DNA from: Deltaproteobacteria bacterium
GTDB taxonomy: Bacteria > Desulfobacterota > Syntrophia > Syntrophales > UBA2185
Length of the DNA stretch: 39,367 nt
Direction: 5' to 3'
NCBI GenBank assembly: GCA_026388545.1
Contig: JAPLJS010000028.1
Coordinates: 1 to 39,367, forward strand
Shown here: in pieces, positions 1 to 39,367 of the stretch
Layout: the number at the start of each line of letters is the position of its first letter
How positions within the stretch are numbered: position 1 is the first letter of the stretch
The notes under the pieces: generated by a model
What the model was told of the DNA's origin: nothing
What the model saw: the letters and a program-made list of their open reading frames with translations, nothing else
Database searches by the model: none
Position numbers and translations under genes: made by a program

Positions 1-454
1 GTTACGCTTGAAAAATTCTGAAGGGGGATTTGCCCTCGTTGCGGCTATTATGGCCTGCTTGATCCTGCTCGCACTCGGAATGCTGGTGATTTCTCTTTCA
101 ACACAGGACATCAAGGTGAGCACAAAAATTGTTGGCGACAAGCGGTCTCTTGCTGCCGTAGAACAAGGCGTGCAAACCCTTTCACAGCAGTTTAATCCCC
201 AGACCGCCCCCACTACCCCGATAACAGTTAACAGGACGGATGGCCAATCCAGTTATACTATTAATTATCCTGTTGCGTTTCCAACGAGGGGTCCTGAGTT
301 GATAGACCCGCCAGGAGGAGGTTATGCAGTGGGATGGAAAATGAAACGGTATGATACCACGGTAGTTGGAAGAAACGCGGAGTATAGCACGCAGGTAACA
401 GTGGGTGTGGGAATGGGATACGGCCCCGTTCCGGGCCCGGGACCATATCAATAA
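1..454 (+). CDS. PilX-like minor pilin / type IV prepilin (5' partial)
   Basis: A type IV prepilin-like protein of about 150 residues. It has a short leader, then GGF followed by ALVAAIMACLILLALGML, the class III signal pattern in which prepilin peptidase (PilD) cuts between G and F. The hydrophobic helix that follows is typical of pilins. The usual Glu at mature position 5 is absent, as in PilX/PilV-type minor pilins. The rest is Pro/Gly-rich with no recognisable domain. The first candidate start inside the window is TTG at 8, but the frame is open to base 2 and base 1 is G, so the real start may be an ATG cut by the window edge (inference). It lies 9 bp before pilY1, and pilX-pilY1 is a common pair in minor-pilin operons. 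Exact subclass is uncertain. Confidence 0.75.
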   Translation, partial: LRLKNSEGGFALVAAIMACLILLALGMLVISLSTQDIKVSTKIVGDKRSLAAVEQGVQTLSQQFNPQTAPTTPITVNRTDGQSSYTINYPVAFPTRGPELIDPPGGGYAVGWKMKRYDTTVVGRNAEYSTQVTVGVGMGYGPVPGPGPYQ

Positions 455-463
455 GGAGGTTAT

Positions 464-3400
464 ATGAAATCCAGGAAGGTTTATGCATTCCTTCTATGCA
501 TTGCTCTATGTAGTAGTGTATTTTTCCCCGGGCTTTTATCTGCTCAGGCGCCTCCCCCCGGCGAGGAAGCGCTGTTTAGTACATCCACAAGCCCCGATGC
601 AATGATTATCCTTGATCTTTCAGGGAGCATGGTCTGGAACCCGGCGGGCGATACCGATATTTGGGGAAATTCTTCATGTTCGGGGACTTTTTATAGTTCC
701 TCCGGTAGCACACATACAACGAACTGCAGCCGTCTTGCCGTCGCCAAACGGGCAATTTTCAGTATCCTCGATGATAACAATGATAATACGATTACTTCAT
801 CGGATGAAGGCAGCCTCGGGGTCAGGATAGGGTACATGCAGTATCGCAACTGCTCATCGGGCACTGAATACTCTTATGCTCGCAGCACGTCATGCACGGC
901 AAATTACACGTACTGTACCGGTACCGGTTGCAGCGGGGGATTCTGCAGCACTTCCAAGACCAACTGCAACACAGACTGCAGTAATGTCACCGGGTGTATC
1001 AGGGTAATTAAAGAAATCGACACCAAATACAGTTCTGTCTATTGTAATAATGCGACGAGCTGTTCCATTACAAGCGGGAGCAGCTGCGGCGCTTTAAGCT
1101 GTGTCAACGGCGCAACGGCAACCGGCGGAACGCCATTGGCAGGGGGTCTTTCTGAGGCGAAAAATTACCTTGACGCCCACAAGGCGATTGATCCTGCCAA
1201 GGACTGCCGCAAGAAATTCATTATCCTGCTTACCGACGGGTCAGATACGCTTGGCTGCGGCGCGGACGGTACGGAATGTGATGATCACCGGTATAAAAAC
1301 AGAAGGGAGTCTGTAGCCAGGGCCAAGGCATTAGCCGACGCGGGGTACCAGCTTTTTGTCATCGGCTTCGGTTCCACCATGCCCCCCTATCTCCAGAACA
1401 CCCTCAACTGGATGGCCTATTATGGAAGAACGGACGATCCCAATACACCCAACTGGTCCTACTTGGGAGGCACAACCGCCTACAATATCCCTATAGGCTG
1501 CGATCCCAACGCAACCCCCCCTGTCACCGCCCCATGCTGCAATCTATCCACGAATCCCACCGCATGCTATCCGGCCGGCGTGACCCAATGCGCTACCGAC
1601 AGTTTAACGGCAACGGCAGCCTGCTATGACTCCACCGCTCCCTATTGTACAAATCCTACAACCTGCCCCGGACATTCAACCAGTAACTATCGCGCCAATT
1701 CTAATGACCCCGGCTTTTCGGGGATAGATCCCGTTGCCGCCTCGCTCACATATATGAGAAATCTGTCTGGGTATGCCTTCATCGCTGCTGACGCCGATCA
1801 ACTGAATGCGGCCCTGAAAACGGCAATCAATATTGTCCGCGAGGCAACCTACTCCTTCACCCAGGCCTCCGTACAGTCATCCCGGACCGCGGATGAAAAT
1901 TATATCTATGAGGCTTCCTTCAAACCCGTCGCGAATGATCCTTTCTGGCAGGGGCATTTAAAAAAGTATAGCATAGACAGCGTTACCGGGGAAGTAGTAA
2001 CTTCTACATTCGTGGATGCGGCGGATATGCTCCGGGCGAGAGATGATACAGTTGACCCAAGGAAAATATATACCTGTGTCGGCTGCACCAGTAACAGTAC
2101 GCTGACAACTTTTACTATCGCACAAAATATAGACCCCAGTTATTTTGGATTCACCACTACGGCAACATCATCACGGAATGAGGTTATCGGTTACATCCGG
2201 GGTAATCCTGCCTATAACCCGGACTGCACAGATGTACCTGTCACGATTACATGCACCGGCAGCACTGTCTTTAAGCTGGGAGATGTGTTCCGGTCATCGC
2301 CGATTACCGTAGGAACGCCTTCGGCCTACTTCGACGACATCCGCGATACAAGTCATGCTTTTAGTTTGTACCGGGAAAATAATTGCCGCGCCTCTGCCTG
2401 TCCGTCTCCGGGTAATGATAACCGCATCATCGTTGTGGGGGCAAACGACGGCCAGTTGCACGCATTCAAAACGAACAATATGTCGGAGGCATGGAGCTTT
2501 ATACCGCCTAATCTCCTGCCGAAGCTGAAAAACATAACCCATACTGCTCATCCCACGGCGCTTACCCACCAATATTTTGTTGATGGGCCGATAACGGTCG
2601 CCGACGTCTGGCTGGGCACAGGTTACGGGACAGTCAAATTAATTTCTGAGTGGAGAACGATGTTGATTTTCGGGGAAGGGAGGGGCAGCTCTCCCAATTT
2701 ATGGAGCTCCTCGTCAACGTGTGACTCCGGCTTTAATTCGATCTACAATGCATCTGCCACACCACCTTATGAGTATTACTGCGGCTACTACGCGCTTGAT
2801 GTCACCGAGACGCTGACTCCGACGTACAAGTGGCACATTGGCGGCAACACCGGAATCAATTCATTGCATGCGCCCTACCTTGGTGATCCGTGGGGCAAGG
2901 TGATGACCGGCAGGGTCAGGATCAACAACCAGGAAAAATGGGTCGGGCTTGTCGGAGCCGGTTACAACGGAGCAGACTGCACAGTCGGCATATGTGACAC
3001 GAGAGGGAAGGGATTTTTCATCATTGATTTAAGTGATGGACAGATCCTCTGGAGCTATACGATGACGCCGGGTGGCACTCAGGCGAATTCGAATATGAAA
3101 TACAGCATACCGGCTTCTGCTACCATTGTGGATACGGATAACGATGGTTTCATCGATAGAGTTTACATAGGGGACCTCGGTGGGAACATATGGCGTTTTA
3201 AATTCTGCACAGCGTATATGTCTGCTCAGCCGGGAGGTTGCGGTGCCTCCACCTGGACAGGGGATCGGCTCTTTGCGGGTCCCACCCCCGTTCAGCCCGT
3301 CTACACAGTTCCAGCCGTTGCCAAAGACGGGGGGGGGAATCTCTGGGTCTACTGGGGCACGGGGAGCAAGGTTGATCCTACCAACAGTACCGGACAGGGT

Positions 3401-3889
3401 ACGTTATTTGCCTTAAAGGACAACGGTACCTCGATGTATAGTACAAGCAATATGGATAATATCTCAGCATTGACCGCAACGTACGATAACGCAAATTCCA
3501 CGAATCAGGGCTATTTTATTACCTTGCCGGGAACGGGAGAGAAGATATTAGCCGATCCCACCGTATTTGGCGGAGTGGTGTATTTTACGACGTTCACACC
3601 CACCACCTCGACCAATTCCTGCGACCAGGGCGGATCTGCGTACCTCTATGCCCTATGGTATACCTCCGGGGCCGGCGCATTCCCCGGTGGACGAAGTATG
3701 TCCATTGGGACCGGGATACCCTCCGCGCCTGTTATTTCGCAGAAGCCGGGAGGGGGAGGATCTGATATCTATGTAACAACAAGCGGCGGCGGGGGAATTA
3801 GCGGAAGCACGCAAAAAGTAGAATTTAATCCTCCAGGAGGAGGCACTCGTACGGACATCCTTTACTGGAAAGATAATCGGATTCAATAG
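464..3889 (+). CDS. pilY1: PilY1-type type IV pilus tip adhesin / assembly factor
   Basis: A 1141-residue secreted protein with a signal peptide at about residues 1-27. A von Willebrand A domain follows, with a complete MIDAS: DLSGS at 51-55, Thr in TPLAGG near 223, TDGSD at 257-261. The C-terminal half (from about 590) is a PilY1 beta-propeller domain, recognisable from VVGANDGQLHAF and from an EF-hand-like calcium loop DTDNDGFIDR starting at residue 890, followed by GDLGGNIWRF. PilY1 primes pilus assembly and controls retraction, adhesion and surface sensing from the tip. The VWA region carries an unusual 17 cysteines between residues 72 and 272, with a second cluster near 346-401. AAGGAGG lies 5 bp before the ATG. 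It follows the PilX-like gene and ends just before an intrinsic terminator, so it closes a + strand minor-pilin operon. Confidence 0.93.
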   Translation: MKSRKVYAFLLCIALCSSVFFPGLLSAQAPPPGEEALFSTSTSPDAMIILDLSGSMVWNPAGDTDIWGNSSCSGTFYSSSGSTHTTNCSRLAVAKRAIFSILDDNNDNTITSSDEGSLGVRIGYMQYRNCSSGTEYSYARSTSCTANYTYCTGTGCSGGFCSTSKTNCNTDCSNVTGCIRVIKEIDTKYSSVYCNNATSCSITSGSSCGALSCVNGATATGGTPLAGGLSEAKNYLDAHKAIDPAKDCRKKFIILLTDGSDTLGCGADGTECDDHRYKNRRESVARAKALADAGYQLFVIGFGSTMPPYLQNTLNWMAYYGRTDDPNTPNWSYLGGTTAYNIPIGCDPNATPPVTAPCCNLSTNPTACYPAGVTQCATDSLTATAACYDSTAPYCTNPTTCPGHSTSNYRANSNDPGFSGIDPVAASLTYMRNLSGYAFIAADADQLNAALKTAINIVREATYSFTQASVQSSRTADENYIYEASFKPVANDPFWQGHLKKYSIDSVTGEVVTSTFVDAADMLRARDDTVDPRKIYTCVGCTSNSTLTTFTIAQNIDPSYFGFTTTATSSRNEVIGYIRGNPAYNPDCTDVPVTITCTGSTVFKLGDVFRSSPITVGTPSAYFDDIRDTSHAFSLYRENNCRASACPSPGNDNRIIVVGANDGQLHAFKTNNMSEAWSFIPPNLLPKLKNITHTAHPTALTHQYFVDGPITVADVWLGTGYGTVKLISEWRTMLIFGEGRGSSPNLWSSSSTCDSGFNSIYNASATPPYEYYCGYYALDVTETLTPTYKWHIGGNTGINSLHAPYLGDPWGKVMTGRVRINNQEKWVGLVGAGYNGADCTVGICDTRGKGFFIIDLSDGQILWSYTMTPGGTQANSNMKYSIPASATIVDTDNDGFIDRVYIGDLGGNIWRFKFCTAYMSAQPGGCGASTWTGDRLFAGPTPVQPVYTVPAVAKDGGGNLWVYWGTGSKVDPTNSTGQGTLFALKDNGTSMYSTSNMDNISALTATYDNANSTNQGYFITLPGTGEKILADPTVFGGVVYFTTFTPTTSTNSCDQGGSAYLYALWYTSGAGAFPGGRSMSIGTGIPSAPVISQKPGGGGSDIYVTTSGGGGISGSTQKVEFNPPGGGTRTDILYWKDNRIQ

Positions 3890-3931
3890 AAAGCACATTA
3901 TCAAGAAAGGCGAGACTCACTTCCCCAAATC

Positions 3932-3975
3932 AATCCTTCGGCCATTCCAATACAGAATGACCGAAGGATTTTTTT
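3932..3975 (+). terminator. Intrinsic terminator after pilY1
   Basis: A 10-bp perfect stem (AATCCTTCGG with CCGAAGGATT), extended by five further pairs after one mismatch, closes a loop of about 7 nt. A run of seven T follows. It lies 43 bp after the pilY1 stop and should end the + strand minor-pilin transcript. Confidence 0.88.
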
Positions 3976-4113
3976 GCAGTCATATGGTATGGGATACCTC
4001 CCCTGGAACGCATGTTTCCACGACAGGAGAGAGTGCGGATTGAAATGACGAGAGGCGTATTGCGACAGAGTTCAATTGATAAAGTTGCTAAAGAAGAGAG
4101 CGGAAGGAAACTC

Positions 4114-4146
4114 AGAGCAAGCGGGTGTTTGCGGCCTGCTCTTTTT
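4114..4146 (+). terminator. Weak second hairpin with T run in the convergent gap
   Basis: AGAGCA at 4114 pairs with TGCTCT at 4137, followed by TTTTT, in the gap between the convergent pilY1 and TPR genes. It could back up the main terminator. The stem is short, so this is tentative. Nothing else is visible in 3976-4113. Confidence 0.3.
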
Positions 4147-4918
4147 AACGCCTTGGCTCAATGGCATCGAGGCTTTTTCTGGCTGCGATTCCCAGTTCCG
4201 AATCCGGTGTTATTCCGATAATGGCCTTGAACTCCGCCTTGGCCTTCTCCGCATCATGCAGCTTAATATAACACTGCCCTAACCAGTAGCGGGATTCTAA
4301 TAAGGATGGAGCCGCCTTCGAGGATGCCTTGAAATAGTGAACCGCCTTTTCAAAATTCCCCTGGGCATAACAGGTTATCCCCATGTGAAGGTCTATCAGG
4401 GGGTGAGGAACCGTAGTCGGTCTCCTGTTTTTCGCATCCTGATACGTGTCAAGGGCCTTCGGGTAATCCTTCTTTCCATGATAGGCCATACCCATGTTGA
4501 ACAGCGCTTTATCGGGAGTTTCATAGAGAATATTGGAAAGCGCGTTTTTAAATGATTCTATGGCATTATCCCAGAGCCCCATTTCCAGATAGATTGCCCC
4601 CAGGAAATTATGAACCTCCGAATAATCGGACCTTAACGACAATGCCTTCTTGAATTCATTGACAGCGTTATCATTGAGCCCTTTTTTGTAGTACGACATG
4701 CCGATATGATAATGGATCTTTGGGTCCTTTGGCGCGAGTTTTTCCGCCTGTAAAAATTCCTTTAATGCATCATTGGTGCGTTCAGATCCTAAATAGGCAA
4801 TCCCGATATTCAGGTGAGAATCTGCCTGTTCCTGATTCCAAGGGCTCGTTGCACATGCCGTTACGGTAAGAAGAAATACCATGACAGCAGCGTATCTAAG
4901 TATTTTTAAATTGATCAT
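4145..4918 (-). CDS. TPR-repeat lipoprotein, PilF/PilW (pilotin)-like
   Basis: A 257-residue protein with a lipoprotein signal: hydrophobic segment at 9-20 and lipobox VTAC with Cys22. At least five tetratricopeptide repeats follow (for example IGIAYLGSERTNDALKEF and IGMSYYKKGLNDNAVNEF), ending near residue 257. Outer-membrane TPR lipoproteins of this layout (PilF, PilW, Tgl) help the PilQ secretin multimerise and insert. It is the last gene of the pilMNOPQ cluster, 187 bp after pilQ, which supports the pilotin role. The intervening gap holds a hairpin (5032-5058). TPR proteins diverge fast, so the family call rests on lipobox, repeat number and context. Confidence 0.8.
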   Translation of the reverse strand: MINLKILRYAAVMVFLLTVTACATSPWNQEQADSHLNIGIAYLGSERTNDALKEFLQAEKLAPKDPKIHYHIGMSYYKKGLNDNAVNEFKKALSLRSDYSEVHNFLGAIYLEMGLWDNAIESFKNALSNILYETPDKALFNMGMAYHGKKDYPKALDTYQDAKNRRPTTVPHPLIDLHMGITCYAQGNFEKAVHYFKASSKAAPSLLESRYWLGQCYIKLHDAEKAKAEFKAIIGITPDSELGIAARKSLDAIEPRR

Positions 4919-5031
4919 ATTTAGATTTAAATTTCTTAACTATGGTTGTCGGAGGAATGATATATTTGCGGGAGTCTCTTTGTAGGCGGTTTCCCTCAAA
5001 GGCAACTTTCGATTTCTTTTTCATAGTGATG

Positions 5032-5058
5032 TTTTCTCCCGCCATTGGCAGGAGAAAA
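5032..5058. other. Hairpin between pilQ and the TPR lipoprotein gene
   Basis: TTTTCTCC (5032-5039) pairs with GGAGAAAA (5051-5058) around an inner GCC/GGC pair. There is no T tract on the - strand side, so it is not a standard terminator. It could be an mRNA processing or stability element separating secretin and pilotin expression (inference). Confidence 0.4.
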
Positions 5059-5105
5059 AAGAAGAATGCCGATTGGTTATTTGGTAAAAAAGAAACGTGA
5101 AGGTC

Positions 5106-6851
5106 TTATCCCCCTCCTTTTGGCTTTTCGGATTTTTCTCCCACAGTGTCGCTTTTTATGATCTTTGGGGTGATAAAAACCATGAGCTGAGTTCTTTTTT
5201 TCGTGGTTGCTTCAGATTTGAACAACCACCCCAAGACCGGTATTTTGGAGAGCCATGGGATACCTGTTTCTGACGTCTGTTCTGAAGTCTTTAATATTCC
5301 CCCGATGACAATCGTATCTCCATCCTGAACGACAATTTTAGACTCTACCTCGCTTTTATTTATCGGAGGATTTCCGGATAACTGGGCGGCTTTTGTATAG
5401 TCCGCAAAATCGTTTGTCGCTTTAATCTCCATTGAGATAGTATCGTCGGGCGTAATTTTCGGCTTGACATCCAGTCTCAGGACGGCTTCCTTAAAGGTAA
5501 TACTCCTGTTTCCGTCCTTATCTATGGTAATGTAGGGAACCTCCTCACCCTGTTTGATGGTTGCCTTTACATTATCCATGGTAGTAACCTTCGGTGATGA
5601 AATGATTTTCCCCTGGCCCGTAGTTTCAAGAGCCGCGATCTGGGCTTCGAGAACGGCATTGGCGCCTCCCAGTATGAGACCGAAAGTAGGCGATGCGATT
5701 GACGCCGGATAATTGAGAGCAGCAGACTGTATTACTTTTCCATCTGTGGTTTGAAATGGAATAGCGGACGGATACCCCCACGTCATGCCGCGAGATTGAA
5801 CCGTGTTTGTTCCCGCAGTCAACCCATAGGAATAATCGCCGGCCCTGTTGTAGGACACGCCTCCCCATGTAACACCGAGGTTCCTGACGAATTCATCCGT
5901 TGCCTCTATGATTTTCGCTTCTATGGATACCTGCCGCAGTTTCCCCTTTTCTTCCAATCGTTCCTGCTCTGCCTTTTTGGAAAGTATCTCCGCCTTGAGA
6001 CGGTCTTCTTCGCCCGACTTCCTGTCAGCCTCGTCTTTTTTCATTCTTTCGTAGGTTACGACACTGATAACATCGCCCATCTGCTTTTTAGCAAGACCAT
6101 GGACATCCAAAATGGTATCAAGGGCCTGATCCCAGGGGACCTTTTTCATATGCACAGTCATGTTTCCCTTGACATCATCACCGGAGACAATAGTGATTCC
6201 TCCCTCCTCGGCGAGTAATCTCAGGACGGCCCGTATAGGTGCATCCTGAAAATCAAGGGATATCTTACGACCTGCATACTTCGTTGGGCCTGTGCCTTTT
6301 TCGACGGTCTGGCCCGTCTCCTTTTTGGTTACTACTTCTGTGGAAAACCCCGGCGCTTTTTGATCGGCTGCAGGCATTTTGCCCTCGATGCTGCCTGTAT
6401 TAAAATCAATAAGGACATTCTGCCCCGCCTGACTGACACTGTAAGGTACACGCTCTCTTAACGCTATCGTGATGAGGGCCCAGTTCTGACCTTCGGTTGT
6501 TTTCTGGGACGGAACGGCATTGATTACATTGGAAAGCTTCCCCTCACCTAAAGGTCGCTTGAGTTCCCCAGGCACAAACATATTTGCCATTTTTACCACC
6601 ACGGCATTACCCGCCAGGGCTTCGATAGTAACACCGGATTGTTTGGATACGACGATGGTGATGCGCTCTTTGCCTTTTATCTTTTCAAAGGTAATGTTTT
6701 CCAGGTATCCGAAGTCTGTCTTCTGTACCTGAGGCGCGGAAACCTCAGGGGGATTCGTCGCCTCCGGCGGCGCGCTCCCTGCGTACTCGACGTTACTAAA
6801 AAACATTACAAAAGCAATCAAGAATACAATCCATGGTAGTTTCTTTTTCAT
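5106..6851 (-). CDS. pilQ: Type IV pilus secretin PilQ (short form)
   Basis: The outer-membrane channel through which the pilus passes; 581 residues, shorter than most PilQ proteins (about 700-900). Signal peptide at about 1-26. An AMIN-type peptidoglycan-binding domain lies at about 45-150. An STN/N0 domain lies at about 197-265 (ISLDFQDAPIRAVLRLLAEE). The C-terminal secretin domain runs from about 307 to 565 with the signature IPWLSKIPVLGWLF at 531-544. Between N0 and the secretin core there is only a charged, helix-prone stretch of about 37 residues, where PilQ normally has the N1 (secretin_N) domain. The start ATG overlaps the pilP stop (ATGA), so the two are translationally coupled. It is fifth in the pilMNOPQ order. 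Confidence 0.95.
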   Translation of the reverse strand: MKKKLPWIVFLIAFVMFFSNVEYAGSAPPEATNPPEVSAPQVQKTDFGYLENITFEKIKGKERITIVVSKQSGVTIEALAGNAVVVKMANMFVPGELKRPLGEGKLSNVINAVPSQKTTEGQNWALITIALRERVPYSVSQAGQNVLIDFNTGSIEGKMPAADQKAPGFSTEVVTKKETGQTVEKGTGPTKYAGRKISLDFQDAPIRAVLRLLAEEGGITIVSGDDVKGNMTVHMKKVPWDQALDTILDVHGLAKKQMGDVISVVTYERMKKDEADRKSGEEDRLKAEILSKKAEQERLEEKGKLRQVSIEAKIIEATDEFVRNLGVTWGGVSYNRAGDYSYGLTAGTNTVQSRGMTWGYPSAIPFQTTDGKVIQSAALNYPASIASPTFGLILGGANAVLEAQIAALETTGQGKIISSPKVTTMDNVKATIKQGEEVPYITIDKDGNRSITFKEAVLRLDVKPKITPDDTISMEIKATNDFADYTKAAQLSGNPPINKSEVESKIVVQDGDTIVIGGILKTSEQTSETGIPWLSKIPVLGWLFKSEATTKKRTQLMVFITPKIIKSDTVGEKSEKPKGGG

Positions 6852-7405
6852 GGTTTTTCCTCACCTTCTTCTTTGCGAAGCTTCATCGTGATTCTCTTTG
6901 TCTTCGTCTTTCTGGCATCCCCTTCTTTGATCTTTTCTTCGACGATGACTCGGTCTGCGAGTATCCCCACTACCCTGCCACCGTGTAGACCAATGGCGGT
7001 TCCCAAATAAAGGGGATAGAATTTGCCCTTAACATCTGTGACAATGGCTATTTTGGAAGACTCATCACCTGCAATACCGACAAGCCTGAATTGATCAGTA
7101 CCCGCCCTTTGCAGGGGGAATATGGGAAGGGGCTGTACTTTTTCCAGCTTCTTTTTAGCGCTGATCTCCTTATCTATGAAAGGTTTAAAAGGGTCCACCT
7201 TTCCGACAGGATTGTATTTATATGCGGGGGCTGTCTTCAAATCGGCGGCCTTTGTTTCCACCGCCTTTACATCAGTCCCTTTAGTACCTGCCGCTTTTGG
7301 ATCGGCAGCGGTAATCTCTGATGCCCATAGTAGAGCGATCAAAGCCAGAAGTATTATTGTTATGCAAGCTGCAGTTCTATTTTTTTTCATCAGCTTTTTT
7401 CTCAT
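6848..7405 (-). CDS. pilP: Type IV pilus assembly protein PilP
   Basis: PilP links the PilN/PilO inner-membrane complex to the PilQ secretin. The 185-residue protein has an N-terminal hydrophobic segment (about 13-30), a Lys/Ala-rich spacer, then NPVGKVDPFKPFI, the conserved unstructured PilP element that contacts PilN/PilO. The C-terminal beta domain shows LVGIAGDESSKIAIV and GKFYPLYLGTAIG, typical of PilP/GspC homology regions. PilP is usually a lipoprotein, but no good lipobox cysteine is seen here, so it may be a signal-anchored form. The gene overlaps the pilO end by 29 bp; a second ATG at 7390 (residue 6) would shorten the overlap, and neither has a strong ribosome site. Confidence 0.9.
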   Translation of the reverse strand: MRKKLMKKNRTAACITIILLALIALLWASEITAADPKAAGTKGTDVKAVETKAADLKTAPAYKYNPVGKVDPFKPFIDKEISAKKKLEKVQPLPIFPLQRAGTDQFRLVGIAGDESSKIAIVTDVKGKFYPLYLGTAIGLHGGRVVGILADRVIVEEKIKEGDARKTKTKRITMKLRKEEGEEKP

Positions 7406-8066
7406 CGAGTTTTTCCAGGAACATGTAAGTTTTAATCATACAGGACGTGTTTATATACCGTCCCCGCCCTTTTATATCCTTCCCGTCCGACATGGAGATA
7501 TCTTCAATATTGATAATCCTGGGAAGCTTCGCAACCTTCTCAAAAAAAACAACGATACTATGAAAGCCGCCGGTGACCGTTACCTTAACAGGAATCTCGT
7601 CATAGAATTTTTCCTCAACTTGTTTTGGCGCAGCTCCTTTGGTATCGGGGGCTTTCTTGTCGGGCGGTTTTGCTCCAGCCGGTTGTGTCACCGGGGGTTT
7701 CTTTTCAGATTGTTTTGGTTCGAACAAGATAAAATCGATGCCGGAATCTTTTCCCGCTTGCGCAACAGCATATAAGAGACCCGGTATCTCACGTTGATCG
7801 GGAAGTTTTGTCAGGGCTATCCGTAGTGTTTCCCGCAGGGCATTAACTTCTCTTACGTACTTTTCTTTTTGAGCCGCCAGGCGCTCTTTCTCTGTAACCT
7901 GCACCTGAATCTCAGATAACTTCGTTTCAAGAGTTCCTTTCGTCTCTATAGATGATTGCAAAAAGAGAGAATAATCAATACCCCCTAAAAGCAAGAAAAA
8001 TACGAGGATAATCAGTCCTTTACGTTTTGGAGGCATCTTTTTGATGTCGTCGAGGGTGATAGCCAT
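7377..8066 (-). CDS. pilO: Type IV pilus inner-membrane protein PilO
   Basis: 229 residues: a short cytoplasmic tail, one membrane helix at about 17-33 (GLIILVFFLLLGGIDYSLF), a coiled coil at about 40-85, then a ferredoxin-like periplasmic domain. PilO forms heterodimers with PilN and holds PilP. A Lys/Pro-rich insert at about 116-148 (KQSEKKPPVTQPAGAKPPDK and following) interrupts the periplasmic domain and may be a flexible linker. It starts 4 bp after pilN and overlaps pilP. Placement between pilN and pilP in canonical order makes the assignment firm despite the low conservation of the family. Confidence 0.92.
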   Translation of the reverse strand: MAITLDDIKKMPPKRKGLIILVFFLLLGGIDYSLFLQSSIETKGTLETKLSEIQVQVTEKERLAAQKEKYVREVNALRETLRIALTKLPDQREIPGLLYAVAQAGKDSGIDFILFEPKQSEKKPPVTQPAGAKPPDKKAPDTKGAAPKQVEEKFYDEIPVKVTVTGGFHSIVVFFEKVAKLPRIINIEDISMSDGKDIKGRGRYINTSCMIKTYMFLEKLDEKKADEKK

Positions 8067-8070
8067 GGAG

Positions 8071-8619
8071 TTACAATCCCTTCTTTTTCACGCACGATAT
8101 TACAAATTGCTGCAGTTTAACACCAGAGATCTCTTTTTCCTTGGTGGATACCAAATCGACCGATTTGATAAAGGTGGAACCTGCCAGGTTTTTCATAAAG
8201 TGTGCAACGGCAATATTGCTTCTTGCTATACCCTCAATAGTGATATCTGCACCCTTCTCAGATAGTTTTTCAAGCCAGACATCCTTGATAGGAACCATCG
8301 TCGTTAGTTCATCCAGCATACGAACGGGCGCCAGACGGTTTTCTTCGAGGTTATTGATGATGGCTAGTTTTTTCTCAAGGATCGCCTTGTCGTTCTTATA
8401 CAGTTCTATATCGCCGATGATTTTCGTCAGAGACGCGAGCTTATCTTCCTGAATTTTTATATTTTTTTCGAGTGTTCCGATACTCATAAAGAAATAAAGA
8501 TGAACAGAGCCAATAATGAGGAGAAAACCCACAAAGGCAAGGGCAATGATCACAATCTGGCGTGTCAGATCCTCCTTTTTTTCCTTTTCCCGATAGGGAA
8601 GAAGATTAATTCTGATCAT
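8071..8619 (-). CDS. pilN: Type IV pilus inner-membrane protein PilN
   Basis: 182 residues, beginning MIRINLLPYREKEKK. The INLLPYR peptide is the conserved PilN tail that docks in the groove of PilM. One membrane helix (about 23-48) precedes a coiled coil and a periplasmic ferredoxin-like domain that pairs with PilO. Its ATG overlaps the pilM stop (ATGA), giving tight translational coupling of the two interacting proteins. Confidence 0.94.
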   Translation of the reverse strand: MIRINLLPYREKEKKEDLTRQIVIIALAFVGFLLIIGSVHLYFFMSIGTLEKNIKIQEDKLASLTKIIGDIELYKNDKAILEKKLAIINNLEENRLAPVRMLDELTTMVPIKDVWLEKLSEKGADITIEGIARSNIAVAHFMKNLAGSTFIKSVDLVSTKEKEISGVKLQQFVISCVKKKGL

Positions 8620-9746
8620 TTGTCACCTACTTTTCTTAGTGCCAGCCCTACTCCGACTGAGGCGATTGGTGCAATATCTTCAATTGTTGACGGATCAATG
8701 GCTTTTTCATTGTAACCGATTTTTCTAAAAGGATTCGCAATTTCTGCTTCAACACCGAGCCTCTGAGTCAAGTCGTTTACGATACCGGGGATTTTTGCAC
8801 TTCCGCCGGAAAGGAGAATATGCTTTATATATTCCCCTCCGTAAGTCGACCTGAAATAATCGATAGACCTCTCAATTTCTGCACAGATAGGTTCGGCATG
8901 AGAAAGGAGGCTTTCTCGGAATTCTCTTTCGGCCGATTCGCCGCCGCCGGGACCTTCGATTTTGATTCTTTCCGCCTCTTCAAATGTCACCCCCATCTTC
9001 TGCTGAATCGCTTCCGTTATGGAATTTCCCGCGAGAGTAAAATCTCTGGTAAAGATGGAAGCGCCGCCTTTGAGGACGTTTATGTTCGTGATACTCGCTC
9101 CGATATTGATGAGTACGGCAATTTCGTTCTCTTCAAATTCATAATTCTCTTCATACATGGTTTCGAGTGCAAAGGAATCCACATCCATAATCACAGGTAA
9201 ATATCCCGCCTGTTGTATGGCATCGGTATAACCAGTGACAATATCTTTTTTCGATGCCACAATAATAACATCCATCTGATTGGGATTGAATTCATTTTCA
9301 CCGAGGATTTGAAAATCGTAGCTCACTGCATCCATGTCATCAAAAGGCAGATATTTGCCTGCTTCATCTTTTATCAGCTCACGCAAATCTCCTTCATCCA
9401 TCGTGGGAAAGTTTACTTTTTTTACAATAACGGAGTGTCCCGAAATAGAGGTTACAATTTCCTTCCTTTTGCACCCGGATTGTTTGAACAGTTCTTTAAT
9501 TTTCAAGGCCAATTCCTGCTGCTCCACGGGCACACCATCGACGATTACACCCTTTTCCAGGGGCATTTGGGAAAACCGGGAAAGAATGTATCCCTTTGGG
9601 GTTTCCTGTATTTCAGCAAGTTTTATAGAACTAGATCCTATGTCAAGCCCAACCAGTTGCTTACTTCCCGGCAACAGGTCGATCTTTAAGAAATCGAGCC
9701 CGATCATCTTTTTACCACGTGCGAACAGATTTTTAATGTCTAACAT
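8616..9746 (-). CDS. pilM: Type IV pilus cytoplasmic ATPase-like protein PilM
   Basis: 376 residues with an actin/FtsA fold. The phosphate-1 motif LVGLDIGSSSIKLAEI lies near residues 32-47, with a phosphate-2-like INIGASITN and the adenosine motif ILLSGGSAKIPGI towards the C terminus. PilM binds ATP and the N-terminal peptide of PilN, linking the cytoplasmic motor side to the alignment complex. The N terminus is about 30 residues longer than usual before the first strand; a later ATG (M14) is possible. It starts 33 bp after the FtsB-like gene, on the same strand. Confidence 0.95.
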   Translation of the reverse strand: MLDIKNLFARGKKMIGLDFLKIDLLPGSKQLVGLDIGSSSIKLAEIQETPKGYILSRFSQMPLEKGVIVDGVPVEQQELALKIKELFKQSGCKRKEIVTSISGHSVIVKKVNFPTMDEGDLRELIKDEAGKYLPFDDMDAVSYDFQILGENEFNPNQMDVIIVASKKDIVTGYTDAIQQAGYLPVIMDVDSFALETMYEENYEFEENEIAVLINIGASITNINVLKGGASIFTRDFTLAGNSITEAIQQKMGVTFEEAERIKIEGPGGGESAEREFRESLLSHAEPICAEIERSIDYFRSTYGGEYIKHILLSGGSAKIPGIVNDLTQRLGVEAEIANPFRKIGYNEKAIDPSTIEDIAPIASVGVGLALRKVGDK

Positions 9747-9779
9747 AGGACCACCGTGCCTGGGTATTCTCTTCCATGT

Positions 9780-10100
9780 TCATTTCAAATATCGATAAAC
9801 GAGGTCTCCCTTTCTGACCATTCCTAGTTCGTTTCGCGCCGCCATCTCTATATAGTGGAGATCACTTTTCAATAACATGACCTTTCTATTCAATTCCTTA
9901 TTTTCTAATGTTATGTCATTATTTGCTTTTTTAAAAGCCAACAATTGTTCTTTCATCGTGTAGTTGTCGATCAGTCCCCTTTTCCCAAAAATGATGAGCA
10001 TACTCATCAGAAAGACGAACATGATTAGATATCTGCCTACTTTCATTCGAACTGTTCGTTCCTGCCTATCTGCAAAAAGGTCTTTATTTGTAAAAAACAA
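9780..10100 (-). CDS. FtsB/DivIC-family septum-formation-initiator-like protein
   Basis: A small bitopic membrane protein: short cytoplasmic N terminus, one membrane helix (about 24-40), a coiled coil with Asn/Leu heptads (ITLENKELNRKVMLLKSD), then the family tail ARNELGMVRKGDLVYRYL, which is diagnostic of FtsB/DivIC. FtsB works with FtsL and FtsQ to activate septal peptidoglycan synthesis. The longest frame starts at TTG 10100, directly after the XRE gene stop. An internal ATG at 10046 gives 88 residues, the more usual FtsB length, with AGGA about 12 bp upstream; the start is undecided. It sits between a regulator and pilM, so it may be co-expressed with pilus assembly. Whether it is the cell's only FtsB cannot be told from here. 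Confidence 0.85.
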   Translation of the reverse strand: MFFTNKDLFADRQERTVRMKVGRYLIMFVFLMSMLIIFGKRGLIDNYTMKEQLLAFKKANNDITLENKELNRKVMLLKSDLHYIEMAARNELGMVRKGDLVYRYLK

Positions 10101-10101
10101 A

Positions 10102-10326
10102 CTAAGACTCTGCGTCTGACAAAAAAACGTCTTTATATTTTTTCTGTAATGCCTTTGCGACCTTTAATTCGGAGTATTTCCGTGTCGGCAATCCCTTTTC
10201 CATCTTGGTGACGGTTTGAGGAGCTAATCCTGCCCTTCTTGCAAGTTCGGCAATGCTTAGAGGAATAGCTTCACGAAACTGTTTTACTTTGTTTTTTGTC
10301 ATATCTGCTCTGATGTATGTGAACAA
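10102..10326 (-). CDS. Small XRE-family (Cro/CI-type) helix-turn-helix regulator
   Basis: 74 residues, almost entirely one HTH_3 domain: IAELARRAGLAPQTVTKMEKG forms the helix-turn-helix, followed by short helices ending KKYKDVF. There is no effector domain. The longest frame starts with TTG at 10326; an ATG at 10302 (MTKNKVKQF) with GAG 7 bp upstream is equally plausible and gives the usual XRE N terminus. It is the first gene of the - strand operon leading to FtsB-like and pilMNOPQ, and lies about 30 bp downstream of a palindrome within a promoter-like sequence. Autoregulation is likely but inferred. Confidence 0.85.
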   Translation of the reverse strand: MFTYIRADMTKNKVKQFREAIPLSIAELARRAGLAPQTVTKMEKGLPTRKYSELKVAKALQKKYKDVFLSDAES

Positions 10327-10347
10327 TATCGCCTTGATGGCTCCTTT

Positions 10348-10373
10348 ATTATACTAATTGTTAACAATGTCAA
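10348..10373 (-). promoter_or_regulatory. Putative promoter with internal operator palindrome for the XRE/pil operon
   Basis: On the - strand a perfect TTGACA (10373-10368) and a perfect TATAAT (10353-10348) lie 14 bp apart, and AAGGAG follows at 10346-10341. The interval contains the 12-bp perfect palindrome ATTGTTAACAAT (10357-10368), which touches the -35 box. The spacer is shorter than the optimal 16-18 bp, so this could be a weak or regulator-dependent promoter. The position fits an operator for the adjacent XRE protein. Confidence 0.6.
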
Positions 10374-10487
10374 GTAAAAAATATCACTCATATACAATAT
10401 ATTTTAATATTAACTAATATTAATCAAAAATGGTGACATCATTATACCAATCCAATCATATTTCGTTCATTAATATTACAGAATTAT

Positions 10488-10541
10488 GGACAGGCGTCCC
10501 GCCTGTCCTACCCCAGGGTGGGTTGGGCGTCTCGCCCGACA
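10488..10541. repeat. Tandem pair of GC-rich REP-like hairpins
   Basis: The first hairpin is a perfect 9-bp stem, GGACAGGCG (10488-10496) with CGCCTGTCC (10500-10508), loop TCC. About 15 bp later a similar unit follows: GTTGGGCG, loop TCT, CGCCCGAC, with one G-U pair. The similar design of the two units, in an AT-rich setting, suggests a dispersed REP/BIME-type palindrome. Confidence 0.6.
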
Positions 10542-10598
10542 TCACTTATTATTGAATACAAATTGATAGTAAAGGGAAAAAGGACCTTTAAGTATTTA

Positions 10599-10660
10599 CG
10601 AAAACTACCAACCAGACCATTTATCCCCGCCTATAAGGCAGGGTATTCGGGCAGTTTTCG
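10599..10660. repeat. Nested inverted repeat downstream of the DUF39 gene
   Basis: CGAAAACTACC (10599-10609) pairs with GGCAGTTTTCG (10650-10660) with one G-U, and a smaller hairpin (CCCGCC with GGCAGG) lies inside. It starts 15 bp past the DUF39 stop. It has no T tract, so it may be a mobile palindrome or an RNA 3' stabiliser rather than an intrinsic terminator. Confidence 0.5.
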
Positions 10661-10674
10661 CAAAGAATATGATT

Positions 10675-11853
10675 CTATGAAGTGACGGAAGGAAGATTCT
10701 GCTGCGGTTCCCCGAGAAAAAAATCTCCCCGCTCTATCCACTCTTTGAGAATGTGCGCAATATCTCTTGCTTTATAATAACTGGAGAGTGGCGCAGTAAC
10801 AACTCTATTACCGTGCAGTGTTATCTCGCCCGAGTGAAGCTCCTTGTAACTTACCTCCCCGATACTCTTGAGAACACCACCTTTCGGATAATCCATACCG
10901 TAGTCGAAGATCTGTGTATATATATCTTCATCTTTAACAGAGGTGTACCGTGCCATATCTTCGTTCAAAATGGGTATTGGGATGCCTATACCGACGTACA
11001 GAGAAACCCCATATCCGAGCATACTGGCCCCGACAAGCCAGCCGGGATTCATCTCTTTGAGGTTTCCTATGGTTGCAATCGTTCCCGCACCCTCTTTTGG
11101 GACACCGTTTTTGCCTCTGGCTGCATTGGGACTGTGCTGGGTGCCATGCCAGGCTATATAACCCTGGGCTCCTCCTAAAAAGATTCTCGTCCCGATGCCG
11201 ATTGTCATGTAATAGGGATCGTTAAATAGGGGACTTAACTGTCCCGATGTCGAATAATTGGCATTGGCCATGCGGGGTCTCAATATCCCCATATAGGTAT
11301 AAATTGTTTTGTCAGACATGTTAACAGCGCAACTGTAGTTCTGATAGGCGTTCCGTGGGTTGCAGAGAATGGCGTTTCGTAAATCGTTAATCGTAATATT
11401 CTTCTCGTATTTCCTCGCTGGATAGCAATCAGTTCCGTAACCCTCCGCACGCAGCCTGATCACATTGCCTGCCACCAGATCCTCGATGACATGTCCGCCT
11501 CCGTAATTGAATTCTCCCGGATAGACGCTGTTGAGGGGGTCCCCTTCGGCAATCGCCGTCGCGCCTATATAACAGTCCACTGCAGCGATACCTCCGTAGG
11601 CCGGTACGTCGTTCAGCCAGACTTTCGAGACCTTTATTCTCGGAGAGGTATGGCCGAAGTTCAGAAAGGCGCCTGATGAGCACATGGGAGCGAATGTTCC
11701 CGTTGTGACGACGTCTATCCTTCTCGCTGCTTCGACATGACCATGTCTCTCAACAATATCAATCATTTCTTCAGCTGTTACAACAACGGCCTTTCCCTGT
11801 TTGATCTTCTCATTGATCTCTCTGTATGTTTTATTTACTCTTAATTTCTTCAT
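10675..11853 (-). CDS. DUF39 homocysteine-biosynthesis protein (aspartate semialdehyde sulfurtransferase type)
   Basis: 392 residues matching the DUF39 family, which in methanogens and some anaerobic bacteria builds homocysteine from aspartate semialdehyde and a sulfur donor. Landmarks: TTGTFAPMCSSGAFLNFGH with Cys58, DCYIGATA with Cys94, and GYGTDCYPARKYE with Cys143; Cys58 and Cys143 probably correspond to the two functional cysteines of the archaeal enzyme (inference from position). Gly-rich blocks EFNYGGGHVIEDL and FLGGAQGYIAWHGTQH are also typical. No CBS domain is fused and no NIL-ferredoxin partner gene is adjacent, although such a partner is often found with this family. It is last in the block after dut, across a 150-bp gap with two hairpins. 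Confidence 0.88.
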   Translation of the reverse strand: MKKLRVNKTYREINEKIKQGKAVVVTAEEMIDIVERHGHVEAARRIDVVTTGTFAPMCSSGAFLNFGHTSPRIKVSKVWLNDVPAYGGIAAVDCYIGATAIAEGDPLNSVYPGEFNYGGGHVIEDLVAGNVIRLRAEGYGTDCYPARKYEKNITINDLRNAILCNPRNAYQNYSCAVNMSDKTIYTYMGILRPRMANANYSTSGQLSPLFNDPYYMTIGIGTRIFLGGAQGYIAWHGTQHSPNAARGKNGVPKEGAGTIATIGNLKEMNPGWLVGASMLGYGVSLYVGIGIPIPILNEDMARYTSVKDEDIYTQIFDYGMDYPKGGVLKSIGEVSYKELHSGEITLHGNRVVTAPLSSYYKARDIAHILKEWIERGDFFLGEPQQNLPSVTS

Positions 11854-11874
11854 GAAGTGCCCATCCTCATGCTT

Positions 11875-11926
11875 GAAGCCTTTTTACGCTATGCAAAGGT
11901 TTCAAAATCCATTGGAGAAGGATTTT
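11875..11926. other. Two adjacent hairpins in the dut-DUF39 gap
   Basis: GAAGCCTTT (11875-11883) pairs with AAAGGTTTC (11895-11903), and AAAATCC (11904-11910) with GGATTTT (11920-11926). On the - strand they form a structured 5' leader about 20 bp upstream of the DUF39 ATG. I do not recognise a SAM or other known riboswitch core. Confidence 0.4.
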
Positions 11927-12005
11927 CTTGATATATTTATTTGAAAAAGAAATCCAGGGAAAATTTGAGGGGAACTACTGTAAAGTAAATCCTGTCCAAG
12001 AGTTT

Positions 12006-12455
12006 TCAGCTGGTATGACCGAACCCTCCATCCCCTCTTGGGGTTGCATCAAGCCGCTGACATGGTATCCATGAAACTCTGCACACACGATGAACTGTCA
12101 TCTGTGCGATACGGTCACCCCGCCTGATGACGAAAGGCATTTCGCCATGATTAATCATGATGATGCCGATTTCGCCACGGTAGTCTGCATCGATGGTTCC
12201 CGGAGAATTAACGAGCGTCACACCATTTTTTATGGCAAGACCGCTTCGTGGTCTTATTTGTGCTTCATAACCTACCGGCAACTCGATCGCAATACCCGAG
12301 GGGATCATCTTTCTTTGCCCCGGAAGGAGTGTCTCATCTGTTTCCACAGCTGCGTAAATATCCATACCCGCGGAATGCTCGGTCATGTATTGGGGTAAGG
12401 GTATGTCGTCATAACCCGACAATCTCTGGATGGGTATTCTCATTTCTTCCATCAT
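12006..12455 (-). CDS. dut: dUTP diphosphatase (dUTPase)
   Basis: Hydrolyses dUTP to dUMP and pyrophosphate, keeping uracil out of DNA and feeding dTMP synthesis. The 149-residue trimeric-type enzyme shows all five motifs in order: AGMDIYA, RPRSGLAIKNGV, GTIDADYRGEIGI with the catalytic Asp, RIAQMTV, and the C-terminal RGDGGFGHTS lid. Candidate starts are ATG 12455, ATG 12452 and ATG 12443 (MRIPIQRL); the last has GGAAG very close upstream. It is 13 bp after the M16 peptidase gene, on the same strand. Confidence 0.95.
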   Translation of the reverse strand: MMEEMRIPIQRLSGYDDIPLPQYMTEHSAGMDIYAAVETDETLLPGQRKMIPSGIAIELPVGYEAQIRPRSGLAIKNGVTLVNSPGTIDADYRGEIGIIMINHGEMPFVIRRGDRIAQMTVHRVCRVSWIPCQRLDATPRGDGGFGHTS

Positions 12456-12468
12456 GGAGACTTAGATT

Positions 12469-13725
12469 CTATCCTTCATACCATTCAAGAGAAAAATCTT
12501 TTTCTGCAATCTTACCCATGGCAACCAGGGAGATGGTGTCGGGGTTGAAGATTTCACAGGCCAGAGTCATAATGTCTTCTGCTGAAACAGCATCTATAGA
12601 GGCAATAACATCTTCCGGCGGGATGTACTCTCCAAAAATAATTTCATTCTTGGCTAATTTCGTCATACGATTATCAGTACTTTCCATAGAGAGCAGGAAA
12701 TTTCCTTTGATCAGCTCTTTGGTCTGCATAAGTTCCTTCTCTGTTAAGAGATCATTACGTAACCGCTTCAATTCTTTAAGAATCAAATTGATGACAACCT
12801 GTACCTTGTCCTCACCGGTTCCTGCATATATGCCTAAAAACCCAACATCCATATATGGGGCGAGGTAGGAATGAATTGCATAAGAAAGCCCCCTTTTTTC
12901 TCTGATCTCCTGAAACAGCCTGGAACTCATACTTCCCCCGAGGATGGCATTCAATAGAAAGCTGGGGTATCTTTGAGGACTTATCACGGAGGGTGCGAGG
13001 GCGCCGATGACCATATGCACCTGTTCCAGGTCTCTATTGAGTACGGCTACTTTTGATGATACCACCGGCATGTTTGTTTGAGACTTGAGGGTTTTTCCTG
13101 ATATGGATCCGAAGGCCTGATTTACCAAATTGACAAAAACACCATGGTTCACATTGCCAGCAGCAGTAAGTACCAGATTATCGCACTTGTATCGTGCATT
13201 GAAGAAAGTAAGGAGGGTTTCTCTGTTTACAGTAGCTATAAGATCCTTCGTTCCTAAAACGGGAAGACCTAAGGGGTGGCCATTCCAGAATACGCTCTCA
13301 AAGAAGTCATGAATATAATCATCAGGTGAATCCTCGATCATATTGATTTCCTGAAGGACTACGGATTGTTCCTTGCTGATTTCTTCTTCATCAAAGCATG
13401 AGTTCACGTAAATATCGGCAAGAAGGTCTATTGCCATAGCCAAATGATAGTCCGGTATCTTTATATAAAATGAGGTCAGTTCCTTTCCGGTGAAGGCATT
13501 CATTATGCCGCCGACGGAATCAATAGCCGAAGCGATATCAAAAGCAGACCTGTTTTTCGTCCCTTTAAAGAGCATGTGTTCGATAAAATGAGCAGATCCA
13601 TTTGTAATATGATCTTCATAACGTGAACCGCTCTGCACCCAAACCCCTATGGATATGGACCTGACATGATCGATTTCTTCGGAAATGACCCTAACGCCGT
13701 TATCCAGGATCGTCTTATTGTACAT
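12469..13725 (-). CDS. M16-family zinc peptidase (processing-peptidase-like)
   Basis: About 418 residues, pitrilysin/M16B type. The inverted zinc motif HFIEH lies at about residues 46-50 counted from the chosen start, with the downstream glutamate in VVLQEINMIEDSPDD. A second, inactive-type M16 half follows, with an R/Y-type region near REKRGLSYAIHSYL. Homologues resemble YmxG/PqqL-like and mitochondrial processing peptidases. The frame can be read from 13782, overlapping pnp by 68 bp, but alignment with family N termini (YNKTILDNGVRVISE) favours ATG 13725, leaving an 11-bp overlap. Genes of this family commonly follow pnp, and the context fits. The substrate is unknown. Confidence 0.9.
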   Translation of the reverse strand: MYNKTILDNGVRVISEEIDHVRSISIGVWVQSGSRYEDHITNGSAHFIEHMLFKGTKNRSAFDIASAIDSVGGIMNAFTGKELTSFYIKIPDYHLAMAIDLLADIYVNSCFDEEEISKEQSVVLQEINMIEDSPDDYIHDFFESVFWNGHPLGLPVLGTKDLIATVNRETLLTFFNARYKCDNLVLTAAGNVNHGVFVNLVNQAFGSISGKTLKSQTNMPVVSSKVAVLNRDLEQVHMVIGALAPSVISPQRYPSFLLNAILGGSMSSRLFQEIREKRGLSYAIHSYLAPYMDVGFLGIYAGTGEDKVQVVINLILKELKRLRNDLLTEKELMQTKELIKGNFLLSMESTDNRMTKLAKNEIIFGEYIPPEDVIASIDAVSAEDIMTLACEIFNPDTISLVAMGKIAEKDFSLEWYEG

Positions 13726-15835
13726 TGGCACCCAGGGCATCCTTCCTGCTGAGCCGGATTTTTCCTTGCTTGTCGATGTCAAGAACTTTTACCATTACTT
13801 CTTCACCTTCCTGGAGGATGTCGGTTACATTTTTAACCCTTTCATTAGATAACTGCGATATATGTACCAACCCTTCAGTGCCCGGCAGTATCTCGACAAA
13901 TGCCCCAAAATCAACAATTTTCTTCACGATACCACGATAGATCTTCCCAATCTCTGCGTCTTCAGTCAACCACTTGACCATAGCCAATGCCCTCGATGCC
14001 GCTTCCGAATCGTTCGATGCGATGGTCACTGTACCGTCATCTTCCACATTGATGGTAACACCTGTCTCACTGATAATCTGCCTGATATTCTTCCCGCCGC
14101 TGCCGATCACATCTCTTACCTTTTCCGCTTTTACCTTGATCGTTGTAATTCGTGGAGCATATTTGGAGATATCCTTCCTCGGTTCGGCAATCGTCTCCCT
14201 GAGTTTCTCGATGATAAATATCCGTCCCTCTCTTGCCTGGTATAAGGCCCTTCTCAAAATATCATCATTGAGTCCGTCAATTTTGATGTCCATTTGCAGG
14301 GCTGTGATTCCCTTTTTTGTTCCGCATACTTTGAGATCCATATCGCCCGCATGGTCTTCATCACCGATAATGTCGGAAAGAATAACAACTTCATTATCCT
14401 CCTTCAACAACCCCATGGCAATTCCGGCAACGATGTCCTTTACCGGCACGCCTGCATCCATAAGCGAAAGTAAACCGCTGCAAACTGTGGCCATTGAGGA
14501 TGAACCATTGGAAGACATAATCTCAGAGACAATCCTTATTGTGTATGGAAAAACTTCCTCAGTAGGCAGAATAGGCAGGAGGGCCTTTCTGGCAAGAGCG
14601 CCATGTCCGATTTCTCTTCTTCCCGGGTTTCTTGCAGGACGCGCTTCCCCTACACAATAAGGGGGAAAGTTATAGTGCAAAATGAAAGTTCTCATTTCTT
14701 CCCCGCCTATATAATCCAATCGCTGTTCATCTGAAGATGTACCCAGCGTAAGGGCGGCGAGCGCCTGGGTTTCACCCCTTGTAAAAAGGGCAGACCCGTG
14801 TACCCTGGGGAGAATCCCCACTTCAGCACTGATCGGTCTGATCTCCGCAGAGGATCTTCCGTCGATCCTCTTTTTGTCATGCAATATCATATTCCTGACG
14901 ATTTTATCTTCCAGGTCCGACAGGATTTTTCTTACCTGAGGGCAGAGCTTGTCATCTTCAGCACAAACTTCCTTGATGACCTTTTCCCTTATCCAGTCAA
15001 GTTTTTTGTACCTGTCGAGTTTTCTTGATATGCAATAGGCTTCTTTCATGCTTTCTGTGGCTGCTTCAGCAACCTTCGCAAAAAGGGTTTCATCGATAGT
15101 GATTGCATCTGCAACCCTTTTCTCTTTACCTATGGTTTGGCGGATATGATCCTGGAGTTCAATGGCCGGCTGTAACGACTCCAGACCGAAGTTGATGGCG
15201 TCAATAATTACATCCTCTTCTGCCTCAAGGGCCTCACCTTCAAGCATAACCAGATTAATATCAAATTCCTTACCTCCTGAACCGGGCGAGACTTTTCTTC
15301 CAACGATGAAGAGATTGAAATCGCTTTTCTCCAGAGCATCTGATGACGGGTTACATACAAATTTGCCGTCTATTCGACCAACACGGACACTGGCAATCGG
15401 CCCTTTGAAAGGAATATCAGAGATTTCAAGCGCGGCAGACGCACCAAGTAAAGCTGCCACAACAGAATCATTTTCATTATCTACGGACAATACTGTCGCC
15501 GCGATTTGAGTTTCGAAGAAATAGCCTTTGGGGAAGAGAGGTCTGATGGATCTGTCAATCATCCGTGATGTCAATACTTCCCTTTCATTTGGGCGTCCCT
15601 CCCGCTTGAAAAAACCTCCGGGAATCTTCCCCGCTGCAAATGTCATCTCCTGATAATCGACCGTAAGTGGCAGGAAGTCTACGCCTTCTCTCTTATTTTT
15701 GAGCGATACGGCGGTTACAATGACGACCGTATCACCGTAGGTTACAAGGACAGATCCATCGGCCTGACCTGCCATGTAGTTAGTTTTAATGGAAATGTTT
15801 CTTCCCGCAAACTCTATAGTAAATATATTACTCAT
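13715..15835 (-). CDS. pnp: Polynucleotide phosphorylase
   Basis: A 3'-5' phosphorolytic exoribonuclease of the RNA degradosome; about 706 residues, full length. Two RNase PH cores flank an alpha-helical domain; the second core carries GRREIGHGALARKALLP and the catalytic acidic cluster GDEDHAGDMDLKV. A KH domain (VIGSGGKNIRQII, about residue 575) and an S1 domain (IYRGIVKKIVDFGAFVEILP, about 620-690) bind RNA. A TTG at 15838 is in frame, but ATG 15835 has AGAGG 8 bp upstream and is preferred. It follows rpsO, the classic order; the 140-bp gap holds a hairpin that could be the RNase III site of pnp autoregulation. Confidence 0.97.
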   Translation of the reverse strand: MSNIFTIEFAGRNISIKTNYMAGQADGSVLVTYGDTVVIVTAVSLKNKREGVDFLPLTVDYQEMTFAAGKIPGGFFKREGRPNEREVLTSRMIDRSIRPLFPKGYFFETQIAATVLSVDNENDSVVAALLGASAALEISDIPFKGPIASVRVGRIDGKFVCNPSSDALEKSDFNLFIVGRKVSPGSGGKEFDINLVMLEGEALEAEEDVIIDAINFGLESLQPAIELQDHIRQTIGKEKRVADAITIDETLFAKVAEAATESMKEAYCISRKLDRYKKLDWIREKVIKEVCAEDDKLCPQVRKILSDLEDKIVRNMILHDKKRIDGRSSAEIRPISAEVGILPRVHGSALFTRGETQALAALTLGTSSDEQRLDYIGGEEMRTFILHYNFPPYCVGEARPARNPGRREIGHGALARKALLPILPTEEVFPYTIRIVSEIMSSNGSSSMATVCSGLLSLMDAGVPVKDIVAGIAMGLLKEDNEVVILSDIIGDEDHAGDMDLKVCGTKKGITALQMDIKIDGLNDDILRRALYQAREGRIFIIEKLRETIAEPRKDISKYAPRITTIKVKAEKVRDVIGSGGKNIRQIISETGVTINVEDDGTVTIASNDSEAASRALAMVKWLTEDAEIGKIYRGIVKKIVDFGAFVEILPGTEGLVHISQLSNERVKNVTDILQEGEEVMVKVLDIDKQGKIRLSRKDALGANVQ

Positions 15836-15941
15836 CAACTTTTCCTCTCATTATGATAATGTATGGCTCACTATTGTCCCGTATGGTGAAATACAGTAAC
15901 TAAATACGAACGAATCCGCTATGCACGTAAGCTTGTTTCTC

Positions 15942-15963
15942 TTCTTACTTTCCGTCGTAAGAA
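15942..15963 (-). promoter_or_regulatory. Stem-loop in the rpsO-pnp leader
   Basis: TTCTTAC and GTAAGAA form a perfect 7-bp stem with an 8-nt loop, about 110 bp upstream of the pnp start and 13 bp after the rpsO stop. It is not followed by a T tract. In E. coli a leader stem cut by RNase III controls pnp; a similar role here is inference. Confidence 0.35.
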
Positions 15964-15975
15964 CTTGGGCTGGAA

Positions 15976-16242
15976 TTATTTCCTGAGACCCAGACGCTGA
16001 ATAACACTCCTGTATCTCTCCACTTCCTTTTTTTTAAGATAATCCAGAAGCCGCCTTCTCTTGCCCACGAGTTTCAAAAGACCTCTGCGAGAATGATGAT
16101 CCTTTTTGTGCATTTTAAAATGTTCTGTCAGGTACTCTATTCTGGCACTGAGGAGAGCAATCTGGACTTCAGGAGATCCAGTATCCACTTCATGTAATTG
16201 GAAATTGTTAATGATGGCCTTTCTTTTTTCAGCTTCTAACAC
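15976..16242 (-). CDS. rpsO: 30S ribosomal protein S15
   Basis: 88 residues, the exact family size, beginning [22 protein letters not shown]. The S15 signature is clear ([38 protein letters not shown]). S15 binds the 16S central domain early in 30S assembly. The start is GTG at 16242, backed by GGGAGGA 9 bp upstream. It lies between truB and pnp, as in many bacteria. Confidence 0.98.
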
Positions 16243-16317
16243 CGCTTTATATCCTCCCTAAAATTAGTGGTCAGTGACTATTAGTAAATAACATTTCCCA
16301 TGTACGATTTAATAACG

Positions 16318-17271
16318 TTAATTCCTGTCCAGAGTGTATTTGTCGCTATTAAAGATTCTTAAGATTTTCACTATCTGTCTTTTGCTGTCCAGCGAACCAA
16401 TCTGGTCCGACGGATAGAGCATTTTCGCGATGGAGACGAGGTTATTATCTTTATCTGTTAATTTTATCATATCTCCCGCTGCAAGGGAAGGAATATGATA
16501 TATTCTCAATGTTTCTGCAGTTGGCTGATAACCATCCCTCAATTTTTTTGCAAATGCGTCGTCGATGCAAATTACCGGAAGATCAGGAAGGGCGTCAATC
16601 AGGGGGATAACATAATGGGGGAGTTTTGTCCCTTTTGTATTATCAAGACCCTCAAGAGAAACAGCAGATGTTTCAAAAAAACTGCCACACCTCGTTCTTC
16701 GCAAGCTCGCGAGACATGCACCACATCCCAGTATTTCACCAATGTCGGAACACAGAGACCTGATGTAGGTGCCCTTTGAACAGGAGACTGAAAAGGTTAC
16801 GTATGGCATCATTACTTCATCAATATCAATATTGTAAATCTCTACGGTTCTCGGGGGAAGGGTGACACTAACACCTTTCCTCGCCCATTTATAGAGGGAT
16901 TGTCCTTTAAATTTTATAGCTGAATACTTGGGCGGTACCTGTTCTATTTTTCCGACAAAGCGATAAATCGCATTTTCTATGTCGTTACGTCCGACACATG
17001 GGTCATCGTGAGCGATAATTTTACCTTCAATATCTTGGGTGTCCGTTGTAACACCCAGTAACATGATTGCCCTGTAGTCTTTTGTGTCCATTGAAAAGAA
17101 CTGAGCTAGCTTTGTTGCCTCGTTTATACAAATTGGCAGGACACCTGTAGCCATTGGATCCAGGGTACCTGTATGCCCGGCCTTTTTTACAACGAGAGCC
17201 CTTTTAACATCCTCGACCACGTCATGTGATGTCTTTCCGGAGGGTTTATCTATCACAACGATGCCATTCAT
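16318..17271 (-). CDS. truB: tRNA pseudouridine(55) synthase TruB
   Basis: Makes pseudouridine 55 in the T loop of tRNAs. 317 residues, with the catalytic motif GHTGTLDPMATGVLP (Asp38), the KYSAIKFKGQSLYKWAR block and a C-terminal PUA-like domain. It starts 4 bp after the nrnA-like gene, inside the rbfA-nrnA-truB-rpsO run that is common across bacteria. Confidence 0.97.
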   Translation of the reverse strand: MNGIVVIDKPSGKTSHDVVEDVKRALVVKKAGHTGTLDPMATGVLPICINEATKLAQFFSMDTKDYRAIMLLGVTTDTQDIEGKIIAHDDPCVGRNDIENAIYRFVGKIEQVPPKYSAIKFKGQSLYKWARKGVSVTLPPRTVEIYNIDIDEVMMPYVTFSVSCSKGTYIRSLCSDIGEILGCGACLASLRRTRCGSFFETSAVSLEGLDNTKGTKLPHYVIPLIDALPDLPVICIDDAFAKKLRDGYQPTAETLRIYHIPSLAAGDMIKLTDKDNNLVSIAKMLYPSDQIGSLDSKRQIVKILRIFNSDKYTLDRN

Positions 17272-17275
17272 GGAA

Positions 17276-18226
17276 TTATGAACGATCCTTAATCGCGTTT
17301 AAAACTCGATATAAAACAGTTTTGAAATTTCCATCTATATGGCAAGCGGCGGCATTAATATGCCCACCCCCGCCAAATGTGGCGGCAACTCGTTCAACAT
17401 TGACTTTCCCTTTCGATCGGAGGCTTAATTTAAATTGATGCTCCGATAATTCAATAAAGAGAATAGACACTTCCACTCCCTGAATAGAGCGGGGGATATC
17501 TACAAAACCCTCAGTGTGTTCATCTCCTGCTCCAACATCCTCGATGTCTTTCCGGGAGACGACCATGTAACCAACTTTTTTATCCCAGTCAAAGGCAAGT
17601 GTTTCGAGTGCCTTTGTCATGAGTCTCACTTTGGAAAGAGGGTTGCTTTCGTAAATATTTTCTGAAATCCACTGGGGATCAGCGCCTTTTCCCACGAGGG
17701 TTCCCGCTGCCATCAGCGTGTCCTTTTTTGTGTTCGCGTAGCAGAAACCTCCTGTATCAGTGAGTATGGCTGTATACAAATTGGTTGCCATGTCCTTTGT
17801 AATATCTACATTCATCTTCAGTATAAGCCTGTAAAGAATTTCTGCCGTGGAACTCGCCTGGTGGTCGGTGAAAATTATATTACCATAGTTCCCGTTTGAG
17901 ACATGATGGTCAATGTTTATGATTCGCTCCATATTACCTATGCGGGGAGCCTCTGCTCCGACTCTGTCAAGGTCACTGCAATCGAGCACAAAGACCACAT
18001 CATAATTATCAAGTGTGGAAAGTTTATGGATTATTGTATCACAGCCGGGAAGAAAACAATAATTCCCCGGTGTTTCATCCTGATTATAAACTACCGCTTC
18101 CTTGCCTGAATACGTAAGCATTTGATACAGGGCCAGTTCTGATCCCAGGGCGTCGCCGTCAAGTCTCACGTGGGACGTAATAAGAAAATACTTGTACCGA
18201 TTTATTATGTCAATGATCCTATCCAA
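17276..18226 (-). CDS. DHH/DHHA1 phosphoesterase, NrnA-like (oligoribonuclease / pAp phosphatase)
   Basis: 316 residues. The DHH domain has the metal motifs SHVRLDGDALGSELAL, VLDCSDLDR and IDHHVSN; the DHHA1 domain ends with GGGGHINAAAC. NrnA enzymes degrade RNA oligonucleotides left by PNPase and other exonucleases and dephosphorylate pAp. It overlaps the end of rbfA by 8 bp and precedes truB, the standard neighbourhood for this family. Confidence 0.93.
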   Translation of the reverse strand: MDRIIDIINRYKYFLITSHVRLDGDALGSELALYQMLTYSGKEAVVYNQDETPGNYCFLPGCDTIIHKLSTLDNYDVVFVLDCSDLDRVGAEAPRIGNMERIINIDHHVSNGNYGNIIFTDHQASSTAEILYRLILKMNVDITKDMATNLYTAILTDTGGFCYANTKKDTLMAAGTLVGKGADPQWISENIYESNPLSKVRLMTKALETLAFDWDKKVGYMVVSRKDIEDVGAGDEHTEGFVDIPRSIQGVEVSILFIELSEHQFKLSLRSKGKVNVERVAATFGGGGHINAAACHIDGNFKTVLYRVLNAIKDRS

Positions 18227-18581
18227 TATCCGATTCCTCTGTCTTTCGTATTTCTGCTAAAAGTCTGTCGATTCGACTTCCGTATGCGAATGATTCGTCA
18301 AATATAAACATGATATCGGGTACATAACGCAGTTTCAGTCTTTTTCCGAGTTCCCTCTTTAAAAAACCCGTCGCTTTTTGGAGTGCTGTTTGGGTTTGTG
18401 GTTCGCAGGTATCCTTGCCCATCTCGACAAAAAATACTTTAGCTAAACGGAGATCATCTGTTAATTTTACTCCCGTAATGGTGACAAATTTAATCCGCGG
18501 GTCTCTGATCTCTTTTAACAGGATATCCGAAATATCTGCCATAAGGAGATCTGCTACGCGGGTAGCCCTTTTAAAATTCAC
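18219..18581 (-). CDS. rbfA: 30S ribosome-binding factor RbfA
   Basis: A KH-fold factor for late 30S maturation and cold adaptation. The sequence has NFKRATRVADLLMADISDIL, the EIRDPRIKFVTITGVKLT core, and ends with RIDRLLAEI. The frame stays open to TTG 18605, but GTG 18581 has TGAGGA exactly 8 bp upstream and gives 120 residues, matching RbfA N termini. That start overlaps the DUF503 stop by 11 bp. Confidence 0.94.
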   Translation of the reverse strand: MNFKRATRVADLLMADISDILLKEIRDPRIKFVTITGVKLTDDLRLAKVFFVEMGKDTCEPQTQTALQKATGFLKRELGKRLKLRYVPDIMFIFDESFAYGSRIDRLLAEIRKTEESDIG

Positions 18582-18909
18582 TATATTTGTCCTCATTATA
18601 TTCAAAATGATCTATCGAATCGGGGATATTGGTGATTTCAATTTTTGTGTTCAACACTTCAGCGAGGTGAAGACTGTTGATAAATTTTAAAATGTGGTCA
18701 ATTTTTCCATTTATATAACGTCTGTCATTGCCTACGACACTGAACCCGATCTTCGCTCTTTTCCATTGATCATTTTCACCAATTTCAGCAATAGAAATAT
18801 TGAACTCGTTTTGAGTCCGTTTTAATATTCTATTGAGAACGCCTCTTTTTTCCTTCAGCGACCTGCTCTCAACGATCCACAAGTCTATTATACCCGATCC
18901 GATAACCAT
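18571..18909 (-). CDS. DUF503 family protein (YlxP-like)
   Basis: 112 residues of the DUF503 family: LWIVESRSLKEKRGVLNRIL near the start, then a KIGFSVVGND strand. The family is small, conserved between infB and rbfA in many bacteria, and linked to ribosome maturation, but has no established activity. Here it sits in exactly that place, overlapping rbfA. Confidence 0.9.
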   Translation of the reverse strand: MVIGSGIIDLWIVESRSLKEKRGVLNRILKRTQNEFNISIAEIGENDQWKRAKIGFSVVGNDRRYINGKIDHILKFINSLHLAEVLNTKIEITNIPDSIDHFEYNEDKYSEF

Positions 18910-18972
18910 ATCTTTAATAAATTCGGTTCTTCTCCCATTTAGTTGTAACAGAATTCGAGGATCCAGCTGAAA

Positions 18973-18988
18973 GCTATCAGCTGATAGC
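18973..18988. repeat. 16-bp perfect palindrome between infB and DUF503
   Basis: GCTATCAGCTGATAGC, flanked by further copies of the AGCTGA/TCAGCT core (18964-19003). The flanking cores suggest a short dispersed palindromic repeat rather than a single operator. Confidence 0.5.
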
Positions 18989-19040
18989 CGTCAGCTAATG
19001 CTGAAGATGCCGGCAACTTTTACGGAGACTAACCAAAATT

Positions 19041-21746
19041 TTACAGTTTTCTTTCTACCTTTTCATTAACGTAAGCCTCGATGATATCGCCCATTCTGAT
19101 ATCATTGAAACCCTCTATTCCAATACCACATTCGAACCCTGCAGATACTTCTTTGACGTCGTCCTTAAACCGCCTGAGGGAGTTTGCCTTACTGTTATAA
19201 ATCAATACGCCATCTCTTACCAATCTGAGATTAGCATTCCTTGTAATTTTTCCCTCAGTTACATAGCTTCCGGCAATGGTCCCCACCTTGGGGACTTTAA
19301 ACAGTTCCCGGACTTCGGCTCGACCAATGTCCGTTTCTTTATAAATGGGTTCAAGAAGTCCTTCCATTGCAGCTTTCATATCTCCAATGACGTCATATAT
19401 GATGTCGTATAATTTAATTTCGATACCCTCTTGTTCGGCGATGTCAACCACTCTACTGTCGGGTCTTACATTAAATCCGATTACGATGGCATTGGATGCC
19501 GAGGCCAGCATGACGTCTGTTTCTGTAATAGTTCCCGTTGAACTGTGGATAATTCTCACTTTGATATCAGGAGTACTCAGCTTGTTCAATGCCTCATTCA
19601 AAGCCTCTATGGAGCCCTGGACATCTCCTTTAATGATGACGTTGAGCTCCTTAACTCCTTCTTTAATCTTTTGATATAATTGCTCAAGGGTAATTTTTGA
19701 CGATTTGGAAAGTTCCCGTTCACGTTCTTTTCTAATCCAGTATTCTCCAATGCTGCGTGCTTTTTTTTCATCTTCTACACATATAAATTCTGCACTCACC
19801 TGGGGGACTCTTGAAAACCCGATTACCTCTACCGGCATAGACGGTCCGGCTTCTTTAACCCGCTGCCCCTGATCGTTAATCAGGGCTCTCGTCTTACCGA
19901 ATTCCGTTTTAGAGACAAAGGCATCCCCCTCTCTCAACGTACCTTCTTGAATCAGCACTGTCGCCACCGGTCCACGTCCACGATCAAGTTTCGCTTCGAT
20001 AATGATACCTCGGGCAGGGAGCGTTGGGTCAGCATGTAAATCCATGACATCCGCCTGAAGAAGAATCATTTCTAAAAGTTCTTCAATCCCTTCTTTCTTC
20101 TTAGCCGATACCTCGCAGTATATGGTTTCACCGCCCCATTCTTCCGATAAAAGGTTGTAATCGGCAAGGACTTGCTTGATTCTTCCCGGGTCAGCCCCCG
20201 GTTTATCTATTTTATTGATGGCAACGATTATGGGAACTTCTGCCACCCGTGCATGATTAATGGCCTCTATGGTTTGGTCCTTTACACCGTCATCAGCTGC
20301 GACTACCAGTACAACAATATCTGTTACAAGGGCTCCCCTTGCCCTCATGGCAGTGAAGGCTTCATGACCGGGAGTATCGAGAAACACGATATCTCTGTCT
20401 TTAATGTGGACATGATATGCACCGATAGCTTGGGTAATACCCCCCACCTCACCGGCGATCACATTCGTCCGCCGTATTGCATCTAAAAGAGACGTTTTTC
20501 CATGGTCAACATGTCCCATTATAGTGACAACGGGCGCTCTCGATTTCAGGTTTTCGGAAGATGGGTCAACTTTCTGGAAGGATTCGTCATATTCAGTTCC
20601 AACCGCTTCTACCTGATATCCAAATTCGCCGGCAATGAGGGTCGCAGCGTCACACTCTATAGACTGGTTAATGGTAACCATCATACCGAGTCCAATGAGT
20701 TTATTGATGACTTCGCTCGCCTTGACACCCATTTTTTTAGCAAGCTCACCGACAGTTACTATCTCACCGACTTTTATCCTTCTTTTGATTGCTTTCGGTA
20801 CAGTAATAACCGGCTTCTTCATTTTAGTAGCAACGTGCCTTTTCCCATCCTTCCATTTACTCGTTCTTTCTTCTCTATCTGAATCCTCACGCCTGTCTTT
20901 TTTATCGACGAATTTCTTAATAAAAGCCTTTTTCCGTGCCGATGGCAGTTCTTCCATCACCACTTCAACGGACTTTTTCCCCTTTATTTTTGCCTTTTCG
21001 GCATCCCACTTGACTGGCTTTTCCACCCCCTTGGGAGGGGTAATTTCCTTTACAATCTTCAGCTCCGGCCTCTTGGGAAGTTCTTTTTTGATCTCTGCTG
21101 CGGTTTCCTTTGGTATCTGGGGAGGTATCTCCTTTTTCTTTTCTTCTCTTTTCGGCGCCTCTTTTGCTTCCGGGGACGCCGGAGGAGTTATGACCGGTTG
21201 TACGGGTTTCTTTTCGACGACTTCAATGCTCTTTTTATGCTTCTTTGAAATATCTTCAGCTATATCAGCCGGTATTTTCTGGATTTCTCCCCCTTTTTCA
21301 ACAAGGGGCTCTTCTGGTTTGGTAGCTTCAATTGGAATCGCTTCTTCAGGAATGGATATTTTAGGTGTCGCTTCAACCGGGGCTGTCATTTTTGGTTGCG
21401 CTTCGCCGGAGACGACTTTTTCTTTTTTAACCTCTTTCGGAATCACTGTATCGATCTTCTCTTCTTCCGGCTTGACAGGAATTTCCTCCTCAACAGGTTT
21501 TGGCTTTACTTCCTCAATAGCCGGACGAACAGCCCGTCTTCTGATGACCGTGGACTTTATTCTTTGCTCAACCATTTCATGCGGCTCATCGGACAGCAAA
21601 TCATTCTGTATTTTCTCCAAGTCTGTGTCCTCGAGTGTGCTCGAATGAGACTTTACAGCAATGCCGAGTCTTTCCAGGCGGGATATTAGGTCCTTACTAT
21701 CGATACCCAGGTCTTTGGCTAACTCATAAACTCTTTTCTTCGTCAT
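19041..21746 (-). CDS. infB: Translation initiation factor IF-2
   Basis: 901 residues. An N-terminal IF2_N subdomain ([20 protein letters not shown]) is followed by a Lys/Glu/Pro-rich linker at about 60-280 and a second IF2_N. The GTPase domain has G1 GHVDHGKT near residue 410, G3 DTPGHEAF, G4 NKID and G5 SAKKKEGI. Domains II to IV end with [15 protein letters not shown]-2 brings fMet-tRNA to the 30S P site. Many genomes carry ylxR and/or an L7Ae-type gene between nusA and infB; here there is only a 98-bp gap with a hairpin. Confidence 0.98.
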
Positions 21747-21787
21747 TCTTGAAATCCTCGTATAAAATGGAAACTAAGGTGATACCA

Positions 21788-21810
21788 AGAAACCTTTACG
21801 AAAGGTTTCT
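21788..21810. other. Hairpin between nusA and infB
   Basis: AGAAACCTTT (21788-21797) and AAAGGTTTCT (21801-21810) form a perfect 10-bp stem with a 3-nt loop. Neither strand has a T tract after it, so it is more likely a processing or stability element, or a short repeat, than a terminator. GGGGATTCCCC lies beside it (21817-21827). Confidence 0.5.
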
Positions 21811-21844
21811 CTTTGAGGGGATTCCCCCCGACCTACCCTTCAAT

Positions 21845-23107
21845 TCAGGGGCTTTGGGGTACGTTTGCCTCTTCATCGATAATCCTGACTGCTGCTTCAA
21901 TCCATTGCGATGCGCTCTTCTCACCCACTCCCTGAATCATTGACAATGTCTCGGGATCGGTTGAGGCGATCATGGCGACGCTTTTAAACCCTTCATTATA
22001 GAGCTTCTCCGCCATAGCCTCGCCTATACCATGAATTTTCATGAGGGATTTAAATCCCTCTTCTTCCTGTGAAGCTGCCATGGATTCACTCTTAACGTCG
22101 ATCTTCCACCCCGTCAATTTAACGGCCAGCCTAACGTTCTGTCCATTCTTCCCGATTGCTAAAGACAACTGATCGTCGGGAACGATTACTTCCATGGAAC
22201 GGATTTCATCATCCATGATGACCCTGTTAACCTTGGCTGGTGAGAGGGCACTGCAAACATAATTAGCGTTATCGGCAGAATAGGGGACAATATCGATCTT
22301 CTCTCCCCTCAATTCCTGTACTACACTCTGTACACGGGAACCTCTCATACCGACACAGGCTCCCACCGGATCAATATCTTTATCTTTTGTTCTCACGGAA
22401 ATCTTGGAGCGTTTTCCGGGTTCTCTTGCTACATTTACAATATCGATGAGACCCTCTGAAATCTCCGGGACTTCCACTTCAAAAAGGGCTTTGAGGAATC
22501 CCGGATGCGTCCTGGAAAGGATAATCTGAGGACCTTTAGATATCCTTTTTATATCGCATACATATGCACGAATTCGATCTCCCCGCTTATAGGTTTCTCT
22601 ATAAATCTGTTCCGCTGTGGGTATCACACCTTCAGCCCGGCCAAGGTTAACGATAAGATTCCCCCCGTCGAATCTTTGAACAAAACCGCTGACCAGTTCA
22701 CCCTTTTTATCTTTATATTCCTCGTAGACGTTGTCCCGCTCCGCATCCTTAACCTTTTGAATGATTATCTGCTTGGCCGTCTGAACAGCAATCCTGCCAA
22801 AGGTGTTCGTTTCTATTTTCATGCCGAGACTGTCTCCCCGCTGTGCTTCTTCATCAAGATTTCGCCTGGCCTCTTCTAGCGAAACCTGAACATCAGGGTC
22901 CAGTACTTTATCCACTACGGTTTTGAACTGAAATACCTCAAGTTCTCCTGCTTCCTCGTTGTAGCGGGCCTCTAAATCAACATGAGGACCCAATTTTTTT
23001 CGTGCAGCGGTTAACATGGCTGTTTCCAGTGCCTCTATAATGACACTTTTGTCTATACCTCTATCCTTACCCATCTGTTCTATCAGACGTTTAAGTTCTG
23101 GTAACAT
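21845..23107 (-). CDS. nusA: Transcription termination/antitermination factor NusA
   Basis: 420 residues. The N-terminal RNA-polymerase-binding domain is followed by S1 (GELVSGFVQRFDGGNLIVNL, about 133-200), KH1 (GACVGMRGSRVQSVVQELRG, about 246) and KH2 (LAIGKNGQNVRLAVKLTGW, about 318). A single helix-hairpin-helix unit (GIGEAMAEKLYNEGF, GVGEKSASQWIEA) ends the protein, fewer than the two acidic repeats of E. coli NusA. NusA modulates pausing and intrinsic termination and can regulate its own operon. It follows rimP by 21 bp. Confidence 0.97.
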   Translation of the reverse strand: MLPELKRLIEQMGKDRGIDKSVIIEALETAMLTAARKKLGPHVDLEARYNEEAGELEVFQFKTVVDKVLDPDVQVSLEEARRNLDEEAQRGDSLGMKIETNTFGRIAVQTAKQIIIQKVKDAERDNVYEEYKDKKGELVSGFVQRFDGGNLIVNLGRAEGVIPTAEQIYRETYKRGDRIRAYVCDIKRISKGPQIILSRTHPGFLKALFEVEVPEISEGLIDIVNVAREPGKRSKISVRTKDKDIDPVGACVGMRGSRVQSVVQELRGEKIDIVPYSADNANYVCSALSPAKVNRVIMDDEIRSMEVIVPDDQLSLAIGKNGQNVRLAVKLTGWKIDVKSESMAASQEEEGFKSLMKIHGIGEAMAEKLYNEGFKSVAMIASTDPETLSMIQGVGEKSASQWIEAAVRIIDEEANVPQSP

Positions 23108-23128
23108 TGAGAACCCTCCATAATTATA

Positions 23129-23608
23129 TCAGAATTCATACTCGATATGTGCCTTTATTACCAAATCTTTTGGTATGTGATAAATCTTCCCTGAAACATC
23201 GATAATGAGAATTTTCCTGCCATTTTCATCCAGATAATCAATGAGTTTTCCCTGAAAATTCTTCACGCCTTCCAGCTTTTCACCTACCTTGATACGGACC
23301 TTATATCCACGGTATTTAATAAAATCCTTGTCTTGATTAAGTGGTCGATCCAATCCTGGAGAGGAGACCTCCAAGGTATAATGACCGGGGGGGACGTCAT
23401 GAACATCAAGAATGTCACCTATCTGTTTGCTGATTTCAGAACAATCGTCGATGGTGACTCCTCCCTCCTTATCCATGTAAATTCTCACCAGCCAGCGGGA
23501 TTTCATTTTCAAGCATTCGATATCAACTATTTCGAGATTCTCAGAGTCAAGCACAGGCTCAATGAGGAGCCGGATCTCTTCCCGGTATTTGTTTGTAATA
23601 TCTTTCAT
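23129..23608 (-). CDS. rimP: Ribosome maturation factor RimP
   Basis: 159 residues from ATG 23608: MKDITNKYREEIRLLIEPVL, the conserved LEIVDIECL strand, and SSPGLDRPLNQDKDFIKYRG, the RimP signature. It is needed for 30S assembly. The frame is open to 23701, but the extra 31 residues would be encoded across an intrinsic terminator (23634-23659) and do not resemble RimP, so the ATG at 23608 is chosen; AAGAAGG lies some 15 bp upstream. First protein gene of the rimP-nusA-infB run. Confidence 0.95.
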   Translation of the reverse strand: MKDITNKYREEIRLLIEPVLDSENLEIVDIECLKMKSRWLVRIYMDKEGGVTIDDCSEISKQIGDILDVHDVPPGHYTLEVSSPGLDRPLNQDKDFIKYRGYKVRIKVGEKLEGVKNFQGKLIDYLDENGRKILIIDVSGKIYHIPKDLVIKAHIEYEF

Positions 23609-23633
23609 TTTTACGATTCTTGTGCCTTCTTGG

Positions 23634-23659
23634 AAAAAAAAAGTGGGCAACCGCCCACT
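23634..23659 (-). terminator. Intrinsic terminator in the rimP leader (tRNA-Gly terminator or attenuator)
   Basis: On the - strand AGTGGGC (23659-23653) pairs with GCCCACT (23648-23642), loop GGTT, followed by an unbroken run of T ending at 23634. It is the clearest terminator on this strand. It lies downstream of tRNA-Gly and only 25 bp before the rimP start codon. Confidence 0.88.
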
Positions 23660-23758
23660 CATCACAAACGTACAAGATGATTTTCGCAAGGTTTCTAACA
23701 TAGAAAAATTTCGATTGCAAGAGAAAATTAGGATTTAAAACGAGGAAGGATTAAAAAT

Positions 23759-23833
23759 TGGAGCGGGCGATGGGAGTCGAACCCACGACGTTCAGCTTGG
23801 GAAGCTGACATTCTACCGCTGAATTACGCCCGC
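23759..23833 (-). tRNA. tRNA-Gly(CCC)
   Basis: A full cloverleaf on the - strand: acceptor GCGGGCG with CGCCCGC, D arm with TTCAGCGGTAGAA, anticodon stem TCAGC/GCTGA with loop TTCCCAA (anticodon CCC, reading GGG), T arm with GGGTTCGACTCCC, discriminator T, and an encoded CCA at 23761-23759. It sits between hisD and rimP with its own promoter-like sequence upstream. Confidence 0.95.
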
Positions 23834-23892
23834 TCAGAAAAGACCACAAGAAAACAATTTAGACAAACAACTATCAAAATGACGTGGCGCTC

Positions 23893-23920
23893 ATCTTAAC
23901 CATCAAGAACTTTTTGTCAA
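23893..23920 (-). promoter_or_regulatory. Putative sigma70-type promoter for tRNA-Gly (and possibly rimP-nusA-infB)
   Basis: On the - strand TTGACA (23920-23915), a 16-bp spacer and TAAGAT (23898-23893). It overlaps the hisD stop codon and would start RNA about 50 nt before the tRNA. No equally good promoter is visible between the tRNA and rimP. Confidence 0.6.
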
Positions 23921-25215
23921 GATTTTTTTCGCGTCATTCTTATGGCGACGGATTTTCCGTGAGCATCAAGGCCTTCCATCTCTGCAAATCGTGCCGCCTG
24001 CTTTCCGTATTTTTGGAGGGCTTCAGGGGAAAAAGAGAGCACACTGCTTCGCTTTACAAAGTCATAGACCCCTAATGGAGATGAAAATCTCGCTGTTCCC
24101 CCTGTAGGAAGGATGTGATTAGGCCCTGCAATATAATCTCCCAGGGTTTCCGGAGTGTTGTGTCCCAGAAAAACGGCCCCGGCATGTTTTATTTTCGGGA
24201 GCATCTCACGCGGATTTTTTACCATCAATTCTAAATGCTCCGGGGCGAACCGGTTGGCAATTGCAATGGCTTCATCAATGTCTTTTGTCACAAAGACAGC
24301 TCCGAAATCTTCCAAAGCACGCATGGCAATGGATTTTTTTTGCAGGGTATTTAATTGAAGATCAACTTCGAAAGCTACCTTCTTCGCCAAAGTTTCATCC
24401 GGGGTGAGAAGAATGGCGCTGGCCATTTCATCATGCTCCGCTTGGGCGAGCAGATCGGCTGCCACAAAAGAAGCCTCAGCTGTTGTGTCTGCTATAATAA
24501 GAACCTCGCTGGGACCTGCGATCATGTCAATTGCAACCTGGCCGTAAACCATTTTTTTTGCCGCGGCCACGTAAGCATTTCCCGGTCCGACTATTTTGTC
24601 TACCTTAGGAATCGACTCAGTGCCATACGCTAAAGCGGCTATCGCCTGGGCGCCTCCTATCTTGAATATCCGTTGTACGCCGCTCAGCTTTGCAGCGGCG
24701 GCGATCAGGGGATTCACTTCTCCTCCCTTAGAAGGCGTTACCAGGAGAATTTCCTCCACACCGGCAATCCGCGCCGGAACCGCAGCCATGATGACGGTAG
24801 AGGGATAGAATGCAAGGCCTCCCGGGGTATAGATACCAACCCGTTCCAAAGGTATTATGCGCTGCCCAAGTTCAATACCCTCTTCATCAGAGTACATCCA
24901 GTCGAGAACGCGTTGTTTCAGGTGAAACCTTTCGATTCGTTCGGTTGCCATTCTCAGAATGGCCAAATCATCGGCCTCGACCTGCCTGATGGCGTTTTCC
25001 ATTTCCTCAGGAGAAACAGCTACTGTATCGGCATTGAGTGCATACCCATCTAATTTTTTTGTGTATTCAAAAAGGGCCTCATTCTTCCTTGCGGCGACAT
25101 CCTCAACGATACCCCTGACAGTCTCCCAGATATCCTCATTAAACATATTACCGCGATGTGTAATCTGATAAAAAACATCTTCGAAAATGACTTCATCTGT
25201 ACGGATTATTCTCAT
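23917..25215 (-). CDS. hisD: Histidinol dehydrogenase
   Basis: Last two oxidations of histidine synthesis, histidinol to histidine, zinc-dependent. About 432 residues with GPGNAYVAAAKKMVYG, IDMIAGPSEVLIIAD, the LAQAEHD zinc/substrate region, and NRFAPEHLELMV carrying the catalytic Glu-His pair. A TTG at 25227 is in frame inside murA, but ATG 25215 (MRIIRTDEV), one base after the murA stop and with GGATAAG upstream, is preferred. No other his genes are in the window; hisD next to murA is common in this type of genome. Confidence 0.97.
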   Translation of the reverse strand: MRIIRTDEVIFEDVFYQITHRGNMFNEDIWETVRGIVEDVAARKNEALFEYTKKLDGYALNADTVAVSPEEMENAIRQVEADDLAILRMATERIERFHLKQRVLDWMYSDEEGIELGQRIIPLERVGIYTPGGLAFYPSTVIMAAVPARIAGVEEILLVTPSKGGEVNPLIAAAAKLSGVQRIFKIGGAQAIAALAYGTESIPKVDKIVGPGNAYVAAAKKMVYGQVAIDMIAGPSEVLIIADTTAEASFVAADLLAQAEHDEMASAILLTPDETLAKKVAFEVDLQLNTLQKKSIAMRALEDFGAVFVTKDIDEAIAIANRFAPEHLELMVKNPREMLPKIKHAGAVFLGHNTPETLGDYIAGPNHILPTGGTARFSSPLGVYDFVKRSSVLSFSPEALQKYGKQAARFAEMEGLDAHGKSVAIRMTRKKS

Positions 25216-25216
25216 C

Positions 25217-26467
25217 TTATCCAGCAACCCTTTTTATATTTGCGCCGAGGTCTGAAAATTTCTTTTCAATTTTCTCGTATCCCCTGTCTATATGGTAAAC
25301 CCTGGATAGTTCCGTTTTCCCTTCCGCCGCCAATCCCGCAAGAATCAGGGAAGCCGAGGCCCGGAGATCCGTGGCCATAACCTGCGCCCCCTTGAGTTTT
25401 GGAATACCCTTCACCATGGCGCTTGTACCATGAATCAGGATGTCCGCCCCCATTCTCATCAATTCACTCACATGCATAAATCTGTTCTCAAAAACTGTCT
25501 CCGTTATAACGGAAAGTCCGCTCGCCACAGCCATGAAGGCCATGATTTGAGCCTGCAAGTCGGTGGGAAACCCTGGGTAGGGGAGTGTTTTTATATCAAC
25601 GCTCTTAATTTTTTTCCTGCCTATGACCCTGATGCCGTTGTCACACGGGGATATTTCCATTCCCGTATCTCTTAACTTCAAGATCAACGCGTCGAGGTGC
25701 AGGGGATTACACCCCAGAATCCTGATATCCCCACCTGTAATGCCGGCGGCAATCATAAAAGTCCCTGCCTCGATACGATCGGGAATAACTGCGGCTTCGA
25801 CGGGATGCAGTTCATCAACTCCCTCTATCGTAATTATGTCTGTGCCCGCTCCCGTGATTTTTGCCCCCATGCCGTTCAGGACATCGGCAAGATTGACGAT
25901 CTCAGGTTCCTTGGCTGCATTTTGCAGAAGTGTTGTCCCCTCTGCCAGACAGGCAGCCATCATAATATTTTCCGTTCCCGTGACTGTGGGAATGTCAAAA
26001 TAAATAGTCGCACCCTTTAGTCTTCGTGCCCTGGCCTCCACATAACCATCCTTCAGGTCCACTTCCGCCCCTAAATCCTGAAGGGCCTTTATATGAAGGT
26101 TAACCGGTCTGGCTCCTATAGCACAGCCTCCCGGAAGGGAAACTCTCGCCATGCCCATCCTTGCGACGAGAGGTCCGAGGACAAGTATTGATGCCCTCAT
26201 CGTCTTGACCAGGTCATAAGGAGCCTCACAATTGCTGATAGCTTCTGTATTGATCCTTACCGTCGATGCTCCTTCAATTTTTGCCCCTAAGTTTTTTAGA
26301 AGTTTCTTGATCGTCTTTATGTCCACAAGATCGGGAATGTTGTGAAATGTACTCCACCCCGGCGCCAAAAGCGATGAAACCATGATAGGAAGAGCGGCAT
26401 TCTTGGCTCCACTGATGTGGACATCACCATGGAGTTTTTCACCCCCAATTATGATAATCTTATCCAC
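25217..26467 (-). CDS. murA: UDP-N-acetylglucosamine 1-carboxyvinyltransferase MurA
   Basis: First committed step of peptidoglycan synthesis, adding enolpyruvate from PEP to UDP-GlcNAc. 416 residues with Lys22-Asn23 (SGAKNAALP) and the mobile loop [15 protein letters not shown] placing Cys at position 115, the residue that fosfomycin alkylates, so the enzyme is predicted to be of the fosfomycin-susceptible type. The start is GTG 26467, overlapping the prmC stop by 8 bp, with GGAGAG upstream. Confidence 0.97.
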
Positions 26468-27356
26468 TTTTCATCACTCTCCTTGCAATGGAAACTCGTT
26501 CGATGCCCGCATAGTCGGCTCTGAAAATTATATTGTCATAAAGATTAGATTCCTTCAATATAAATTCAACCTGATCTTTCTGTCCGGAACCTATTTCCAT
26601 GAGAAGCCAGCCTCCCACCTTAAGGTAGACGGGCGCCCCCTTGATGATCTTCCTGTGAAATGCGGTCCCGTCGGCGCCGGTAAGAAGTGCTGATTTCGGC
26701 TCAAATCCACGAACCTCTAAGGGGAGTTGGTCATATTCCTCTTGAGATATATAGGGTGGATTGGAAACAACGATATCGAATTTTCCTGATACAGGGTGAA
26801 ATAAATTTCCTGATAGAAAAGAAATCCGGTTCTCAACACCGTTGTTTTGAGCATTCCTCATCGCGACGGCAATTGCCTCCTGTGAAATATCGGTGGCTAT
26901 GATTTGTGCTTCTTTCAACTCGGATGCCAGCGAAACACTTATCGCTCCGCTTCCCGTGCCGATTTCAAGAATTTTGAGATTTTTTTCCCCGATGCCTGAA
27001 CAGACCCTCAGCACCTCTTCAACAAGAATTTCTGTTTCTGGCCGGGGCACGAGGATATGTCTGTTGACTTCAAAGAGAAGCGACCAGAACTCCTTCTTCC
27101 CAACAATATAAGCTACCGGTTCGCCAAGCTTTCGCCGTTCAACCAAGTGATGAAATTCCTCAAGATCCTTTTCCGTCAGCAGGTGTTCGGGGTGGGTGTA
27201 AAGACTCGTGCGATCCTTTTTTAGATATGAGGACAGGAGCACTTCGGCGTCGAGCCTGGAAGTCGTAGAACCACTAAGATCCAGAGCACGTACAGTTTGG
27301 TTTAGAACATTCAGAATATCCATTGTGCCAATTCCGGTAGTTTCATTACAAATCAT
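26460..27356 (-). CDS. prmC: Release factor glutamine methyltransferase PrmC
   Basis: Methylates the Gln of the GGQ motif in RF1/RF2. 298 residues, with an N-terminal helical domain, the SAM motif [14 protein letters not shown] (about 131-144) and the catalytic NPPY (199-202). ATG 27323 (MDILNVLNQ) is an alternative start that fits family N termini well; neither start has a strong ribosome site. It lies 17 bp after its substrate gene prfA. Confidence 0.96.
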
Positions 27357-27373
27357 GGGGAGAATAGCGTGAA

Positions 27374-28444
27374 TTAACCTATGGATTGCTTCAATGCCTC
27401 GGACTGAAAATGTGTTGATAGGCCGTCAATCATGGCCTGAATGTCACCATCGAGAAAGGCCTCCAGGTTGTAAATCGTCAGGCCGATTCGGTGGTCCGTA
27501 ATCCTTCCCTGGGGGAAGTTATATGTCCTGATCCGTTCGCTTCTGTCCCCGCTTCCAACCTGGGTTTTTCTTGATTCGGAAATTTCTGCATTCTGCTTGT
27601 GTACCATCATATCCAGAAGCCTGGCCCTAAGAACCTTAGTTGCTTTTGCCTTATTCTTGTGCTGGGATTTTTCGTCCTGACAGGTTACAACAAGACCGGA
27701 GGGAAGATGGGTGATCCTGACGGCAGAATCTGTTGTATTAACACTCTGTCCTCCGTGGCCACTGGAGCGGTAAACGTCAATCCTCAAATCATTTGGATCG
27801 ACGTGAATCTCTACCTCTTTCGCCTCCGGAAGAATTGCAACGGTAACTGCGGATGTATGAATTCGCCCCTGGGACTCGGTCACGGGAACTCGCTGCACGC
27901 GATGTACACCGCTTTCATATTTCAACTTGCTGTATGCGCCCTTACCCTCAATAAGGGCAATAATTTCCTTGAAGCCCCCCATGCCGCCTGCCGGACTGCT
28001 GCTCATAACTTCCACTTTCCATCTGCATATTTCTGCAAACTGGGCGTACATGCGGAAGAGATCTGCCGCAAAGAGACCGGCCTCATCACCCCCGGTGCCG
28101 GCCCTGATTTCCAGGAACACATTCTTGTCGTCGTTGGGGTCTTTGGGAAGGAGGAGAAGTTTCAGTTTATTTTCTAAAAGTTCCAGTTTATCCTTAAGCT
28201 GAGGCAGTTCTTCTTTGACGATTTCTTTCAATTCATCATCATTTCCGCGAAGTAAAATCTGACCTTCTTCGATGCGGGCGCTCGTTTTTTCATATTCCCT
28301 GTAAGTTTCCACAAGGTCATAAAGATCAGCATGCTCCTTGGCATATTTTTGATAGACGCTGGGCTTGCCGACTACATCAGGATCGCTTAACAAGCCTTCA
28401 AGGTCTTGATATCTTGTCTCAATATCTTTCAGTTTTCTGAACAT
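27374..28444 (-). CDS. prfA: Peptide chain release factor 1
   Basis: 356 residues. The stop-codon recognition tripeptide is PVT at 187-189 (RF1 type, reading UAA and UAG), and the peptidyl-hydrolase motif GGQ is at 231-233 within [17 protein letters not shown]. Full length for RF1. Paired with prmC directly downstream. Confidence 0.98.
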
Positions 28445-28766
28445 AATTTTCTTTTCACATTATAAATTGAAAATTTTCCCTTTGTCTTTTTTTCTCAGGG
28501 TAAACTCCGGAAGAAACCTTATAAACCATTGATAAAATAATAAGATTGCCATGTCGCTTTCCCTTCGCGTTGCTCAGGGCTTCTGGCGCACCCTCGCAAT
28601 GGCATTAAGTGAAGATTTTCTTGTGTCTCATCTAGAGAAATTGCCCTTTCGAAGGAATGCCGGGCAACGATGGAGAGATCAGCGGAAAGAACCCATCGGC
28701 GGGAGGGGGAATTGCTCCGAATATGTTCCTCTGTAATGTGTGTCTTTTATAGATAATCACTTAAAT
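28445..28766. other. Gap between rpmE and prfA holding a degenerate dispersed repeat
   Basis: No credible gene in about 320 bp. Bases 28528-28604 match the family of the inverted repeat at 34716-34798 (shared ATTGATAA, AGATTGCC, GTCGCTT and a TCGCAATG end). The rest shows nothing recognisable. Confidence 0.65.
28528..28604. repeat. Dispersed repeat copy (half element)
   Basis: Aligns over about 31 bp with 34751-34781, with few mismatches and one 1-bp gap, and ends with CTCGCAATGGCA like the other copy. Its left inverted arm is missing or decayed. Confidence 0.65.
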
Positions 28767-28997
28767 TCAGGCGGATTTACCAGTATTGTTCTTTGTTTCA
28801 TTAACGGCATACTTCTTCTTGAATCTCTCTACCCGGCCTGCCGTATCAAGAAGCTTTTGCTTACCCGTAATAAAGGGATGGCACTGAGAGCATATTTCTG
28901 TTTTTATGTCCTTTTTGGTGGATTTGGTTTCAATCACATTTCCACACGCACAGGTGATTGTCGTTTTTGTATATTCCGGGTGAATACCTTCCTTCAT
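28767..28997 (-). CDS. rpmE: 50S ribosomal protein L31 (zinc-binding type)
   Basis: 76 residues starting [20 protein letters not shown]. The Cys pairs CAC (16, 18) and CSQC (36, 39) form the zinc ribbon of the C+ form of L31; the KRVERF-like end ([10 protein letters not shown]) is typical. About 185 bp after rho, the usual order. Confidence 0.96.
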
Positions 28998-29153
28998 CGC
29001 TTACTCTTATCCTCCTTGCAGAATTTCTGTACATCTTCCCTTCAGATACGGGGAGGGCATTATAATCAATTACGCTATAAATGCAAGCATAACCTTTGCG
29101 GCGTATTAACAGGGAGCACATGCGGTGATACGTTTAGTCAATGCGCTTTACGG

Positions 29154-29180
29154 CAAAGCCCCGCCTCATTGAAGGCGGGC
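29154..29180 (-). terminator. Hairpin terminator just after rho
   Basis: On the - strand GCCCGCCT (29180-29173) pairs with AGGCGGGGC (29166-29158), followed by TTTG. It begins 2 bp past the rho stop. The stem is GC-rich and strong but the T tract is short, so read-through into rpmE is possible. Confidence 0.6.
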
Positions 29181-29181
29181 T

Positions 29182-30429
29182 TCACTGATTCATGGAATTT
29201 AAAAAGGCCTGGTTTGTTTCTGTTTTACGTATTTTGTCGATGATAAATTCCATGGCTTCTACCGGGTTCATTTCCTGGAGAAGCCTCCTTAATATCCATA
29301 TTTTGTTGAGATTATTCTTAGGTATCAAGAGTTCTTCTTTTCTTGTACCGGAACGAATGAGATCAAAAGCAGGGAATACCCTTCTGTCTGCAATCCTGCG
29401 ATCCAAATGAAGCTCCATATTACCTGTACCTTTAAATTCTTCGAAAATCACCTCATCCATTCTGCTTCCCGTATCGATGAGGGCCGTGGAAATGATGGTC
29501 AGACTGCCGCCATTTTCTATATTTCTGGCGGCGCCGAAAAACCGTTTCGGTTTATGGAGGGCATTGGAATCAACACCGCCGGATAAGACTTTGCCACTGG
29601 GCGGGACCACTGTGTTGTATGCCCTGGCGAGCCTCGTGATGCTATCAAGAAGAATAACCACATCATTTTTATGTTCTACGAGACGCTTTGCTTTTTCAAT
29701 CACCATTTCAGCAACCTGGACGTGCCGTGTGGCCGGTTCATCAAATGTCGATGATATGACTTCTCCGTTTACACTGCGCTGCATGTCGGTTACTTCTTCC
29801 GGGCGTTCATCAATCAAGAGAACCATGAGAATGACTTCTTCATGGTTGCTTGATATGCTATGGGCAATATCCTTAAGGAGAACCGTCTTACCTGCTCTCG
29901 GAGGTGATACAATTAATGCCCTCTGCCCCTTTCCGATAGGTGTAAAAAGATCCATGATCCTTGTTGAAAAATTTTCCGGATCAGCCTCAAGGTTCAATTT
30001 CTCCTCCGGGTAGAGGGGCGTGAGATTGTCAAACAGTATCTTATCTCTGGATGCCTCGGGACTTTCAAAATTAACCGAATCCACTTTCAGGAGTGCAAAA
30101 TATTTTTCGCCGTCTTTGGGCGGCCTGACCTCACCTGATACCGTATCACCGGTCCTCATGCTAAATCGCCTGATTTGTGATGGTGAGATATAGATGTCAT
30201 CAGGACTTGGGAGATAGTTGTAATCAACAGCCCTAAGGAAACCGAAACTGTCAGGGAGGATTTCCAGAACTCCGGACCCGGTTATGCTCTCATTCTTTTC
30301 GGCCTGGGTTTGCAATATGGCAAAGATCAGGTCCTGTCTCCTCATGCCGCTCGCACCGGCAACATTTAATTCTTTTGCCATAGTTGTGAGTTCACTAATT
30401 GGTAATCTTTTAATTTCTTCGATGTTCAT
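29182..30429 (-). CDS. rho: Transcription termination factor Rho
   Basis: 415 residues. N-terminal Rho_N helices, the RNA-binding cold-shock domain ([22 protein letters not shown]), P-loop SPPRAGKT at 175-182, Walker [17 protein letters not shown], and the R-loop/Q-loop region [24 protein letters not shown] hexameric RNA helicase that ends unstructured transcripts. It starts the rho-rpmE-prfA-prmC-murA-hisD run. Confidence 0.98.
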
Positions 30430-30873
30430 AATTAATTCTCTTGTACGTACCTCTCTCTATGAATTTTGATGAATACACATTCAATGTCGTTGACTTAAGA
30501 ATATTATTTCTTTCAATTCCCCCTTTGCAAAGGGGGATTCAGGGGGATTTTAATTGCATTCCGTAAAATCTCCCCCAACCCCTCTTTAGAAAAGAGGGGG
30601 GTCAAAGTGCTTAAGTCAATGACATTGAATACTCATTAATACTTCCGATTCTTAGTCCAAACCACATTCATTAATAAAAATATGGCAAAATTAGCATACA
30701 ACGAAATTATAAAGAATAACGTGGATTAGTAATGAGTTGTTAAATTGGGTTCTTGTCTTGAGGCAATCCAAAAAGGAAGGACTTTATTTAAGCCTTTCTA
30801 TGATTTTTCTTTTCATCTATACCAACCTCTTTGTCATGTCAAGCACTTTTTAAAAACTTGAGGAGAATTTATA
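30430..30873. other. Rho-pgeF gap with a MITE-like element
   Basis: About 440 bp without a gene. Bases 30479-30630 form a long imperfect inverted repeat; the remainder is AT-rich and must hold the rho promoter, which I cannot place with confidence. Confidence 0.7.
30479..30630. mobile_element. MITE-like 152-bp imperfect inverted repeat
   Basis: Terminal arms of 21 bp (30479-30499 and 30610-30630) are complementary with one mismatch, and the interior also pairs: a perfect 18-bp palindrome CCCCCTTTGCAAAGGGGG (30519-30536) faces a CCCCTCTTT...AAAGAGGGG hairpin on the other side. The whole element can fold into one long hairpin. There is no coding content. This is the build of a miniature inverted-repeat element; whether it moved recently is unknown. 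Confidence 0.7.
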
Positions 30874-31674
30874 TTATTTTAGCATTATGAAGTTGAGCTG
30901 TCTGCCTGTATTTCCCCCTTCGCCTCTGTGGGAGTAAAGCATGTCCGTATTACAGGATGTGCAATAGTCCATAGAGTATGTGTTTGTCGGTGGAACGCCG
31001 CTGCCGGTGATCTGGAGCTTGTTGGCAAGGGGAAGATCAAGCATCCAGCGTCCTTGCGTACGACAGGGATAAAAAAAAGACTCATGGTCTTTGTGAGTTT
31101 TCATAGTGTCAAAAACGATTTCATCCACCTGATAGCAACAGGGTCCGATAGACGGGCCGATTACGGCTATAATATCATCCGCCCGGCAGGAAAATCTTTT
31201 CACAAAGGCATCTACGACCTTTGCGGCGATGGAGAGAGAAGTTCCCCTCCAACCTGCATGAACAACTCCGACGATTCGCTTGTTTGTATCTGCAAGGAAT
31301 ATGGGAACACAATCTGCTGTTTTAATGCCAATCGCAACTCCCGGCTGATCGGTTATAATGGCGTCGAATTGAAGGGGGTGGTGACTGACGAGATCGTGAA
31401 CAGGATGATCAATAATCAGGATACTATCTCCGTGAACCTGATTGACCACAAAAAACTGTTCCACATTGAGATTGAATGCGGCAGAGAGGATTTTCCAGTT
31501 CTGCCGGACAGTTTCAGTTTTGTCTCCCTCGCGAGAACTGAAGTTCAAGCTGGAAAATTTGCCCTCACTTACCCCGCCCCGCCTTGTGCAAAAAGCGTGG
31601 ATCAGGAAATCGCACGTGTTGAGCACAGGAGCTTCCAAATATTCAACGGGACCTTTTTTTGAAAATTGAAACAT
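30874..31674 (-). CDS. pgeF: PgeF/YfiH-type purine nucleoside phosphorylase-deaminase (laccase-domain, LACC1-like)
   Basis: 266 residues of the Cu-oxidase_4/DUF152 family. The metal-site residues are His81 (VNQVHGD), Cys122 (TADCVPI) and His139 (VHAGWRG). GPSIGPCCYQVD and SHRGEGGNTGRQLNFI are also family blocks. Members have been described as polyphenol oxidases, as purine-nucleoside phosphorylase/adenosine deaminases, and as editors of peptidoglycan precursors; which applies here is open. Confidence 0.93.
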   Translation of the reverse strand: MFQFSKKGPVEYLEAPVLNTCDFLIHAFCTRRGGVSEGKFSSLNFSSREGDKTETVRQNWKILSAAFNLNVEQFFVVNQVHGDSILIIDHPVHDLVSHHPLQFDAIITDQPGVAIGIKTADCVPIFLADTNKRIVGVVHAGWRGTSLSIAAKVVDAFVKRFSCRADDIIAVIGPSIGPCCYQVDEIVFDTMKTHKDHESFFYPCRTQGRWMLDLPLANKLQITGSGVPPTNTYSMDYCTSCNTDMLYSHRGEGGNTGRQLNFIMLK

Positions 31675-31706
31675 ACGTAACTATATCCACGGTCGCCGTG
31701 CAGCCC

Positions 31707-32141
31707 TCACTTCGCCTGACCTTTTCCAACCACAAATTTTCCCTTGAAATACCGCTTCCGGATTTGTCCTGCTTCTTCCTCAATCCACCGCTCCAGACCA
31801 ACCTTTTTAATGCGGCAGAGGTTGAATACCTTCATATTGTGAGGGTATCTGGCGGCCTGGTCAGCCGTCGGTCCCAGATAAAGGCACGGGAAATCATGGC
31901 AGTCACAGCACAACGCCACACCCTTTTCTTTGACACAATTCAGCGTTGCACAGCCCTCGGGCGGCAGATGGAAATGCTTTCCATCCTGTTGGCGGCAACC
32001 CTTACAGGCTATTTCTTCCTTCGGGATACCCATCTTGCCGTGAATCAATTCGGCAAGGTCTGTTGTCAAATTATCTTCGTAGAGTTCACAATTGAAACAG
32101 TCCAGCCCACATGGTGCGGTCAGGTCTTTTTTATCTTTCAT
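31707..32141 (-). CDS. DUF3795 cysteine-rich protein
   Basis: 144 residues starting with LTAPCGLDCFNCELY, the DUF3795 hallmark, then CKGCR, CATLNCV and CCDCHDFPC: about 12 cysteines in the first 110 residues, arranged in pairs that suggest zinc or Fe-S binding. The family is frequent in anaerobes and has no known function. It lies between rluD and pgeF, 32 bp from the latter. Confidence 0.85.
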   Translation of the reverse strand: MKDKKDLTAPCGLDCFNCELYEDNLTTDLAELIHGKMGIPKEEIACKGCRQQDGKHFHLPPEGCATLNCVKEKGVALCCDCHDFPCLYLGPTADQAARYPHNMKVFNLCRIKKVGLERWIEEEAGQIRKRYFKGKFVVGKGQAK

Positions 32142-32274
32142 AACGCCTCCTGCTCAATGTCGATATTCTAAAAATTAAGAAGTGACAGTAATTTACATCT
32201 CTAAAAAAACATTGGTTCCCATAGTTCTCCGATGGCTCATTCCTCGTTCGGAAACCCGGAGAATCGTTTGACGA

Positions 32275-33249
32275 TTACCGGTTGTATTCCTTCTTAAGAA
32301 AATCAACTAGTTCTATCATATCATCCGGCAGGGGAGACGAAAAGATCATTTCCTGACCGGTGATCGGATGGACAAAACCAATCTGTGCTGCATGGAGGGC
32401 CTGTCGTTTCATTGCTTTCAGCTTAGCCCTTAGAAGGGTGTTATCAATGGCATTGGCCCGTTTAGGGTTGCCGTACAGACTGTCTCCCACAACGGGATAC
32501 CCCAAGGCGGTCACGTGAACTCTGATCTGGTGCGTTCTTCCCGTCACAATTTCCACATTGAGCAGCGTCGCCACTCCGTACCGCTCAAAAACCTGCCAGC
32601 GTGTAAGCGCCTCTTTACTTCGACGGCTTCTTGTGGACATCTTCTTTCGATCCACGGGATGCCTGCCCACCGGCTCATCGATTACCCCTTCATCCGCTTT
32701 CGGATTGCCATAGACAAGGGCTTTATACGTCTTTCGAACCTCATGCCGCTTGAACTGACCGGCCAGTCCCCGGTGTGCCTCATCCGATTTGGCCACCACC
32801 AGCAACCCGGATGTCTCTTTATCCAGACGATGGACAATTCCCGGTCTCAGCACACCGCCGATGCCGGAAAGGTCTTTGCAATGATGAAGGATAGCATTGA
32901 CCAGGGTATTTTGAGAATGCCCGGCAGCCGGATGTACAACCATTCCCGCCGGTTTATCAACGACGATGATAGAGGTATCTTCGTATACAATGGTCAGGGG
33001 GATGTCCTGTGGTAGAGCATGGCAGGCCGTCGGTGCACGTTTGCGTATATGAACAATGTCCCCGCATTTTAACCGGCAACTGACCTTGGCATCGGCATGA
33101 TTTACCCGGACTAACCGGTCATCTACGGACTTCTTGATTTGAGAACGGGATAAGCCCAGGTCCTTACGGGAGAGATAAATGTCAAGCCGGATGCCCGCTT
33201 CGTGGGATGCAACGATGAATTCATAGATTTTTCCACTCTGGGAATTCAT
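32275..33249 (-). CDS. rluD: RluD-family 23S rRNA pseudouridine synthase
   Basis: 324 residues. An N-terminal S4 RNA-binding domain (RLDIYLSRKDLGLSRSQIKK) and a pseudouridine synthase core with catalytic Asp143 in PGIVHRLDKETSGLLVVAK; GRTHQIRVHVTALGYPVVGD is the second family block. Length and S4 domain fit RluD (positions 1911/1915/1917), but RluC-type specificity cannot be excluded. 11 bp after selA. Confidence 0.93.
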   Translation of the reverse strand: MNSQSGKIYEFIVASHEAGIRLDIYLSRKDLGLSRSQIKKSVDDRLVRVNHADAKVSCRLKCGDIVHIRKRAPTACHALPQDIPLTIVYEDTSIIVVDKPAGMVVHPAAGHSQNTLVNAILHHCKDLSGIGGVLRPGIVHRLDKETSGLLVVAKSDEAHRGLAGQFKRHEVRKTYKALVYGNPKADEGVIDEPVGRHPVDRKKMSTRSRRSKEALTRWQVFERYGVATLLNVEIVTGRTHQIRVHVTALGYPVVGDSLYGNPKRANAIDNTLLRAKLKAMKRQALHAAQIGFVHPITGQEMIFSSPLPDDMIELVDFLKKEYNR

Positions 33250-33260
33250 CGGTTTATCCC

Positions 33261-34691
33261 CTATGATGAAGTGATTATTATGAAACCGTCCCGTATGTAG
33301 GGGAATTCTCCCTCTGCAATGGTTCTCAGATCGAAGAGAATTTCGTCTTCTGCAATACGTGTAATTATCGGGGTGTCAAGCTGCCTTAAGCGTTCTTCCA
33401 GGCCGCTTGGCGACATGCGCGTTGAAACAACACTGAGCAGTATTGTAGGAATCTCCTGCGTGGGAAGGGAACCCCCTCCCGACATGGAAAATCCCTTCTT
33501 CAAAGACAGAAGAAGTCCTTCATAGTGCGCTCTTCTCAACAGAGACAGAAGTTTTTTCGCCCGCGTATGAACATCGGTAAGCGGTTCGGTTAATGCCTTC
33601 AGAACCCTGAGACTATTGACTGCCCTTTCCGGTTGCAAGTACTGCATCATTGTCGCCTCTAAAGCAGCCAGGGTCAACTTGTCGATACGGAGTGCCCGGT
33701 TAAGGGGATTTTTCTTGATTCTCTGGATGATATCCTTCTTTCCGAGAATAATGCCCGCCTGAGGGCCGCCGAGAAGTTTATCACCGCTGAAGGTAATTAC
33801 ATCCACACCTGTTTCCAAGACATCACGGACAGTGGGTTCCCTTTCCAGACCGTAACGATCCAGTTCCGTAAAACAACCACTTCCCTGGTCATACATCACG
33901 GGTATGCCGTGGTTTTTCCCTAGGGCAACAAGTGAGGCGAGATCCGCATCTTCTGTAAACCCGATTATTTTAAAATTACTTGTGTGGACCTTTAAAATGA
34001 GCCCGGTTTCCGGGTTCATTACCTTTTCGTAGTCCGTAAGGCGGGTTCGGTTGGTTGTTCCTACTTCCCGGAGACATGCCCCGCTTTTTTCCATGACTTC
34101 AGGTATTCGGAATTCTCCTCCGATTTCGACGAGTTCACCCCTCGATACAACAACCTCCCTGCCCTCGGCAAGAGTGTTGAGCGCAAGCAGTACGGCCGCT
34201 GCATTGTTATTGACGACGAGTGCTTCCTCAGCACCGGATAGCTCGCAAAGGATATTCTGCACATGATCATAACGAAGTCCCCTCTCCCCTTTTGTAAGAT
34301 CATATTCCAGATTTGAATACCCTCCCGCTATTTCCATGAGCCTCTGCAGGGCATCGGTGCAGAGGGGCGCCCTGCCCAGGTTGGTATGGATAATTACGCC
34401 TGTCGCGTTCACCACTCTGCGAAGGCGGTACTGATGAAGGCTGTTTATTATTTCCATCACCTTGTCAGCAACCTGTCCGGCCGCCGGCAGGCGGATGTCC
34501 TTTATCTCCACATTCGTTTTCAGGATCTCCTGCCTCAGTTCTTCCACAACTGAACGGCAGGCGGACTTAACAATATTTCTGGGGGTTTTTGCAAAAACAT
34601 CCCTTTTTTCCAGAGAAAGCATTACTTCGTCGATCTTGGGGAGGCTCCTCAATAATGTTTTTCTGTGGTCATCAACTTTTTGTTTCTTCAT
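33261..34691 (-). CDS. selA: L-seryl-tRNA(Sec) selenium transferase
   Basis: Converts Ser-tRNA(Sec) to selenocysteinyl-tRNA with selenophosphate; PLP enzyme. About 476 residues from ATG 34691 (MKKQKVDDHRKTLL), with RRVVNATGVIIHTNLGRAPL, SNLEYDL and the PLP lysine in TFSGDKLLGGPQAG (about Lys305). An upstream ATG at 34745 would add 18 residues (RLLRFARNDREPVAQEN) that are a translation of an intergenic inverted repeat, so the shorter start is chosen. No selB, selD or tRNA-Sec lies in the window, but their presence elsewhere is expected. Confidence 0.95.
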   Translation of the reverse strand: MKKQKVDDHRKTLLRSLPKIDEVMLSLEKRDVFAKTPRNIVKSACRSVVEELRQEILKTNVEIKDIRLPAAGQVADKVMEIINSLHQYRLRRVVNATGVIIHTNLGRAPLCTDALQRLMEIAGGYSNLEYDLTKGERGLRYDHVQNILCELSGAEEALVVNNNAAAVLLALNTLAEGREVVVSRGELVEIGGEFRIPEVMEKSGACLREVGTTNRTRLTDYEKVMNPETGLILKVHTSNFKIIGFTEDADLASLVALGKNHGIPVMYDQGSGCFTELDRYGLEREPTVRDVLETGVDVITFSGDKLLGGPQAGIILGKKDIIQRIKKNPLNRALRIDKLTLAALEATMMQYLQPERAVNSLRVLKALTEPLTDVHTRAKKLLSLLRRAHYEGLLLSLKKGFSMSGGGSLPTQEIPTILLSVVSTRMSPSGLEERLRQLDTPIITRIAEDEILFDLRTIAEGEFPYIRDGFIIITSS

Positions 34692-34715
34692 GTTCTCCTG
34701 CGCAACTGGTTCTCT

Positions 34716-34798
34716 GTCATTGCGAGCAAAGCGAAGCAATCTCATAGGCTATTGATAACTAATTAGATTGCCACGTCGCTTGCGCTCATCGCAATGAC
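34716..34798. repeat. 83-bp dispersed inverted repeat upstream of selA
   Basis: Ends are exact inverted copies (GTCATTGCGA at 34716, TCGCAATGAC ending 34798), with inner matches AGCAATCT and AGATTGCC. It translates into the familiar LRFARND / SLRAKRSN peptides on its two strands, a mark of this repeat type in many genomes. Related copy at 28528-28604. Confidence 0.8.
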
Positions 34799-34833
34799 TG
34801 AATGAGACTTATGTAACTGTTTCATTTTGTATA

Positions 34834-36072
34834 TTACCTTTGCCTGCAAAAATCACGGAAGTTATTCACCGCAATAAAAAACTCCCTCATCATGATCACC
34901 CAGAGATAACAGCCTCGCTTTGTCAGGTGAAAATACGGTGGACGATAATGTAAAGCACCTGCGAGACTAAAAGCAAGAATATTAAACCAGAGGGCGCGAT
35001 AAAAAATTCCTCCGTATTTTTTTTGTGATGCCGGAATATCCATCTTCATACCGAAAAGTTTCATGAGGAAATCGTAGCGCAACTGATCTTCAGGACGGAA
35101 ACCGCGGAAAGCCATAATGGGTATTTCACCCCGGTTGACCCGTGTGATGTATTCTGCAATGTTAAAGGTGTTTGCGTAGCATGTACCGTTTAAATAGCCG
35201 ATAGACCCGCTGCCGAGCCCGGCATATTCATCATAATCAACAATATACTCATCGATCATGACGGCATTTTTTGAGAAGCACCACGCCGAGGAATGCCGAT
35301 ATGCCGGCATAAGCCGTTCCACTATCCGGTGGTAAAACTGCTCCTCTTTCCGGTAATCGACCTGCCCGAATTTTTCACGGACTTGCTGCCGGGTCGAATC
35401 TGAAACCATCAGGGGGTAGTACGTGATCTGATCTATCCCTATATCCAGCAGGATATCCATATCCCTGTCTAACATGGTCATGGTCTGGGACGGGAAATTG
35501 AACATCATGTCCGCGTTAAGGGTATCAAAATGCCCCAGAGTCTGCGATAACCGTTGGGCTACGATCTCACCGCTCCCGTACTTTTCGTATCGATCCATAT
35601 TCCGAAGCAGTTGATCGTCAAAGCTCTGCACTCCAACGGAAAGCCGGTTTACACCGGCGCGCTTAAGAACAGCGATGTTTTCTTCTGTCAGATGGTTTGG
35701 ATTGGTTTCGACAGAGATTTGCCGGATCGAAAAACACTGTCCGGCAAGCTCCAGTGTTTCCTCAAGTTCCTCAATCAGGATTGTGGGCGTTCCTCCTCCC
35801 ACGTAGATACCGCCGAAATCATACCCCTTATCTTTATAAAGCATGATCTCGCCTCTGAGGGCTTTGAAATAGTCATGGCAAAGGGCGCTGTCAAAGACCA
35901 CGCGGTGGAAGGAACAGTACGGACAGAGTTTTTCGCAGAAGGGGATGTGGATATACAAAAGGGGCAATTTCTTCGAGTCGCCGGAATTTATTTTCGGTGA
36001 CCCTCCGTTTTCAAATTGCATTAGTCTGGCAAATTCCTGCTTTGCCTTTCTCGTGATGATGGCATTTATCAA
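34834..36072 (-). CDS. HemN/HemW-family radical SAM protein (coproporphyrinogen oxidase-like)
   Basis: 412 residues. LLYIHIPFCEKLCPYCSFH carries the radical SAM cysteines C46, C50 and C53 in CxxxCxxC spacing; YVGGGTPTIL, VETNPNHLT and RLSVGVQSFDDQLLRNMDR are HemN/HemW family blocks. The C-terminal region differs from standard HemW and HemN, so candidates include a HemW heme chaperone, an oxygen-independent coproporphyrinogen oxidase paralogue, or a heme-degrading ChuW/HutW-like methyltransferase. There are no heme genes beside it. Likely a separate unit, 142 bp upstream of the selA gene start. Confidence 0.85.
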   Translation of the reverse strand: MINAIITRKAKQEFARLMQFENGGSPKINSGDSKKLPLLYIHIPFCEKLCPYCSFHRVVFDSALCHDYFKALRGEIMLYKDKGYDFGGIYVGGGTPTILIEELEETLELAGQCFSIRQISVETNPNHLTEENIAVLKRAGVNRLSVGVQSFDDQLLRNMDRYEKYGSGEIVAQRLSQTLGHFDTLNADMMFNFPSQTMTMLDRDMDILLDIGIDQITYYPLMVSDSTRQQVREKFGQVDYRKEEQFYHRIVERLMPAYRHSSAWCFSKNAVMIDEYIVDYDEYAGLGSGSIGYLNGTCYANTFNIAEYITRVNRGEIPIMAFRGFRPEDQLRYDFLMKLFGMKMDIPASQKKYGGIFYRALWFNILAFSLAGALHYRPPYFHLTKRGCYLWVIMMREFFIAVNNFRDFCRQR

Positions 36073-36236
36073 GGCTGCGCTCTTTTTACGTTGATGATTT
36101 TCAAAGGTTGAACAATGCCGGGAAGCTAACAGACATCCATAAAATTATCAAGGGTATTTGAAGATCGCAAGCCTCTTGAAATAATAGATAAGGGGTGCTA
36201 TAGGATTATCTGAAACAAACTTTTTAGGGGAAAATA

Positions 36237-36851
36237 ATGTCAAAGGTAAAAGTTTTAACCCTCTGGAACAATGAGGGAATCAATGAAGAGCAAACCCTCG
36301 TTCTGAGGAAACTTTGTAGAGATATACCGGTTCCGTTTGATGAAAAAACAAAAAGAGAGATTAAGACTCTCATCGATGCCTTCCTTGCACTGGATGATGC
36401 CGCAGGTCTGGCGGCGCCGCAGATCGGTATCACTAAAAGAATAATAATTTTCAGGAACAAGGGTTTTGACGAGAAGGGCTGGTCAAAAACTGAAGACGAC
36501 TATGACCTTTTGGTCAACCCACGGATAACTCAGGCACGGGGAGAAATGGTGACGATGGCCGAGGGATGTCTCTCGTGCCCGGAAATCCAGGTCGAAGTCA
36601 GCAGATTTCCTGAGATCAAGGTTAGGGCGTATGATGTCAACGGCCGTAAAATAAACAAACGCTATGCGGATTACCCTGCCCGTGTTGCACAGCATGAAAT
36701 TGATCATCTTGAGGGCAGGTTGATCATTGATTATGAAGGCGCACGGATCGTTCCGAAACAGAAACAAGATTTTTTTGAAAGGACATTTAACAAAATAAAA
36801 GCAGATGCCGGTAACGGGATTTCCCGGAATATTTTTGGGTCATCCGGTTAA
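36237..36851 (+). CDS. def: Peptide deformylase
   Basis: Removes the N-formyl group from nascent proteins; Fe/Zn enzyme. 204 residues, with the three motifs in order: AAGLAAPQIG (55-64), EGCLSCPE with Cys111, and QHEIDHLEG with His153, Glu154 and His157. It is longer than the usual 165-170 residues, through an N-terminal extension and a C-terminal tail. AGGGG lies 7 bp upstream. It is the only gene on the + strand in the right part, divergent from the HemN-like gene, and is not paired with fmt. Confidence 0.95.
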   Translation: MSKVKVLTLWNNEGINEEQTLVLRKLCRDIPVPFDEKTKREIKTLIDAFLALDDAAGLAAPQIGITKRIIIFRNKGFDEKGWSKTEDDYDLLVNPRITQARGEMVTMAEGCLSCPEIQVEVSRFPEIKVRAYDVNGRKINKRYADYPARVAQHEIDHLEGRLIIDYEGARIVPKQKQDFFERTFNKIKADAGNGISRNIFGSSG

Positions 36852-36867
36852 TGCGTACTTTCAAGTT
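36844..36867 (+). repeat. Direct repeat copy 1 (def 3' end)
   Basis: A 24-bp sequence starting CCGGTTAATGCGTACTTT spans the def stop codon. A second copy with 3 mismatches lies at 37461-37484. Confidence 0.55.
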
Positions 36868-37079
36868 TAAAAGGTAAGAAATTAAGGACTGGCATATCTC
36901 GCTAAAACCTACCTATACGTAAAAGTACAAGTTTGAAAAATCAAATAATAACCATTTGTAGTGTTTGAACTCGTACAAGACGATCTCACCCTGAGAATGT
37001 TTGTTGTCTGATCAAGGAGAAATGAAGAAAAAACGCTTATCTGGTTGACAACCTGTTTCAATAACAGAATTGATGAACA

Positions 37080-37271
37080 TTAGATATGTTTTGTCGGGGG
37101 CTTGATTTTCTTTTTTCCCAATAAAGGCAGCAGACAACGGAGGGCTTCGTTGACCGCATCGGAATCAGGAAAATACTTCTTCACATCCGGCTCCAGATAA
37201 ACAGGTAGATTCAATTGAATATCCTGCCTGTAAAATTTACCCCTCTCTCCCTTTGCAAAATTATACCGCAA
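37080..37271 (-). CDS. Small antitoxin-like protein, unassigned
   Basis: 63 residues: YNFAKGERGKFYR, then LNLPVYLEPDVKKYFPDSDA and VNEALRCLLPLL. The KGxRGKFYR plus 'LPVYLEPDV' pattern resembles small proteins often annotated as CopG/ribbon-helix-helix-like or toxin-antitoxin components; I cannot name a family with certainty. The start is TTG at 37271, with AGAGGA 7 bp upstream. No toxin-like partner follows directly; the PIN-like gene lies 383 bp upstream on the same strand. It may be an orphan or a remnant of a pair. Confidence 0.55.
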   Translation of the reverse strand: MRYNFAKGERGKFYRQDIQLNLPVYLEPDVKKYFPDSDAVNEALRCLLPLLGKKKIKPPTKHI

Positions 37272-37396
37272 TACCCATTCCTCTACAATACAACGTCTTG
37301 TTTAAATCAATCAGCCGAAAGCATCATAACTTACTCCTAGATCATAATATAACCGAAGAGAGAGAACAAGATAAATATAACCGCTTGATCGGTAGG

Positions 37397-37414
37397 CCGG
37401 ACTTTCCAGTCCGG
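37397..37414. repeat. Short GC-rich hairpin
   Basis: CCGGACT, loop TTCC, AGTCCGG: a perfect 7-bp stem similar in design to the REP-like hairpins near 10488. Confidence 0.45.
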
Positions 37415-37460
37415 AAGGCATCAACTGTTTGTTTTTATAGAGAACTTTATTATGGTTCGT

Positions 37461-37484
37461 CCGGTTGATGCGTACTTTTGAGTT
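37461..37484 (+). repeat. Direct repeat copy 2
   Basis: CCGGTTGATGCGTACTTT and the following six bases match 21 of 24 positions of 36844-36867. Together they flank the antitoxin-like ORF. Confidence 0.55.
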
Positions 37485-37654
37485 GATAATCTGTTGAATT
37501 GAGCCTTGACTGAATTCACGAGTCAAGTATACGGGACTTTAGGAAATGTTAAGAATTATGAATTGAAAGGAACACAAGGTATACCGTGGGTACGATCCGA
37601 TGCAGTGATTGGCTCGACGCTGTCATCTTTTGACCTTAAATCAATGTCGCCGCA

Positions 37655-38896
37655 TTACTGATTTTCGCGTCCCCACCCATGCTCGTCGAGTCGAAACTCC
37701 AGTTCGGAAAGCATATTTTGATGCATTGCATAATCTTTTTGAATATCTTCATATTCCAGACGTACTTGATGGTACTCCATTTGCGCTTGTTCTAACTCTC
37801 TCATGTATACAGGAATTTGCTCTAACTTTCCAGAATCATTGTCCTTTGAAGTAGACAAACGTTCTTTGATGACGGCCTGCTTCTGCTGCAAAAATTCTAA
37901 CTTTTCTTGTAGATACGCTATTCTTTTTTGGAATTTCGATATGCGGACTTCAGTGTGACGGGCTCTGGCCCTGAGCATTGCCTCTTCTTGTCGAAACTTC
38001 ATTAAATGTTCTCTCCGCGCTAGGTCCTGACGTCTTAGATCACGGATTTCGTCTACGCTCGCTGGAGTGATCTCCTGTTTTAAATAGTCTGCAGTGAACT
38101 CTAAGAAACGGTCGGCTTGATACATGTAGAAACTCTGACTACATTTATTGAGAAACTCAATTATGAGCTCAGGTCGCGGGCCTAGCGACTTGCCTCTGAA
38201 AATCAGATACCAGTCATCTTTCTTGTCGTCATTGACAAATATTATTCCTTTCTTGGCTTCGTTGGCCTTATCGATTATCTGCCGCCATATAATCAGATCG
38301 CCATACTTTCTATACTTAGAAAGGATGGAGGATGTATCATCCTTCCCATCATCCTTGTATCCTGGTGGCACCTTGCGGGTGTAACGATCTTCCCCTTTTT
38401 TGCAGATCTTCTCCAAGTCCTCTTCTGAATAGGGAACGCCTACCCTGCCGTTAAACAAGTTACCGATGGCTTCTTGAATCTCGTCTGCTTGAGTTCGTTT
38501 GGTATGCACGCTTTTATTCGCCCCGAGCTCGCCTACAACCTCTTCTATCACGGCGGATAGTTTCTTCATGAGCTTGTCGCTAATAAACGGATGCTGCTTG
38601 ACATTACTCAAATCACTTTGAAGAGTCTGTATCGTCTTTATGGCTTCCTCATATGCCTTTTCTTGTTGAGATATGACTGCTAACCTATTATTGAAATACT
38701 CTTGAGCTGCGTGATGTGGAAGCCATAATCGGTCCTTTATAGCCTTGAATACCTGCAAGACTTCTTTACGAGTCGAATCAGAATATCTGTAGAGATTTAA
38801 GAGTATATTAGCATCCACTGTGAACAGACAACTTTCCCAAAGATGCTTAATGTCACTTTTTGAGGGCGGAAAATGACCCGAAAAACGTTTCTTCAT
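37655..38896 (-). CDS. PIN_8-like (PIN-superfamily) putative ribonuclease with C-terminal coiled coil
   Basis: 413 residues. The N-terminal 270 residues resemble the PIN-like domain family (PIN_8): TVDANILLNLYRYS with Asp28, LPHHAAQEYFNNRL with Glu66, KYGDLIIWRQII with Asp200, and IIFVNDDKKDDWYLI with Asp223/224, the four acidic positions of a PIN nuclease site. RGKSLGPRPELIIEF and FYMYQADRFLEF are further family blocks. Residues 285-400 are a long charged coiled coil, outside the core domain. PIN proteins usually cut RNA; members of this family appear in accessory and defence contexts, but the target is unknown. GAGGA lies 6 bp before the ATG. No immunity gene overlaps it. Confidence 0.82.
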   Translation of the reverse strand: MKKRFSGHFPPSKSDIKHLWESCLFTVDANILLNLYRYSDSTRKEVLQVFKAIKDRLWLPHHAAQEYFNNRLAVISQQEKAYEEAIKTIQTLQSDLSNVKQHPFISDKLMKKLSAVIEEVVGELGANKSVHTKRTQADEIQEAIGNLFNGRVGVPYSEEDLEKICKKGEDRYTRKVPPGYKDDGKDDTSSILSKYRKYGDLIIWRQIIDKANEAKKGIIFVNDDKKDDWYLIFRGKSLGPRPELIIEFLNKCSQSFYMYQADRFLEFTADYLKQEITPASVDEIRDLRRQDLARREHLMKFRQEEAMLRARARHTEVRISKFQKRIAYLQEKLEFLQQKQAVIKERLSTSKDNDSGKLEQIPVYMRELEQAQMEYHQVRLEYEDIQKDYAMHQNMLSELEFRLDEHGWGRENQ

Positions 38897-39367
38897 AATT
38901 TATCCTCGTCAAACAATTTATTGTCGAGTAAACTGGTTTCTTCCAATACCGTAGGTTGAAGTTTGTTTTCTCCGTTTTGCCATCCGGTTTCCCGGCGGTG
39001 CCACACCATTTCAACCATTACCGTTTGTACTCTCGCATGATTCTCAAAATCAGTCAATCATCGATAACAGGAAGTTGTCCACACTTCAACGCTCCCGCCT
39101 GCTCCATACAAAAAATTTACCTCCGGTTTAAATAAAAAACCCAGCGTGATTATACCGTATCATGATCGCTGAGAAATCAACATCCTTTATTTCTGTTTGA
39201 AATCAAGCATTTTCTTCAAGAGCTACGTTTGACGACATCGTAAAAAGTCATTATTAGTGTAAGGCGTTAAAATAATTTAACATTTGTGCATATTTCTCTT
39301 GACACTGTTTCCCGAAAATGGTATGAATCATGTTAAATATTAAAGACATAGGTGCTGATGCCATGAT
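38897..39367. other. Right-edge non-coding stretch
   Basis: About 470 bp with no gene longer than trivial size. The left end is the leader of the PIN-like gene, and a + strand promoter lies at 39299-39327. Nothing else is recognised. Confidence 0.6.
39299..39327 (+). promoter_or_regulatory. Putative sigma70-type promoter facing the right edge
   Basis: TTGACA (39299-39304), a 17-bp spacer and TATGAA (39322-39327). It would start RNA near 39334. Downstream ATG codons at 39358 and 39365 may begin a gene outside the window; an ATG at 39330 opens a frame to the edge (MLNIKDIGADAM) but lies upstream of the predicted RNA start. Confidence 0.6.

Follow-up and report, generated by a model that had tools for sequence, protein, structure and literature searches.

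A Syntrophales variant of the secretin PilQ without the N1 domain and with a predicted charged helix between N0 and the core

The pilQ locus and the layout of its product

The window, that is, the whole 39,367-nucleotide stretch of DNA analysed, contains a pilM-N-O-P-Q operon (Table 1), in which the PilM, PilN, PilO and PilP genes, identified with Pfam, lie upstream of an intact pilQ reading frame; directly downstream is a gene for a TPR lipoprotein. Close to the operon, on the opposite strand (464-3889, +), is a gene for a putative tip adhesin of 1141 residues with a weak match to the PilC/PilY1 type (NF040838, 7.6e-7, below the cut-off). The source genome also carries two PilT-type ATPases, several PilB-like ATPases and 14 pilin-type signals, and thus gives no hint of a dead pilus system. 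The predicted role of the window PilQ is that of a ring-shaped multimer through which the pilus passes the outer membrane.

Table 1. Genes of the pil locus and parts of the PilQ protein, with coordinates in the window
Feature	Position	Strand	Evidence
pilM	8616..9746	-	Pfam 4e-70
pilN	8071..8619	-	Pfam 3.9e-22
pilO	7377..8066	-	Pfam 1.1e-33
pilP	6848..7405	-	Pfam PilP 4.7e-9
pilQ, 581 aa, N1-less type IV pilus secretin	5106..6851	-	TIGR02515 338.7 bits (cut-off 284.35)
PilQ AMIN, residues 48-151	6399..6710	-	AF2; VIA-align to AmiC and PilQ B2
PilQ N0 (STN), residues 197-265	6057..6263	-	Pfam; phmmer to PilQ N0 (4ar0)
PilQ predicted continuous charged alpha-helix, residues 267-304	5940..6053	-	AF2 (low confidence), composition, charge pairs, length quantisation
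PilQ secretin core, residues 305-566	5154..5939	-	Pfam Secretin 407-566; phmmer to PilQ cores from 304/305
TPR lipoprotein resembling PilW/Tgl secretin pilotins	4145..4918	-	NCBIfam Tgl 2.2e-27, TIGR02521 3.8e-25, both below cut-offs

Here, N1 denotes the KH-like domain described by the Pfam family Secretin_N. The same domain is called N1 in work on Neisseria (PMC3441751) and N3 in work on V. cholerae (PMC7545093). The first-pass annotation of this gene had placed AMIN at about residues 45-150, N0/STN at 197-265 and the start of the core at about 307, and had proposed that N1 is missing. The placements of AMIN and N0 agree with our results. AF2 modelled AMIN with a pLDDT of about 80, and a VIA-align fold search matched it to the AMIN domain of AmiC (Z 13.5, rmsd 2.5, 105 residues) and to the B2 domain of PilQ (Z 12.5, rmsd 2.3, 102 residues); these matches barely cover N0 or the helix and bear on AMIN. 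The Pfam AMIN model did not match the window protein, although the AF2 fold shows the domain. At E<=10, Pfam recognized STN at 221-265, GspD N0 at 199-258 and Secretin at 407-566, and phmmer aligned N0 to that of PilQ. The core begins slightly earlier than had been put, at residue 305, as the phmmer alignments indicate.

We searched 155 Syntrophales genomes, obtaining a match in 126, and scanned 178 distinct secretin proteins from this search, from further relatives and from phylum samples. In 113 of them N0 is joined to the core by at most 40 residues (N1-less), in 64 the gap between N0 and the core is 77-171 residues (N1-containing), and one is a fragment without N0. Left out were a broken frame that is probably a thirteenth N1-containing PilQ of the order (L148), the truncated L035, L076 and L077, the other secretins L002, L004, L005, L006, L007 and L008, and copies of loci already included, among them L001 and L075.

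The proposed absence of N1 held up in Pfam searches, with a custom N1 HMM and in alignments to solved PilQs. The Secretin_N search suggested in the first-pass annotation gave no match in the window PilQ at E<=10, and the Pfam model was likewise absent from all 11 members of the sequence set A2 (A2 and both AF2 predictions exclude L045, a sequence containing X). The custom HMM, built from the N1 stretch of N1-containing relatives, found all 64 of these proteins below E 1e-3, most of them being its training rows, and gave a significant match in none of the 113 N1-less proteins, the best domain E being 0.18 and outside the linker. When the window PilQ is aligned with that of P. aeruginosa, 28 residues (275 to 304) stand opposite 83 (370 to 454) between two matched pieces. 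Provision of N1 by a separate protein was considered and rejected: Secretin_N matches in the source genome are confined to the other three secretin reading frames, being above the cut-off in those of contigs C99 and C114 (two copies in the latter) and weak in that of C27 (E 0.28). A pseudogene or assembly error was rejected as well, the layout being identical in 113 proteins.

Judged by its sequence, the window protein is a variant of PilQ and not a standard PilQ, because Secretin_N, part of the dominant PilQ architecture in the literature, is absent; in a survey of 197 secretins the majority are described as having it (PMC7545093). As its score nevertheless lies above the PilQ cut-off, the absence of the domain would go unnoticed in automatic annotation.

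The charged linker and its lengths

For the stretch between N0 and the core, the monomer structure prediction that the first-pass annotation had called for was run on the full-length protein with 11 sequences. AF2 predicted a single helix, residues 267-304, leading from N0 to the first core strand, with low confidence (mean pLDDT 52.6; about 55-67 in the helix); a prediction for a fragment placed the helix at 267-302 and was no better than the full-length one (mean pLDDT 47.8). Residues 268-304 had been described as almost all Lys, Glu, Asp or Arg; the stretch is indeed charge-rich, but with 24 such residues out of 37 the wording was somewhat too strong. Across the 72 linkers of 40 residues, these four residues make up 57%, and opposite charges are paired 10.2 times at i,i+3 and 11.2 times at i,i+4, compared to about 6 in shuffled sequences. 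Gly303, near the end of the helix, is kept in 71 of the 72. No hydrophobic helical period was found in these linkers (p about 0.5), and a classic amphipathic coiled coil was accordingly rejected. A charge-rich composition, i,i+4 pairs and the lack of a hydrophobic stripe are traits that these 72 linkers share with single alpha-helix (ER/K) domains. Type IV pilus secretins have been described as having, in general, a helix after N0 (PMC3441751), and the charged stretch appears to be an extended form of it; in the N1-less PilQs, the post-N0 helix would be lengthened so as to run straight to the core.

The linker lengths in the 113 proteins are 40 (72 proteins), 36 (2), 33 (2), 29 (7), 22 (27), 21 (2) and 18 (1) residues. 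Five of the six lengths other than 40 differ from it by whole turns (36, 33, 29, 22 and 18), and 21 does not. To count length changes by parsimony, we used one quick tree of the 113 proteins, from which the linker had been left out, and took as whole turns those changes that differ from a multiple of 3.6 by no more than half a residue. At least 12 changes are required, a small number that is partly ambiguous (for example, in a regain of 18 residues in family f16), and 11 of the 12 are whole turns. The share expected under a uniform null of 1-22 residues, a null of our choosing, is 6/22 (p 5.6e-6). On the same tree, among changes of up to 22 residues, whole turns account for 19 of 71 in the AMIN-N0 linker (Fisher 3e-5) and for 14 of 78 in the core and tail (Fisher 1e-6), and the resultant length at 3.6 is 0.87 for the linker versus 0.02 and 0.13 for the controls. 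The commonest changes are those of 11 and 18 residues. The sole exception, from 22 to 21, occurs in the close relatives L053 and L128, whose helices lack the Gly near the end and carry a proline there. In a descriptive comparison intended as a control for register, the N0-to-N1 distances of N1-containing relatives are more scattered than the N1-less linker lengths. The length changes by whole turns point to an unbroken helix anchored at its two ends, and we infer that the linker is a straight helical strut held in a set rotation.

The 21- and 22-residue forms (e.g. L051, L053, L058 and L060) carry a lipoprotein-type signal in 21 of 29 cases by a crude pattern, with four more by eye, and the 40-residue forms in 4 of 72, two of which look false; these are raw counts that ignore kinship. 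Four PilQs (L062, L063, L064 and L065), of 406-441 residues, apparently lack AMIN as well as N1 and consist only of N0, helix and core.

Identity within the linkers is raised at lag 7 (0.197 vs 0.109 in shuffled sequences) and lag 14 (0.176 vs 0.11), which amounts to a weak heptad repeat. This peak would suit an arrangement in which the helices either pack against their neighbours, forming a continuous barrel or funnel, or are laid flat or at an angle, with N0 close under the core and a short vestibule; whole-turn changes fit a packed helix as well as they fit a strut, and the linker has only 21 or 22 residues in 29 of the 113 proteins. However, packing normally needs a hydrophobic stripe, none of which is present at 3.5-3.67 residues (p about 0.5), and the many charge pairs at i,i+3 and i,i+4 are what isolated helices typically show, so that we consider a packed arrangement rather unlikely. 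The heptad repeat could also favour indels of seven residues, and the length steps would then reflect slippage between repeats within the linker, at the DNA or protein level, with no structural meaning. Slippage is a poor account of them, because identity at lags 11 (0.082) and 18 (0.078) is below that of the shuffled sequences although changes of these sizes are the commonest, and we regard it as distinctly improbable. The strut remains the reading that we prefer.

Distribution and probable loss and regain of the N1 domain

All 113 N1-less proteins among the 177 classified come from the order Syntrophales, whereas the 64 N1-containing ones comprise 12 PilQs of the order, 22 proteins of a paralogous type from the order and 30 from outside. 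The order thus yielded 125 intact PilQs, 113 N1-less and 12 N1-containing, and the PilQs fetched from outside it and classified were all N1-containing (30/30). A search of 395 genomes of one phylum at E<=1e-45 gave a match in 100, outside the order essentially in the core only, and revealed no N1-less PilQ outside the order. A PilP gene is present in 109 of the 113 N1-less loci, and PilP and PilO genes are present in all 12 N1-containing PilQ loci of the order; by eye, PilP length does not differ clearly between the two kinds of locus. Syntrophus aciditrophicus is probably a member of the N1-less family. This bacterium has been reported to make conductive pili (PMC6771412).

The core and the N-terminal part of the N1-containing PilQs give discordant trees. 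A core tree obtained by a quick method comprised 115 cores, namely 59 of the 113 N1-less rows, 20 of the 22 paralogues, 24 outside rows and the 12 N1-containing PilQs. A branch with SH-aLRT 99 separates off the 59 N1-less rows, whose neighbours are 22 of the 24 outside rows, and together with these 22 they are set apart from the paralogue (branch 100); the 12 N1-containing PilQs of the order group with the 20 paralogues and two outside rows (SH-aLRT 100). By contrast, a careful tree of AMIN+N0 from 68 rows has the same 12 scattered among the N1-less rows, with 5 changes (4-5 in bootstraps), and family f14 groups together with its members of both kinds (100/98). AU tests rejected the grouping of N1-containing cores with N1-less cores at a modest p of 0.0335, and the grouping of the N0 domains of these PilQs with the paralogue at p 9.9e-5. 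All 12 lie in pilO-P-Q loci. The discordance of the trees, combined with these loci, suggests that N1 and core were swapped in at the existing locus, and more than once; for family f14, which has both forms, this would mean either that the swap took place twice or that one swap was later reversed.

The trees suggest that the N1-containing PilQs of the order consist of the native AMIN and N0 joined to the N1 and core of a paralogous pilus secretin. These apparent domain-swap PilQs are L066, L067, L068, L070-L073, L146, L147 and L149-L151, of families f9, f11 and f14. The trees further suggest a single loss of N1, close to the base of the order, after which the N1-plus-core part of the paralogous secretin would have replaced the native core several times. 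Conversely, the N1-containing PilQs of f9, f11 and f14 might be ancestral and N1 lost several times, and the AMIN+N0 tree alone cannot separate gain from loss; we give this little credence, as the N1-less cores form one clade with other PilQs, the N1-containing cores fall with the paralogue and the AU test points the same way. That N1 is present but diverged past detection, or that the gene of the source genome is damaged, chimeric or misassembled, is close to refuted: although Pfam likewise misses the AMIN that the fold model finds, a linker of at most 40 residues in 113 of 113 proteins leaves no room for a domain whose Secretin_N match spans 68 residues (300-367) in L066, an N1-containing PilQ of the same order, and the N1-less form occurs in open frames from many genomes. 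L066 aligns across its N1 stretch to PilQs of six distinct PDB sequences.

A secretin of the presumed donor type is found in the source genome itself, in a second pilus cluster on contig C99. The cluster (L075, G000:C99:30000-42000) encodes a 551-residue, N1-containing, lipoprotein-like secretin, a 626-residue PilM-like fusion and a sigma-54 regulator, together with PilO-like, PilP-like, ATPase and PilC-like proteins, several of these names being given by eye.

Proposed architecture and comparison with known systems

Taken together, these results are translated into an architecture that we hold to be probable, namely that of a PilQ orthologue without the KH-like N1 ring, in which charged helical struts standing in register take its place, with one loss of N1 and several regains by swap. 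Under this model, the helix usually found between N0 and N1 would lead instead from N0 straight into the core, as one unbent charged helix. With 12-15 of these struts standing in a circle where the N1 ring would otherwise be, the ring of N0 and PilP would be held beneath the gate. Both helix ends would sit in rings, each helix keeping its rotational register, and steps of whole turns (4, 7, 11, 18 or 22 residues) would therefore be the only length changes allowed.

The helix of V. cholerae PilQ measures 32 Å (PMC7545093), and the N3 ring can be put at about 28 Å, from 25% of 113 Å in BfpB (PMC12114550). A helix of 38 residues would be about 57 Å long, compared to an estimated 60 Å or so for helix and N3 ring, and could therefore span the same distance if upright. 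In the 40-residue form, the struts would thus replace the helix and the ring while the distance of N0 and PilP to the gate is kept, and the shorter periplasmic vestibule anticipated in the first-pass annotation is not supported for this form; in the 22-residue form, N0 and PilP would come closer to the gate by about 27 Å. The docking of PilP, the inner-membrane partner, on N0, which had been put forward as a consequence of the missing N1, is not one, since PilP-N0 binding is already standard: in an NMR titration of the N. meningitidis proteins, PilP is reported to bind N0 and not N1 (PMC3441751).

Beyond the missing domain noticed at first, the analysis adds the extension of the post-N0 helix, its quantised length and the probable regain of N1 in sister lineages. 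Whether the full picture holds we rate as about an even chance: it would mean an order-wide set of pilus machines without the KH-like ring, which was described in 2025 as present, with N0, in every secretin to that date, having a cage of single charged helices that changes length by whole turns, and sister lineages that regained the ring by taking in half of another secretin. The N1-less clade makes the role of the ring directly testable, with natural N1-containing and N1-less versions in sister species. In the literature searched, we found no report of a PilQ without N1.

The pilMNOPQ operon is shared with V. cholerae, P. aeruginosa, N. meningitidis and M. xanthus. The PilQs solved from these species (6W6M, PMC7545093; 6VE2; 4AV2; 3JC8, respectively) have AMIN, N0, the post-N0 helix and the core in common with the window PilQ, but they carry N1/N3 between helix and core, whereas the window protein lacks it and its predicted helix is longer. 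The paralogue on contig C99 of the same genome (L003) likewise scores as TIGR02515 (331 bits) and has N0 and a core; unlike the window PilQ, it has N1 and no detected AMIN, and belongs to the second pilus cluster. Single alpha-helix (ER/K) domains are similarly charged, salt-bridged and bridge two domains (PMC5347031, PMC4183817), although the examples described there are eukaryotic or designed proteins, none of them a secretin. A reduced set of periplasmic domains is also described for the RcpA/CpaC secretins of Tad pili (8ODN, PMC10499894; PMC13170226); these, however, have a VirB9-like domain instead of N0, and CpaC has been modelled with an N3 domain.
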